NCBI GenBank assembly: GCA_012838795.1 | Contig: DUOO01000030.1 | Coordinates: 1-53,312, forward strand | DNA from: Clostridiaceae bacterium | Lineage (GTDB): Bacteria > Bacillota > Clostridia > Saccharofermentanales > DTU023 | Direction: 5' to 3' | DNA length: 53,312 nucleotides | Shown: one piece after another, positions 1 through 53,312 of the stretch | Layout: each line of letters begins with the position of its first letter | Position numbering within the stretch: the stretch's first letter is position 1 | The notes under the pieces: generated by a model | Databases searched by the model: none | Seen by the model: the letters and a program-made list of their open reading frames with translations, nothing else | Told to the model about the DNA's origin: nothing | Translations under genes and position numbers: made by a program

Positions 1-64
1 ACTCTCCAATACGAGGAATAACCTCAAGGTAAGGAACGGCGACACTCACACTACATGCTGACAT
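1..64 (-). CDS. Possible 5' end of a divergent gene (truncated by window edge)
   Basis: Reading the minus strand from an ATG at 64-62 gives 21 open codons beginning MSACSVSVAVPYL and running off the window edge. There is no clear Shine-Dalgarno sequence, and the stretch is too short to assign a family. It would be divergent from lgt. It may equally be a chance open frame; upstream sequence is needed to decide. Confidence 0.2.
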   Translation of the reverse strand, partial: MSACSVSVAVPYLEVIPRIGE

Positions 65-130
65 TATCGCAGATTGTTTTTGTTCAATAAACTGTTAACA
101 AGTGCAATAACATTATTCTAGGAGGTAAAG

Positions 131-1105
131 ATGGAAACATCATATGTTTCATTTCCCGGTTTGGGTATATATTCATTACCGGTTGAACGAGTCGCTTTTT
201 CTTTTAACATAGGCGATCGGGAAATCAATATATATTGGTATGGCATTATTATTGCCATGGCATTTTTAGTTTGTTTTTTGCTTGCAGTTAAGCAAGCACC
301 GAAATATGGTATAAAAAGCGATCATATAGTAGATACTTTTCTTTGGGTTATGATTTTTGCGATCATCGGAGCAAGACTTTATTATGTGATTTTTTCATGG
401 GATGAGTTTTCAGATAATTTAATAAAAATATTTCAGACCAGGCATGGCGGACTTGCCTTTTACGGAGGGCTGATCGGCGGTATTATTGCAGTGATTCTTA
501 CGGCAAAAACAAAGAAAATCAAATTGATTAATTTGATTGATTTTTTGGCGGTATATGTTCCTTTGGGTCACGCAATAGGTCGTTGGGGTAATTTCTTTAA
601 TCAAGAAGCGTTCGGAACCAATACGGATTTGCCTTGGGGTATGTACAGCGAACAAACATATCGATATCTTGCACAGTATGGCAATCAATATGCTCCATTA
701 TCTCCGGTTCATCCGACATTTTTATATGAAAGCATTGCGAATATTTTAATATTTGTGATTTTGTATCAAATCAGGAAAAATTCTAAAAAAAGCGGAGAAA
801 CAGCTGCTTGGTATTTTATTCTTTATGGATTAGTCAGATTTGGTATTGAAGGTTTGCGTACAGATTCATTATTCATCGGTAATACAAACATCCGTGTATC
901 ACAGGCACTTTCCTTATTATTCGTTTTATTCGGCATAGTGACACTCGTATTTATTACTCGACGTGCAAAGACGAAAAAATTAACGGCAGCCGGTGAAAAT
1001 GACGATTCGGATATTTCAGCAGAGATTACAAGTGATTTTGTACCGCTTCAGAAGATTAGTTCATCAATGGAAGACAACATCGCAGACAAAACTTCAGACA
1101 ATTAA
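131..1105 (+). CDS. lgt: Prolipoprotein diacylglyceryl transferase Lgt
   Basis: Integral membrane enzyme that transfers diacylglycerol from phosphatidylglycerol to the lipobox cysteine of prolipoproteins, the first step of lipoprotein maturation. The 324-residue protein has several hydrophobic helices and the family signatures HGGLAFYGG (His near residue 105), GRWGNFFNQEAFG (Arg near 151) and a late GLVRFGIEGLR segment carrying the conserved Arg and Glu. The ATG sits 5 bases behind a strong AGGAGGT. The C-terminal tail of about 40 residues is polar and cytoplasmic. Likely substrates in this window are PstS, the lipobox PBP at 27615 and the lipoprotein at 29774. Followed by rodA after 82 bp. 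The family call is secure. Confidence 0.97.
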   Translation: METSYVSFPGLGIYSLPVERVAFSFNIGDREINIYWYGIIIAMAFLVCFLLAVKQAPKYGIKSDHIVDTFLWVMIFAIIGARLYYVIFSWDEFSDNLIKIFQTRHGGLAFYGGLIGGIIAVILTAKTKKIKLINLIDFLAVYVPLGHAIGRWGNFFNQEAFGTNTDLPWGMYSEQTYRYLAQYGNQYAPLSPVHPTFLYESIANILIFVILYQIRKNSKKSGETAAWYFILYGLVRFGIEGLRTDSLFIGNTNIRVSQALSLLFVLFGIVTLVFITRRAKTKKLTAAGENDDSDISAEITSDFVPLQKISSSMEDNIADKTSDN

Positions 1106-1187
1106 TAATAGTCCGGCTGAACAACAAATTTTTTATTATGAATAACCAAGCAATGATTTTAAAAGCAAATCTAAATGAGGAAAAAGA

Positions 1188-2333
1188 GTGCATAAACGAC
1201 AACAATTAAAATCAAAATCTGAATCATATTTTAAGCTTTTAGATTATTGGCTGATTATCCCTGTTCTATTAATGACGATTATCGGGATTGTTGTCTTGAA
1301 TTCCGTATTTAAAGCAGGATATGGGGCAGGCGAATACCCGGGCAATTTAATTAAACATATCGGTGCAATCATGATTGGTATTCTTTTGGCCTTATTGATT
1401 TCATTAGCGGATTTACCGGTTATTGGCTTGATTGGATATATTACTTACTTTATCAGTCTCGTTTTGCTTGTTATAGTTCATATTGACGGCTTCTCTATGT
1501 ATGATCTGACCGGTGCCGACAGTTGGATTCGTTTTCCTATTTTCGGCACATTTCAGCCTTCAGAACTGGCAAAGGTCGGGATAGCAATGTTGCTAGGTAC
1601 ATATCTTGCTAAAATCAAAAAAGAAGAGATTAGTTTATGGCAAGGTTTGCTGTATATTGTTTGTATTTCCGGTATCCCGATGTTTCTGATTGCAATGGAA
1701 CCGGACTTCGGTACCTTTTTTGTAATTTTATTCATGATTTTAGTGATGGTTTTTGTTTATGGTTTGAAATGGCGTTATATTCTTGCCGGCGGAATAACCG
1801 GAATTATTGCGATACCTCTTGCCTGGAATTATTATCTGGATGAATATCAAAAAAACAGAATCATGACTTTTCTTTTCCCCGGACACGACCCTAACTCGAA
1901 TTATCATATTGAGCAATCTTTGAAAGCAGTAGCTTCCGGTGGTATTACGGGACGTGAAGGTAATATTGACATTCCGGTACCGGTAAAAGAATCGGACTTT
2001 ATTTTTTCGGCAATTTCCGAATATACCGGTTTTATCGGAACTACTCTGCTTATTATTTTAATTGTAATTTTCCTGCTCAGAGCGATTTATGTTGCTATTA
2101 AAATGACTGAATTTGATTTAGCTTCTTCCTATATGATGATGGGTTTAATAGCTGTTCAGGGAATTCATTTTGTGGAAAATATCGGTATGAATGTCGGTGT
2201 TTTACCCATTACAGGTATACCTTTGCCATATATCAGCAGTGGCGGCAGTTCCATGGTTGTTAATTATTTTATGTTCGGCTTAATGCTGAATGTTTCGATC
2301 AATTATCAAATGATGCAACAAAACGATTTATAA
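1188..2333 (+). CDS. rodA: SEDS-family peptidoglycan polymerase, RodA type
   Basis: Polytopic membrane glycosyltransferase that polymerises lipid II during wall elongation, normally paired with a class B PBP. The 381-residue protein has about ten hydrophobic segments and SEDS hallmarks: QPSELAK near residue 123, PDFGTFFV, the KESDFIFSAISEYTGF loop with the conserved acidic residue, and the late PYISSGGSS signature. Start is GTG at 1188, preceded by a weak ATGAGG. It is closer to RodA than to FtsW because the loop reads ESDFIF and because a separate ftsW lies in the dcw cluster at 12271. It could belong to a sporulation-type subgroup, which cannot be decided here. Confidence 0.9.
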   Translation: MHKRQQLKSKSESYFKLLDYWLIIPVLLMTIIGIVVLNSVFKAGYGAGEYPGNLIKHIGAIMIGILLALLISLADLPVIGLIGYITYFISLVLLVIVHIDGFSMYDLTGADSWIRFPIFGTFQPSELAKVGIAMLLGTYLAKIKKEEISLWQGLLYIVCISGIPMFLIAMEPDFGTFFVILFMILVMVFVYGLKWRYILAGGITGIIAIPLAWNYYLDEYQKNRIMTFLFPGHDPNSNYHIEQSLKAVASGGITGREGNIDIPVPVKESDFIFSAISEYTGFIGTTLLIILIVIFLLRAIYVAIKMTEFDLASSYMMMGLIAVQGIHFVENIGMNVGVLPITGIPLPYISSGGSSMVVNYFMFGLMLNVSINYQMMQQNDL

Positions 2334-2498
2334 CTTTCTTCATAATTTCGAGATGTGAAAATTTTTATTACAGATCTTTAAAAAGCGAAGTGGATTTTAA
2401 GGTTAAGGTCCGGTTTCCGTTCATAATCTCGAGCTATGCAAATTAGGATCCACTGATCTGAAATTTTAGCTTGTTATATTCGAATCATATACGATCAT

Positions 2499-2662
2499 GT
2501 GCCAAAAAAGCCGGCTCTGCGTATCGAACCCAATAGCGTACCCGCAGGAATGTAAATTTTGACACAACTGACATGTTTTCCGGATAATCTGTGCCAAAAA
2601 AGCCGGCTCTGTGTATCGAAACCAATAGCATACCCGCAGAAACGTAAATTTTGACACAACTG
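2499..2662. repeat. Two copies of a 72-bp intergenic repeat, 92-bp period
   Basis: Copy 1 is 2499-2570 and copy 2 is 2591-2662. They differ at about five positions and start with GTGCCAAAAAAGCCGGCTC; both end with TTTTGACACAACTG. A third degenerate start (GATCTGTGCTCAAAA) follows near 2680. The period is not a multiple of three, so the open minus-strand frames through it are not a repeat protein. The rest of the 2334-2748 gap holds a shorter imperfect pair, TTCATAATTTCGAG near 2339 and TTCATAATCTCGAG near 2419, and no gene. Function unknown; candidates are an interspersed intergenic element or repeated binding sites. Confidence 0.75.
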
Positions 2663-2748
2663 TTTCTCATTCAAAAATCGATCTGTGCTCAAAATAATGA
2701 GCAGATTTCATGGTTTATCAGATATAATCAAATAATACGGATAGTAAT

Positions 2749-3522
2749 ATGGATAATACACTCGAAAAATTGTATCAGGAATGGAAAAACGAAGAAAAGA
2801 TAGCCCATATTCAAGGGTGGGATTTTTCACATATTGCTGATAGATATGTTGAAGAAGATAGTTTGCCGTGGAATTTTAAATCTGTCATTAAGAACTATTT
2901 AACTGATGAAATGCAACTATTAGACATGGAGACAGGTGGAGGAGAATTTTTACTTGGATTGAATCATCCCTATTCAAACACTTCTGCAATTGAAGGCTGG
3001 AAACCCAATGTTGAGTTTTGTAATAATAAATTATTACCTTTAGGTATAGATTTCAGGGAAGCTGATGGTGCAGATGTTTTACCATTTGATGAACAACAAT
3101 TTGATATAGTTACTAATAGGCATGGCGATTATAATTGCTCAGAATTAAAAAGAATTTTAAAAACAAATGGATTATTTTTGACTCAACAAGTTGGTGCAGA
3201 AAATGATAGGGAATTGATCAAACTTTTACAACCCGAAATTAAAGAACCGGCTTATTCTAAACAATATTTAGGTATCAGAAATAAAGAGCTGGAAGAAAAC
3301 GGATTTGAAATCTTAGAGAGTGATGAGGTTTTCCGACCAATCAAATTTTTTGATGTTGGTGCCTTGGTGTGGTTTGCTAAAATAATAGAATGGGAATTTC
3401 AGGGTTTCGAAGTGGATAAATATTTAGATAACCTATATAAAGCACAAGAAATTTTAGAAAGAGATGGAGCAATAGAAGGAAGAATTCATAGATATTATAT
3501 AGCGGCAAGAAAATTAATTTAA
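2749..3522 (+). CDS. Class I SAM-dependent methyltransferase, substrate unknown
   Basis: 257 residues with a Rossmann-type SAM-binding core. Motif I reads LLDMETGGGEFLLGL (near residues 61-75), followed by an acidic strand end (SAIEGWKPN) and a motif with D-V-L-P-F-D-E-Q-Q-F-D-I-V (near 110-122), typical of small-molecule methyltransferases. No methyltransferase-specific NPPY-type motif is seen, so it is probably not a DNA adenine enzyme. The gene stands alone between a repeat-bearing gap and a gap of possible debris, with a weak ribosome site, which fits accessory content. Substrate not predictable. Confidence 0.75.
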   Translation: MDNTLEKLYQEWKNEEKIAHIQGWDFSHIADRYVEEDSLPWNFKSVIKNYLTDEMQLLDMETGGGEFLLGLNHPYSNTSAIEGWKPNVEFCNNKLLPLGIDFREADGADVLPFDEQQFDIVTNRHGDYNCSELKRILKTNGLFLTQQVGAENDRELIKLLQPEIKEPAYSKQYLGIRNKELEENGFEILESDEVFRPIKFFDVGALVWFAKIIEWEFQGFEVDKYLDNLYKAQEILERDGAIEGRIHRYYIAARKLI

Positions 3523-4058
3523 AGCGAACATTTTATTACACCGGAGACAACCAATTTTCCCGGGACATACCAAGGACAATAGACATTTTTAGCGGAATAG
3601 GTGTAAAAACTTCAAGGAAAAAAATATGTTGTTGCTCGGATGGATTTCCCAAGAGATATTTTCAACTTATCCGGTTTTCGAAGTCGCTCTAGATAGAGGA
3701 ATGTCAAGTGGTACAGATTTTCAAGAGACACCATGCACGTTACTTTCTGCGATATTTTCCTCTGATGTAGCTAAGGAATTAACCGAATCAATCAGTAAAT
3801 CCAAGCCGAGAAGTGCTTTTATATCAAGTTTACTTGTCCTGTTGAGAATTTATTTATGAGATTTTTTGAAACAAAGAAGTTTAATGAGAGATATAAAGAA
3901 CAAGATGCAATAATCTTTTATAGATAAAAACTTAGATAAAAACGATTAATTTGCCAATTCTTATTTTATGTCGCTAAAAAAATCACACCATGCATTATAT
4001 TAAGTATGAAATCAATCTATTTAACCTTAATTGTGAGAAAATTGTGAGAATTTAAATT
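3523..4058. other. Gene-poor gap with possible decayed coding sequence
   Basis: No confident gene in 536 bp. Several short frames look weakly coding in pieces: on the plus strand a frame near 3585-3620 reads TIDIFSGIG, and one near 3835-3920 reads FMRFFETKKFNERYKEQ; on the minus strand a frame from about 3855 to 3640 is open apart from two stops. None can be joined into a recognisable protein. An origin as remains of a lost gene is possible, but chance is not excluded. Confidence 0.35.
3626..3859 (+). CDS. Small hypothetical ORF, doubtful
   Basis: 77 codons starting MLLLGWISQEIF, with an AAGGA about 9 bases before the ATG. The product has no recognisable motif, no clear signal peptide and a composition unlike the neighbouring genes. 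It lies in the middle of the gene-poor gap 3523-4058, where other frames are also open. I list it only so that it is on record; it is more likely spurious than real. Confidence 0.15.
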   Translation: MLLLGWISQEIFSTYPVFEVALDRGMSSGTDFQETPCTLLSAIFSSDVAKELTESISKSKPRSAFISSLLVLLRIYL

Positions 4059-4697
4059 ATGAGTGAATTAGAAATAATCTATAAAGCTTTATATTCCCAT
4101 TACGGTGATCTCCATTGGTGGCCTGCCGACTCGGCTTTTGAGGTGATAGTCGGAGCAATTCTCACACAGAATACATCTTGGATAAATGTAGAAAAAGCAC
4201 TCGAGCGGTTTGAGAGACAATTATCACCTGAGCGAATCTTGAATTTGCCCATAGAAGAACTTCAGGAAATCATCCGTCCTGCAGGCTTTTACAGACAAAA
4301 ATCTCAGTATCTGAAAGCCGTTACCGAGTGGTTTATGAGCTATGACTGCGACCTTAGTTTAATAAAAAAGTGTTCTCTTACAGTCATCCGTTCCGAACTT
4401 TTACAGGTTAGGGGTGTAGGCAATGAAACGGCAGATTCGATTCTTCTCTATGCTTTCGATTTTCCCGCCTTTGTCGTGGATGCTTATACAATGAGGTTAT
4501 TCAAGCGTTTTCCGATTAATGCCGGGAAGACTTATCAGGAAGTTAAGAACTATTGTGAAAATATGCTTCCGCAGGATGTGAATCTCTATAATAATTTCCA
4601 TGCCATGATTGTGTCTAACGGCAAGAAATACTGTAAAAAGCAAATAGTTTGTATAGGCTGTCCCTTAGAGGAACTATGCAAAAAAATATCTTCTTAA
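4059..4697 (+). CDS. Endonuclease III-like HhH-GPD DNA glycosylase (non-Lys type)
   Basis: Base-excision repair glycosylase relative of 212 residues. The helix-hairpin-helix reads VRGVGNETADS where Nth has LPGVGRKTAN, so the catalytic lysine is replaced by Glu near residue 123; the conserved Asp of the GPD motif is kept (VVDAYTMRL, Asp141). The C-terminal iron-sulphur loop is CKKQIVCIGCPLEELC, spaced C-x5-C-x2-C-x5-C rather than Nth's x6. This matches the monofunctional 'endonuclease III-related' branch, which removes damaged or mismatched bases without lyase activity. A classical nth lies at 21900. Preceded by a gap and followed by mraZ; not obviously in an operon. Confidence 0.85.
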   Translation: MSELEIIYKALYSHYGDLHWWPADSAFEVIVGAILTQNTSWINVEKALERFERQLSPERILNLPIEELQEIIRPAGFYRQKSQYLKAVTEWFMSYDCDLSLIKKCSLTVIRSELLQVRGVGNETADSILLYAFDFPAFVVDAYTMRLFKRFPINAGKTYQEVKNYCENMLPQDVNLYNNFHAMIVSNGKKYCKKQIVCIGCPLEELCKKISS

Positions 4698-4780
4698 ATC
4701 TCTATCTATAATATCTTCGAATACTAAAAATTCATTTTTCAGTTTTTAATAAAAATCTGCGTTTTTATCTGCATTTTTGG

Positions 4781-4809
4781 TTGCATAAGTGATGAAAATA
4801 GTTTAAAAT
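4781..4809 (+). promoter_or_regulatory. Predicted sigma-A promoter of the mraZ/dcw cluster
   Basis: TTGCAT at 4781-4786, a 17-bp spacer, then TAAAAT at 4804-4809. Transcription would start near 4816, just ahead of the GTGG boxes, leaving a 5' leader of about 70 bases before mraZ. Confidence 0.6.
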
Positions 4810-4818
4810 GCAATTCAA

Positions 4819-4874
4819 GTGGAGGAAAGTAGCGAATTTATCAAATAAAATGGTGGAAAGTGGTAAATTCATTA
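4819..4874 (+). promoter_or_regulatory. Candidate MraZ-binding boxes upstream of mraZ
   Basis: Purine-rich GTGG elements lie at 4819 (GTGGAGGAAAGTAG), 4853 (GTGGAAAG) and 4860 (GTGGTAAA). The two halves are related: GTGG, optional AGG, AAAGTRG, then RAATTYATYA, so a block of about 20 bp is duplicated. TGG triplets at 4851 and 4861 are one helical turn apart. MraZ is known to bind tandem GTGG/TGGG-type repeats upstream of its own gene, so these fit autoregulation. Exact box boundaries are inferred. Confidence 0.55.
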
Positions 4875-4888
4875 CTTAGTGAACGCAA

Positions 4889-5323
4889 ATGGCACGCTAT
4901 ACACATACAGTTGATAGAAAGGGTCGTGTTATTGTACCGGCAAGATTAAGAGAAAATCTTGACGGAGTTCTTTTTGTGACTCTAAGCTTAGATGAAAATT
5001 ATCTATCGGCTTATACTCCGGAACAATTTAACTCAATACGTGAACAAATCTCAAATCTATCCGGTACGGATCCTGATGTTCGCCTCTTTAAAAGAGCTAT
5101 CATCGGTGAAGCGATTGAATGTCAGATTGATTCTCAAGGAAGAATCAGCTTGACGGACAATCTGTGGAAATGGATAGGGGTAGATCCGGGTGAAGAAATC
5201 TGCTTCATTGACATGTATGACAAAGTTGATATTTGTTCAAAAGAATTTTACGAGAAATCAATGGCGGATATAAGTTCATTGAGCGATTTGGATTTAACAA
5301 GATTCAATGTTCAGGGACTATGA
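4889..5323 (+). CDS. mraZ: Transcriptional regulator MraZ
   Basis: First gene of the division and cell wall cluster. MraZ is an AbrB-fold DNA-binding protein that represses its own operon through repeats near its promoter. The 144-residue product has the two tandem SpoVT/AbrB-like halves, each with the D-x-x-G-R signature: DRKGRVIVPARLR near residues 9-21 and DSQGRISL near 85-92. No good Shine-Dalgarno precedes the ATG at 4889, although the MARYTHTVDRKGR start is typical of the family. It overlaps rsmH by 17 bases, indicating co-transcription. Length is normal. Confidence 0.96.
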   Translation: MARYTHTVDRKGRVIVPARLRENLDGVLFVTLSLDENYLSAYTPEQFNSIREQISNLSGTDPDVRLFKRAIIGEAIECQIDSQGRISLTDNLWKWIGVDPGEEICFIDMYDKVDICSKEFYEKSMADISSLSDLDLTRFNVQGL

Positions 5324-6257
5324 TTATCATTTACCGGTTCTCTATACAGAAGTCTTAGAGACCTTGTTAATTAAGCCAAAAGGTATTTATGTAGATTGTA
5401 CTGCCGGGGGCGGTGGTCACAGCTTAGGAATTTTGCAGCAACTGTCTTCCGCAGGAGTACTAATCTCAATAGATCAAGACCCCGAAGCCTTAAAGGCAAC
5501 AAAACTGAAACTTGAAAGTTTAAATCAAAATAATGCTCAATTTATCTTGGTGAAAAATCAATTTTCACATTTACGAGAAATCTTAAATGATTTGAATATT
5601 GATAAAGTAGACGGTGTTTTAGCGGATTTAGGAGTGTCATCACATCAAATTGATACTGCGGATCGTGGCTTTTCATTTCAGAAAGACGGAAATCTGGATA
5701 TGAGAATGGATCCTGCCAATTCAATAAATGCTGCGGATATTATCAATAATTCAAGTGCAGAAGAACTTAATTATATTTTTCGAATGTATGGAGAAGAAAA
5801 ATATGCTCGAAAAATAGTTGCTGCGATAATAACTGAACGTAAGACAAAATTGTTCAGGTCGACTTTTGAACTGGTCGATCTGATAAAAAAAGTTGTCCCT
5901 GCTAAGAGTAAACGTGAGAAACATCCTGCAAAAAGAGTTTTTCAAGCTTTAAGAATCGCAGTTAATCAAGAATTAAAAGAGTTAGAAGATTTACTGAATA
6001 CTCTGCCGCAATGTGTTAATTCCGGCGGAAGAATCGATTTAATTTCTTTTCATTCCTTGGAAGATAGATTAATTAAGCATAAATTTCAAGAGTGGGAAAA
6101 TCCTTGTACCTGTCCCGATGATTTTCCGGTTTGTGTATGCGGCAATGTACCTTTGGGTAAAATTATCAGCAGAAAGGGTATTACTCCTTCTGATCGTGAA
6201 ATAGCTGAGAATAGTAGAGCACGTAGTGCCAGATTGCGAGTATTTGAAATGATTTAA
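5307..6257 (+). CDS. rsmH: 16S rRNA (cytosine-1402-N4)-methyltransferase RsmH
   Basis: Methylates N4 of C1402 in the 16S rRNA decoding centre using SAM. The 316-residue protein begins MFRDYDYHLPVLYTEVLE, as the family does, and has the SAM-binding stretch VDCTAGGGGHSLGIL (near 29-43), DGVLADLGVSSHQ, KRVFQALRIAVNQEL and SFHSLEDRLIK. A Cys-rich loop (CTCPDDFPVCVCG) near the C terminus is a usual family trait. The ATG lies inside the end of mraZ, so translation is probably coupled. Second gene of the dcw cluster. Confidence 0.97.
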   Translation: MFRDYDYHLPVLYTEVLETLLIKPKGIYVDCTAGGGGHSLGILQQLSSAGVLISIDQDPEALKATKLKLESLNQNNAQFILVKNQFSHLREILNDLNIDKVDGVLADLGVSSHQIDTADRGFSFQKDGNLDMRMDPANSINAADIINNSSAEELNYIFRMYGEEKYARKIVAAIITERKTKLFRSTFELVDLIKKVVPAKSKREKHPAKRVFQALRIAVNQELKELEDLLNTLPQCVNSGGRIDLISFHSLEDRLIKHKFQEWENPCTCPDDFPVCVCGNVPLGKIISRKGITPSDREIAENSRARSARLRVFEMI

Positions 6258-6284
6258 ACTGATTGCATATGAAATGAGACAATT

Positions 6285-6911
6285 ATGAATAATCGTCAAG
6301 CTACTAACTTAGCATATAAATTATCGGATAGAGAATTAAATAGTCATTATTATGTTAATAATGGCGGATCTGATGCTGTTCCGAAAATTCCTCGCGAAAT
6401 GCCGGATGAGTGGCATAAAGAAGAATTAGAACGTGAACAACGCAAGCGTAGAATTGAAGAACGAAAGATAGCACTTCGTATCCAGTCAATTTATCGTGCA
6501 ATAGGAATTGAACGTCTCAAAAGCATTATCGGTATTTTGTTTATGGTTTTAATTGTTGCCGGCTTATTTATGTTTGTAATGGCACGTCAATCTCGGATAG
6601 TTGAACAGAACTTCTCCAATACTCGATTAGCTAATGAAGTAAATCAATTAAATTCTGCTAATTCTGATAATTATGAGAAATTATTATCAGAGATAGATTT
6701 GAATATGATCGAACAACAGGCATATCAAATGCATGGTCTCAGAAAACCTGCACAATCACAAATAATTCATATGACACTACCTGAAATTGATAGAGTTGTA
6801 CGTTATAACAATGATGGAACAGAAATTGATTTTGAGTCTGAAGCAGAGACAATAATATTTGATGCTACTCAGATTGAAATGTATATGAAAAAACTTAAGT
6901 TGCAGGAATAA
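6285..6911 (+). CDS. ftsL: FtsL-type cell division protein
   Basis: Bitopic membrane protein of 208 residues in the ftsL position, between rsmH and the division PBP. About 80 polar cytoplasmic residues, rich in Arg, Lys and Glu, precede one transmembrane helix (near 85-102, IIGILFMVLIVAGLFMFVM). Then comes an extracytoplasmic stretch with heptad-like hydrophobics (near 105-160), as expected for the FtsL/DivIC coiled coil that joins FtsQ and the septal synthase. Sequence conservation in this family is low, so the call rests on topology and position. The cytoplasmic part is longer than usual. It ends 5 bases before the PBP start. Confidence 0.8.
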   Translation: MNNRQATNLAYKLSDRELNSHYYVNNGGSDAVPKIPREMPDEWHKEELEREQRKRRIEERKIALRIQSIYRAIGIERLKSIIGILFMVLIVAGLFMFVMARQSRIVEQNFSNTRLANEVNQLNSANSDNYEKLLSEIDLNMIEQQAYQMHGLRKPAQSQIIHMTLPEIDRVVRYNNDGTEIDFESEAETIIFDATQIEMYMKKLKLQE

Positions 6912-6916
6912 TTGAG

Positions 6917-9700
6917 ATGAGAGAAAGACGACCGAATAAAAAAAATCCTCAATTCACAGAAAGCAGTAACAAAAAAAGGACAAGAAGAAACAGATTAACA
7001 GATCAAAATTCTCAAGTCCTTAATTCAAGTCGTCATAATAATACTTACAGCAAATTATCCATTCAATCACATAATAATAACGAAGTAATGTCTAGTCGTA
7101 AAAACCTTAAAAGAACAAATTTTTTAAAACAAAATGAGATTATACATAAAGATGTAAATACAACATATAAAAATAAAGAAGAGGCTCTTAAATATAAGAA
7201 AAAGAAACTATTCACAGATATATTCAAAGGTAATTCTCGCAAAAACTCTAATCAAAATAATCCGCAATCTAAAAAGGTTCATTATCGAATTAGAGTTAAC
7301 AAGATGGGAATAGTTGTGGTATCTGCCTTAATATTATTTGTAATTATTTACCTTTCAACAGTGTTATACGATTTTCAGATTAACAAACATGACGAAATGT
7401 CGAAATTGGCAAATGATCAATACTATCGAAAATTAAAAACTGTCCCCAGACGTGGAGATATTTATGATCGTAACGGAAAAGTATTAGCGACTACAACTAA
7501 TATTTATCGGGTAGGCATTACACCGAAACATGTTTATTCTCTAATCAACACACAAGATGAAAATGAGATAGCTCAAAGTATAGCAGGAGTTTTGAATCTT
7601 GAAGCAGATGCGGTAAAAGCAGAAATGCAAAAGAAAGATCAGACTTATATACAATTGGCGAAAGATGTATCACAGGAAAAAGCGGATCTTTTAGATAAAT
7701 ATTTAAGTATTAACAGAATTGGTGGTGTCCGACTTGATCCCGAACCGGAAAGAGTCTTTTACAATGATAATGTAGGAAGCCAGATTATCGGATTTGCCAG
7801 TTTGAATGGTGATGTGTTGGAGGGTAGGCTGGGGATCGAATATGAACTGGATAGTTATCTGTCCGGTCAGGCAGGTTTCTCTTTTGGAGCCAGAGATAAT
7901 TATGCCAATTCAGGCTTACTGCCTTTTTCAGAATCTACCGAGAAGTCTGCTACGGATGGATATAATGTGACATTAACGATTGATTATGAGATAACCAAGC
8001 AATTACAGGATTATCTTGAACGAGCTGTAATTGCTCTTGATGCAAAAAATGCAGGCATGGGACTGATAATGGATGTTCAAACCGCAGAAATTCTGGCTCT
8101 GGCTTCCTATCCGTTTTTTTCAAGTTCTGATCCTACGGCAAAAGTTAACGGGATAACATATGAAGAAGAATGGGATCCGGCAGACCAGGAAACAATCAAC
8201 TATTTGATGGAAGATGTATGGCGTAATAAAGCTGTTTCTGATTTATTCGAAGTTGGCTCCACGTTTAAGATCATTACAACTGCAATGGGTTTTGAAGAGA
8301 ATATTACTTCTGAAGATAAGTATTATAGTGATGATCCGATTGATGTCCTGGACTATACAATTAATTGTTATTCAGGTGATGGACATGGCGTGGAAACTTT
8401 GGAAGAAGCTTTTACCAGATCATGTAATCCGCCATTTGTTCAAATTGCTTTAGATTTGGGAGTTGAAAAATTTTACGATTATATTGATGCATTTGGCTTT
8501 TATCAAACTTCAGGCATTCAATTACCGGGCGAAGCAAAAAATTTAATCCACAAGGATCCGTCTTTGATTGATCTGTCCACCTTGTCATTTGGTGAACAAT
8601 CCGGTTTTAATTTGGTAAGTTACGCAAAAGGTTTAGCTGCAGTAGTCAATGGGGGGAATTTGATTACACCGACAATTGTCAAAAGGATCAGCGATCAGCA
8701 TGGTCGGACTGTAAAGAATTATGAACCTGTTATTGAACGCAGGGTAATCTCGGAAAATACATCGCAGAGAATGAATAAAATGATGCAGAAAAATGATGTA
8801 ATGCAAGGGATTAATAAAGTCAGTGCAGGCTATTCTTTAGGTGGCAAAACTTCTACATCGGTTGATGAAACAACTGATGAACTCACAATGTCTTATGTGA
8901 GTTTTGCACCAATAGACAATCCGCGAATTATGACAATTATTGTTACACAAAATATTGGCAGAAAAGATTCTTACAGTACGGATTTAATTAGTCCGGTTTC
9001 CGGATTAACGAATTGGGTGTTGGATTATCTGAATATTGAGAGAAATTACACAGATAATCAGTTGCAAAACATGCAAGAAACGGTTGCAATGCCGGATATT
9101 TACGGCCAAACTTTGGAAGAAGCAATATATAACTTAAACTATGATTCGATTATCGTTAAGCCGGGTGTCAAAGATATGAATCCGGATGATATAATTATGG
9201 CATTTGTTCCTGAAATCGGAACAGCTTTACACAACGGTTCAACGATTTTTGTTTATCCGGAAGAGGAAATAGCAGAAGATTTGGTGGCTATACCTGATTT
9301 TACGGGTAAAAATTATAATGAATGCATGATAGCTGCCGAAAATGCCGGTATTATCGTTCAATTTGAAGGCGATTTTGCCGGATTGGCGATTAGTCAATCA
9401 GTCGCATCGAAAGAGAAAGTAAAAATGATAAATCCGGATCAAACTGATCCGGACAAAACAGATCAGGATGGAATAGATGTTGAAACAACAGATCTGAATG
9501 AAACGATTTCATCCGAAACAGATCAAACAGAATTAAACGAAATAGATGAAGCTTCGGAACTGCAAAACGATGAAGTAACAGAAGATGTGTCTGAAAATAA
9601 TCAAGGTGAAGATAAAATGACTGATGAGGATCAGAAGATTAATTATGTTCAAAGAGGCAGCATAATCAAAGTTCTACTCGGATCTGCGTCTTCGGAATAA
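6917..9700 (+). CDS. Class B penicillin-binding protein (FtsI/PBP2B/SpoVD type) with PASTA domains
   Basis: Septal or sporulation transpeptidase that cross-links peptidoglycan with the FtsW-type polymerase. 927 residues: a long Asn/Lys-rich cytoplasmic arm (1-130), one membrane helix (near 132-154), the PBP dimerisation domain (RRGDIYDRNGKVLA), the transpeptidase domain, and two C-terminal PASTA domains starting near 725 and 792. Active-site motifs: STFK with Ser448, SCN at 502-504, and KTS at 644-646 where nearly all relatives have KTG. About 72 acidic residues (near 836-908) are inserted before the last strand of the second PASTA domain. Larger than the usual 650-750 residues. Operon: 12 bp upstream of murF. 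Confidence 0.93.
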   Translation: MRERRPNKKNPQFTESSNKKRTRRNRLTDQNSQVLNSSRHNNTYSKLSIQSHNNNEVMSSRKNLKRTNFLKQNEIIHKDVNTTYKNKEEALKYKKKKLFTDIFKGNSRKNSNQNNPQSKKVHYRIRVNKMGIVVVSALILFVIIYLSTVLYDFQINKHDEMSKLANDQYYRKLKTVPRRGDIYDRNGKVLATTTNIYRVGITPKHVYSLINTQDENEIAQSIAGVLNLEADAVKAEMQKKDQTYIQLAKDVSQEKADLLDKYLSINRIGGVRLDPEPERVFYNDNVGSQIIGFASLNGDVLEGRLGIEYELDSYLSGQAGFSFGARDNYANSGLLPFSESTEKSATDGYNVTLTIDYEITKQLQDYLERAVIALDAKNAGMGLIMDVQTAEILALASYPFFSSSDPTAKVNGITYEEEWDPADQETINYLMEDVWRNKAVSDLFEVGSTFKIITTAMGFEENITSEDKYYSDDPIDVLDYTINCYSGDGHGVETLEEAFTRSCNPPFVQIALDLGVEKFYDYIDAFGFYQTSGIQLPGEAKNLIHKDPSLIDLSTLSFGEQSGFNLVSYAKGLAAVVNGGNLITPTIVKRISDQHGRTVKNYEPVIERRVISENTSQRMNKMMQKNDVMQGINKVSAGYSLGGKTSTSVDETTDELTMSYVSFAPIDNPRIMTIIVTQNIGRKDSYSTDLISPVSGLTNWVLDYLNIERNYTDNQLQNMQETVAMPDIYGQTLEEAIYNLNYDSIIVKPGVKDMNPDDIIMAFVPEIGTALHNGSTIFVYPEEEIAEDLVAIPDFTGKNYNECMIAAENAGIIVQFEGDFAGLAISQSVASKEKVKMINPDQTDPDKTDQDGIDVETTDLNETISSETDQTELNEIDEASELQNDEVTEDVSENNQGEDKMTDEDQKINYVQRGSIIKVLLGSASSE

Positions 9701-9712
9701 AGAGGAGGGAAT

Positions 9713-11185
9713 ATGGCGAGATTTATACCTGCCCAATTACAAACATGGACTGACGGGCTGTTATTACAAACACCTGAAGCCCAACAGCATAGTGAAAGAT
9801 TTTATCGCGGGATCTCAACGGATACCAGAACTTTGCGTTCGGGAGAAGCTTTTTTGGCATTGATAGGTGAGAATTTTGACGGACATAAATTCGTAGATCA
9901 AGCAATAGCCAAAGGATGCAAAATGTTGATATTAAACGAAAAAAGCGAACAAGCAATGCAGCTCTACTATGATTTGCTTCACGGTAAAGAAATACCGGAT
10001 TTATTACTGGTTCAAGACACTTTAAAAGCTTACCAAAAAATTGCTGAAGGTTATCGGTTGACTCTGCTTGCCCCGGTGATCGGAATTACCGGAAGTGTTG
10101 GAAAAACTACCACGAGAAGAATGGTAGGGGCAATTCTAAATACTCAGATGAAACTTCACCAGACTTCAAATAATGAAAATAATCAGATTGGTTTACCCTT
10201 AACTTTATTAGAAGCAGACGATGAGGATGAAGTAATACTTGCTGAGATGGGTATGGATCGTCGTGGTGAAATTAAGATATTAAGTGAAGTTGCACATCCT
10301 GATATAGCAATAATAACCAGTGTTGGTTATAGTCACTCGGAATACTTAGGCAGCAGGAAAAATATTTTGGAAGAAAAGACCGATATAATCAGTGGTATGA
10401 AAAGCAACGGAATCGTTCTGATCAACGGCCAAGACACTCATCTTAATGCATGGGCAACGTCATTCAAAGGTACAACGACTGTATGGCGTATATGTAATGA
10501 ATATGAGGAAATCGGTTCGGATTTTGAAAATTTCCCGGTGTTCTGGGCGGAAAATTTGAAAATAGAAACCGGTGGAACATCGTTTATCGCAAAAACAACT
10601 TTGGATCCTGAAGTAGCCTGGCCCGTAAAAATAAAAGCTCCGGGTAAATATTTGATCAGAGCGGCTCTGTTTGGCCTGGCCAGTGCATATGCCCTGGGTT
10701 TGGATATGGATCTGGCAGTTGAAGGTTGTCTCAAATTTACCAATACCGGAAACAGACAGAGAATAGTCCAAAAAGACGGATTGATATTAATTGATGACTC
10801 CTATAACTCATCACCTGAATCAAATACCGCTGCTTTGGACACTCTATCCATGATTGCCGGTCCCAGAAGAAAAATTGCCTGTATCAGTGCGATGCGTGAA
10901 CTGGGAAAGTATGCAGAAGATTTACATACGAATATTGGTTATAGAATTGCAGATTTGGGAATTGATATTTTATATTTAGTCGGTGAAGAAAGCAAATGGA
11001 TTGAAGCCGGTGTCAGACAGATTAATCCGGCATTAAAAATAAAAACTTTTCCGGATTCTGCTTCAATTGCTGAAGATATTATCGATATTATTGAACCGGG
11101 AGATTGTATATTGGTTAAGGGTTCCAGAAGTTTTGCTATGGAAAAAATTTCTCAAAAGATTGAAGTACAGGAGTTTAAGTTTTGA
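9713..11185 (+). CDS. murF: UDP-MurNAc-tripeptide:D-Ala-D-Ala ligase MurF
   Basis: Adds the D-Ala-D-Ala dipeptide to UDP-MurNAc-tripeptide with ATP, the last cytoplasmic step of precursor synthesis; its dipeptide would come from Ddl (26457). 490 residues with the three Mur ligase domains: an N-terminal domain with ISTDTRTLRSGEAFLAL, the ATP-binding GITGSVGKTTTRRMV (near 125-139), the central NNENNQIGLPLTLL and a C-terminal domain with DDSYNSSPES. A strong GAGGAGGGA precedes the ATG. It overlaps mraY by four bases. Confidence 0.95.
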   Translation: MARFIPAQLQTWTDGLLLQTPEAQQHSERFYRGISTDTRTLRSGEAFLALIGENFDGHKFVDQAIAKGCKMLILNEKSEQAMQLYYDLLHGKEIPDLLLVQDTLKAYQKIAEGYRLTLLAPVIGITGSVGKTTTRRMVGAILNTQMKLHQTSNNENNQIGLPLTLLEADDEDEVILAEMGMDRRGEIKILSEVAHPDIAIITSVGYSHSEYLGSRKNILEEKTDIISGMKSNGIVLINGQDTHLNAWATSFKGTTTVWRICNEYEEIGSDFENFPVFWAENLKIETGGTSFIAKTTLDPEVAWPVKIKAPGKYLIRAALFGLASAYALGLDMDLAVEGCLKFTNTGNRQRIVQKDGLILIDDSYNSSPESNTAALDTLSMIAGPRRKIACISAMRELGKYAEDLHTNIGYRIADLGIDILYLVGEESKWIEAGVRQINPALKIKTFPDSASIAEDIIDIIEPGDCILVKGSRSFAMEKISQKIEVQEFKF

Positions 11186-12174
11186 ATAATTTAATTTGGC
11201 TCAATGCAATTTTTATTCTTTTGCTGACTTTATTTTTGGGTAAATTCGGTTTGCGCTTTTTGCACAAATTGCAATTAGGACAAACAGTTCGTTCAGACGG
11301 GCCGGCGACCCATTTTGTTAAAAGCGGAACACCGACTTTCGGTGGTTTATTTTTTTTAATACCGTTAGCAATATCTGCTGTCGTTTTGCCGTTAATCAAT
11401 CAGGATTGGATCAGTTACGGCGCGATTATCGTCTTAATGTTGCTTTTCGGTTTAGTTGGATTTTTAGATGATTATACTAAAGTCAAAGTGACAAAAGATG
11501 GGCTTTCAGTAAGCCAGAAAACAATCGGCTTGGCAATAATCTGCATAGTGTTTGCGGTTTGGCTGTTATGGTTTTCCGATTTCGAACCGTTTATTTACAT
11601 TCCTTTTATATCCCGACAAGTTTTGATAGTAGGAAACTGGAAATATCTCTACTTGATATTTATTGTTCTGTATTTATTTTTCATGTCAAATGCCGTTAAT
11701 ATTACTGACGGTTTGGATGGACTAGCTTCAAGTTTAATGACAGTATCAGCTTTGTCTTTGGGAGTAAGTATCTATGTTGTATATCGAAGTAATGCAACTA
11801 CAAAACCTATGATAGGTGCATGTATTGCTATTGCTGCAGGATCTGTCGGTTTTTTAGCTTATAATTTTTATCCGGCAAAAGTCTTTATGGGAGATACCGG
11901 ATCGCAAGCTTTGGGAGTCGGTTTCGCAGCAATTGCGTTAGTAGTCGGAATGCCTTGGCTGATGTTAATAACCGGATTAGTTTATATTTTGGAAGCATTG
12001 TCAACCATGTTGCAAGTGTTTTATTTTAAGGCTACCGGCGGTAAACGATTATTTAAGATGGCTCCGCTGCATCATCATTTCGAATTAATAGGCTGGCATG
12101 AAAAAAAAGTTGTCACAAATTTTGTGATTTTCGGGATTGTTTGCGGAATGCTTGGAGTATTAGTAGTTATATGA
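11182..12174 (+). CDS. mraY: Phospho-N-acetylmuramoyl-pentapeptide transferase MraY
   Basis: Membrane enzyme that joins the MurNAc-pentapeptide to undecaprenyl phosphate, giving lipid I. The 330 residues form about ten helices with the catalytic signatures FLDDYTK, NITDGLDGLAS and FMGDTGSQALG, plus the HHHFELIGW loop near residue 295. Start is TTG at 11182, overlapping the murF stop, so translation is coupled. murD, which usually follows, is absent here. Confidence 0.96.
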   Translation: MNNLIWLNAIFILLLTLFLGKFGLRFLHKLQLGQTVRSDGPATHFVKSGTPTFGGLFFLIPLAISAVVLPLINQDWISYGAIIVLMLLFGLVGFLDDYTKVKVTKDGLSVSQKTIGLAIICIVFAVWLLWFSDFEPFIYIPFISRQVLIVGNWKYLYLIFIVLYLFFMSNAVNITDGLDGLASSLMTVSALSLGVSIYVVYRSNATTKPMIGACIAIAAGSVGFLAYNFYPAKVFMGDTGSQALGVGFAAIALVVGMPWLMLITGLVYILEALSTMLQVFYFKATGGKRLFKMAPLHHHFELIGWHEKKVVTNFVIFGIVCGMLGVLVVI

Positions 12175-12270
12175 AATGAATGAAGAAATGGTCGTTAGCA
12201 GATAATGAAGTTAGTAATTGTTGTTAACGTGTATTAAAGAGATTAATTAACCTAAACATGCGAGGACAAT

Positions 12271-13626
12271 ATGAGAAAAATACAAAGAAACCGAAATAAT
12301 CAATATGATTTGACTTTGGGAAATCAAGATCACGATTCTGAAGAAGAAAAGGATTTCTTGGGAGAATTAGGGAAGTTTCGCAGATTGAATGCACCTTTGC
12401 TGATAATAACAATTGTTTTAGTTTGTTTTGGCTTAATTATGTTATTTTCGGCAAGTATGAGTACTAGTTTTGCAACCCAAGGTGATGATACCAAATATTA
12501 CTTTATCAGGCAAGCAAGTATGGTAGCGTTAGGCCTAGGATTAGGGTTGTGTTTTGCGATGTTTTTTGAAATAAAAAGTGTCAATAATAAATGGCTCGTA
12601 CTGGGTGCATATATCTTTACTACTATTTTTTTAGTTTTGGTAATTATTAAAGGAAGAAACATAATGGGTGCAACCAGATGGCTGAATATTGGTCCTGTTA
12701 GTTTTCAACCTTCTGAATTGGCGAAATTCTCATCAGTATTATTTTTGGCACATTATTTTTCTTATACTAAAGGAGAAAGAGCGAAAGGAAAATTTAGAGC
12801 GAAAACTCCTTTTCAACAGTTTTGGTTAGATGGCCGGATAGATTTTCTGTTTCCGGTATTAATATTGGGGTTGTGGGTTATTTTAATCGTGATTCAGCCT
12901 CACTTATCAGGTGCCATAATTTTTCTGGCACTTTGTTTTGCAGTTTTTTTAGCGGCTCGAATTCCTTGGAAATCATGGTTAAGCGGCATTATTCAATTAT
13001 TGCCGATTGTTTTGGTTGGAATAGTTTTGGCTGCATTAATTATACCTGCAACAAAAGGTGTGACTTTAACAGAGTTTATTGAAGATAAGTTTGCTCATTC
13101 GGCAAAACGAATTGAAACATTTGAAGCTGAAGATGAAGTATCAGAAGATCAAAGATATCAGGTAAGACAGGCTGAAATAGCCATGGGTACCGGTGGTCTG
13201 ACAGGTGTAGGTCTGGGACAAGGCAGGCAGAAATTCAATTATTTGCCCCAAATTCATAATGATTATATTTTCCCGGCAATTGCTGAAGAATTGGGTTATC
13301 TGGGTACGATGAGTGTCTTGATTTTATTTGCAATCCAATTTTTCATAGGTGTAAAAATCGCTTTAAATGCGAATTCCGTTTTTGCTTTTTTAATTGCTTG
13401 GGGATATTCTTTTTTAATCATACTTCAGGTATTGTTAAATATTGCGGTAGCCACCGAAGTAATACCTGCGACCGGGATAACACTTCCGTTTTTCAGTTAT
13501 GGCGGAACTTCCAATATTGTATTTTTAGTTGAAATTGGTATGGTATTATGTGTATCACGTACGGGACAAACGGCAAATAAAACATTGATTCGAAAATTAA
13601 CACCTGTATCGGAGAACGGTAGATGA
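12271..13626 (+). CDS. ftsW: Septal SEDS peptidoglycan polymerase FtsW (SpoVE-like)
   Basis: Polymerises lipid II at the septum together with the class B PBP upstream. 451 residues, about ten membrane helices after a charged 45-residue cytoplasmic start. SEDS motifs: GATRWLNIGPVSFQPSELAK (near 131-150), GQGRQKFNYLPQIHNDYIFPAIAEELG and TGITLPFFSYGG. The Asp in HNDYIF corresponds to the conserved catalytic acidic residue. Gram-positive dcw clusters often carry the SpoVE paralogue here, so FtsW and SpoVE cannot be separated from sequence alone. ATGA overlap with murG. The 96-bp space before it replaces murD. Confidence 0.92.
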   Translation: MRKIQRNRNNQYDLTLGNQDHDSEEEKDFLGELGKFRRLNAPLLIITIVLVCFGLIMLFSASMSTSFATQGDDTKYYFIRQASMVALGLGLGLCFAMFFEIKSVNNKWLVLGAYIFTTIFLVLVIIKGRNIMGATRWLNIGPVSFQPSELAKFSSVLFLAHYFSYTKGERAKGKFRAKTPFQQFWLDGRIDFLFPVLILGLWVILIVIQPHLSGAIIFLALCFAVFLAARIPWKSWLSGIIQLLPIVLVGIVLAALIIPATKGVTLTEFIEDKFAHSAKRIETFEAEDEVSEDQRYQVRQAEIAMGTGGLTGVGLGQGRQKFNYLPQIHNDYIFPAIAEELGYLGTMSVLILFAIQFFIGVKIALNANSVFAFLIAWGYSFLIILQVLLNIAVATEVIPATGITLPFFSYGGTSNIVFLVEIGMVLCVSRTGQTANKTLIRKLTPVSENGR

Positions 13627-14750
13627 AACAAAGAGTGTATTATATTGTAGGCGGAGGAACAAGCGGTCATGTCAATCCGGCTTTATCTATTGCGGAATCT
13701 ATCCAAGAGCGAGATCCGAACAGCAAAATAGTATTTTTTGTTACAAGAGACGGTGTTGAATATGAGATGATCCAAAATGCCGGATTTCCATATAAAGTAA
13801 TTGAAGCCAGTCGCTTGCCGAATTCTGCCAAAAAATTATTTTCATTTGTCAAAACTTCTTTTTCCGGTTATCGCAACTGTATACGGATTTTACATGAAGA
13901 ACGTCCTTCTGCTGTTATCGGAACAGGCGGTTTTGTCTGTGCTCCGTTATTGTTGGCCGCAATGCGTCTGAGAGTCCCTTATTTAATTCATGAGCAGAAT
14001 GCATTTCCCGGTAAGGCAAATCGTTTTTTTGCAAAAAAAGCACAAGCGGTTTGTATTTCGTTTGATTCTTCTAAAGAACACTTCAAAAATACTGCAAAGA
14101 TTCATTTCACGGGGAATCCTGTGCGTAAAGTTTTCTTTGAAATAAGTTCAGAGGAGGCCAGAAGACGTCTTGATATTTCTTCGGAAAAATTTATAGTTTT
14201 AATAATGGGCGGCAGTCTGGGAGCAAATTCAATTAACCAGGCTATAATTGATTTGTTCGAAACAAATATGTGGCAGGAAGTGAAAGCTGAATTTCCGGAA
14301 TTGATGTTGGTCATGAGTACAGGAAGTCGTAATTACAATGCTTTGAACAATACTCTATCTTCTTATGAGAATGAAGATTTTATTATGAAATCTTATTTGG
14401 ATACCACGCTGTGGCTACCGGCATCAGATTTGTATATTGGCAGATCCGGTGCCTCGGCATGTTTTGAGGCTGCAGCAACATCAAAACCGGCAATTTTCAT
14501 TCCGTATGTACATGCTGCGGACAATCATCAGTTCTTTAATGCTCAATCATTTGTGAAACGGAAAGCAGCCGGTCTGATTGAAGAAAAAGACTTTGATGCA
14601 AAGATATTAGTTGAGAAAATCAAATACCTTATCGAAAATCGCCAGGTTTTACATAGTATGAGCAAACAAGCCAAGAGCTTGGCAAAACCGAATGCAGCTT
14701 CTGAGATTGTTGATATTTTAGAAAAAATTGTTTCTGTAAACTTAGATTAA
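13623..14750 (+). CDS. murG: UDP-GlcNAc:lipid I GlcNAc transferase MurG
   Basis: Membrane-associated GT28 glycosyltransferase that converts lipid I to lipid II. 375 residues, two Rossmann domains. Signatures: GGGTSGHVNPALSIAE at the N terminus, IGTGGFVCAPLLLAA, HEQNAFPGKANRF, TGNPVRK, MGGSLGANSIN and the donor-binding IGRSGASACFEAAA. Start ATG overlaps the ftsW stop by four bases; the stop overlaps the ftsQ ATG by one base. Normal length for the family. Confidence 0.96.
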   Translation: MKQRVYYIVGGGTSGHVNPALSIAESIQERDPNSKIVFFVTRDGVEYEMIQNAGFPYKVIEASRLPNSAKKLFSFVKTSFSGYRNCIRILHEERPSAVIGTGGFVCAPLLLAAMRLRVPYLIHEQNAFPGKANRFFAKKAQAVCISFDSSKEHFKNTAKIHFTGNPVRKVFFEISSEEARRRLDISSEKFIVLIMGGSLGANSINQAIIDLFETNMWQEVKAEFPELMLVMSTGSRNYNALNNTLSSYENEDFIMKSYLDTTLWLPASDLYIGRSGASACFEAAATSKPAIFIPYVHAADNHQFFNAQSFVKRKAAGLIEEKDFDAKILVEKIKYLIENRQVLHSMSKQAKSLAKPNAASEIVDILEKIVSVNLD

Positions 14751-15601
14751 TGGATTACTTAAAGCAAAAAAAACAACATAATAGCCATGCAAAAACCAAA
14801 CAGAGCAAGCATTATAGATTAATTATTATTATGATGTGCTTGGTTTTGTTATTCTTGTTGTTTTTTTTGCTTCCGGTTTTTCACATCCAAACGATTGAGA
14901 TTAAAAATGCTGATTTTATAGCTCCGGAAAAACTCATTCAATCTGCCGGAATAAATCAAAATCAACATTTTTTACAAGGAATGGGAGGTACATTATCCGA
15001 TTTTTTTAACGGCCGTTATAAAAAAGCCGAACAACAAGTGATCAGAGATATTCCTCAAGTTGCAGATATCACAATCAGCTATTCCTTTCCAAACAAAATA
15101 GTATTTGACGTAAAAGAACGAATTGCAATCGGCTGGGTCAAAATACCGGATGGATTTTGTACAATTGATGGTCAGGGAGTCGTGGTTGAAATTCTGGATC
15201 AGGAACCTCAAAACTTACCAATTATTGAGGGTATTACGATTACGAATCTTGCTTTGGGGAAACGGGTAGAAGTCGAACAAAGGGAATATTTGGAGAATGC
15301 CATGTTTGCAATGTCAGCTTTAATTGAAGCTGATTTGGATTTTGGAGGTGAAAAGCTGCTATATCACATAGATGTTATTGAACCGACTATTAACAATAAC
15401 ATATACTTAAGGTTAAATATTGAAGACCAGGAATTGTTAATTATCTGTGACAATTCACGTGAATTAAAAAGTAATTTTATGTGGCTTAAACAAGTGTTGA
15501 ATACGAAAGTGATTGCTGACAAGGGGTCAGGTATGATAGATTTGCGTGGAAAAACCAGAACCTTTAAACCTGATACGAACACGAACGGAGGAAAAGAATG
15601 A
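14750..15601 (+). CDS. ftsQ: Cell division protein FtsQ/DivIB
   Basis: Bitopic divisome protein that links FtsL and DivIC and helps activate septal synthesis. 283 residues: basic cytoplasmic start, one helix (near 24-44, IIIMMCLVLLFLLFFLLPV), then a POTRA domain (IQTIEIKNADFIAPEKLIQSA and so on) followed by the FtsQ/DivIB beta domain with GWVKIPDGFCTIDGQGVVV. ATG overlaps murG's stop by one base and its own stop overlaps sbp by four, so it sits in a tight operon. Confidence 0.9.
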   Translation: MDYLKQKKQHNSHAKTKQSKHYRLIIIMMCLVLLFLLFFLLPVFHIQTIEIKNADFIAPEKLIQSAGINQNQHFLQGMGGTLSDFFNGRYKKAEQQVIRDIPQVADITISYSFPNKIVFDVKERIAIGWVKIPDGFCTIDGQGVVVEILDQEPQNLPIIEGITITNLALGKRVEVEQREYLENAMFAMSALIEADLDFGGEKLLYHIDVIEPTINNNIYLRLNIEDQELLIICDNSRELKSNFMWLKQVLNTKVIADKGSGMIDLRGKTRTFKPDTNTNGGKE

Positions 15602-15957
15602 TACCTTTAATCGGTTTGATCATCGGATTAATTATAGGCTTATTGTTAAATGTTCCGATACCACAAGCTTATGGCATGTATGTAGCTATTTTGGTTATTT
15701 CTGCTTTAACATCTTTGACCGATACAATCGGGGATTCTCTGGAAAATAACTACAACAATAAGTTGACCGTTCTGTCTTTCCTGGGTAATACTTTGATCTC
15801 ATTAGTTTTGACTGCTTTAGGTCAACAGATAAATATTCCTCTTAATTATGTTGTATATTTCGGTTTGGGAATTCAGATTTTCCAAAATTTAAATAGAATT
15901 TGGCGTCAATTAATCATTATTTTTGAAGAGAAGAAAAATAAAGTAAAGAAAAAATAG
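15598..15957 (+). CDS. sbp: Small basic protein Sbp (DUF1290 family)
   Basis: 119-residue membrane protein with two to three hydrophobic helices and a Lys-rich tail. It matches the small family encoded just before ftsZ in many Firmicutes and Actinobacteria, starting MIPLIGLIIGLIIGLLL and containing ALTSLTDTIGDSLENNYNNK and the FLGNTLISLVLTALGQQINIPL block. Molecular function is not established; position suggests a role in division or envelope growth. ATGA overlap with ftsQ. Confidence 0.88.
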   Translation: MIPLIGLIIGLIIGLLLNVPIPQAYGMYVAILVISALTSLTDTIGDSLENNYNNKLTVLSFLGNTLISLVLTALGQQINIPLNYVVYFGLGIQIFQNLNRIWRQLIIIFEEKKNKVKKK

Positions 15958-16013
15958 AAATTTAGTTGATAGCTTGCAAAATGTTCGCAATTTATAGTAA
16001 ATTATGATAAGAG

Positions 16014-16046
16014 TAAAGTTGTAAGTACTACATAATAAAGTTGTAA
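16014..16046 (+). repeat. Direct repeat TAAAGTTGTAA x2, 22-bp spacing, upstream of ftsZ
   Basis: TAAAGTTGTAA occurs exactly at 16014-16024 and 16036-16046. The 22-bp offset equals two helical turns, so a protein could bind both copies on one face of the DNA. It lies 30 bp upstream of the predicted ftsZ promoter, inside the 252-bp sbp-ftsZ gap. No known factor is assigned. Confidence 0.55.
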
Positions 16047-16075
16047 TAACTGCAATGAAAACGTAATAAATTCAG

Positions 16076-16104
16076 TTGTTGTTGGAATTTGTTTAGTGTA
16101 AAAT
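16076..16104 (+). promoter_or_regulatory. Predicted ftsZ promoter
   Basis: TTGTTG at 16076-16081, a 17-bp spacer and TAAAAT at 16099-16104. It would give ftsZ its own transcript, with a leader of about 100 bases. The gap 15958-16209 otherwise holds the direct repeat at 16014-16046 and no gene. Confidence 0.5.
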
Positions 16105-16209
16105 TAAAAAAAGAATATATTAATTTAAATTATCAAAATTAATAAATGGATAAAACAATATAAGAAGTTAGCTTGTCATTACATGCTGATTTCGAAAGGA
16201 GTTGTTCTC

Positions 16210-17664
16210 TTGGTGGATTATAGTATGGGATTTGGAATGGAAGACAGCCAAGGCGCAATAATCAGAGTTATTGGTGTTGGCGGTGGTGGATGTAATGCCG
16301 TTGATCGAATGATTGAAAATGCGGTTCAAGGGATTGAATTTATTGCTGTGAACACAGATGTTCAAGCTTTACAAAGATCAAAAGCCCAGATAGTGATTCA
16401 AATCGGTGAAAAAGTTACCCGCGGTTTAGGTGCCGGTGCGAATCCTGAAATGGGACAGAAGGCTGCCGAAGAATCAGCTGAAGAAATTGAACGAGCGATT
16501 GAAGGTTCGGACATGCTTTTTGTAACAGCAGGTATGGGAGGTGGAACCGGTACCGGTGCTGCTCCTATTGTAGCACAAATTGCCAGGAGATTGGGGATAT
16601 TAACGGTAGGCGTTGTAACACGTCCTTTCCGTTTTGAAGGTGCGAGACGTTCTCAAAATGCAGAACGCGGTATCAGAGAATTGGAACAATATGTGGATTC
16701 TCTGGTGATTGTACCTAACGATAAATTACTCGATATAGCTAGTGACGATACAACCGTTAATGAGGCTTTCGGTTTGGCTGATCGTGTGTTGCGTTTCGGT
16801 GTAACAGGTATTTCAGACTTAATCGCAGTTCCGGGATTAATTAACTTGGACTTGGCTGATGTAAGAAGAGTTATGACCAATGCCGGTATTTGCCATATGG
16901 GCATCGGATCGGCAACAGGTGAAAGCAGGGCCGCTACCGCAATCCGACAAGCAATTAACAGTCCTTTACTCGATACAACAATTGACGGGGCAAGCGGTGT
17001 TATCGTAAATGTCACGGGCGGTATGGACATGCGCCTCAAGGAAATTGATGAAGCTGTTTCTCAGGTTCGTGATTCGGCATCGCCGGATGCAGATATTATT
17101 TTTGGTGCCGTTATTGACGAAAACATGCAAGATGAAATGATGATTACAGTAATCGCCAGTGGTTTTTCTCATTCCGGTGGCGGAAGCAGCAGAATAAGTC
17201 AACAACCAAGTTATGGCGGTATAGACAAAAAAAGAAATTTATCAGATCTGAATAGAACTGATTCCGCAAATGCGTTTAATTCGGATAGTTTAGATTTTTT
17301 GAGAACTGCTGAAAGAAAAGACCAGATTAATCGTCAAAAGATACAACCTGTTGAAGAGCGTGCGGATGGCGGATTCGGATTACCGGGGATGAATCAGGAT
17401 TCTGCAAGCAGTGTCAATCCTTCTGTTAATCAGAGATTTAGTCCGGATAAGGGTTTCAGACCGGCTCCGTCACGTGATAAAGAAGCTGTAGCGGATCTGG
17501 TTCACCAAGTTTCCGCTGACACCCTCAGAACTGAAACCGACCGTACGGAATCGCTTGATGATTCCGGCAGAAATCGTTCCAGGAAAGATAGATCCGATAA
17601 ATCGTCACGCGGCGGAAGAATATTACCATGGATTCTACAAGATGATGATGATTTTGATGAATAA
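16210..17664 (+). CDS. ftsZ: Cell division protein FtsZ
   Basis: Tubulin-like GTPase that forms the Z ring. The GTP-binding core has [15 protein letters not shown] and the tubulin signature [18 protein letters not shown] (near residue 110), then the T7 region with [12 protein letters not shown] place the start at TTG 16210 because AAAGGAG ends at 16201 with good spacing; GTG 16213 is also possible, while an in-frame ATG at 16183 would put the SD inside the gene. From 16210 the product is 484 residues. A linker of roughly 150 polar residues ends in [18 protein letters not shown]. The usual D-I-P-x-F-L tail peptide is replaced by this Trp-containing, acid-ended version. Confidence 0.96.
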
Positions 17665-17710
17665 GATGCATTATTAATTTTTTCAGGAATTTGCTATGCT
17701 GTTTTTATTC

Positions 17711-17744
17711 GCCGGTCAGAGATTTATCTTGGCCGGCTTTTAAC
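17711..17744 (+). terminator. Rho-independent terminator after ftsZ
   Basis: GCCGGTCA (17711-17718) pairs with TGGCCGGC (17730-17737) through one G-U pair, forming an 8-bp stem with an 11-base loop, followed by TTTTAACTTTTT. It ends the dcw transcript and separates it from nrdR. Confidence 0.8.
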
Positions 17745-17762
17745 TTTTTACGGAGGATTGTT

Positions 17763-18227
17763 ATGAAATGTCCATTTTGCGGTTATACTGAAGACAGAGT
17801 AAGTGATTCGCGTCAAGTAGATGATGGAGAGAGTATTCGCAGGAGACGTGAATGCTTGCAATGTAAACAACGTTTTACCACATATGAAAGAGTTGAAGAT
17901 GTAAAACTGGTCGTGATAAAAAAAGATGGTAGCCGTCAACAATTTGATCGTGATAAACTGATTCAAGGTATTTTGAAAAGTTGTATTAAGCGGCCCGTGA
18001 CTTTAGAACAAATAGAAAGTATTGTATATAAGATTGAAAATCAAAACAGTAATTTGCTGCGCAAGGAAATTCCTTCAACCGAAATTGGTGAACAAGTTAT
18101 GGCACAATTAAAATCTATAGATGAAGTTGCATATATCAGATTTGCTTCCGTCTATAAAGATTTTGACGATTTACAATCTTTTATTAATGAACTGCATTAT
18201 ATTATGGAACCTGAAGATGAGATTTGA
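17763..18227 (+). CDS. nrdR: Transcriptional repressor NrdR
   Basis: ATP/dATP-sensing repressor of ribonucleotide reductase genes. The 154-residue product begins MKCPFCGYTEDRVSDSR, the invariant zinc-ribbon start, with the second pair in RRRRECLQCKQRFTTYER, then the ATP-cone (KKDGSRQQFDRDKL and so on). The start at 17763 is chosen because ACGGAGG lies just before it; an in-frame upstream extension to 17691 would run through the terminator. No reductase gene is in the window, so its targets are elsewhere. Confidence 0.96.
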   Translation: MKCPFCGYTEDRVSDSRQVDDGESIRRRRECLQCKQRFTTYERVEDVKLVVIKKDGSRQQFDRDKLIQGILKSCIKRPVTLEQIESIVYKIENQNSNLLRKEIPSTEIGEQVMAQLKSIDEVAYIRFASVYKDFDDLQSFINELHYIMEPEDEI

Positions 18228-18257
18228 TCTGAAAATAAAATTTGAAAAGGAAATAAT

Positions 18258-18965
18258 ATGACGAAAATTTTAATAGTTGATGATGATCCGCATATTAATG
18301 AATTAGTGAAATTATATTTTGATGCGGATGGGTTTGATACATATACATGTCTGGACGGGAATGCTGCTCTGGTTAAGTTGGAAAAAATTAAACCGGATCT
18401 GTTGATTTTGGATTTAATGTTACCGGGACAAAGCGGTTTTGATGTTTTAAGAGAATTGCGCAAAACTTCCGATATTCCGGTAATTATGTTGACGGCGAGA
18501 AGCGATACTCTGGATCAAGTTGTGGGTCTGGAATTAGGAGCTGATGATTATGTAACAAAGCCGTTTGAACCGAAGGAGTTGATAGCCAGAGCAAAAGCAA
18601 TCTTGCGTAGAGTCAGCGGTGCTTTGGGACAAAAAAATAATAAAAAAGAAAAAGATTCAAATATAATCGAATATCCGGATTTTGTTCTCAACAAAAATAA
18701 TTACACTTTACACTTAGCGGATAATACCTATTCTTTACCGCCAAAAGAGATGGAATTACTCTTTTTTCTTGCAAAGAATCCGAATCGTGTTTTCACCAGA
18801 GAACAATTGTTGGAAAATATCTGGGGGTTTGACTATTTGGGTGAATCACGAACAGTTGATGTTCATGTTAAGCGTTTAAGAGAAAAATTGGACAGTTCTC
18901 CACATGAAGCATGGGACTTGGTTACTGTGTGGAGTGTAGGTTATAAATTTGAAGTTAGACAGTAA
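18258..18965 (+). CDS. OmpR/PhoB-family response regulator
   Basis: 235 residues: receiver domain with the acidic pocket DDD near residue 9, phosphoacceptor Asp52 in LLILDLMLPG, the Thr in MLTARSD and the Lys in YVTKPFEP; then a winged-helix DNA-binding domain with FTREQLLENIWGFDY and RTVDVHVKRLREKL. Followed directly, with one-base overlap, by its presumed histidine kinase. The signal and regulon are unknown. It is distinct from the pho system regulator at 47893. Confidence 0.93.
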   Translation: MTKILIVDDDPHINELVKLYFDADGFDTYTCLDGNAALVKLEKIKPDLLILDLMLPGQSGFDVLRELRKTSDIPVIMLTARSDTLDQVVGLELGADDYVTKPFEPKELIARAKAILRRVSGALGQKNNKKEKDSNIIEYPDFVLNKNNYTLHLADNTYSLPPKEMELLFFLAKNPNRVFTREQLLENIWGFDYLGESRTVDVHVKRLREKLDSSPHEAWDLVTVWSVGYKFEVRQ

Positions 18966-20503
18966 TGACCAAACAAAGCGGCAAACCTTTTCATAAGTTA
19001 AGCATTTATCGTAAAACTCTGTTATGGATGATTATTATGATATTAATTGTCTTTATTATTTTGGCAGTTATTTATTCATTTTTATATTCCAGAGCAAAAA
19101 TTGAACAAATGGAAATTCAATTATTAAGTGCAGCTCAAGCTGCTGCCGAGCGGGTTGAAAGCAACATGGACGAAAATAATACCAGTCTGAATTCTACACG
19201 TGAACAAAGTTATTTGGCGTTTATGGCAAAATCTACTGAAAGTATCGTTTGGTTAGTTAATAGCAAAGGGCAAGTCATATACTATTCGTCAATGCCTAAA
19301 ACAGCAAGAGAAAATCTGCTCAAAGATGAAGATAATAATATTGTTTTAACCAAAGATATGCTTAATACAAGTGCAATTGATGTTGACGGATTTGTTGATA
19401 TCGGAAATTTCCATGATCTATTACCTGCCAATCAACAGTGGATTACTGTTTCCTATCCTTTGTCAGGAGGATATGGATACAGTGGTGAAGTTTTACTGCA
19501 TTATTCGATGGGAGAAAGTAAATTTTCAATGATTTGGGGTGAGAAGAGCCTTTGGGTTTCTTTTCTGATTGCTTTTGTAATTGCTATAGGAATTATTGTT
19601 TTTTTATCCAGAAATGTCACCAGACCTATCAACAAAGTGGTTAAAACTGCTGAGGATGTTTATCACGGTGATCTCCAAGCCAGAGTTATTCTGCATAAAG
19701 AAAAAGAACCTTATTATATTCATGAATCTATTGATCGTCGGGAAGATGACATTATGATTTTAGTTCGTACCATGAATACTCTGATTTCAAAATGGGAAAA
19801 ACAGGAAAAAGAGCGTGATGAATTTACAGCTTCAATTTCTCATGATTTGCGAACACCTCTCACCTCAATCAAAGGTTTTTTAGGTGCGATTCAAGATGGT
19901 ACAATCCATGAAGAAAACAGACAACACTATATGAATATTGTATTTCAGGAAGTAGATAGATTACAAAAATTAATTGACAACTTATTTGATACAACAACAA
20001 TTGAGCAACACAAAGATTTGTGTAAAGAAGTTTTTGATGTTGAAGTATTGATTAATGAAGTAATTTCCAGTTTGATGTCAATGATTAATCAGAAGTCAAT
20101 CCATATTAACCTTGATTGCCAACTTAGTGATTCTGAATTATCTGTTGTTGCAGACCGCGACGCAATTCAAAGAGTAATATATAATATTCTCAGTAATGCG
20201 ATTCGTTTTACTCCTGAACAAGGTTTTATTCGGGTAGGTATTTTGCCGAAAGATGATGAACGAATCACGATCTCAATTGAAGATGACGGTGAAGGAATTG
20301 CCCGGGAAGATCGCAAGCATATTTTTGAAAGATTTTACAAAGTTAATAAAAGCAGAAATTCCGAAGGTTCAGGAATGGGTCTGTATATAGCTCGTAATTT
20401 GCTTTCAATGCATGAACAAAGTATTTTTGTTGGTGAAAGCTCCCTGGGCGGTGCCCGTTTTACTTTTACTTTAGATAAAACTAAAGCCAGGAAAATATAT
20501 TAG
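18965..20503 (+). CDS. Sensor histidine kinase
   Basis: 512 residues: membrane helix (near 17-40), extracytoplasmic sensor domain (about 40-200), second helix (near 200-217), HAMP (NVTRPINKVVKTAEDVYHGD), HisKA with FTASISHDLRTPLTS (His293), and HATPase_c with NILSNAIRF, EDDGEGIAREDRKHIFERFY and GSGMGLYIARNLL. It partners the response regulator immediately upstream. Envelope-stress control is suggested by the HtrA-like gene that starts one base after its stop, but this is inference only. Confidence 0.92.
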   Translation: MTKQSGKPFHKLSIYRKTLLWMIIMILIVFIILAVIYSFLYSRAKIEQMEIQLLSAAQAAAERVESNMDENNTSLNSTREQSYLAFMAKSTESIVWLVNSKGQVIYYSSMPKTARENLLKDEDNNIVLTKDMLNTSAIDVDGFVDIGNFHDLLPANQQWITVSYPLSGGYGYSGEVLLHYSMGESKFSMIWGEKSLWVSFLIAFVIAIGIIVFLSRNVTRPINKVVKTAEDVYHGDLQARVILHKEKEPYYIHESIDRREDDIMILVRTMNTLISKWEKQEKERDEFTASISHDLRTPLTSIKGFLGAIQDGTIHEENRQHYMNIVFQEVDRLQKLIDNLFDTTTIEQHKDLCKEVFDVEVLINEVISSLMSMINQKSIHINLDCQLSDSELSVVADRDAIQRVIYNILSNAIRFTPEQGFIRVGILPKDDERITISIEDDGEGIAREDRKHIFERFYKVNKSRNSEGSGMGLYIARNLLSMHEQSIFVGESSLGGARFTFTLDKTKARKIY

Positions 20504-20504
20504 G

Positions 20505-21878
20505 ATGGTATTAACAATGCAATCTCTTTTGCGAAATTCAAAAAAACATTTTGTTTATTTTATTGTTCTGTTGTTAAGTTTATCTTTTGTTTTGCACTGT
20601 CCTGAACAAAGAGTATTTGCATCGGATCTCACAGATTCATCCTCTGATCCTGAACAGGATGATACGAATCAATCAATTGACGAAAACACCACTGAACAAA
20701 ATACTTATGAACAAAGTGCTCCCGCCGAATCTTTATCGGAATCCGAGACTGAGTCTGAACAGAGTGAACCAAGTCCGGTAGAAGAGCAACAACCGGAACC
20801 GGTAGAAACGGATGACCGAGAATATCAAATGTCGGAAGAAAAACGTTTATTATTACGAGAGTTTCCTTTCGAGTCGATTGTCGGATTTTCGTGGTCGATA
20901 TATTCAGAGCGGCCATTAAGTGAAATATATGCAGAATTTTCATCTAAAACAGGAGCGATCTTATCCGGTAAAGTTTCCCCGGGTCAAGATTCTGTTCTGT
21001 ATAAAGTCATCGCAAACGGTTTTTTTATAAATTCTGAAGGCTACTTTTTGACTACATATCAAAGAATCAAGGACATTTTTACAAGTTATAATCAGATAGA
21101 CTTCGGAATTGATTTAAAGTTGCGGACAAATCACAGTTTGCAATTAATGGATTTAAATTTAGTTGCTGTTGATCCGGAAGGTGATTTGGTTGTTTTTCAG
21201 GCTGATTTGAATAGTAGCGGTTTAAGTGAAGTTTCATATGTTGAGTTTGCCAATTATCATCCTGCTATGGGACATGCGGTGTTCGGAGTAGGTTTCCCCG
21301 ATAAATTTGCGGTTGAAGGAGGTTTGTTTCCCGGATTTGTCACCCAAATCGGTATGACGAAAATGCTTGAATCAGGATATGGAATAACGGAAATTCAAAC
21401 AAATGCTTCAATTCCCAGCACTTCTAACGGATGTTTAATAGTAAATTCAGGTGGTCAGGCAATCGGCATTTCTTCTTCTGCAGGCATCCGTTCCGTGAGT
21501 GATCGTTTCAGTGTTTTTTATCCGGCTGATCAAGTCACAATGCGCTTGAACTACATCCTGTCGGGCAAAATTAATGAAGAAGTAGTTTGGACAGGCATAA
21601 CCTTATTGTCGGATACTGACTATAATAATTTAGCTCAAACTTATAATTTACCGACCGGTGCTTACGTGCTTGATGTGTTTTTTGACGGACCTTCCTATGT
21701 TTGTGATATTAGAAAAGACGATATAATTCTTGCGATAGATGATCACGTGATTAATTCGGGCAGCGAATTTCGATCAATGATTCTGAATTACCAGCCGGGA
21801 GATGCTTTGCGAATCAAAGTCTATCGTCCCAATTTAAGTAAAGAATTCATTAAAACATTATATTTAGATTCAAAATAA
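20505..21878 (+). CDS. HtrA/DegP-like PDZ protein, probably proteolytically inactive
   Basis: 457 residues: signal peptide or anchor (near 17-40), acidic linker rich in Glu, Gln, Ser and Pro (about 42-105), trypsin-like domain (about 140-350) and a C-terminal PDZ domain (about 365-455, RKDDIILAIDDHVI). Alignment by eye to HtrA gives GYFLTTYQRI where the His motif should be, so the catalytic His is Gln186; Asp227 (GDLVVFQ) is kept; the Ser region is TSNGCLIVN instead of GNSGGPLVN, with Ser307 possibly in place. It may be a scaffold or sensor. A second in-frame ATG at 20517 has a better-spaced AGGATGG. It follows the kinase by one base. Confidence 0.78.
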   Translation: MVLTMQSLLRNSKKHFVYFIVLLLSLSFVLHCPEQRVFASDLTDSSSDPEQDDTNQSIDENTTEQNTYEQSAPAESLSESETESEQSEPSPVEEQQPEPVETDDREYQMSEEKRLLLREFPFESIVGFSWSIYSERPLSEIYAEFSSKTGAILSGKVSPGQDSVLYKVIANGFFINSEGYFLTTYQRIKDIFTSYNQIDFGIDLKLRTNHSLQLMDLNLVAVDPEGDLVVFQADLNSSGLSEVSYVEFANYHPAMGHAVFGVGFPDKFAVEGGLFPGFVTQIGMTKMLESGYGITEIQTNASIPSTSNGCLIVNSGGQAIGISSSAGIRSVSDRFSVFYPADQVTMRLNYILSGKINEEVVWTGITLLSDTDYNNLAQTYNLPTGAYVLDVFFDGPSYVCDIRKDDIILAIDDHVINSGSEFRSMILNYQPGDALRIKVYRPNLSKEFIKTLYLDSK

Positions 21879-21899
21879 ACCTGAGACTGAGGAGAAAAT

Positions 21900-22607
21900 A
21901 TGGCAAGGCTCTCTTTGAAAGAAAAAAAAGAATTAGCTTTGAAATTGATTAGTACTTTGGAGCAAACATATCCAAATTTAGAAATGACCTTGAAGTACAG
22001 TGATGCATGGGAATTATTGGTCGGCGGTATTCTCGGAGCACAAACTACGGATGAACAAGTAAATCGCGTAACAAAAATATTGTTTGTGGATTATCCTACA
22101 GTTTACGATTTTGCAGCTGCATCATTGGATCAGATTACGAAAGCTATCCGTACGGTGGGTTTATATCGTAATAAAGCCAAGTTTTTGCATGGTAGTGCAA
22201 AGATTATTGTTGATAAATATGACGGTATTGTACCTCAAGCAAGAGAAGACCTTCTCAGTTTACCCGGAGTAGGTCCCAAGGTAGCAAGTTTAGTTCGTGG
22301 TGATTATTACAAAATCCCCGCTGTAGTAGTGGATACACATTGCGGCAGAATCAGCCGGCTCTTGGGGCTTGCGACTAAAACAGATCCGCGTGATATCGAG
22401 CTGGAATTGATGAAAGTGTTACCGGAAAACGATTGGATCAGGTGGGGACATTTCATGGTTACTCATGGCAGAGAATATTGCAAGGCACGTTGTCGTAACT
22501 GTTTGATATGTCCTTTGGCAGAATTATGCCGGTATCCGAAACACAAGAAAGTGCAAAAAGAGTTGATTGCTGCACGTCAACAAAATCAGGAAGATGGTTG
22601 TTTCTGA
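21900..22607 (+). CDS. nth: Endonuclease III (Nth)
   Basis: Bifunctional glycosylase/AP lyase for oxidised pyrimidines. 235 residues with the helix-hairpin-helix LPGVGPKVAS holding catalytic Lys127, VVDTHCGRISRLL holding Asp145, and the 4Fe-4S loop spaced C-x6-C-x2-C-x5-C (first Cys in EYCKARC, last in LAELC). GGAG precedes the ATG. Unlike the relative at 4059, all catalytic residues are present. The stop overlaps the recG ATG by one base. Confidence 0.95.
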   Translation: MARLSLKEKKELALKLISTLEQTYPNLEMTLKYSDAWELLVGGILGAQTTDEQVNRVTKILFVDYPTVYDFAAASLDQITKAIRTVGLYRNKAKFLHGSAKIIVDKYDGIVPQAREDLLSLPGVGPKVASLVRGDYYKIPAVVVDTHCGRISRLLGLATKTDPRDIELELMKVLPENDWIRWGHFMVTHGREYCKARCRNCLICPLAELCRYPKHKKVQKELIAARQQNQEDGCF

Positions 22608-24679
22608 TGGATTTCAAACGAACCGAATTAACAAAACTGAACGGAATTTCCGAGAAACGCTCGGCACTTTTTGCTAAACTGGATATTAATAATCTTGAAG
22701 ATTTATTATTGTTTTTTCCGCGTGACTATGAAGATTGGACTGAGATTACACCGTTACATCTTATAGAGGACGGTGCTGTGGTTACAGTGCAGGCAAAAAT
22801 TGTTGCGGCACCGACTATGCAGTATAAAGGCAAATTATTATGGCTTAGAACTTCGCTGACGGATGGTCTGAATGTAATTTCTGCTATTTGGTTTAATCAG
22901 CCGTGGTTAACGAAAAAATTACATGCCGGTTTTGAATATTATTTTCATGGTAAAGTCCAGCGCCAGGGAAGATCGTTTTCTCTGCAGAATCCGCTGTTTT
23001 TTGATAAAACAGAATATGAAAAGCAAAAAATTCAAGCGATTTATCCTCTGACAGCCGGTTTAACCCAAAAAATTGTACGCAATTCAGTAGATCAAGTGCT
23101 TGCGCTTTATAATAATTATCTGATCGATCCTTTACCTGATCAAATCAGGCGAGATTATGAATTATGCACATTGAATTATGCTTTAGAAAGAATCCATCAA
23201 CCACAAGCCCAATATGAGCATCAGATTGCCAGAATCCGCTTGGCATTTGAAGAATTATTTTTGATTCGCTCTGCTCTTTATTTGTTGAAACGAAAAAATC
23301 AAGCGGAATCGAAAGCCAAAGCTTTGTTATCGTCTGAATCAGTTAAACAAAAGATGAATGATTTGCGGCATAGTTTACCTTTCACTTTAACTAATGCTCA
23401 AATCAAAGCAATCAATGATATTCTGCGTGATATGCGTCAGACGAAACCGATGAACAGATTGCTCCAGGGGGATGTCGGTTCCGGCAAGACAATGGTAGCT
23501 GCTTTTGCTTTAGCATATGCCGTATGGTCGGGCGGCCAATGTATTTTTATGGCGCCGACTTCCATTTTAGCTCGTCAGCACATGAATACTCTTACTACAT
23601 TATTAGCACCTGTCGGAATCAAGATAGAACTGTTAACCGGCCAAACTACCGGTAAAAAAAGACGTGATATTCTTGAAGCTGCAGAAAACCATGAGGTTGA
23701 TGTGATTGTCGGAACTCATGCAGTATTGGAGAAAGATTTGATTTTGAAAAAACCTGTCTTAACCATTACGGATGAACAACATCGTTTCGGAGTTGCCCAG
23801 AGATCAGCTTTAGCAGATTTTGACGAAAATGATTATTTGCCCCATCGTTTAGTAATGTCAGCGACACCAATCCCGAGAACGTTAGCTTTGATTTTATACG
23901 GCGACTTGGATTTATCAATTATGGATGAATTGCCTGTTGGCAGAAAAAAGATTAATACTTATACAGCCACTTCCCAAGATACAGCAAAAATATATAAGTT
24001 AATGCGTAAAACCGTCGAACGTGGAGAACAAGTTTATGTGGTCTGTCCACTAATCGAAGATTCTGAATTGTCGGATTTGGAATCAGCAGAAACAACTTAT
24101 GAAAAGCTGTCACGAAATATTTTTCCGGATTTGAAGATTGGCTTAATTCACGGTTCATTAAAAACTGATGAGAAAGATCAAGTAATGGAAAAATTTATTG
24201 ACGGGGAAATCGATATATTAGTCAGCACGACAGTGATTGAAGTAGGTGTTGACAATCCCCGAGCTACGTTAATGCTGATTCAAAATGCAGAACGTTTCGG
24301 GTTAGCTCAACTTCATCAATTACGGGGCAGAATCGGGCGTAGTGATCTGGATTCAATTTGCATTTTGTTGAGTGATTCAGAAGAAGAATTAGCAAGAGAA
24401 CGACTAATAACTCTTTGCAAAACTCAAAATGGTTTTGAATTGGCTGAACAAGATTTAAGATTACGAGGCCCGGGCGATTTTTTCGGTACAAAACAACATG
24501 GTTTGCCACAATTTAAATTAATCAATTTATACAGAGACAATGAGATCATTCAAACTGTGAATGATGCATTTATGAAAATAGTTAAAAATGATCCTGAACT
24601 TAGTTTTCCTGATAATCAAAATATTGTTAAAGCAATACAGCAGCGTTATCCGGAAATATTAAGCGGAATTACTTTATAG
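22607..24679 (+). CDS. recG: ATP-dependent DNA helicase RecG
   Basis: Branch-migration helicase acting on stalled forks and Holliday junctions. 690 residues from ATG 22607, which overlaps the nth stop (TGATG) and gives the typical MDFKRTELTKLNGISEKR wedge-domain start; an upstream in-frame start at 22508 would lie inside nth. Domains: OB-fold wedge, then helicase motifs I (GDVGSGKTMVAAFALAY, near 288), II (DEQHRFG, near 389), III (MSATPIPRTLAL), and V-VI (VIEVGVDNPRATLMLIQNAERF, QLRGRIGRSD). Confidence 0.96.
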   Translation: MDFKRTELTKLNGISEKRSALFAKLDINNLEDLLLFFPRDYEDWTEITPLHLIEDGAVVTVQAKIVAAPTMQYKGKLLWLRTSLTDGLNVISAIWFNQPWLTKKLHAGFEYYFHGKVQRQGRSFSLQNPLFFDKTEYEKQKIQAIYPLTAGLTQKIVRNSVDQVLALYNNYLIDPLPDQIRRDYELCTLNYALERIHQPQAQYEHQIARIRLAFEELFLIRSALYLLKRKNQAESKAKALLSSESVKQKMNDLRHSLPFTLTNAQIKAINDILRDMRQTKPMNRLLQGDVGSGKTMVAAFALAYAVWSGGQCIFMAPTSILARQHMNTLTTLLAPVGIKIELLTGQTTGKKRRDILEAAENHEVDVIVGTHAVLEKDLILKKPVLTITDEQHRFGVAQRSALADFDENDYLPHRLVMSATPIPRTLALILYGDLDLSIMDELPVGRKKINTYTATSQDTAKIYKLMRKTVERGEQVYVVCPLIEDSELSDLESAETTYEKLSRNIFPDLKIGLIHGSLKTDEKDQVMEKFIDGEIDILVSTTVIEVGVDNPRATLMLIQNAERFGLAQLHQLRGRIGRSDLDSICILLSDSEEELARERLITLCKTQNGFELAEQDLRLRGPGDFFGTKQHGLPQFKLINLYRDNEIIQTVNDAFMKIVKNDPELSFPDNQNIVKAIQQRYPEILSGITL

Positions 24680-24691
24680 TTTGGAGTTTTT

Positions 24692-25255
24692 ATGCCTAGA
24701 ATCATTACCGGGACTGCCCGAGGAATTCATTTAGTAACCAATCAGCATGAGTTGATGCGACCTACTACGGATCGCTTTAAAGAAGCTGTGTTTTCCGGTC
24801 TTCAAGGCAAAATGGAATCCGGCAGACTGAATAGTTTTTTAGATTTATTTGCAGGTTGCGGACAGATTGGACTGGAGGCAAAGAGCCGAGGTGTAGAAAA
24901 CGTAGTATTGGTCGAACAGAACAAACAAGCTATCAATACGATTAACAAGAATATTGCGAAAACCGGATTGACGGTAAAATTGCTTCCTTTTAACGTCAAA
25001 AGAGCTTTACGTCAATTGTCGAATGAGGTACGACAATTTGATATAATTTATCTTGACCCGCCATGGCCTGAAATGCAGGATTATTGGCGGGAAGAAGAGT
25101 TTAAACTCTATGACTTATTAGAAGATGACGGTTTAGTGATGATCGAACATGCAAAGAAAATTGCTCCGATAATCAATCCGCAATTATGGTCGGTAGTTAA
25201 ACATAAAAATTACGGGCAAAATACTTTATTAGTGTTAGAACAAAAGGGAGTATAG
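24692..25255 (+). CDS. rsmD: 16S rRNA (guanine-966-N2)-methyltransferase RsmD
   Basis: SAM-dependent methyltransferase of 187 residues. It starts MPRIITGTARG as the family does, followed by RPTTDRFKEAVFSGL, the SAM motif FLDLFAGCGQIGLEAKSRG and the catalytic DPPWPE (near 128-133). Next to coaD, a widespread arrangement. It ends one base before coaD, so the two are co-translated. Confidence 0.93.
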   Translation: MPRIITGTARGIHLVTNQHELMRPTTDRFKEAVFSGLQGKMESGRLNSFLDLFAGCGQIGLEAKSRGVENVVLVEQNKQAINTINKNIAKTGLTVKLLPFNVKRALRQLSNEVRQFDIIYLDPPWPEMQDYWREEEFKLYDLLEDDGLVMIEHAKKIAPIINPQLWSVVKHKNYGQNTLLVLEQKGV

Positions 25256-25256
25256 T

Positions 25257-25751
25257 ATGAAAAAACAAAGAATTTGGCTTTTTAGCGGGACTTTTGATCC
25301 GTTTACTACCGGCCATTTAGATATTGTAAATCGGGCTGCTCAATTATGTGATAAGTTGGTGATCAGCGTACATAGAGCAGGTGGGAAAAATACGGTTTTT
25401 TCCGTTCAGGAAAGAATGGAAATGATTTTACTTGCAACTGCACACTGTGATAATATCGAAGTTATAAGTTTTCAAGGTTTGATCGCCGATATTTATAATC
25501 AGGTCGGAGCAGAGGCCATTGTCAGAGGAATTCGAGATAGTCGAGATTTTAGTTATGAATCACCTATGGCGGAAATTAATTATCGACTAAACAATAAATT
25601 GGAAACTGTATTTCTATTATGTCGTAATGAACTGAATCATATCAGTTCTTCAAATGCTCGCGAACTGGGTAGGTTGGGAGATAATCTACTGGAGATGATT
25701 CCGGAATGTAATTTGGAATTTGTCCAAAACAGATTTGCGGAACTGAGATAA
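25257..25751 (+). CDS. coaD: Phosphopantetheine adenylyltransferase CoaD
   Basis: Fourth step of coenzyme A synthesis: 4'-phosphopantetheine plus ATP gives dephospho-CoA. 164 residues with the nucleotidyltransferase motif SGTFDPFTTGHLDIVNRA (TxGH variant, near 10-27), RGIRDSRDFSYESPMAEIN and the later SSSNARELGRLG. Preceded by a good AAGGGAG within the rsmD end. Confidence 0.96.
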   Translation: MKKQRIWLFSGTFDPFTTGHLDIVNRAAQLCDKLVISVHRAGGKNTVFSVQERMEMILLATAHCDNIEVISFQGLIADIYNQVGAEAIVRGIRDSRDFSYESPMAEINYRLNNKLETVFLLCRNELNHISSSNARELGRLGDNLLEMIPECNLEFVQNRFAELR

Positions 25752-25782
25752 TAGATGTTCGAAACAGCGTAGGAGGAATGTT

Positions 25783-26367
25783 ATGGACAATCAAAACAGG
25801 ATGAATTATCGATCAGGAAATTTGAACCCGGGAGATAATGTGCGAGATTACGATCAGGACTATTCTGAATCTGCTCCGCGCAGAGCTCGTTTGGGGCAGA
25901 ATCGTAAAAGAGCGGATCAATTGATCGATAACAGCATTGAAGATGTTTTGGTGAAGCTTGAAGAAACTTTGCATGCTGCCAGGAAAGTTCCGCTTTCGGA
26001 TCAATGCATGGTAGATCGCGAGGAAATTTTATTTCTTCTTGATTTATTACGCGAGCAATTACCGGAAGAGCTGAGACAAGCTAAATGGCTTTTACAGCAA
26101 AATCGTCAGTTGATTGCGGAAGCAAGAAAGGAAGCTGAATCTATCCTGCATGAAGCTGAAATTCAAATGTCACGGATGATTGATGAGCATGAAATAACAC
26201 ATCAAGCAAAAATCGAGGCTCAGAGGATTATTGATGATGCAAATACTCAAAGTCGTCAGATTCAGATTAGCACGATGGAGTACGTGAAAAATAATCTTGA
26301 TGATTTGGAAGATCAGTTGACTGAGATGCTCATGTACATTCAAAAAAATAAAAAAGATATAGAATAA
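25783..26367 (+). CDS. Coiled-coil protein of the coaD neighbourhood, function unknown
   Basis: 194 residues, no membrane segment. The first 50 are polar and disordered-looking. The rest is a long amphipathic helix with alternating Glu, Lys, Gln and Ala (about 85-190), resembling ATP synthase subunit E/H-like or DivIVA-like coiled coils found after coaD in Clostridia. A good GGAGG precedes the ATG. Probably a scaffold or membrane-periphery protein; the biochemical role is not predictable. Confidence 0.65.
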   Translation: MDNQNRMNYRSGNLNPGDNVRDYDQDYSESAPRRARLGQNRKRADQLIDNSIEDVLVKLEETLHAARKVPLSDQCMVDREEILFLLDLLREQLPEELRQAKWLLQQNRQLIAEARKEAESILHEAEIQMSRMIDEHEITHQAKIEAQRIIDDANTQSRQIQISTMEYVKNNLDDLEDQLTEMLMYIQKNKKDIE

Positions 26368-26456
26368 CAGGTATGAAATTATAATCTGAATTCGTATGGT
26401 AATTTTGCAGAGTAAAACAAAATATTTTTTAGTGTTAATATATTTAAGGACAATAT

Positions 26457-27572
26457 ATGGATATTAGTCAGACAAAGATTTGTGTACTGTTTGGTGGGCA
26501 GAGTAATGAACATGATATTTCATGTCAATCAGCTTCTTATATTATTAGTGTTCTGCAACAATCTGCTGTTAAAGCTTTACACTTAATCGGAATTACAAAA
26601 TACGGTGAATTTCTATATTATGAGGGCCCGGCAGATTTGATTTTAGACGGCACGTGGGCGGAGCATGAATCTAATAAAAAAGTATTTTTCAGGCTTGGAC
26701 ATCGAGGACAAGGTTTTTATATTAGTAATTCTGTTGAACCGGATACTCAGAATGGTTCTCGGGACAATACTGAATTATCTTGGATTGAAGTTGATGTCTT
26801 CTTTCCGGTACTTCATGGGAAAATGGGTGAAGACGGAACTGTACAAGGTTTATTCGAATTAATCAATACCCCTTATGTCGGTTGCGGAGTTCTTGCTAGT
26901 TCAATTGCAATGGATAAGGTAGCTTCGCGTAAGATGTTTGATACGGCAGGAATTCCTCAGGCAAATTGGACTTGGTTAAAAAAGAGAAAGTTTAATGAGG
27001 ATCCCGAATCTGCTATTACAAAAATCAAGGAAGTTTTGATTTATCCGATTTTTGTTAAACCGGCAAATGCCGGATCTTCGGTTGGAATTACTAAAGCCAA
27101 ATCGGATCAGGAATTACTGGAATCTTTGGCAATAGCATTTGAACATGATGATAAGGCTGTTTTGGAACAAGCAATCGTGGGCAGAGAAATTGAAGTAGCA
27201 CTTTTAGAATTGAATGATTCTAAACATAGTTTATTTATTTCTGTTCCGGGTGAAATAATCCCTGATCGGGAATTTTATGATTTTGAGTCAAAGTATATTT
27301 CCGATGGCTCAAAATTGATTGTTCCGGCAGAACTTGAATCGCAACAAATTGAAGAAATAACCAGATATGCGAAACTGGCGTTTCGTACAGTAGACGGTAA
27401 AGGTTTATGCAGAGCGGATTTTTTCCTGGAAGATACGACCGGCCGTATCTTAATGAATGAAATAAATACAATGCCCGGGTTTACCGGTATCAGTATGTAT
27501 CCTAAATTAATGGCTGAATCGGGATATCCCTCTGTTAAATTAGTTGAAGCCTTGATTGCTTCAGCATTTTGA
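26457..27572 (+). CDS. ddl: D-alanine--D-alanine ligase
   Basis: Makes the D-Ala-D-Ala dipeptide used by MurF, with ATP. 371 residues, ATP-grasp fold. Signatures: VLFGGQSNEHDISCQSA at the N terminus, FPVLHGKMGEDGTVQGL, SIAMDKVASRKMFD, KPANAGSSVGI and the metal and substrate site EINTMPGFTGISMYP. A small insertion after residue 60 relative to short Ddl forms is usual in the VanA-like size class. ATG at 26457 follows an AAGGA. The residue set for D-Ala-D-Ala versus D-lactate specificity was not resolved by eye. Confidence 0.93.
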   Translation: MDISQTKICVLFGGQSNEHDISCQSASYIISVLQQSAVKALHLIGITKYGEFLYYEGPADLILDGTWAEHESNKKVFFRLGHRGQGFYISNSVEPDTQNGSRDNTELSWIEVDVFFPVLHGKMGEDGTVQGLFELINTPYVGCGVLASSIAMDKVASRKMFDTAGIPQANWTWLKKRKFNEDPESAITKIKEVLIYPIFVKPANAGSSVGITKAKSDQELLESLAIAFEHDDKAVLEQAIVGREIEVALLELNDSKHSLFISVPGEIIPDREFYDFESKYISDGSKLIVPAELESQQIEEITRYAKLAFRTVDGKGLCRADFFLEDTTGRILMNEINTMPGFTGISMYPKLMAESGYPSVKLVEALIASAF

Positions 27573-27614
27573 CTAATCACTGTATCCTGCTGATTTCTGA
27601 AAAGGAGATACTTG

Positions 27615-29762
27615 ATGAAAAGACGATTTCTTTCATATTTTATAGTAATTATTATATTATTAAGTTTGGTTGCCTGTGATAGCTTGAATATATTCGGCGG
27701 AGATTCAGACAAAAACAAGACTGATAATCAGGCTCAAAATGATGCTTCGAATGATGATGCGGATATTGAAAGTAATATCGGATCGGCAGCAGAAATCTCC
27801 GGATCGAAAGTTCAGGTTGATCGAATAATCGAATTAATCCAAGCTGATGATCCTGAACTGCTTATGGAATGGGTTCATCCGAACGCCATAGAAAAATATG
27901 GCAGGGATCAGATTGTTGAAAGAAATAATAAGGTTCATAGCGGAATAGGATTGGAAAGTATTGAATTATCGGATTTTAGTGCTCTGGGTGATACTGAAAA
28001 AGAAGGCACCGTATCCTATCAGGGCAATGCTGTTTATAAAACGGTTTATGGCGACATAGAAAAACAGGTAACCTATAACTTTATTTTTCATCCTAATGCC
28101 AATCGCTGGCAGTTAGATTGGACTCCGAGTGTTATTTTACCGGGTTTGCATGCTCAAGGTCTTGTTCAAGTACAACCGATCCGTGCAACACGCGGTAACA
28201 TATATGATCGTGAAGGCAATCCTTTAGCAATTAAGGGGTATATCAACCGGATCGGAATCGTACCGGATACTCTAAAAGAGTCGAATATTCCGATAATTGA
28301 AGAATTATACGGACTATCAGAAGGCTTTATCCAATCTCAGCTTGAACTTGAATGGGTAAAAGATAATACGTTTGTGCCTTTGAAAACCATGACGGTTTTA
28401 TCTGAAGAACAGAAGACCGGAGCAGCAGATCTCGGAGTGATAATCGAACCGGTAGAAACCAGGTCTTATCCTTTGGGCGAAGCTGCGGCTCATTTAATAG
28501 GTTATGTAGGTTGTGTAACTGCCGAAGACTTGGAAAAGGAAGAATATGCCGGAATGACCGGTCAGGATTATATCGGTAAAACCGGCATAGAAGCGATATA
28601 CGATAAAGAGTTGCGAGGTGAACATGGATTTAGAGTAGTAGTAACCGGTGATTATGAGCAAATTCTCCTGGAAAAAGAGGTAGTACATGGGCAAGATCTC
28701 TACCTAACGATTGATTCAACACTTCAGCAAACCATTTATGAAGCTGCAAAAGATAAAGATGCGTGCTTTAGTGCGTTAGACCCCCGAAATGGAGATATCC
28801 TTGCTTTAGTCAGTACTCCTTCTTACGATCCGCATGATTTTGTTTTAGGGATCAGTTATGAAAAATACCAGGAATTGCTGGATAATCCGTTGAATCCTTT
28901 ATACGGTAAATTTAACCAAGCAATGATACCTGGTTCAGCTGAAAAAATTGTTACGGCAATTGCCGGCCTAAATGCCGGAACGTTAACCTTGGATACAACT
29001 TATGATATTCAGGGTAAAGGTTGGACTTATGATGAATCATGGGGTCTTTACCAGGTTATTCGCTATCAAACGATTAACGGAATTATGGACTTGGATAATG
29101 CAATTGTTACTTCTGATAATATTTATTTTGCCAGAGTAGCTCTGGATATGGGTTTTGCTGCTTTTAACGAACAAATGAGCAATTTACTGTTCGGTGAACC
29201 TATTGCAAAAGATTATCCTTTCGGAATTTCTCAAACTACTAATGAAGGATCTGTCGATAATACTATCCTTTTAGCTGATGCCGGTTATGGCCAGGGTGAA
29301 TTGTTGGTTAATCCGATTCATTTATCCTCAATTTACGGTGCGGTGGCAAATGACGGTATTTGGTACAGACCTCGAATTTTACTTACCACCGAACCGGAAT
29401 TAATTACTCAAAATATAACCAATCATAACAATATATTATACCTGGATAATAGTTTGCGTTCAGTTGTGACTGAAACTTATCCGAATCTAAATTTGTCCAA
29501 TGTGAAAATAGCCGGAAAAACAGGTACTGCTGAAGTGGGCGAAGACTATGAATTAGGTCGCATGAAAGAGAATAGCTGGCTTGTTTCATATGATCAAAAT
29601 CAACGCAATATGGTACTGTGTACAATTGATTTTAACTCACATTATTACGGTGTAGGTTTCGGTACCTTAACCACAAAACTGATGTATGAAACGATTTATG
29701 CTGACGGACCTTATTCACCGCCCGAATCAGTGGATCCGAATCAAACGAGTACAATTGATTAA
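27615..29762 (+). CDS. Class B penicillin-binding lipoprotein with MecA-N/NTF2-like domain
   Basis: Transpeptidase of the PBP3/MecA type. 715 residues from ATG 27615, chosen because AAAGGAG lies 7 bases before it. The N terminus is a lipoprotein signal with lipobox LVAC, then an NTF2-like MecA-N domain (about 50-175), the dimerisation domain starting RATRGNIYDREGNPLA, and the transpeptidase with SAEK (Ser441, Lys444), SDN (500-502) and KTG (635-637), all intact. Members of this class are often low-affinity for beta-lactams, but affinity cannot be read from sequence. Directly after ddl and before a second lipoprotein. Confidence 0.9.
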   Translation: MKRRFLSYFIVIIILLSLVACDSLNIFGGDSDKNKTDNQAQNDASNDDADIESNIGSAAEISGSKVQVDRIIELIQADDPELLMEWVHPNAIEKYGRDQIVERNNKVHSGIGLESIELSDFSALGDTEKEGTVSYQGNAVYKTVYGDIEKQVTYNFIFHPNANRWQLDWTPSVILPGLHAQGLVQVQPIRATRGNIYDREGNPLAIKGYINRIGIVPDTLKESNIPIIEELYGLSEGFIQSQLELEWVKDNTFVPLKTMTVLSEEQKTGAADLGVIIEPVETRSYPLGEAAAHLIGYVGCVTAEDLEKEEYAGMTGQDYIGKTGIEAIYDKELRGEHGFRVVVTGDYEQILLEKEVVHGQDLYLTIDSTLQQTIYEAAKDKDACFSALDPRNGDILALVSTPSYDPHDFVLGISYEKYQELLDNPLNPLYGKFNQAMIPGSAEKIVTAIAGLNAGTLTLDTTYDIQGKGWTYDESWGLYQVIRYQTINGIMDLDNAIVTSDNIYFARVALDMGFAAFNEQMSNLLFGEPIAKDYPFGISQTTNEGSVDNTILLADAGYGQGELLVNPIHLSSIYGAVANDGIWYRPRILLTTEPELITQNITNHNNILYLDNSLRSVVTETYPNLNLSNVKIAGKTGTAEVGEDYELGRMKENSWLVSYDQNQRNMVLCTIDFNSHYYGVGFGTLTTKLMYETIYADGPYSPPESVDPNQTSTID

Positions 29763-29773
29763 TAGGAGTAATT

Positions 29774-30658
29774 ATGAAAAGCATACAAATATCAGTTAAA
29801 ATAATAGTAATTCTCAGCTTAGTATTGTGCTTAGCGGCTTGTGGAAAGTCTGAAGACAAAGCTGAAGATGAGACTGACATTGCTTCAGGTGCTGATGTTA
29901 AAACAGATTCTTCTGAACAAGTTTCTGTAAAAGACTTGTCTGAGAAAGACGATGTTGATGAAAAAGCGACTGATAATAAAACAAATCAAAGCATTAGTTC
30001 GACAAATTTAGAAAGTATTCCGGCAATAGCTCCGGATTTTGAATATGAAGAAGAACCGGACAGTCCGTTGCAAGAGATAGCAATTTCTCAAGCAGAGCAA
30101 GGAGTTTCAGATCGTGAAGCAATTCGTTTTTTCAAAACATTTTCTACAATTCCGGTTTATTATGCATATACATCAACGGTTTTGCCGGAAAACAAATCAC
30201 AAGATGTAATTATTTCAATTGATGAGATCGGTCGTACATATACAAAGATCGAAAGTAAAACAGATAGCGTAGAAATTGTATCAACATCGAAAGATGTCTA
30301 TTACGAGTTAGATCGTGAAAATAAAATAGCATATTCTATTTCTAAAGAAGATGCTCAAGGCGACATTATTTCAAAAGATGTTTTTGAACAAATATATGAG
30401 CAAGCTGAATTACTATATTATGTCGGTTCCGGAAAAGCGACTTTTAAAAATCGTGATGTTGAATTCGAAGAATATACAAAAGACAATAAAACTTTTGTGA
30501 GATATTATTTCGATGAAGATTCTGTCTACGGTCATAGAACTTTTGAGAACAATCAACTGAAATCGCAAGTAGTAATTTCTGCTTTGAAAAATTATTTTCC
30601 CGATCAAATGGATATTTTCTTAATCCCGGATGATTTTACAATTAATAATAATGACTAA
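29774..30658 (+). CDS. Lipoprotein of unknown function
   Basis: 294 residues with a typical lipoprotein signal ending LCLAACGK (lipobox LAAC). Then an acidic, low-complexity linker of about 70 residues and a globular part (about 105-290) rich in beta-strand-forming stretches. I recognise no family. It starts 12 bp after the lipobox PBP with GGAG before the ATG, so it is probably co-expressed and may act with that PBP at the outer face of the membrane. Confidence 0.75.
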   Translation: MKSIQISVKIIVILSLVLCLAACGKSEDKAEDETDIASGADVKTDSSEQVSVKDLSEKDDVDEKATDNKTNQSISSTNLESIPAIAPDFEYEEEPDSPLQEIAISQAEQGVSDREAIRFFKTFSTIPVYYAYTSTVLPENKSQDVIISIDEIGRTYTKIESKTDSVEIVSTSKDVYYELDRENKIAYSISKEDAQGDIISKDVFEQIYEQAELLYYVGSGKATFKNRDVEFEEYTKDNKTFVRYYFDEDSVYGHRTFENNQLKSQVVISALKNYFPDQMDIFLIPDDFTINNND

Positions 30659-30738
30659 AATAAATGATCAGTTTTTTATCAGCGGATTTCAATTTGTAGC
30701 GCAACACTATTGTATAATGTATTAAAATATAGCAAATA

Positions 30739-31845
30739 TTATTCTTCCAGTACATTGTCTTTGCTTCCGAACCTCAGCAAACTTTGCCAGGAGAACTTTT
30801 CGTCTTGCGCTTTGAATTTGTATTCGATTCTTTCAACTTCGTAATTTGCCTTGAAAGCTTCTCCAAGGGCTAAATCATCATAAATGGCATATTCACTGAA
30901 AAACTTTTCAAGACTGATATCGTTTTGCAAGAGATATGTGAGAACATTATTCATAAAGCGCCTGCTGTCAGGCATACTGATTTCAGAAATCATTTTTACT
31001 TGAGGCCAGTTAAAGTGAGGATAAGGTAAAACGCTGATTTTTCTTTTAGTTTTTATCAAAGATCCGGCGATTTTATTTTGAGCAGGGAATTGTTGTTCAG
31101 ACAATATTTTACATAATTCCGCAATGGTTTTGGCTAAGCGATTATCAGGATAAATGAATTGCCAAGTCAACCAACCGTGAAAATACAAAGATTTATTAGC
31201 TCTTAATAAAATCAGAGTCTTGAGCTTATCTCGAGTTGAGGGTTTGCTGGTAGTAGCCAGTACCGGAAAGAGCAATGACAATTCTTTATGGTTAAGACTG
31301 AAAGCTAAATCATACAATTTATCTTCACTGTTTGCTTTGCGGATTTGAGCAATTATCCAGTTACGATGAGCAGGATTAATTTTCATTTGTCTTTCGCGAG
31401 GCAATGCATGAAATTCTTTAGCTTTAACAGTTAATTGACTTAAACTCAAGTCACTTAATCTTTCGTAAGTAGTTTTTGTCGCATTAAATTTTGCAGGACG
31501 TCTTAGCTTAAAATTCTTTTTCTGATGATTTTGAATTCTTCTGACGTTTAAAGTGAATTCCGAAGGTTGATCAAAGTTTTTGTTGTTAAGTACTGATTCT
31601 TTTTTATCAGATCGGGACTTTTCCGAAGCTTCTGTACCAATTCTTTGATTGATCTTAACCGGTCTGAAAGATTTATTTAAGATATGCGACCTCACGGAAT
31701 TAAGTGCATCAGAAGAATCAGTCAGATCAACAGAATCAATAAAATCGCCGGAATCGACTGTGTCAGGAGAGTCACCCGAATCAACAGATTTATTGAAATC
31801 TTCAGGAGCAGTATTTGCGGGTAAATTGATTTTTCTTATCGACAT
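30739..31845 (-). CDS. Unknown soluble protein, second gene of ZorA-like pair
   Basis: 368 residues, no membrane segment or signal. The first 60 residues carry a Ser/Asp repeat pattern (VDSGDSPDTVDSGD). A helical region with Trp, His and Arg-rich patches follows, including NKSLYFHGWLTWQFIYPDN. The ATG is one base after the stop of the upstream membrane gene, so the pair is one translation unit. A similarity to EH-signature proteins such as ZorC is conceivable from size, helical content and context, but I cannot confirm it. No catalytic motif seen. Convergent with the lipoprotein gene at 29774. Confidence 0.7.
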   Translation of the reverse strand: MSIRKINLPANTAPEDFNKSVDSGDSPDTVDSGDFIDSVDLTDSSDALNSVRSHILNKSFRPVKINQRIGTEASEKSRSDKKESVLNNKNFDQPSEFTLNVRRIQNHQKKNFKLRRPAKFNATKTTYERLSDLSLSQLTVKAKEFHALPRERQMKINPAHRNWIIAQIRKANSEDKLYDLAFSLNHKELSLLFPVLATTSKPSTRDKLKTLILLRANKSLYFHGWLTWQFIYPDNRLAKTIAELCKILSEQQFPAQNKIAGSLIKTKRKISVLPYPHFNWPQVKMISEISMPDSRRFMNNVLTYLLQNDISLEKFFSEYAIYDDLALGEAFKANYEVERIEYKFKAQDEKFSWQSLLRFGSKDNVLEE

Positions 31846-31846
31846 T

Positions 31847-33388
31847 TTATTGCTTATCTTTTCTAAAATCAGTGCTTAAAGCAAAAGGTAAAGCTTCAAC
31901 TGCATCTCTGATTTCCGCTGTAGTATAAATCAATCGTTCAACTATATTAGCTAAAGCAGATTCAAATTCGGTCAATGATTTTTGAACCTTTTGATCGGAT
32001 TTTTCGTTAAAGTTTGCTGTTGAAGTATTAATTGAAGTATCAATCCTGCTTAGATCTTCAATGACTGAATTCATTTTTCCGATTAATTGTTCATATTGGT
32101 TGGCTTGTTCATTGCGCAACTTGTCACTTATTGAAATAGTTGCCTGTGATTGCTCAATACTGCTGTTAATTGTTGTCAAAGAATTGTTCAAGGCTGTTTC
32201 TAAACTGTTTATTTGTTCTTTCAGGCTGGCATCTTCTCCGGCATAAACTGACGTCATCCTTTCGGTTACACTTGAAATTACCTCGAGATTGTCAGCCATT
32301 TTAGCCATGTCGTTGGCGATATCGTTTTTGGCAACAGTCATCAGTTCAATAGATTCTGAAACTTCACGGCTTAACAAAATATTCTGCTGTCGTGAATTTT
32401 CCAAAATTGCTATAGAATCCTGAATGAAATTTTTTGTATCATCCATCAAAGAATTAAACGAGTTGAGTTCAGCTTGAATTGATTGAAAATTATTTTTCAT
32501 TGCAAGAGTTAATTCATCAGAGAAATTCTGAGCCAAGAGAGCCATTCCTTCAATTTGTTTATTGCTCAATGATTCAGCTAAAGCGGACAATGTTTCGCTT
32601 GATTTATTTATTGGCGGTGCAATGTCGTTCTGCATTACATTTTTAATTGCAGCACTTAGATTTTCATTGAAATCTTCCGAAACAAAATCTGTCAAATTAG
32701 CATTGAACTTGTCCATGGCTTGGCTGATTGAATTTTCGTGTTCAGTCATTTCATTAACTAAGAGAGCAAGACCTGATTTATCGGTATATACAGGAACATA
32801 ACGTTCAGTTTTCTTGATTAATCGGTTAATGATGCTGACAGAACCATGCAACAGAATATTACGCTGATTCAATAAGAAAAGACTGACTAAAATACTGACG
32901 ATCAAAGGAATCGAAATCATAAAAGGGTTGTTTAGGAATTGATTCGAATTGATTACCGGCACAATTGCCAAGACCATACTGGCGATAATCCCACAGGTAA
33001 AAACCAGAATACTTAATGTATATTGTAAACAGGTTTTCAATTGCGGTTCTGCTAAATTTTCCAAGTTGAATTCATTGTTCAGATCCGGCAGCCATTTTCC
33101 ATCGTATTTTTCTCTGCTGTCTTCAATTAAATTATGAACACTTTCTTTAAGCTGTTCACAATTTGATTCGTCGGCATAAATTTCCAATTCAGCTGTATGG
33201 CTGATTTTACATCCTTGCAGCAGGTCTAATTTTTCCATAAATTCCAGTAATGAATGTTTTAGGTTGTTTAATTGTCGATTGCTGATTATGATATAAATAA
33301 GCCCAATCAATATTAACAGTGCGGGTACTCCGGCCAGGAAAACCAATTCAAAAACTGATAGAGAGATATTGCTGATTACGGTCTGCAT
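31847..33388 (-). CDS. Three-helix membrane protein with long coiled-coil tail (ZorA/MotA-ExbB-like)
   Basis: 513 residues. Helix 1 near 14-36, an 85-residue soluble loop, helices 2 and 3 near 123-145 and 155-173, then about 300 residues of cytoplasmic coiled coil with few Pro or Gly. A short TERYVPVYTDKSG segment links helix 3 to the tail. This order (one helix, loop, two helices, long tail) is that of ZorA, the proton-channel subunit of Zorya defence, and of related MotA/TolQ/ExbB proteins. Family assignment is by architecture, not by a confirmed motif. A chemotaxis-receptor or polar scaffold role is the alternative. Strong GGAGG before the ATG. Divergent from pyrG. Confidence 0.6.
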   Translation of the reverse strand: MQTVISNISLSVFELVFLAGVPALLILIGLIYIIISNRQLNNLKHSLLEFMEKLDLLQGCKISHTAELEIYADESNCEQLKESVHNLIEDSREKYDGKWLPDLNNEFNLENLAEPQLKTCLQYTLSILVFTCGIIASMVLAIVPVINSNQFLNNPFMISIPLIVSILVSLFLLNQRNILLHGSVSIINRLIKKTERYVPVYTDKSGLALLVNEMTEHENSISQAMDKFNANLTDFVSEDFNENLSAAIKNVMQNDIAPPINKSSETLSALAESLSNKQIEGMALLAQNFSDELTLAMKNNFQSIQAELNSFNSLMDDTKNFIQDSIAILENSRQQNILLSREVSESIELMTVAKNDIANDMAKMADNLEVISSVTERMTSVYAGEDASLKEQINSLETALNNSLTTINSSIEQSQATISISDKLRNEQANQYEQLIGKMNSVIEDLSRIDTSINTSTANFNEKSDQKVQKSLTEFESALANIVERLIYTTAEIRDAVEALPFALSTDFRKDKQ

Positions 33389-33417
33389 TATTTGCCTCCA
33401 AAAAAGATATTCTTAAA

Positions 33418-33470
33418 ATTATATATCACCATGATACTAAATTGACATAGTTAAAGGCAATAATTAGAAT
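33418..33470. promoter_or_regulatory. Divergent promoter region for pyrG and the ZorA-like pair
   Basis: Plus strand: TTGACA at 33442-33447, 17-bp spacer, TAGAAT at 33465-33470, a near-consensus sigma-A promoter for pyrG. Minus strand: a perfect TATAAT reads from 33423 to 33418 for the minus-strand pair, though its -35 is poor. The two promoters are close enough to influence each other. Confidence 0.65.
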
Positions 33471-33514
33471 AGTGAAATGAATTGAAACATTTATCTATCG
33501 GATAAGGAGCATTT

Positions 33515-35164
33515 ATGGCAACAAAATACATTTTCGTTACCGGAGGTGTTGTATCGGGCCTGGGCAAAGGAATAACGGCTGCAGCATTAGGAGCTTTATT
33601 AAAAGCACGTGGCTTAAGCGTTGTAACTCAAAAATTTGATCCGTATATCAATGTGGATCCTGCCTTGATGAGTCCTACTCAACATGGAGAAAAATTTATT
33701 ACCGAAGATGGCGCTGAAACCGATCTGGATATCGGACACTATGAAAGATTTATTGATGTTAATTTAACATCGGAGTCGGATATTACGTCGGGTCAAATTT
33801 ATCAAGCAGTTATTAAGCGTGAGCGTGAGGGTGGCTACAATGGCGGTACGGTTCAGGTTGTGCCTCATGTAATTAATGAAATTAAAGATCACATGTTCCG
33901 GATTTCCCGCAATGAACCGACAGATGTTGTTATTGCTGAAATCGGCGGTACAATCGGCGATATGGAGAGCACACCGTTTATTGAGGCGATTCGCCAGGTC
34001 AGTTATCAAGTCGGTCGCGAGAATTGCCTCTTTATCCATGTAACGCTTTTACCATATCTGAATAATCCCGGAGAAATCAAAACTAAGCCAACTCAGCATA
34101 GTGTACAGAAATTATTATCTTATGGTGTTCAACCGGATATTTTAGTTTGCAGAACCGAAGTACCTTTAGACGAATCAATCAAGAACAAGATTGCTTTGTA
34201 TTGTAATGTGAAGTACGAAAATGTCATTGAAAATCTCGATGTTTCTACAGTATATGAATTACCGTTGTATTTTGAAAAACAAGGTTTGGCAAAGGTTGTT
34301 TGCAGACAACTTGGTATCGCCCAATTTGTTGAACCGGATTTATCGTTATGGCACCGTTTAAATGAACAAATTCAATATACTACACGTAAATTAAAGATAG
34401 CTTTAGTCGGAAAATATGTTTCTTTGCAAGATGCATATTATTCTGTGGTGGAAGCAATTAACCACGGCTCGATTGCAAACGGAGTTTCACCGGAAATAAT
34501 TTGGGTGGACAGTGATCCTTTAGAAGAAGTTTCTGAAGAAAAATTAATTGAAACTTTTGCAGACATCGATGCGATGATCATTCCCGGAGGATTTGGTCCG
34601 CGCGGCATGGAAGGAATGATCAGAGCGGCAGAATATGCCCGGGTAAACAAGTTGCCGTTTTTAGGCATCGGTCTGGGCATGCAGATGGGAGTTGTCGAGA
34701 TTGCGCGTAATTTAGCTAATATTGATGATGCTCATACAGATGAATGTGAAAAAACCTGTTCAGACATTTTTTATTATGCGGGTTTAAACAATTTAGAAGC
34801 TGCTACATTGTCAGAAATTCCTTTACCGGATCAACCTATGCGGCTAGGTGCTTATCCGATGCAAATCAAAGAAAACTCAATGTTGTACAGGATTTATCGC
34901 AGTATGGAAGCTTCTGAACGCCATCATCATCGCAGAGAGTTCAATTTGGCATGGCAAGGTCCTTTATTGCAAACCGGTTTGGTTTTCAGCGGAACTTCAC
35001 CTGACGGGAAATGGATTGAAGCGGTGGAATTGCCGGATCATCCGTTTTATATCGGTATTATTTCGCATCCTGAGTTCAAATCTCGTCCGATTAAACCTCA
35101 TCCGCTTTACAATGCATTTATTGAAGCTGCGTTAAAATATAAAAAAACAAAACCAAGTGAATAA
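33515..35164 (+). CDS. pyrG: CTP synthase PyrG with altered glutaminase site
   Basis: Makes CTP from UTP, ATP and an ammonia source. 549 residues: N-terminal amidoligase domain (FVTGGVVSGLGKG, DPYINVDPALMSP, DGAETDLDIGHYERF) and C-terminal class I glutamine amidotransferase domain. The nucleophile motif that should read G-I-C-L-G-M-Q is GIGLGMQ: Gly386 (GGT, 34670-34672) replaces the catalytic Cys, while the later His-Glu pair (ISHPEF) remains. The PGTM-S-P-Y usually found in the first motif is PALMSPT here. As written, the enzyme should use free ammonia only. Good SD (AAGGAG) and near-consensus promoter upstream; guaB follows after 12 bp. Confidence 0.93.
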   Translation: MATKYIFVTGGVVSGLGKGITAAALGALLKARGLSVVTQKFDPYINVDPALMSPTQHGEKFITEDGAETDLDIGHYERFIDVNLTSESDITSGQIYQAVIKREREGGYNGGTVQVVPHVINEIKDHMFRISRNEPTDVVIAEIGGTIGDMESTPFIEAIRQVSYQVGRENCLFIHVTLLPYLNNPGEIKTKPTQHSVQKLLSYGVQPDILVCRTEVPLDESIKNKIALYCNVKYENVIENLDVSTVYELPLYFEKQGLAKVVCRQLGIAQFVEPDLSLWHRLNEQIQYTTRKLKIALVGKYVSLQDAYYSVVEAINHGSIANGVSPEIIWVDSDPLEEVSEEKLIETFADIDAMIIPGGFGPRGMEGMIRAAEYARVNKLPFLGIGLGMQMGVVEIARNLANIDDAHTDECEKTCSDIFYYAGLNNLEAATLSEIPLPDQPMRLGAYPMQIKENSMLYRIYRSMEASERHHHRREFNLAWQGPLLQTGLVFSGTSPDGKWIEAVELPDHPFYIGIISHPEFKSRPIKPHPLYNAFIEAALKYKKTKPSE

Positions 35165-35176
35165 AAGGAGGCTGAT

Positions 35177-36682
35177 ATGGCAATTATTTATGAAGAATTA
35201 TCCCGCACATTTAGTGAATATCTTTTAATACCGAATTTGACAGAAAAAACATGTATTCCGGCAAATGTTTCCTTGAAAACGCCTTTAGTTAAATATCGTA
35301 AAGGTGAAGAAGAGAGTCCGATCAGTTTAAATATTCCTTATACTTCAGCGATTATGCAATCTGTTTCAGATGACAGAATGGCAATTGCTTTAGCCAGAGA
35401 GGGCGGTTTGTCCTTTATCTACGGTTCACAAACTATAGAAAATCAAGCTGAGATGATTCGCAATGTCAAAAAATTTAAAGCAGGATTTGTACCGAGTGAC
35501 AGCAATTTACCGCCTGATGCGACATTGACTGACGTGATCAAGTTAAAACAAAAAACCGGGCATTCAACTGTGCCGATTACCTCTGACGGAAGTTCAACCG
35601 GTAAACTATTAGGTATCATCACCAGCAGAGATTATCGTGTTTCGAGGATCCAAGGTGATGAACAAGTCAAAGATTTTATGACCCCGATCGAACATATAAT
35701 TTATGCAGAAGAAGGTATAACTTTAAGCGAAGCGAATGATATTATCTGGGATCACAAATTAAATCAATTACCGATTGTTGACAAAAATGGCAGATTAACC
35801 AGTTTGGTCTTTCGGAAAGATTATGATGAACACAAACAAAATCCATATGAAATGTTGGATTATCGCAAACGTTTAATGGTCGGTGCCGGAATAAATACAC
35901 GTGATTATGAACAAAGAGTCCCGGCCTTAGTTGACGCAGGTGTCGATGTACTATGTATTGATTCATCCGACGGATTCTCTGTATGGCAATCAGATACAAT
36001 CAAATGGATCAGAGATAATTATGGTGATGATGTATATATCGGTGCCGGTAATATAATTGATGCTGAAGGTTTCCGTTATTTAGCAGATGCCGGAGCTGAC
36101 TTCATTAAAGTAGGTATCGGCGGAGGCTCAATTTGTATTACGCGTGAACAAAAAGGGATCGGACGCGGGCAAGCTTCAGCCGTAATTACAGTAGCGAAAG
36201 CTCGTGATGAATATTTTAAAGAAACCGGAATTTATATACCGATTTGTTCGGATGGCGGCATCGTATATGACTATCATATGACTTTAGCCTTGGCGATGGG
36301 GGCAGATTTCTTAATGTTGGGACGTTATTTTGCCAGATTTGACGAAAGTCCGACAAGACGACTTGTAGTTAACGGCACTTACGTTAAAGAATATTGGGGT
36401 GAAGGTTCGAATCGGGCACGCAATTGGCAAAGATACGGAGAAGGCGGAGATGAAGGCAAGATGCTGTTTGAAGAAGGTGTTGATTCATATGTGCCGTATG
36501 CCGGAAAGCTTAAAGATAACTTGGAGAACTCCGTTGCCAAGATGAAATCTACCATGTGTTCATGTGGTTCGCTTACGCTTGATGAATTTAAGGAAAAAGC
36601 CCGCTTGGTCGTAGTTTCTCCGACCAGTATAGTTGAAGGCGGAGCACATGATGTTATTCGCAAGGAAAGTGATCGCTCTTGA
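35177..36682 (+). CDS. guaB: Inosine-5'-monophosphate dehydrogenase, Tritrichomonas-like type
   Basis: NAD-dependent oxidation of IMP to XMP, the committed step to GMP. 501 residues: TIM barrel with two CBS domains inserted (about 110-225). The active-site loop reads [18 protein letters not shown] (Cys320), followed by [28 protein letters not shown] and the mobile flap RARNWQRY. Typical bacterial GuaB has GPGSICTTRVVAGVGVPQ; the version here matches what I recall of the Tritrichomonas foetus enzyme, which is considered to be of bacterial origin. Co-transcribed with pyrG: SD AAAAGGAGG, 12 bp gap. Confidence 0.92.
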
Positions 36683-36710
36683 TATTTATTTGAAAAGATA
36701 TTATTTAAAC

Positions 36711-36739
36711 TTGCAGTATTATGTTTTTTCTTATATAAA
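36711..36739 (+). promoter_or_regulatory. Predicted greA promoter
   Basis: TTGCAG at 36711-36716, 17-bp spacer, TATAAA at 36734-36739, in the 140-bp guaB-greA gap. The leader before the GTG start at 36823 would be about 75 bases. Confidence 0.55.
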
Positions 36740-36822
36740 GGATAGCTATCAGTTAAATATACATTGCTGTTGCGTTGCCTAAACAATGATTAACGATTAA
36801 CCATGAAAAGAGGAATTACAAA

Positions 36823-37299
36823 GTGACACAAAAAGTTTATGAAATGACTTACGAAGGAATAAAAGAATTACAAGATGAACTTGAATATCGTAAAACCGAG
36901 CTTTCAATAGAAATAGCTGAAAGATTGAAAGAAGCTCGCGCCTTAGGAGATCTTTCTGAAAATTCGGAATATGATGATGCCAAAGATGCTCAAGCCAAAA
37001 ACGAAGTCAGAATTGCTGATATCGAGGTTATTCTGAAAAATGCCAAGGTGATTGAAGATACTGACATTTCAAGTGATCAAGTAACTTTAGGGTCAAAAGT
37101 TAAACTGCTGGATGTTGAATATAATGAAGAATTGGTATACACAATTGTCGGTTCACTTGAAGAAGACATTTTCAAAAATAAAATATCGAATGAATCTCCG
37201 GTCGGAAATGCAATTATGGGATGCAAAGCCGGTGATACAGTTAAAGTCAGATCTTTAGCCGGCGAATTGGAATACAAAATATTAGAAATTTATAAATAA
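36823..37299 (+). CDS. greA: Transcription elongation factor GreA
   Basis: Stimulates transcript cleavage by backtracked RNA polymerase. 158 residues: N-terminal coiled coil with MTYEGIKELQDELEYRKTE and the tip motif ARALGDLSENSEYDDAK carrying the acidic pair, then the C-terminal FKBP-like domain (SPVGNAIMGCKAGDTVKV). GTG start at 36823 behind AGAGGAA. Precedes lysS, a common pairing in Firmicutes. Confidence 0.96.
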   Translation: MTQKVYEMTYEGIKELQDELEYRKTELSIEIAERLKEARALGDLSENSEYDDAKDAQAKNEVRIADIEVILKNAKVIEDTDISSDQVTLGSKVKLLDVEYNEELVYTIVGSLEEDIFKNKISNESPVGNAIMGCKAGDTVKVRSLAGELEYKILEIYK

Positions 37300-37406
37300 T
37301 TAATTTTTAGTGCGATAAATTATCAGGTTCCGAAGAGACAGAATATTTAAGAGATGATAATGAATAAGATCAAGCGCGCAAATTTTCAAAAGAAATAGAG
37401 GAGCAT

Positions 37407-39401
37407 ATGAGTAACGAGGCAACAAATCCTCAGACCAATCAAAATCGACAACAAAAATCTGCTGATTCAAGAACTGACGTTCAGGAACAAGTTTTGAACA
37501 GATTGAATAAATTAGAAGAATTAGAACAAGCCGGCAAAAATCCTTTTTGGATTACTACAGCTGAACAAACTGAACATAGTAAAGAAATAATAAGTAATTA
37601 TACACAATTTGAAGGTAAAGCAGTATCAGTTGCCGGTCGAATCATGGCAAAGCGAGGCATGGGGAAAGTCAGTTTTGTAGACTTGCATGACAGACAAGGC
37701 AATATTCAGGTTTTTACTAAATTTGATGCACTTACTGAGGAAGATTATCGAGCCTGGCAGAATCTGGATATAGGTGACTTGGTCAGTGTTAAAGGTGAAG
37801 TTTTTACTACACAAAAAGGTGAAATTTCCATCCGCAATCAAGGCTATCAGTTACTTGCAAAATGTTTACGCCCTTTGCCGGAAAAATATCATGGACTGAC
37901 AGATACCGATACCAGATATCGCAAGCGCTATCTGGATTTAATTGTCAACCCTGAAATCAAAGAGGTTTTTGAAAAACGCAGCAAAATCATAACTACGCTC
38001 AGACGTGAATTGGAAAAAATGGATTTTATTGAAGTTGAAACACCTCTTCTCAACTTGATAGCAGGTGGAGCTGCTGCGAGACCTTTCGTGACTTATCATA
38101 ATACATTGGACTTAAATCTCTTTTTAAGAATTTCACCCGAACTATATTTGAAACGTCTGATTGTCGGCGGTTTTGAAAAAGTATATGAAATAGGCCGTAA
38201 TTTCAGAAATGAAGGAATGTCAACCAAGCACAATCCGGAATTTACGATGATTGAGCTTTATCAAGCATATACCGATTATAACGGTATGATGGAAATCTGT
38301 GAGCATTTGATCAGTACGACTTGTACGGCAGTTAACGGAACTATGCAAATTCAATTTGGGGAACATGAGGTTGATTTAACACCGCCTTTTGCCAGAATGA
38401 CAATGTTGGAAGCAATTAAAAAGTATACCGGAATTGATTTTGAGATGATCGAAGACGATACAGCTGCACAAATTGCTGCTCAAGAAAAAGGAATAGGGGA
38501 ACTGGTTGCCGGTAAAACCAGAGGTGAAATAATCAACATATTCTTTGAAGAATTTTGTGAAAATAATTTGATTCAACCCACTTTTATATATGATTATCCG
38601 ATCGAAATATCTCCTTTAACCAAAAAGAAAAAATCTGATCCTCGTATGACAGAGCGTTTTGAAATATTCATCTGCGGTGCGGAATATGGTAATGCCTATT
38701 CCGAGCTGAACGATCCGAGAGATCAACACGAACGTTTTATCGAACAACAAAAACAGCGAGACGCCGGGGATGAAGAAGCAAACATTCCGGATCAGGATTT
38801 TGTTGAAGCGCTGGAATACGGTTTACCCCCAACCGGCGGACTTGGCATCGGAATTGATCGCTTAGTCATGCTCTTAACCAACTCCGCCTCGATTCGTGAT
38901 GTATTGCTTTTCCCGACAATGCGACCGTTAGGCAAACAAATGACAGAAAATGAGGTTGTCAGTCAAGAAGATTCTGCAACTTTTTATCCTGATGAGAATG
39001 TTGAAACTTTAGACATAGAGAAGCTGGATCTAGCTAAAGTTAAAGTTGAGCCTCTGTTCGAAGACATGGTTGATTTTGAAACATTCTCAAAATCTGACTT
39101 TAGAGTAGTAAAAGTATTAAATTGTGAAGAAGTTCCAAAGAGTAAAAGGTTATTGAAATTCACTTTAGACGATGGTTCAGGTGAAGAAAGAACAATTCTT
39201 TCAGGCATAAAAGAATACTATGAAGCTGAATCTTTGATAGGAAAAACCTTAGTAGCAATTACCAATTTGCCTGAAAGAAAAATGATGGGTCTGCCTTCAC
39301 AAGGAATGATTATCTCTGCAGTCTACGAATATGATGGCGAAGAAGGATTAAATCTTCTCATCTTGGATGACGATATACCTGCGGGCGCAAAATTGTATTA
39401 A
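37407..39401 (+). CDS. lysS: Lysyl-tRNA synthetase (class II) with C-terminal tRNA-binding domain
   Basis: Charges tRNA-Lys. 664 residues against the usual 490-510. Residues about 20-510 are a normal class II LysRS: OB fold (VSVAGRIMAKRGMGKVSFVDL), motif 2 (EIGRNFRNEGMSTKHNPEFT) and motif 3 (GLGIGIDRLVMLL). From about residue 549 an extra domain starts (FETFSKSDFRVVKVLNCEEV, ending GLPSQGMIISA and GAKLY), the EMAPII/MetRS-beta tRNA-binding fold. The join is in frame with no sign of frameshift, so it looks like a real fusion. Good SD (AGAGGAG). Follows greA by 107 bp. Confidence 0.95.
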   Translation: MSNEATNPQTNQNRQQKSADSRTDVQEQVLNRLNKLEELEQAGKNPFWITTAEQTEHSKEIISNYTQFEGKAVSVAGRIMAKRGMGKVSFVDLHDRQGNIQVFTKFDALTEEDYRAWQNLDIGDLVSVKGEVFTTQKGEISIRNQGYQLLAKCLRPLPEKYHGLTDTDTRYRKRYLDLIVNPEIKEVFEKRSKIITTLRRELEKMDFIEVETPLLNLIAGGAAARPFVTYHNTLDLNLFLRISPELYLKRLIVGGFEKVYEIGRNFRNEGMSTKHNPEFTMIELYQAYTDYNGMMEICEHLISTTCTAVNGTMQIQFGEHEVDLTPPFARMTMLEAIKKYTGIDFEMIEDDTAAQIAAQEKGIGELVAGKTRGEIINIFFEEFCENNLIQPTFIYDYPIEISPLTKKKKSDPRMTERFEIFICGAEYGNAYSELNDPRDQHERFIEQQKQRDAGDEEANIPDQDFVEALEYGLPPTGGLGIGIDRLVMLLTNSASIRDVLLFPTMRPLGKQMTENEVVSQEDSATFYPDENVETLDIEKLDLAKVKVEPLFEDMVDFETFSKSDFRVVKVLNCEEVPKSKRLLKFTLDDGSGEERTILSGIKEYYEAESLIGKTLVAITNLPERKMMGLPSQGMIISAVYEYDGEEGLNLLILDDDIPAGAKLY

Positions 39402-39447
39402 AACTACTTTACATTAACGACTGACTTAGAAGTTGGAGCTGATAATT

Positions 39448-39783
39448 TTGAACATACAAATATTCGGAACGAAGAAATGTTTTGATACGAAAAAAGCAAT
39501 GCGTTATTTCAAAGAGCGCAGAATTAAATATCAGTTTGTTGATATGAAAGAAAAAGGCATGAGCAAGGGTGAGTTCAATAGTGTCAAACAAGCTGTTGGC
39601 GGCTTAGATAACTTGATAGATCAAAATTGTAAAGATCAGGATGCTTTAGCACTTATTTCTTATATTGCAAACAAAGAAGAAAAAATTCTGGAAAATCAAC
39701 AAGTTATCAAAACGCCTGTTGTCCGCAACGGGCACCAGGCAACTGTGGGCTATCAACCCGAGATTTGGCAAACTTGGGAATAG
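39448..39783 (+). CDS. ArsC/Spx-family thioredoxin-fold protein
   Basis: 111 residues from TTG 39448, chosen because GGAG at 39435 is spaced for it; a start at 39433 would overlap the SD. The ArsC-like fold shows GTKKCFDTKKAMRYF (single Cys near residue 9, not C-x-x-C), ERRIKYQFVDMKEKG and the conserved KTPVVRNG loop with Arg. It is one of the small arsenate-reductase-like proteins of uncertain substrate, related to YffB and Spx. No ars genes nearby, so arsenate resistance is not implied. Confidence 0.8.
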   Translation: MNIQIFGTKKCFDTKKAMRYFKERRIKYQFVDMKEKGMSKGEFNSVKQAVGGLDNLIDQNCKDQDALALISYIANKEEKILENQQVIKTPVVRNGHQATVGYQPEIWQTWE

Positions 39784-39870
39784 AACAGAGTTTTCAGTAA
39801 TTTCGTTTAAAATCAAGCTATATAGTAGTTTGTTTTGCAATGAAAAATTGACCTGAAAAATTCCGTATTC

Positions 39871-41067
39871 TCAAGCTTTAAAATTATAAATCGGTTTCAT
39901 GATGTCTATTATATCAACAGATTCTTGAATTGCATCAATAATATCTTCCAATGCTTTATATGCCATCGGGGCCTCATCAAGTGTTGAAGTTTTGACCGAA
40001 GTGGTATAAACACCCTTCATTTCTTTCTTAAATTCTGCTAAAGAAATTTCTGATTTAGCTTTAGTTCTTGACATAATTCTGCCTGCACCGTGTGGTGCGG
40101 AGAAATTCCATTCAGGGTTTCCCTTGCCATATGCTAAAATAGAGCCGTCTCTCATATTGATCGGTATCAGGACCTTTTCCTTTTTGCGGGCAGAAATTGC
40201 CCCTTTACGTAAAATCATTTCTTTTGTATCAATATAGTTATGGATTGTGTGAAAAGCATCTGTTCCGGCAAGACCTGATTTATCTAAAATGATCTCAACC
40301 ATTTTTTCTCGATTTCTTTTCGCATAGTTTTGGCAAATCTCAACGTCATGCAAATAATCGTTCATATACTCGCCATATAAGAAACATAAATCTTCCGGTA
40401 CACTAGGTTCTTTTTCTGTCCAATATAAATTTTTCAGGGCTGCTTGAATTTCTTTGTGTCTGCCTTGGGATTTGAAATATTTGATAATTTCATTTCTTTG
40501 TTTAAAATAACTCTCTTTGCCTTTGTGCAAGTCGATTGCCAATTTTTGGTACAGATCTGCAACTTGTTTACCGAGATTTCTACTCCCGCTATGGATTACC
40601 AAATAATTAGTTCCATCTTCAGCCCGGTCAATTTCAATAAAATGATTACCGCCGCCGAGAGTACCAATACTACGCTCAATTCTTTCAGTGTTATATAAAT
40701 CCCTATAACACCGCATAACGGTTAAATCAAATTTTTCCGTACGGACCGGCCAAACATTATAACCTGAGGGAATAAAATGTACAACTTCATCAAATTTTTT
40801 CAAGTTAATATCGTTTTTGCCTAAATTGACAGTGTACATACCGCAGCCGATATCAACGCCGACAACATTAGGTACAACTTTATCTCTGATAGTCATTGTG
40901 GTGCCGATCGTACATCCCTTGCCATAATGTACATCAGGCATAATTCTGATTTTGCTGCCCTCGGTGAATTCGTAGTCACACATTCTTTGAATCTGTTTGA
41001 CAGCGTCTTCTTCAATCACTTTGGCAAAACTGATTGCTGTATTATATTTTCCTTTAATTTCTAACAT
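39871..41067 (-). CDS. rtcB: RtcB-family RNA ligase
   Basis: Mn- and GTP-dependent ligase joining 2',3'-cyclic phosphate or 3'-phosphate ends to 5'-OH RNA ends, used in RNA repair. 398 residues. Metal-binding motifs: PNVVGVDIGCGMYTV (Asp and Cys near 70-80), GGGNHFIE, VIHSGSRNLGK, and the guanylylated His in PHGAGRIMSR (near residue 326). It is of the short bacterial RtcB class. No archease gene adjoins it. It is convergent with the ArsC-like gene and divergent from the pseudouridine synthase gene. Confidence 0.92.
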   Translation of the reverse strand: MLEIKGKYNTAISFAKVIEEDAVKQIQRMCDYEFTEGSKIRIMPDVHYGKGCTIGTTMTIRDKVVPNVVGVDIGCGMYTVNLGKNDINLKKFDEVVHFIPSGYNVWPVRTEKFDLTVMRCYRDLYNTERIERSIGTLGGGNHFIEIDRAEDGTNYLVIHSGSRNLGKQVADLYQKLAIDLHKGKESYFKQRNEIIKYFKSQGRHKEIQAALKNLYWTEKEPSVPEDLCFLYGEYMNDYLHDVEICQNYAKRNREKMVEIILDKSGLAGTDAFHTIHNYIDTKEMILRKGAISARKKEKVLIPINMRDGSILAYGKGNPEWNFSAPHGAGRIMSRTKAKSEISLAEFKKEMKGVYTTSVKTSTLDEAPMAYKALEDIIDAIQESVDIIDIMKPIYNFKA

Positions 41068-41211
41068 CTTAAACTGCTTTCATCAATGATTAAAACTATT
41101 AAATTCCGAATCTGAGAATAGAACTAATTAATAATAGAGTATAAAATAAAGATAACAGAATGTGAAATAGAGCATAGAAACATATGGCAAATAAAAGAGG
41201 AATATCTGAAT

Positions 41212-41937
41212 ATGGAACGTCTGGATAAGATCTTGGCGAAATCCGGTTACGGAACGCGTAAAGAAGTTAAACACTTAATCAAAGAGGGGCGAGTTGAATT
41301 AGCAGGTGAAGTTATTACTGATGTCGGTTTCAAAATTTCTTTGCAATCGATCAAGCAAATTTCAGTTGATGGTTACGAAGTAGAAATTCATAATTCATTA
41401 ATTTTTATGCTAAACAAACCTGCAGGTTTTATTACGGCTTTATCTGATACACGTCATGATACTATTGCTGAATTAATTCCTCGGAAATGGCAAAATAAAG
41501 GTCTTGTGGCGATCGGTCGCTTGGATAAAGATACCGAGGGGTTGTTATTACTGACCAATGACGGTCAATTGTCGCATCGTATTTGTTCGCCGAAATGGGG
41601 TATTGAAAAGGAGTACCATTTAATAACTCAAGGTCGTCCGTTTGATCAACAAGATATTGAAAGATTTGCTCAAGGTTTTAAGACTCTTGACGGAACTGAA
41701 TTCAAACCGGCTAAACTGAAATTGGTTGACGGATTTGAAGCCTGTCTTACAGTCCGTGAGGGACAATATCATCAAGTGAAACGGATGGCAAAAGCTACCG
41801 GACGTGAAGTTAAATATCTTAGACGAATCCGTATTGCCAATTTACAACTGGATCCTGATTTGGCACCGGGTGAAATCCGTATGCTTACGGAAGATGAACG
41901 GGTTGAATTGTATTCAGCCTGCCAACTGGAAGATTAA
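41212..41937 (+). CDS. rRNA pseudouridine synthase, RsuA/RluB family
   Basis: 241 residues: N-terminal S4 RNA-binding domain (MERLDKILAKSGYGTRKEVKHLI), then the synthase domain with the catalytic Asp in GRLDKDTEGLLLLTNDG (near 103-119) and the late RRIRIANLQLDPDLAPGEIR block. The closest subgroup is RsuA (16S U516) by length and the ending, but 23S-specific RluB is not excluded. Preceded by AGAGGAA. Confidence 0.85.
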   Translation: MERLDKILAKSGYGTRKEVKHLIKEGRVELAGEVITDVGFKISLQSIKQISVDGYEVEIHNSLIFMLNKPAGFITALSDTRHDTIAELIPRKWQNKGLVAIGRLDKDTEGLLLLTNDGQLSHRICSPKWGIEKEYHLITQGRPFDQQDIERFAQGFKTLDGTEFKPAKLKLVDGFEACLTVREGQYHQVKRMAKATGREVKYLRRIRIANLQLDPDLAPGEIRMLTEDERVELYSACQLED

Positions 41938-41960
41938 CATTTACTAAAATACAGAATTTA

Positions 41961-42147
41961 TTAATAAACCTCGATTTCTCCTGTGATTATTTTATTATAA
42001 ATATCCGGGGTTATTGTGAGTTCCTCAATTTGAGTAATGGCATTATATAACGAACCGACTCCGATAAAATTAAAAATATCATTAGACCTGCTGCAATCAA
42101 GCTGCCAACCTTTCTCATTATATCTGCTGACATTGCACTTTCAAAAT
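41961..42147 (-). pseudogene. Probable frameshifted remnant of a small membrane protein
   Basis: On the minus strand, one frame from ATG 42133 reads MSADIMRKVGSLIAAGLMIF and stops at 42011. A second frame covers 42147-41961 and reads GVGSLYNAITQIEELTITPD before a stop at 41961. A one-base shift at a T-rich run near 42070 would join the helix of the first to the polar end of the second. Each alone is short; together they look like one decayed gene. No family recognised. The rest of the 41938-42623 gap holds only the pst promoter region. Confidence 0.3.
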
Positions 42148-42394
42148 TTTTTAAACTATTAATTCCCTAATAAATGTAATTTGCATTTTATAAATTAGAT
42201 TAATAAATATTTAATTATTTAAAATATAATTTAAGTATAACTCAAATAATTTAATGATTGAATCTCTTTTTACAAAATAAATTTGAAGAATTCGTTTCGA
42301 TAAGAAGAACCACAACTGAATATGAGTTGTGAATATCCCGAAGAGAATAACAATATAAAGCTCGAAAATTGTGTGTTTATCCGAAAATTACACA

Positions 42395-42457
42395 ATGACA
42401 CTCGATTTACATGGATTTTACAATGGTTTTATATTGTAATAACAAACTCTCGATAAT
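42395..42457 (+). promoter_or_regulatory. PhoP box and promoter of the pst-pho operon
   Basis: Four hexamers every 11 bp: ATGACA (42395), TTTACA (42406), TTTACA (42417) and TTTATA (42428). This is the layout of the Gram-positive PhoP box, TT(A/C/T)ACA repeats with 5-bp gaps. The last hexamer overlaps the -35 position, 17 bp before GATAAT at 42452-42457. It indicates activation under phosphate starvation by the PhoP encoded at 47893. Confidence 0.75.
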
Positions 42458-42623
42458 CTAAGCATGGTTATTATAGAAAATAAATCAGAATTAATTCTTT
42501 GTATAACCAAGGAACTGTTTGCATTACTGATTTACTGTCAGACATAGAACAATATTTCATTAATGATAATAAATTAGTATCCGGCAAACCAAGAATATTA
42601 AAATACTATCGGGAGGTAGAAAA

Positions 42624-43724
42624 GTGAAAAATTTAAAGAAAATCTTAGTTCTGGTACTTGCTTTAGTTATGATGATTTTAGTTGTTACTGCATGTGGCGG
42701 CGACGACAAGAAAGATGAAAAAGAAGAAGTAAAAGAGACAGAAAAAGAAACAGAAAAAGAGACAGAAAAAGAAACCGAAAAAGAGACAGAAAAAGAAACC
42801 GAAAAAGAAACCGAAAAAGAGACAGAAAAAGAAACAGAAAAAGAAACCGAAGCTGAAGTTGAAGAAGCTCCTGCCGGCGAAATGACCGGACAAATTAATA
42901 TTTATACCCGTGATGCGGCATCAGGAACTCGTGAAGGTTTTGAAAGTGTTGTAGGTTTTAAAGATCAGTTAACCGATGACGCTAATGAAGTTTCCTCTAA
43001 CGGTGATATGGCAACCAAAGTCGGTGAAGACGTTCAAGGTATCGGTTATGTCTCATTAACAACAGACTTTGAAGCCAATAATCTGCATCCGGCAAATTAT
43101 GAAGGCGTAGAACCTTCAGTTGAAACCGTAATTGACGGTTCATATCAGTTGAGTCGTCCTTTCTGCTATACAACACGTGCTGAAGGTGATTATGCAAGTG
43201 ATGAAAAAGAACAATTAGTTAAAGCTTTCATCGCATTCATGACTGAATCAACAGAAGGTAAAGAAGCTGTTTTAAGTGCCGGTGGAATCGTTGATGTTGA
43301 TGATAGCACACCTTGGGATGAGCTTAAGGCAGATTATCCGATTGTAGATCAAGATAATTCAGGTATTGAGATTACGACCGGTGGTTCAACATCAGTTGAA
43401 AAATCATTAACTGCTGCTTTGGAAGCATTCCAACCGTTAGCAGGCAACTTTGGTTTTGTTGTAAACCAAACAGGTTCAGGTGACGGCTGGAAACGTACAT
43501 TAGGTGATGATAAAGACGGTCCTAACGCTTCAGATATCGGTTTTGCTTCACGTAACTTCAAAGATGAAGAACCGACAGAAGATGCTATCAGTGCAGCAAA
43601 ATATTGTGATGACGCTATCGTAGTAGTTGTTGAAAAGAACAATCCTGTAACAGACTTCACACAACAAAATCTGTTTGATATCTTCACAGGTGCAATTACC
43701 AATTGGGAAGATATTGCTAAATAA
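42624..43724 (+). CDS. pstS: Phosphate-binding lipoprotein PstS, circularly permuted
   Basis: Substrate-binding component of the Pst phosphate transporter. 366 residues: lipoprotein signal with Cys24 (VTAC), then ten KET repeats in an acidic linker (about 37-75), then the binding domain. The order of the domain is swapped. Residues 90-243 carry what is normally the C-terminal part (TRDAASGTREGFE, SSNGDMATKV, GIGYVSL, SRPF), and residues 248-366 carry the normal N-terminal part (GGSTSVEKSL, DIGFASRNFKDEE), ending FDIFTGAITNWEDIAK. In classical PstS that end is directly followed by the SGTRE segment. GGGAGG before the start; first gene of the pst operon. Confidence 0.92.
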   Translation: MKNLKKILVLVLALVMMILVVTACGGDDKKDEKEEVKETEKETEKETEKETEKETEKETEKETEKETEKETEKETEAEVEEAPAGEMTGQINIYTRDAASGTREGFESVVGFKDQLTDDANEVSSNGDMATKVGEDVQGIGYVSLTTDFEANNLHPANYEGVEPSVETVIDGSYQLSRPFCYTTRAEGDYASDEKEQLVKAFIAFMTESTEGKEAVLSAGGIVDVDDSTPWDELKADYPIVDQDNSGIEITTGGSTSVEKSLTAALEAFQPLAGNFGFVVNQTGSGDGWKRTLGDDKDGPNASDIGFASRNFKDEEPTEDAISAAKYCDDAIVVVVEKNNPVTDFTQQNLFDIFTGAITNWEDIAK

Positions 43725-43758
43725 TATAATTTGGCAGAGAAAGTTTTATAATTAGTAA

Positions 43759-43823
43759 GTTTCGGTAATTACTGGAACAAGATAAATAAAGTAAGTTTCA
43801 GTAGTTTAGATAACTGCTGAAAC
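43759..43823 (+). other. Two related RNA hairpins between pstS and pstC
   Basis: Hairpin 1: GTTTCGGTAATTACTGGAAC (43759-43778), an almost perfect palindrome with G-U pairs. Hairpin 2: GTTTCAGTAGTT (43795-43806) pairs with AACTGCTGAAAC (43812-43823), a 12-bp stem around a 5-base loop. Neither is followed by a T run, so they are more likely mRNA processing or stability elements that favour pstS over pstCAB than terminators. Confidence 0.6.
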
Positions 43824-43845
43824 AGCAGAATAAAAGAGAGTTTCT

Positions 43846-44805
43846 ATGACTACTGAACAACAAAATAAAAGTAAAACTTTAATAAGAGAACGGTCTGCAA
43901 AGCGCCGTTCTCTTTACAAGTCCGTCGATCGTACCATGCAATTTATTTTCCGCTTATGCGGATTGATTGCTGCATTGATGATTATTCTGATTGTATTTTT
44001 CGTAGCTGCACGCGGTGTTCAGGTTTTCTTACCGGGCTATGAAAATCCCGTTTCATTGGGAGAGTTTCTGACGGGTATGAGATGGCGTAGTGATCAAGGT
44101 GTTTACGGCGTATTTTTTATCGTAATTAATACAATCATCACGGCTTTTTTTGCCGGATTAATTGCTTTCCCCTTATCTGTATTATCAGCTTTAATGATCG
44201 TGAAAATTGCTCCGAAAAGGTTAAGCAATGTTTTAACTACGGTTGTTGAATTGCTGGCGGCAATTCCTTCAGTTGTTTACGGTGTTTTTGCCTCAGGTGC
44301 CATTACCGATATTGTTGAAAAAATGGCAGGTTGGTTTAACTATACTACCTATGGCGGCAACTCGATGTTGGCGGTAATTCTTTTGTTGGCAATAATGATT
44401 TATCCGACTATTACCTCAATGGCAGTAGTTGCAATCCGAGCAGTTCCGGAAAGTCATGAGCTTGGTTCTTTGGCACTTGGTGCTTCCAGAACACAAACCA
44501 ACTTTAAGGTAGTACTTGCATCTGCAAAATCAGGTATATTTGCCGGACTTATTCTGGGTTTAGGACGAGCTTTCGGTGAAGCGACCGCTGTTTCAATGGT
44601 TGCCGGTAATGCCATGAAAGGGCCTACTTGGAATCCGTTTGACCTGACCAGAACATTAACTACAACAATGCTGTCAGGCTTACATGAAACAGTAGGTGTC
44701 GATTATGACGTGCGCTTCTCGGTCGGTATTGTATTAATGATCATTATTCTGATCACCAATTTAACGATCAATGCTTTACGTAAAAAAATGGAGTCGGGAG
44801 ATTAG
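43846..44805 (+). CDS. pstC: Phosphate ABC transporter permease PstC
   Basis: One of two membrane subunits of the Pst importer. 319 residues with six predicted helices after a basic cytoplasmic start. Family features: TFLPGY-type first loop (QVFLPGYENPVSLGEFLTG), VYGVFFIVINTIITAFFAGLIAFPLS, ELLAAIPSVVYGVFA, the EAA coupling loop (ELGSLALGASRTQTNFKVVLASAKSGI) and GRAFGEATAVSMVAGN. SD AGAGAG. Works with PstA and PstB. Confidence 0.95.
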   Translation: MTTEQQNKSKTLIRERSAKRRSLYKSVDRTMQFIFRLCGLIAALMIILIVFFVAARGVQVFLPGYENPVSLGEFLTGMRWRSDQGVYGVFFIVINTIITAFFAGLIAFPLSVLSALMIVKIAPKRLSNVLTTVVELLAAIPSVVYGVFASGAITDIVEKMAGWFNYTTYGGNSMLAVILLLAIMIYPTITSMAVVAIRAVPESHELGSLALGASRTQTNFKVVLASAKSGIFAGLILGLGRAFGEATAVSMVAGNAMKGPTWNPFDLTRTLTTTMLSGLHETVGVDYDVRFSVGIVLMIIILITNLTINALRKKMESGD

Positions 44806-44925
44806 TTATCCGCTTGATTAGTAGATTTTAAAATCTTTTGCAAATGAATTTTATCATTTTTATCTGATCAGTTTGCTTGGTTTTCTAATCTCTGTAATCT
44901 ATGTGAGAAAATATGAGAAAATAAT

Positions 44926-46215
44926 ATGAATAGAATAAGAATAATAAAAGATAGAATAGCTGAAGGCTTAACTTGGCTGTCATCCGGTATATCGGCTCTT
45001 ATGCTGATTGCGATATTCGTGTTTATTTTTAAACGTGGCTGGTCTACCTTAAATTGGGATTTGTTGAAAAACAATTACAATTCAGAAAATTTGATGGCCG
45101 GTTATGATCATATCGATTGGGATGAACATGGTGCTTTCACAGCTCCTGGCAGCCTTCCGGATGATGCATTTTTTTCGGAAAAATACGGTGTAGCTTTTGT
45201 AGACAGCGTCAGTGCGGCAAAAGCACCACAAATGGAAGTTGTTTTTCTTGATCCTGAATCACCGTTGCAAGATGGAAAAATTACTACTGCCGGACCCAGA
45301 CAAGGTGAAAAACTTGGTTTAGAAGAAGGCTTGTATTTGAAGAAAATATCATACGTTAATCTTGAGGGTGATAAAAAATCTGCCGGTTTAACTGCTACTC
45401 AAGGCAAAACATCTGAAGAATTAGTATCAGTATTAGACAATGATTCTACAGAAATAGTTGACTTTTATGCTCAAACTGAAGGCGGAGGACTTAAAGGTTC
45501 TATTATTACAACCTTACTTCTGATTGGCCTTACCTTGCTGATTGCCTTACCGATCGGGGTATTTGCTGCAATTTATTTGCATGAATTAGCCCCGAAAAAC
45601 AAGGTTACCGCATGGATCAGATCTTCGATTGAATTATTGTCGGGTGTTCCGAGTGTTATTTTCGGTTTAATGGGTATGACGATGTTATTCCAAGTTACTC
45701 GTTTATTTGGTATAACCGGACAAAGTACGATGTTAGGCGCATTAACATTAGCAGTTATTCTTTTACCTGTTATAATAAGACAAACCGAGGAAGCTTTGAT
45801 CAATGTTCCCGACGGATATAGAATGGCTAGTTTGTCAATGGGCGCTACTCAATTTCAAACAATATATAAAATCATCCTTCCTAATGCTCTGCCGGGTATT
45901 TTAAGTGCAACACTTTTGTCGATCAGTCGAATTATCGGCGAGTCGGCAGCTCTGATTTTCACTATGGGAACAGCGATCATGGATAATCCGGCTTGGAATA
46001 CACGCGGTACTTCCTTAGCAGTACATATCTGGACAGTGATGAGTGGAGAACAACCGAACTTTGAACTTGCTTCAGCAATTTCAATTGTTATTTTGATTAT
46101 CGTCTTGATTTTGAATGTAAGCGTAAAATACATTACTTATCGCATGACAAGAGATAAAGATGAACAAAAAAAGAACAATAAAAAAGAAAAAGTAAAAGCT
46201 ACAACTGAAACATGA
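44926..46215 (+). CDS. pstA: Phosphate ABC transporter permease PstA with extracytoplasmic insertion
   Basis: Second membrane subunit. 429 residues against a usual 280-300. Helix 1 near 15-37 is followed by an extra hydrophilic region of about 145 residues (45-188), then helix 2 (SIITTLLLIGLTLLIALPIGV), ELLSGVPSVIFGL, the coupling loop (RMASLSMGATQFQTIYKIILPNALPGI) and ISRIIGESAALIFT. The extra region has PDZ-like features: a GVAFVDSVSAAKAPQ start, a GLEEGLYLKKISYVNLEG stretch and a final segment with TSEELVSVL. No good Shine-Dalgarno. The Lys-rich C-terminal tail is also long. Confidence 0.92.
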   Translation: MNRIRIIKDRIAEGLTWLSSGISALMLIAIFVFIFKRGWSTLNWDLLKNNYNSENLMAGYDHIDWDEHGAFTAPGSLPDDAFFSEKYGVAFVDSVSAAKAPQMEVVFLDPESPLQDGKITTAGPRQGEKLGLEEGLYLKKISYVNLEGDKKSAGLTATQGKTSEELVSVLDNDSTEIVDFYAQTEGGGLKGSIITTLLLIGLTLLIALPIGVFAAIYLHELAPKNKVTAWIRSSIELLSGVPSVIFGLMGMTMLFQVTRLFGITGQSTMLGALTLAVILLPVIIRQTEEALINVPDGYRMASLSMGATQFQTIYKIILPNALPGILSATLLSISRIIGESAALIFTMGTAIMDNPAWNTRGTSLAVHIWTVMSGEQPNFELASAISIVILIIVLILNVSVKYITYRMTRDKDEQKKNNKKEKVKATTET

Positions 46216-46231
46216 GTTTAGTATAATAGGG

Positions 46232-46262
46232 CATTCTCAAATCCCTGATCAGCACGAGAATG
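46232..46262 (+). other. Stem-loop in the pstA-pstB gap
   Basis: CATTCTC (46232-46238) pairs with GAGAATG (46256-46262), a 7-bp stem with a 17-base loop, followed by TATTTT. A weak attenuator or processing site is possible; a smaller CGTGATTTCACG palindrome follows near 46277. Confidence 0.35.
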
Positions 46263-46333
46263 TATTTTAATATAACGTGATTTCACGCAATTAAAGTTAT
46301 TCTAAAGTCGTTATTGAAGGAGTAATTATTTAA

Positions 46334-47119
46334 ATGACACAACAAATACAAGTACAAACTGATAATGATAATGCGTTCGATATTAGAGATTTTGATCTTT
46401 ACTACACGGATTTTCATGCTTTGAAAAAAATCAATATGCAGATTCCTTTGAATAAAGTAACTGCTTTTATAGGTCCCTCAGGTTGCGGCAAGTCAACTTT
46501 ATTACGTTGTTTTAATCGTATGAATGACTTAATTGAAGGTGTAAGAATTGAGGGTGAAATTTATCATCATAATGTTGAAATTCATAGTAAAGAAGTTGAC
46601 GTTGTTCAATTAAGAACTGATGTAGGAATGGTCTTTCAACAACCGAATCCATTTCCGATGTCAATATACGATAATGTGGCTTATGGGCTGCGTTGCCAGG
46701 GTGTCAGAGATCGTAAAATTTTAGACGAAGTTGTCGAAACATCACTCAAACAAGCTGCGCTTTGGGATGAGGTAAAAGATCATCTCAATCGTAATGCGAC
46801 AAAACTATCCGGTGGTCAACAGCAAAGGTTATGTATTGCCAGAGCTATTTCTCTAACCCCGGAAGTAATTCTGATGGATGAACCGACCTCGGCACTTGAT
46901 CCGATTGCAACAAATAAAATTGAAGATTTAATTACAGAATTGAAAGATTCCTATACAATAATTATTGTAACGCACTCGATGAATCAGGCTGCACGTGTAA
47001 GTGACAGGACCGCATTTTTCCTTTTGGGAGATATGATCGAATATGATGTTACGGAAAAAGTTTTTCATAATCCGGAAGATAAAAGAACCGAAGATTATAT
47101 TTCCGGAAAATTCGGTTAA
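46334..47119 (+). CDS. pstB: Phosphate ABC transporter ATPase PstB
   Basis: ATP-hydrolysing subunit of the Pst importer. 261 residues with Walker [10 protein letters not shown] (Lys53), Q-loop [14 protein letters not shown], signature [14 protein letters not shown], Walker [13 protein letters not shown] and switch His in [18 protein letters not shown] and the YISGKFG ending are typical of PstB. SD GAAGGAG. Followed by phoU after 69 bp. Confidence 0.97.
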
Positions 47120-47188
47120 TTTCCGGAAAACTTTGGTAAAATTTCTTATTTTATGCAAGAATGAAAAACAGAAGAAAGGAATAATAAT

Positions 47189-47890
47189 ATGGCACAACGC
47201 GTGAATTATCAAAAAGAATTAGAGAATTTACATCAAAGTATGATTCATATGGGTTCTGATGTAGAAGAATCCATTCATTCAGCAGTGCATGCTTTAACAG
47301 ATAATGATATTGAACTGGCATCAAAAGTAATCGAGCGTGATGATGTAATTGATGATCAGGAACGTAAGATTACTCACGAATGTATTATGCTGATAGCCCG
47401 ACAACAACCGGTAGCAAGTGATTTACGTAACATTACAGCAAATATGAAGCTGGTTACCGATTTGGAAAGAGTAGCCGATCATGCTGAAGATATTGCAGAG
47501 CATGTTATTTATTTGAACGAAAAAAATTATAACGTTACTGTCCCGCATGATGTTGTTAAATTGACCGATCATATATTGAGAATGGTTCATTTGGTTTTAG
47601 ATGCTTATGTCGAAACCGACTTGGAAAAAGCAAAACAAATAGTCATGATGGATATTCGTGTTAATGCATTGTACAGTAAATTAAAAAAATATCTCGTACG
47701 TCAAATGAAACTTGATTCGGATATGGCTCCTGCAATGGTTGAAATGTTGCTGGTTTGCAAGCATTTGGAACGTATAGGCGATCATGCGAAAAACATTGCG
47801 GAATGGATAGTATATTTTATTGAAGGTGAATATGTAACATCTGCCGAAATTCGAAGAGAAGTTGAAAAAAATGAAAAAGATAAGGAATAA
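47189..47890 (+). CDS. phoU: Phosphate signalling protein PhoU
   Basis: Negative regulator that relays PstB state to the PhoR kinase. 233 residues, two repeats of a three-helix bundle, with the metal-binding motifs DLERVADHAEDIAEHV (first half) and KHLERIGDHAKNIAEWIV (second half), both intact. SD AAAGGA. Ends two bases before the phoP start. Confidence 0.95.
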   Translation: MAQRVNYQKELENLHQSMIHMGSDVEESIHSAVHALTDNDIELASKVIERDDVIDDQERKITHECIMLIARQQPVASDLRNITANMKLVTDLERVADHAEDIAEHVIYLNEKNYNVTVPHDVVKLTDHILRMVHLVLDAYVETDLEKAKQIVMMDIRVNALYSKLKKYLVRQMKLDSDMAPAMVEMLLVCKHLERIGDHAKNIAEWIVYFIEGEYVTSAEIRREVEKNEKDKE

Positions 47891-47892
47891 CA

Positions 47893-48675
47893 GTGGGTGA
47901 GCAATCATTTGTCGTTGTTGTAGAAGATGATCAATCAATAGCCGAATTAATACGTTATAATCTTGAAAGTGAAGCCTATCAAGTTTTGCAAGCTGAATCC
48001 GGTGATGAGTTATTTCGTAAACTCAGTCATGAAAACAGAAACGTCGATTTATTTATACTGGATGTGATGTTACCCGGTATGGACGGATTTGAAATTTGTC
48101 AGATTCTGCAGAAAAACAAGAAATATTTGTGGTCTTCATATTTATTTTTAACCGCACGTTCAACGGAAAAAGATAAGTTGGCAGGGTTTAACGCCGGAGC
48201 GGATGACTTTCTGACTAAACCTTTCGGTATGAGAGAGTTATTGGCAAGGGTTAAACTTTTGGTTAAGCGGTGTAAAGAACGATTAGCGTTAAGCGAAGGC
48301 ACTTCTTTTCAATCTGACCAAATCACCAGCGAAACAGAGGTATCAGCTAATGAGATTATCCGCATTGGCGGGATAACCTTAGATGATGCGAGACATCGTG
48401 TTTATGCCAATAATAATGAAGTTGAAATGACTCATCGGGAATATGAGCTCCTTAAGTTTTTAATGATTAATAACGGCTTGGCTTTTACCAGAGATGATTT
48501 ATTAAATCGTGTTTGGGGATATGAATATAGCGGAGAGACCAGAACGGTTGATGTTCATATTCGTCAATTACGACGCAAAATTGAGGATGATCCTTCAAAA
48601 CCAATCTATATCCAAACGGTACGAGGAGTAGGATATCGTTTTGCAGAATGTGATGAAAATAAAGTTAAGATTTAA
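47893..48675 (+). CDS. phoP: Phosphate regulon response regulator PhoP/PhoB
   Basis: 260 residues: receiver with acidic pocket EDD, phosphoacceptor Asp57 (LFILDVMLPGMDGF), Thr (FLTARSTEK), Lys (FLTKPFG), then a winged helix with FTRDDLLNRVWGYEY and RTVDVHIRQLRRKIEDDP. A spacer of about 30 residues joins the domains. GTG start at 47893. It is expected to bind the box at 42395 and to be phosphorylated by PhoR encoded next. Confidence 0.93.
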   Translation: MGEQSFVVVVEDDQSIAELIRYNLESEAYQVLQAESGDELFRKLSHENRNVDLFILDVMLPGMDGFEICQILQKNKKYLWSSYLFLTARSTEKDKLAGFNAGADDFLTKPFGMRELLARVKLLVKRCKERLALSEGTSFQSDQITSETEVSANEIIRIGGITLDDARHRVYANNNEVEMTHREYELLKFLMINNGLAFTRDDLLNRVWGYEYSGETRTVDVHIRQLRRKIEDDPSKPIYIQTVRGVGYRFAECDENKVKI

Positions 48676-48723
48676 CCCGAGATATATGATGATGTGTAAA
48701 TAGATTTTCCAAGAGAGTTTTCT

Positions 48724-50559
48724 ATGAAAAAACGCTTAAGAATATTTGGCAATATTCTAATCATTTTAATAATTTTTATTGTTTCAACTTTAAATTATCG
48801 AGAATTAAGGTCTAAACATATTCAAAGTTTTGAAAACTATTTAGGTAACGTAACATCATATTTTGATCAGGCATTGAGTCGTATTTTATTAAATTCAATC
48901 GACGGAACAGACGAGACAAAGTTGATAAGTCAGGCGGAAATTATTGAACAAATCAATTCTGAAGAAAGTGGTGATTTTCAAAAACTGCTTGAACAAACAA
49001 TTGATGAAACAATGGAAGTGTTTAATGTCTTGGCATCGGATTTAAGAATTACTGTGATGGATGAAACCGGTAAAGTACTTGCAGATAGCATTTTTCCTGT
49101 TAAAGAATTGAATAATCATCGTGCCAGACCTGAGGTCTGGAAAGTAATTTCCGGTGCAAAGAACTATTCTAATGTGCGTTATTCGGATACTGAATCTGCC
49201 GAACGTTTATATTTTTCTGCCAGATCAGACCACAATAATATGATTGTCAGAGCTGCAGTGTTAATGGATACGCTAATTGACGCAAAAGTGACAATTACCC
49301 TATATGCTTTAATTATCGGTGGTGTATCTTTAGTTATATTCAATTTGATTTTAAGTCTGATATTCAAAAAACAAGATCAACATCAAATAGATTTAGTACA
49401 AGCTTTGACGAAAATTGATGCCGGAGATTTGACGGCTCGCATGGAAGAAGATCGTCATGCCTCTGTTGATAATCGAAAATTTGTTGAAAATTTTAATCTT
49501 ACGATATCGAATTTTGAACAGACTTTCAAAGAAATGCAGGAAGGACGAATTTGGCTCAATGCAATAGTTAACTCACTCATGGAGCCTTTGGTCGTAGTCA
49601 ATCAGGAATTACAGGTAGTTTTTGCCAATAAATATGCTAAAACTTTGTTCAATAGGAATATTGATCCTGAAGAAACTCCATATCCATTTGTCCTGTTAAC
49701 TCACGATGCAAAACTGGATGAACTCTGCCAACGGGTTTTTGATTCCGGTAAAACTACACGTGAAGAGTTCAGGCTGCAGGTAACCGGAAGCTACAATGCT
49801 TTCCAAGTCATGGTTTCTCCGGTAGATGTGAACTATGTAGTCGTATTATTCAATGATATGTCTTATGAATATGAAGCCCGTCAATTGCGCTCAAGTTTTG
49901 TGGCGAATGTGACTCATGAATTAAAAACACCTTTGACATCAATACGCGGATTTGTTGAAACTTTGCGTAATCGCAATAATACCACTCCGGAGCAAGCAAA
50001 TAATTTCTTGGATATTATCGATGTTGAAGCCGTACGACTGGAACGTTTAATCAATGATATTTTGCGACTTTCCGATATTGAACGCTTAAGTAATGATTCT
50101 GAATTGGAAGATTTTGATTTGGTTGAATTGGTGGATGAATGTCTGGTTCAATTAGATGATCAAGCCAGTGAAAAACAAATTAATTTAATTCCGAGTGATG
50201 AGCCGACATTTTTACCGGTTAAAGCTAATAGAGATAGAATCAAACAAGTGTTGCTTAATTTGTTGGATAATGCGATTAAATATCATCGCATACATGGCAA
50301 TGTATGGATAGATATGGAACGTCAAGGCAAATTTGTGACGATAAAAGTTAAAGATGACGGCTACGGTTTTGATGAACAATCAGCAAGAAGAGTTTTTGAA
50401 CGCTTTTATCGTGTCGATAAAAGCCGCTCTCGCATGCTGGGCGGCACCGGTTTAGGCTTATCTATCGTCAAGCATATTGCACTATTGTACGATGGCGAAG
50501 CAAGTGTTAAAAGCACACCGAATGTTGGCAGTACTTTCAAAGTTATTTTGAAAATCTAG
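48724..50559 (+). CDS. phoR: Phosphate regulon sensor histidine kinase PhoR
   Basis: 611 residues: helix near 7-22, extracytoplasmic domain (about 25-195), helix near 197-217, HAMP, a PAS domain (WLNAIVNSLMEPLVVVNQELQVVFAN, about 278-380), HisKA with NVTHELKTPLTSIRGF (His398), and HATPase with LLNLLDNAIKYH, KDDGYGFDEQSARRVFERFY and GGTGLGLSIVKHI. Position after phoU and phoP supports the phosphate role. Probably the last gene of the operon. Confidence 0.93.
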   Translation: MKKRLRIFGNILIILIIFIVSTLNYRELRSKHIQSFENYLGNVTSYFDQALSRILLNSIDGTDETKLISQAEIIEQINSEESGDFQKLLEQTIDETMEVFNVLASDLRITVMDETGKVLADSIFPVKELNNHRARPEVWKVISGAKNYSNVRYSDTESAERLYFSARSDHNNMIVRAAVLMDTLIDAKVTITLYALIIGGVSLVIFNLILSLIFKKQDQHQIDLVQALTKIDAGDLTARMEEDRHASVDNRKFVENFNLTISNFEQTFKEMQEGRIWLNAIVNSLMEPLVVVNQELQVVFANKYAKTLFNRNIDPEETPYPFVLLTHDAKLDELCQRVFDSGKTTREEFRLQVTGSYNAFQVMVSPVDVNYVVVLFNDMSYEYEARQLRSSFVANVTHELKTPLTSIRGFVETLRNRNNTTPEQANNFLDIIDVEAVRLERLINDILRLSDIERLSNDSELEDFDLVELVDECLVQLDDQASEKQINLIPSDEPTFLPVKANRDRIKQVLLNLLDNAIKYHRIHGNVWIDMERQGKFVTIKVKDDGYGFDEQSARRVFERFYRVDKSRSRMLGGTGLGLSIVKHIALLYDGEASVKSTPNVGSTFKVILKI

Positions 50560-50759
50560 GTTAATTTCTTTTTAAAACTCAAAAACATAGGCAAAAACTT
50601 CAAAACATGAATTTACTCTAAGACCCATCTCTGATCTTGCGAGTTGTTGGAGTCTCGGATGCTTGTTATTTCTAACGATGATTTTGTTAAGCATTTAAAA
50701 TGTTTTCCGGCAAAATCTTTAGCAAATGATTATATTTTCTTAAATTTAATTGAACCTTA

Positions 50760-50897
50760 TTGACCTGTAATAAAGTTAGTTTTATTATAAAAATATAAAA
50801 TTTCTGAACAGTAATATCTTAATTGCAACCAAACTGAACTTGACTTTTTGGAAAAACGAAAAGCAACAAATCTATCAAACCTTTCGACCTGTCGGAA
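50760..50897 (+). promoter_or_regulatory. Promoter and palindrome upstream of the LRR-SH3 gene
   Basis: TTGACC at 50760-50765, 18-bp spacer, ATTATA at 50784-50789 is a possible promoter. Downstream, TTTCGAC-CT-GTCGGAA (50882-50897) is a near-perfect palindrome about 97 bp before the ATG. Both elements recur upstream of the next copy (53079 and 53210). The remainder of the 50560-50978 gap shows nothing else. Confidence 0.45.
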
Positions 50898-50978
50898 CAA
50901 TTGCATCAACTATTTAACAAACTTCCATTCAACAATTCAAAATAAAACAATCCCGAGCTAAGGATAAAGGAGAAGCCT

Positions 50979-52805
50979 ATGAAGAAGAAATTGTCTTTGA
51001 GAATCCAGGCATTCGTCCTGATATTATTACTTATATTAACTACCTTTGTTATCACTCCTCAGAAGACTCTGGCTGATACAGAAGCTACCGCAGACGAAGA
51101 AGAAATCAAAAAGCTTGAAGCGGAACAAGTGGCGGAAGATGCTATTGCAGATGAGACAGAAGATCAAGAATCAGATGTTGAGATGCCGGATCCCGCCGAG
51201 CGCGATATCGGCACAAGAGCCGCCTATACAGATGAGAAATATTTTGAATTTGATCCGATGACCGGAACAATTACGGGTTATCGTTATGATGGTCCGAAGG
51301 TCGTTAACATTCCGCCCTATATAAACGACGTAAAAGTAGAGCACATCGGTTTTTCTGCTTTTGAAAACTATAGACTGACAAGTGTAACGATTCCGAACGG
51401 CATCAAAAAAATTGGCGATCACGCATTTAGGGATAATAGACTCGAGAATGTCACGATTCCAAACAGTGTCATAGAGATTGGAACTCATGTGTTTTTCAAC
51501 AATCGGCTTAAAACCGTAAAGCTTCCGGACAACATCACAGAGATTGCAGTTAATACGTTTACCGGCAACTATCTCACAGAGGTAAAGATTCCGAATAGTG
51601 TCCAATCTATTCAAGCTCTTGCATTTTCACATAATCGACTCACAAGCATCACGATACCGAACAGTGTCCGGTTTATTGGCTATTGTGCATTTGATAAGAA
51701 TAATCTAACGAATGTTACGATTCCGGACAGTGTTATGAATATCGGAGAAAAAGCCTTTTCTATTAATCCAATAAGCCGGGCTACCATTCCGGAAGGGATT
51801 AGATTCATTATGGACATGACAGGTAATGAACTTGTCTACTTACCTACCATCGAACAAGTAGGTGAGCATTGTTTTGATGAAGGTGTATCTTTAATCGGAA
51901 AACATTACATCAAAGCGAAGTCGATCATTCGTGAAACACCTAATGGTAAAGAGATTACCAGACTTTGGCGTCCTCTATATGTAACCGGCACAAGCACAAG
52001 CCAAGGTAAATGGCTTAAGTTCACCTATGGCGGAAAACCGGCCTATGTAGCAATGATTGCAACTTCAACCAATTCACCCCCCATGATCGGCTATGCCAAA
52101 CAAACCTTGAACATAAGGAGTACACCTAACGGATCAATTATCGGAAAAATTCCAATCGGTCGTAAAGTTAATGGAATACTTGTCGGTAATATGGTAGTTA
52201 CAACCTATAACGGAATAAACGGTTATGTGTATGCCTCATTACTGCAAAAGAATCCGGTCAAAGTAACGAGATATCTGGTAGCTAATTCAATAATCAGAAG
52301 CAAACCGAATGGCAGTGTAATAGCCAGACCGTGGCGTCCGCTCCGAGTGAGCGGTACAATCCAAGGAGCTTGGCTTAAGTTCACCTATGGCGGAAAAACG
52401 GCCTATGTAGCAATGGTTTCAACAAGGACGAAAAATCCACCGATGACAGGTTATGCCAAACAAACCTTGAATATTAGAAACACACCAAGCGGCTCAATAA
52501 TCGGCAGAATCCCAATAGGTCGTCAGGTTAAAGGAGTCTTGGTCGGAAACATGGTAAAGACAACGTATAACGGCAAGACAGGTTATGTATATGCTTCGTT
52601 ACTGCAAAAGAATCGTGTCAGAGTAACCAGATACATAGTAACAAATGCCATAATCAGAAGCAGACCGAACGGCAGTATAATAACGAGACTGTCGTACCCG
52701 ATTCGAGTGAGCGGTACAATCCAAGGAGCCTGGCTCAAGTTTACCTATAACAAAAAACCGGCCTATGTAGCAATGGTTTCAACGAGGACAAGTTATCCAC
52801 GATGA
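50979..52805 (+). CDS. Secreted BspA-type leucine-rich-repeat protein with SH3 repeats (3' frameshifted)
   Basis: Surface or secreted protein of 608 residues as read. Signal peptide 1-33 (ends TLA), acidic linker (34-75), BspA-type LRRs (about 85-290; units like LTSVTIPNGIKKIGDHAF with F-x-N-N-x-L turns), then SH3-like repeats from about 310. The last residues YVAMVSTRTSYPR are followed by a stop caused by a one-base deletion near 52797. In the earlier repeats the same place reads NPPMTGYAKQTLNIR. Likely role: wall binding or adhesion. Very strong SD (AAAGGAGAA). Preceded by a 419-bp gap and followed by a similar gene start at 53300. Confidence 0.88.
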   Translation: MKKKLSLRIQAFVLILLLILTTFVITPQKTLADTEATADEEEIKKLEAEQVAEDAIADETEDQESDVEMPDPAERDIGTRAAYTDEKYFEFDPMTGTITGYRYDGPKVVNIPPYINDVKVEHIGFSAFENYRLTSVTIPNGIKKIGDHAFRDNRLENVTIPNSVIEIGTHVFFNNRLKTVKLPDNITEIAVNTFTGNYLTEVKIPNSVQSIQALAFSHNRLTSITIPNSVRFIGYCAFDKNNLTNVTIPDSVMNIGEKAFSINPISRATIPEGIRFIMDMTGNELVYLPTIEQVGEHCFDEGVSLIGKHYIKAKSIIRETPNGKEITRLWRPLYVTGTSTSQGKWLKFTYGGKPAYVAMIATSTNSPPMIGYAKQTLNIRSTPNGSIIGKIPIGRKVNGILVGNMVVTTYNGINGYVYASLLQKNPVKVTRYLVANSIIRSKPNGSVIARPWRPLRVSGTIQGAWLKFTYGGKTAYVAMVSTRTKNPPMTGYAKQTLNIRNTPSGSIIGRIPIGRQVKGVLVGNMVKTTYNGKTGYVYASLLQKNRVRVTRYIVTNAIIRSRPNGSIITRLSYPIRVSGTIQGAWLKFTYNKKPAYVAMVSTRTSYPR

Positions 52806-52984
52806 CAGGATATGCTAAAGAAAGCTTGAGTCTGAGAAATACATCTACATGCTCAATAATTGGAAAGATTCCGCGAGGACATAAGGTAAGCGGTGTACTT
52901 GTAGGAAACATGGTAAAGACAACGTATAACGGAAAGACAAGTTATGTGTATGCCTCGTTACTGGAAAAGAATCCTGTAAGATAA
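51900..52984 (+). repeat. Three 360-bp tandem repeats encoding SH3-like pairs
   Basis: Matching sites recur at an exact 360-bp period: TGGCTTAAGTTCACC at 52011 and 52371, and TGGCTCAAGTTTACC at 52731. The ATG-ACA/ATC GG-TATGC element is at 52083, 52443 and 52802, so the last interval is 359 bp. Each 120-residue unit contains an IIR-x-x-P-N-G segment and a TLNIR-type SH3 segment. The recent tandem duplication is clear at DNA level, and the missing base pinpoints the frameshift. Confidence 0.9.
52802..52984 (+). pseudogene. Out-of-frame end of the LRR-SH3 gene (final SH3 segment)
   Basis: 60 residues starting MTGYAKESLSLRNTS and ending SLLEKNPVR, clearly the last SH3 segment of the gene at 50979 after a one-base deletion. 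The stop of that gene and this ATG overlap as ATGA, so restart translation is possible, but there is no well-spaced SD and the segment would lack a signal peptide. More likely decay, phase-variable error or sequencing error than an independent gene. Confidence 0.8.
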
Positions 52985-53010
52985 ATGTCAAATTGAATTA
53001 AAAAGTCATA

Positions 53011-53054
53011 ACAGATTTCTCTTTCACCATATTGTGATTGAGAAATCTGTTTTT
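53011..53054 (+). terminator. Rho-independent terminator after the LRR-SH3 gene
   Basis: ACAGATTTCTC (53011-53021) pairs perfectly with GAGAAATCTGT (53040-53050), with further CAC/GTG pairing in the loop, followed by TTTTGTATTTT. Confidence 0.85.
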
Positions 53055-53078
53055 GTATTTTAAGTATTTTGACCGTTG

Positions 53079-53225
53079 TTGACCCGAAATAAGGTTTACT
53101 TTAATATAGAAATGTAAGAAATGTAATTATTTGAACAGTATTATATTACATTACAAATCAAACTGAACTAATTTTTTGAAAAAACGAAAAGTATCAAATC
53201 TGTCAAAATTTTCGACTTGTCGAAA
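53079..53225 (+). promoter_or_regulatory. Second copy of the upstream control region
   Basis: TTGACC at 53079-53084, then TAATAT at 53102-53107, matches the promoter pattern at 50760. TTTCGAC-TT-GTCGAAA at 53210-53225 is a perfect palindrome, 90 bp before the ATG at 53300. Stretches such as ACGAAAAGTATCAAA and ACAATTGCATCAACT also match the first copy. The similarity extends over about 230 bp. Confidence 0.55.
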
Positions 53226-53299
53226 CAATTGCATCAACTGTTTAATAGAATCTCTTTCTACAATTTAAAATTAAATAATCCAAGACTAAGGAGAATCCT

Positions 53300-53312
53300 A
53301 TGAAGAAGAAAC
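53300..53312 (+). CDS. Start of a second LRR-SH3-like gene (cut by window end)
   Basis: ATG at 53300 behind AAGGAGAA, reading MKKK like the start of the gene at 50979, with the same leader. The product is inferred from upstream similarity only. Confidence 0.5.

Follow-up and report, generated by a model that had tools for sequence, protein, structure and literature searches.

The Two Halves of PstS in Swapped Order

The gene at positions 42624-43724 (+) of the stretch of DNA analysed here (53,312 nucleotides, referred to as the window) raises the question of whether a phosphate-binding protein (PstS), in which the two conserved halves stand in the reverse of the classical order, is a genuine receptor, whether this order is peculiar to one genome, and how it could have arisen. 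The 366-aa open reading frame starts with a GTG codon, 8 nt after a ribosome-binding-site-like GGGAGG (42611-42616, +; GGAGG at 42612-42616), and a promoter scan counted no more promoter sites than were found in shuffles. From its sequence, the product is predicted to consist of a lipoprotein signal peptide (aa 1-23; 42624-42692, +) with the lipobox VVTA/C, a lipid-anchor Cys24 followed by a low-complexity Glu/Lys/Thr linker (aa 24-87; 42693-42884, +), the second half of PstS (C-block, aa 89-233; 42888-43322, +), and the first half (N-block, aa 248-364; 43365-43715, +), with a joint of the old C- and N-termini (aa 223-247; 43290-43364, +) that was delimited by alignment and forms short helices in the structural model. 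Both halves are present, matching profile positions 1-145 of 145 (229 bits) and 2-118 of 118 (178 bits; 117 positions) respectively. The C-block starts 7 residues ahead of the phosphate-loop motif RDAASGTRE (aa 96-104; 42909-42935, +), whose R, S, G, T, and R are invariant in both the permuted and the classical sets, and the N-block, which ends at FTGAITNWEDI, contains the phosphate-loop motif GSTSV (aa 254-258; 43383-43397, +) as well as the motifs QTGSGDG (aa 282-288; 43467-43487, +) and IGFASR (aa 305-310; 43536-43553, +), all assigned by sequence comparison.

When searched with phmmer against PDB chains, each of the classical PstS structures 4q8r, 4gd5, and 1twy was matched twice with the order swapped; for example, residues 250-364 of the window protein align to residues 6-113 of 4q8r (i-E 1.1e-13), and residues 90-214 to its residues 119-235 (i-E 9.4e-10). 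Two separate stretches of the protein are likewise matched by NCBIfam TIGR02136 and by Pfam PBP_like_2. TIGR02136, a model that follows the classical order, scores the whole protein at 137.7 bits, below the NCBIfam cut-off of 206.6, and the protein is classed here as a permuted PstS rather than as a standard member of that family. In the native order it gives two matches to the classical protein L067 (127 bits in all), while a copy rotated in silico gives one continuous match (139 bits, E 7e-43, query positions 3-259). The phmmer and profile matches bear out an earlier note on this DNA, which had described a swap of the two blocks with the chain ending at FTGAITNWEDIAK, and the permutation-aware alignment that it proposed likewise merges the two swapped matches into one that runs end to end. 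Its two-block layout holds, but the edges it gave (90-243 and 248-366) need to be moved to about 89-233 and 248-364. Similarly, the short linker that it placed near 230-248 does join the old termini, but it is not an arbitrary linker: it is a segment of about 25 aa (about aa 223-247; ...PWDELKxDHPIVDQDNS...), in which W, P-I-V, and DNS are conserved across the alignment of the window's type of PstS (B-type, see below).

Twenty further genomes, drawn from the genus, family, and order of the window and including one assembled as a single contig, show the same C-N order, which is therefore not an assembly error; other Firmicutes in the class and phylum samples share it too. Comparison of the window gene with five genes of the same genus gave dN of 0.045-0.209 and dS of 0.33-1.27, which shows that the permuted pstS is under purifying selection. 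An assembly artefact or a decaying gene remnant might be suspected from the contig ends or gaps that lie inside the gene in several relatives. However, the breaks fall where multi-copy arrays are probable, and with the order repeated across independent genomes, which refutes such an explanation, a dN/dS of about 0.1-0.2, and a complete operon around the gene, it has practically no chance of being correct.

Predicted Fold and the Permuted Structure 4H1X

An AF2 model of the window's PstS, built with 24 related permuted sequences, reached a pLDDT of 94.6 and a pTM of 0.87. Its top Foldseek match (E 4.7e-23, TM 0.81/0.88) is 4H1X, the crystal structure of a Streptococcus pneumoniae protein (SP_2084) deposited as PstS2 and released in 2012. 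VIA-align superposed the model on 4H1X end to end (Z 30.8, rmsd 1.7 A, 249 residues), whereas only 132 residues were aligned with the classical 4gd5 (Z 11.2), because VIA-align is sequential. Thus, structure prediction and superposition gave what the earlier note had expected, two blocks that together complete one PstS fold. S. pneumoniae PstS2 resembles the window's PstS in its permuted order, in being cut after FTGxITNW, and in matching it end to end in both sequence and structure; it also matches a divergent permuted protein, L068, end to end in sequence (E 1.4e-58). As 4H1X is permuted at the same place, a permuted PstS fold has been in the PDB since 2012. We found no account of 4H1X or of a permuted PstS in the literature, although this absence is weak as subscription papers lay outside the search. 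The permuted order is not unique to the window's genome; it is widespread, and its fold is already represented in the PDB.

Distribution of A-Type and B-Type PstS

We refer to the common permuted form of about 300 aa, the type of 4H1X, as A-type, and to the window's form as B-type. 4H1X has a shorter joint than the window protein and is 28% identical to it over the aligned part. At E <= 1e-34, a profile of permuted PstS matched 78 of 391 genomes in the class sample, and in about 73 of these the match covered both blocks. In the phylum sample it matched 17 of 398, or about 14 once two NCNC tandems and a match to the C-block only are dropped. At least 31 of the loci retrieved in these scans were C-N with both blocks, and the rest were judged by match span and open-frame length. 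Complete or almost complete B-type genes occur in 21 genomes, including the window's, and fragments in several more; all of these genomes belong to two families (f1 and f4) of a single order. A search of viral contigs revealed no relative.

The ETEKE-type linker (42693-42884, +) has counterparts in the same genome, where many other genes encode similar lipoprotein N-termini. A very long EKET linker was considered as a cause and rejected, since the linkers of B-type proteins differ greatly in length, from about 10 to 80 aa, and such linkers are also present on the genome's other lipoproteins. In genera g4 and g5, the B-type proteins (L063:8046-8819, L064:1-549, L066:7615-7950, and L079:6598-6984) have signal peptides without a lipobox Cys and may be secreted rather than lipid-anchored; these four genes break at contig ends or gaps. 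Genome G002, of the window's own genus, contains an A-type permuted PstS (L068:6379-7269, -) and a short PstA with no B-type operon, which suggests operon replacement by transfer.

One Permutation or Two

On sequence comparison, we lean toward A-type and B-type being products of two separate permutation events. The best PstS trees, in which 4H1X is represented by its close match L068, place B-type with the classical proteins; all C-N rows form one clade in 0 of 200 bootstrap trees, and the starred branches of the reduced PstS tree force 2 changes. Further, the window protein scores 127 bits against the classical L067 but 64-67 bits against the collinear A-type proteins, and QxGS is common to B-type and classical proteins whereas A-type has QxDS. 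The alternative, a single permutation in the common ancestor of both types after which B-type strongly diverged, retains a substantial probability, albeit one short of even. The cut site of A- and B-type is the same within a few residues, and the AU test on PstS does not clearly reject a single clade, with p of 0.109 without L140, 0.076 for the reduced set, and 0.046 for all sequences; the permease tree, used as an independent test, gave p of 0.257. The B-type stem amounts to 1.3 changes per column, so that long-branch effects are possible.

Tandem Forms and the Origin of the C-N Order

Tandem forms of both orders occur. L055:9696-12665 (-) is a lipoprotein ORF of 990 aa consisting of three fused permuted units (CNCNCN) that are 91-94% identical in DNA. 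In G010, two contig ends inside the gene are 89.6% identical, implying at least two units; L049 contains two adjacent genes, and several other relatives have a contig end or gap within the gene. Tandem fusions in classical order (NCNC) were found in two genomes of one genus in the phylum sample (L137:1105-2736, - and L138:1105-2697, -). G864 and G905, which looked like carriers of permuted PstS in the scan, were rejected as they are NCNC tandems.

The duplication-and-loss model of circular permutation requires a tandem protein that holds both registers. The N-to-C junction inside CNCNCN is of about classical length, and the tandem protein therefore holds both, while NCNC is the arrangement expected of a duplication intermediate. 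The C-N order would have arisen by in-frame tandem duplication of pstS followed by loss of the outer halves, although no direct ancestor array was found.

The same tandem proteins and their junction of about classical length, across which an N-block could pair with the C-block of the next unit, would also fit a domain-swapped dimer or oligomer in which the N-block of one chain closes on the C-block of another. Yet the C-N joint within a unit is conserved in B-type, and the confident single-chain model fits 4H1X over one chain, so that we regard swapping between chains as very unlikely and retain the permuted monomer.

The Pst Operon and a PDZ-Like Insert in PstA

Permuted pstS is the first gene of an operon in the order pstS-pstC-pstA-pstB-phoU-phoP-phoR, all on the same strand (+), and is the only PstS found in a search of the genome. 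The permeases PstC (43846-44805) and PstA (44926-46215; 429 aa, with an extracytoplasmic insert) match NCBIfam TIGR02138 (230.7 bits, cut-off 196.5) and TIGR00974 (225.6 bits, cut-off 193.5) respectively. The ATPase gene pstB (46334-47119), a conserved neighbour, as well as phoU (47189-47890) and genes for a PhoP-like response regulator (47893-48675) and a PhoR-like sensor kinase (48724-50559), were assigned by sequence and place in the operon.

PstA is 409-452 aa long in B-type operons compared with 261-389 aa elsewhere (lengths are those of open frames, leaving out L060, which is split by a frameshift), because of an insert of about 135 aa after the first transmembrane segment. In the window this insert lies at 45031-45492 (+), with the well-modelled part at 45079-45480 (fragment residues 17-150). 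It is present in 23 of 23 B-type operons with a readable PstA (two of which show only the last N-block) and in 3 of 391 class genomes, all three of which carry B-type, whereas the 11 operons from the order that are classical or A-type all lack it. The AF2 model of the insert (pLDDT 85.5) suggests a PDZ-like domain: PDZ domains make up all of the best 50 rows in VIA (best Z 8.9, rmsd 2.3 A, 90 of 94 residues), while Foldseek matches are weak (best E 0.25) and a Pfam search of the insert gave no PDZ match. No PstA with a PDZ domain was found in the literature, a weak absence given that subscription papers lay outside the search. Such a domain would be an addition to the textbook transporter. The A-type operons examined, unlike the window's, have a PstA without the PDZ-like insert. 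What is new here is the B-type module, which combines permuted PstS, the PDZ-like PstA insert, and tandem arrays.

The linkage of the insert to B-type PstS represents one evolutionary event and is not enough to establish that the two are functionally connected. Binding of the PDZ-like domain to the new C-terminus of PstS is not favoured, as the last residues vary (AK, VQ, GK, LD, IK, LQ, LN, IN) and PstS ends without the typical hydrophobic end of a PDZ ligand. Tentatively, and with the odds against it as a whole, we propose that PstS was permuted twice at the same surface loop, and that the permuted receptor and the PDZ-like domain of PstA form a co-inherited module in which the latter helps the re-tethered receptor, or tandem C-N arrays of it, to dock or take up position on the permease.

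Proposed Function and Ligand

Judged from sequence and operon context, the circularly permuted PstS of the window is very probably a real and functional phosphate-binding lipoprotein that serves a Pst ABC importer. Behind the predicted export signal and lipid anchor comes the flexible linker, which leads into the second half of PstS; the conserved joint ties the old C-terminus to the old N-terminus, and the chain stops just after FTGAITNW, where a classical chain runs on to SGTR. Phosphate would bind in the cleft and then pass to PstC/PstA, as with classical PstS. Both FTGxITNW and SGTR belong to the lobe that is continuous in classical PstS; based on this knowledge of the PstS fold, and as the permuted topology implies, the tether would run via that lobe. 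Most likely, then, the protein acts as a phosphate receptor of the usual lipid-anchored kind, except that its tether leaves from the opposite lobe.

In 23 B-type sequences, the residues GSTS, GS.xG, SR, and R..SGTR are invariant, save for G/S at one GSG position. B-type proteins have Ala, Ser, or Glu in place of the Asp in the classical R-x-D-G-SGT motif, and ligand or affinity could therefore differ. The loss of this Asp would be consistent with a permuted protein that binds a different oxyanion (arsenate, sulfate, or phosphonate), but the window protein is the sole PstS found in the genome, lies inside a pst-phoU-phoPR operon, and keeps all the remaining phosphate-loop residues, which makes a ligand other than phosphate very improbable.

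Relation to Known Binding Proteins

Classical TIGR02136 PstS (4GD5, 4Q8R, and 1TWY; E. coli PstS) has both halves, the phosphate-loop motifs, and the operon context in common with the window protein, but differs in its N-C order, its tether at the old N-terminus, and, in the operons examined, a PstA without the insert. Among other binding proteins, OpuAC of Bacillus subtilis (2B4L, 5NXX), which we take to be permuted relative to ProX, is collinear with the permuted window model (Z 9.7, 227 residues), but binds glycine-betaine and is 12% identical. Natural circular permutants among ABC binding proteins are seldom described. TpMglB-2 (Tp0684), a glucose-binding lipoprotein of Treponema pallidum, is one that binds its ligand and closes, and its authors suggest tethering as the reason for the permuted topology (PMC4990184). 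As a tethered, circularly permuted ABC binding protein, it is a close functional precedent for the window's PstS, from which it differs in its type I (cluster B) fold, glucose ligand, other cut, and a moved part that is poorly matched in sequence.

The CN, NC, NCNC, and CNCNCN forms of one receptor coexist among related bacteria, so that the duplication route to permutation, as well as what changes when a Venus-flytrap protein is tethered by its other lobe, can be tested directly. These results also bear on annotation, as the window's permuted form stays below the cut-off of models built for the classical order, although about one fifth of the sampled class genomes carry a permuted PstS.

Elsewhere in the window (37407-39401, +), a lysyl-tRNA synthetase of 664 aa carries a C-terminal tRNA_bind domain (PF01588, E 2.4e-23), a domain familiar on methionyl- rather than lysyl-tRNA synthetases.
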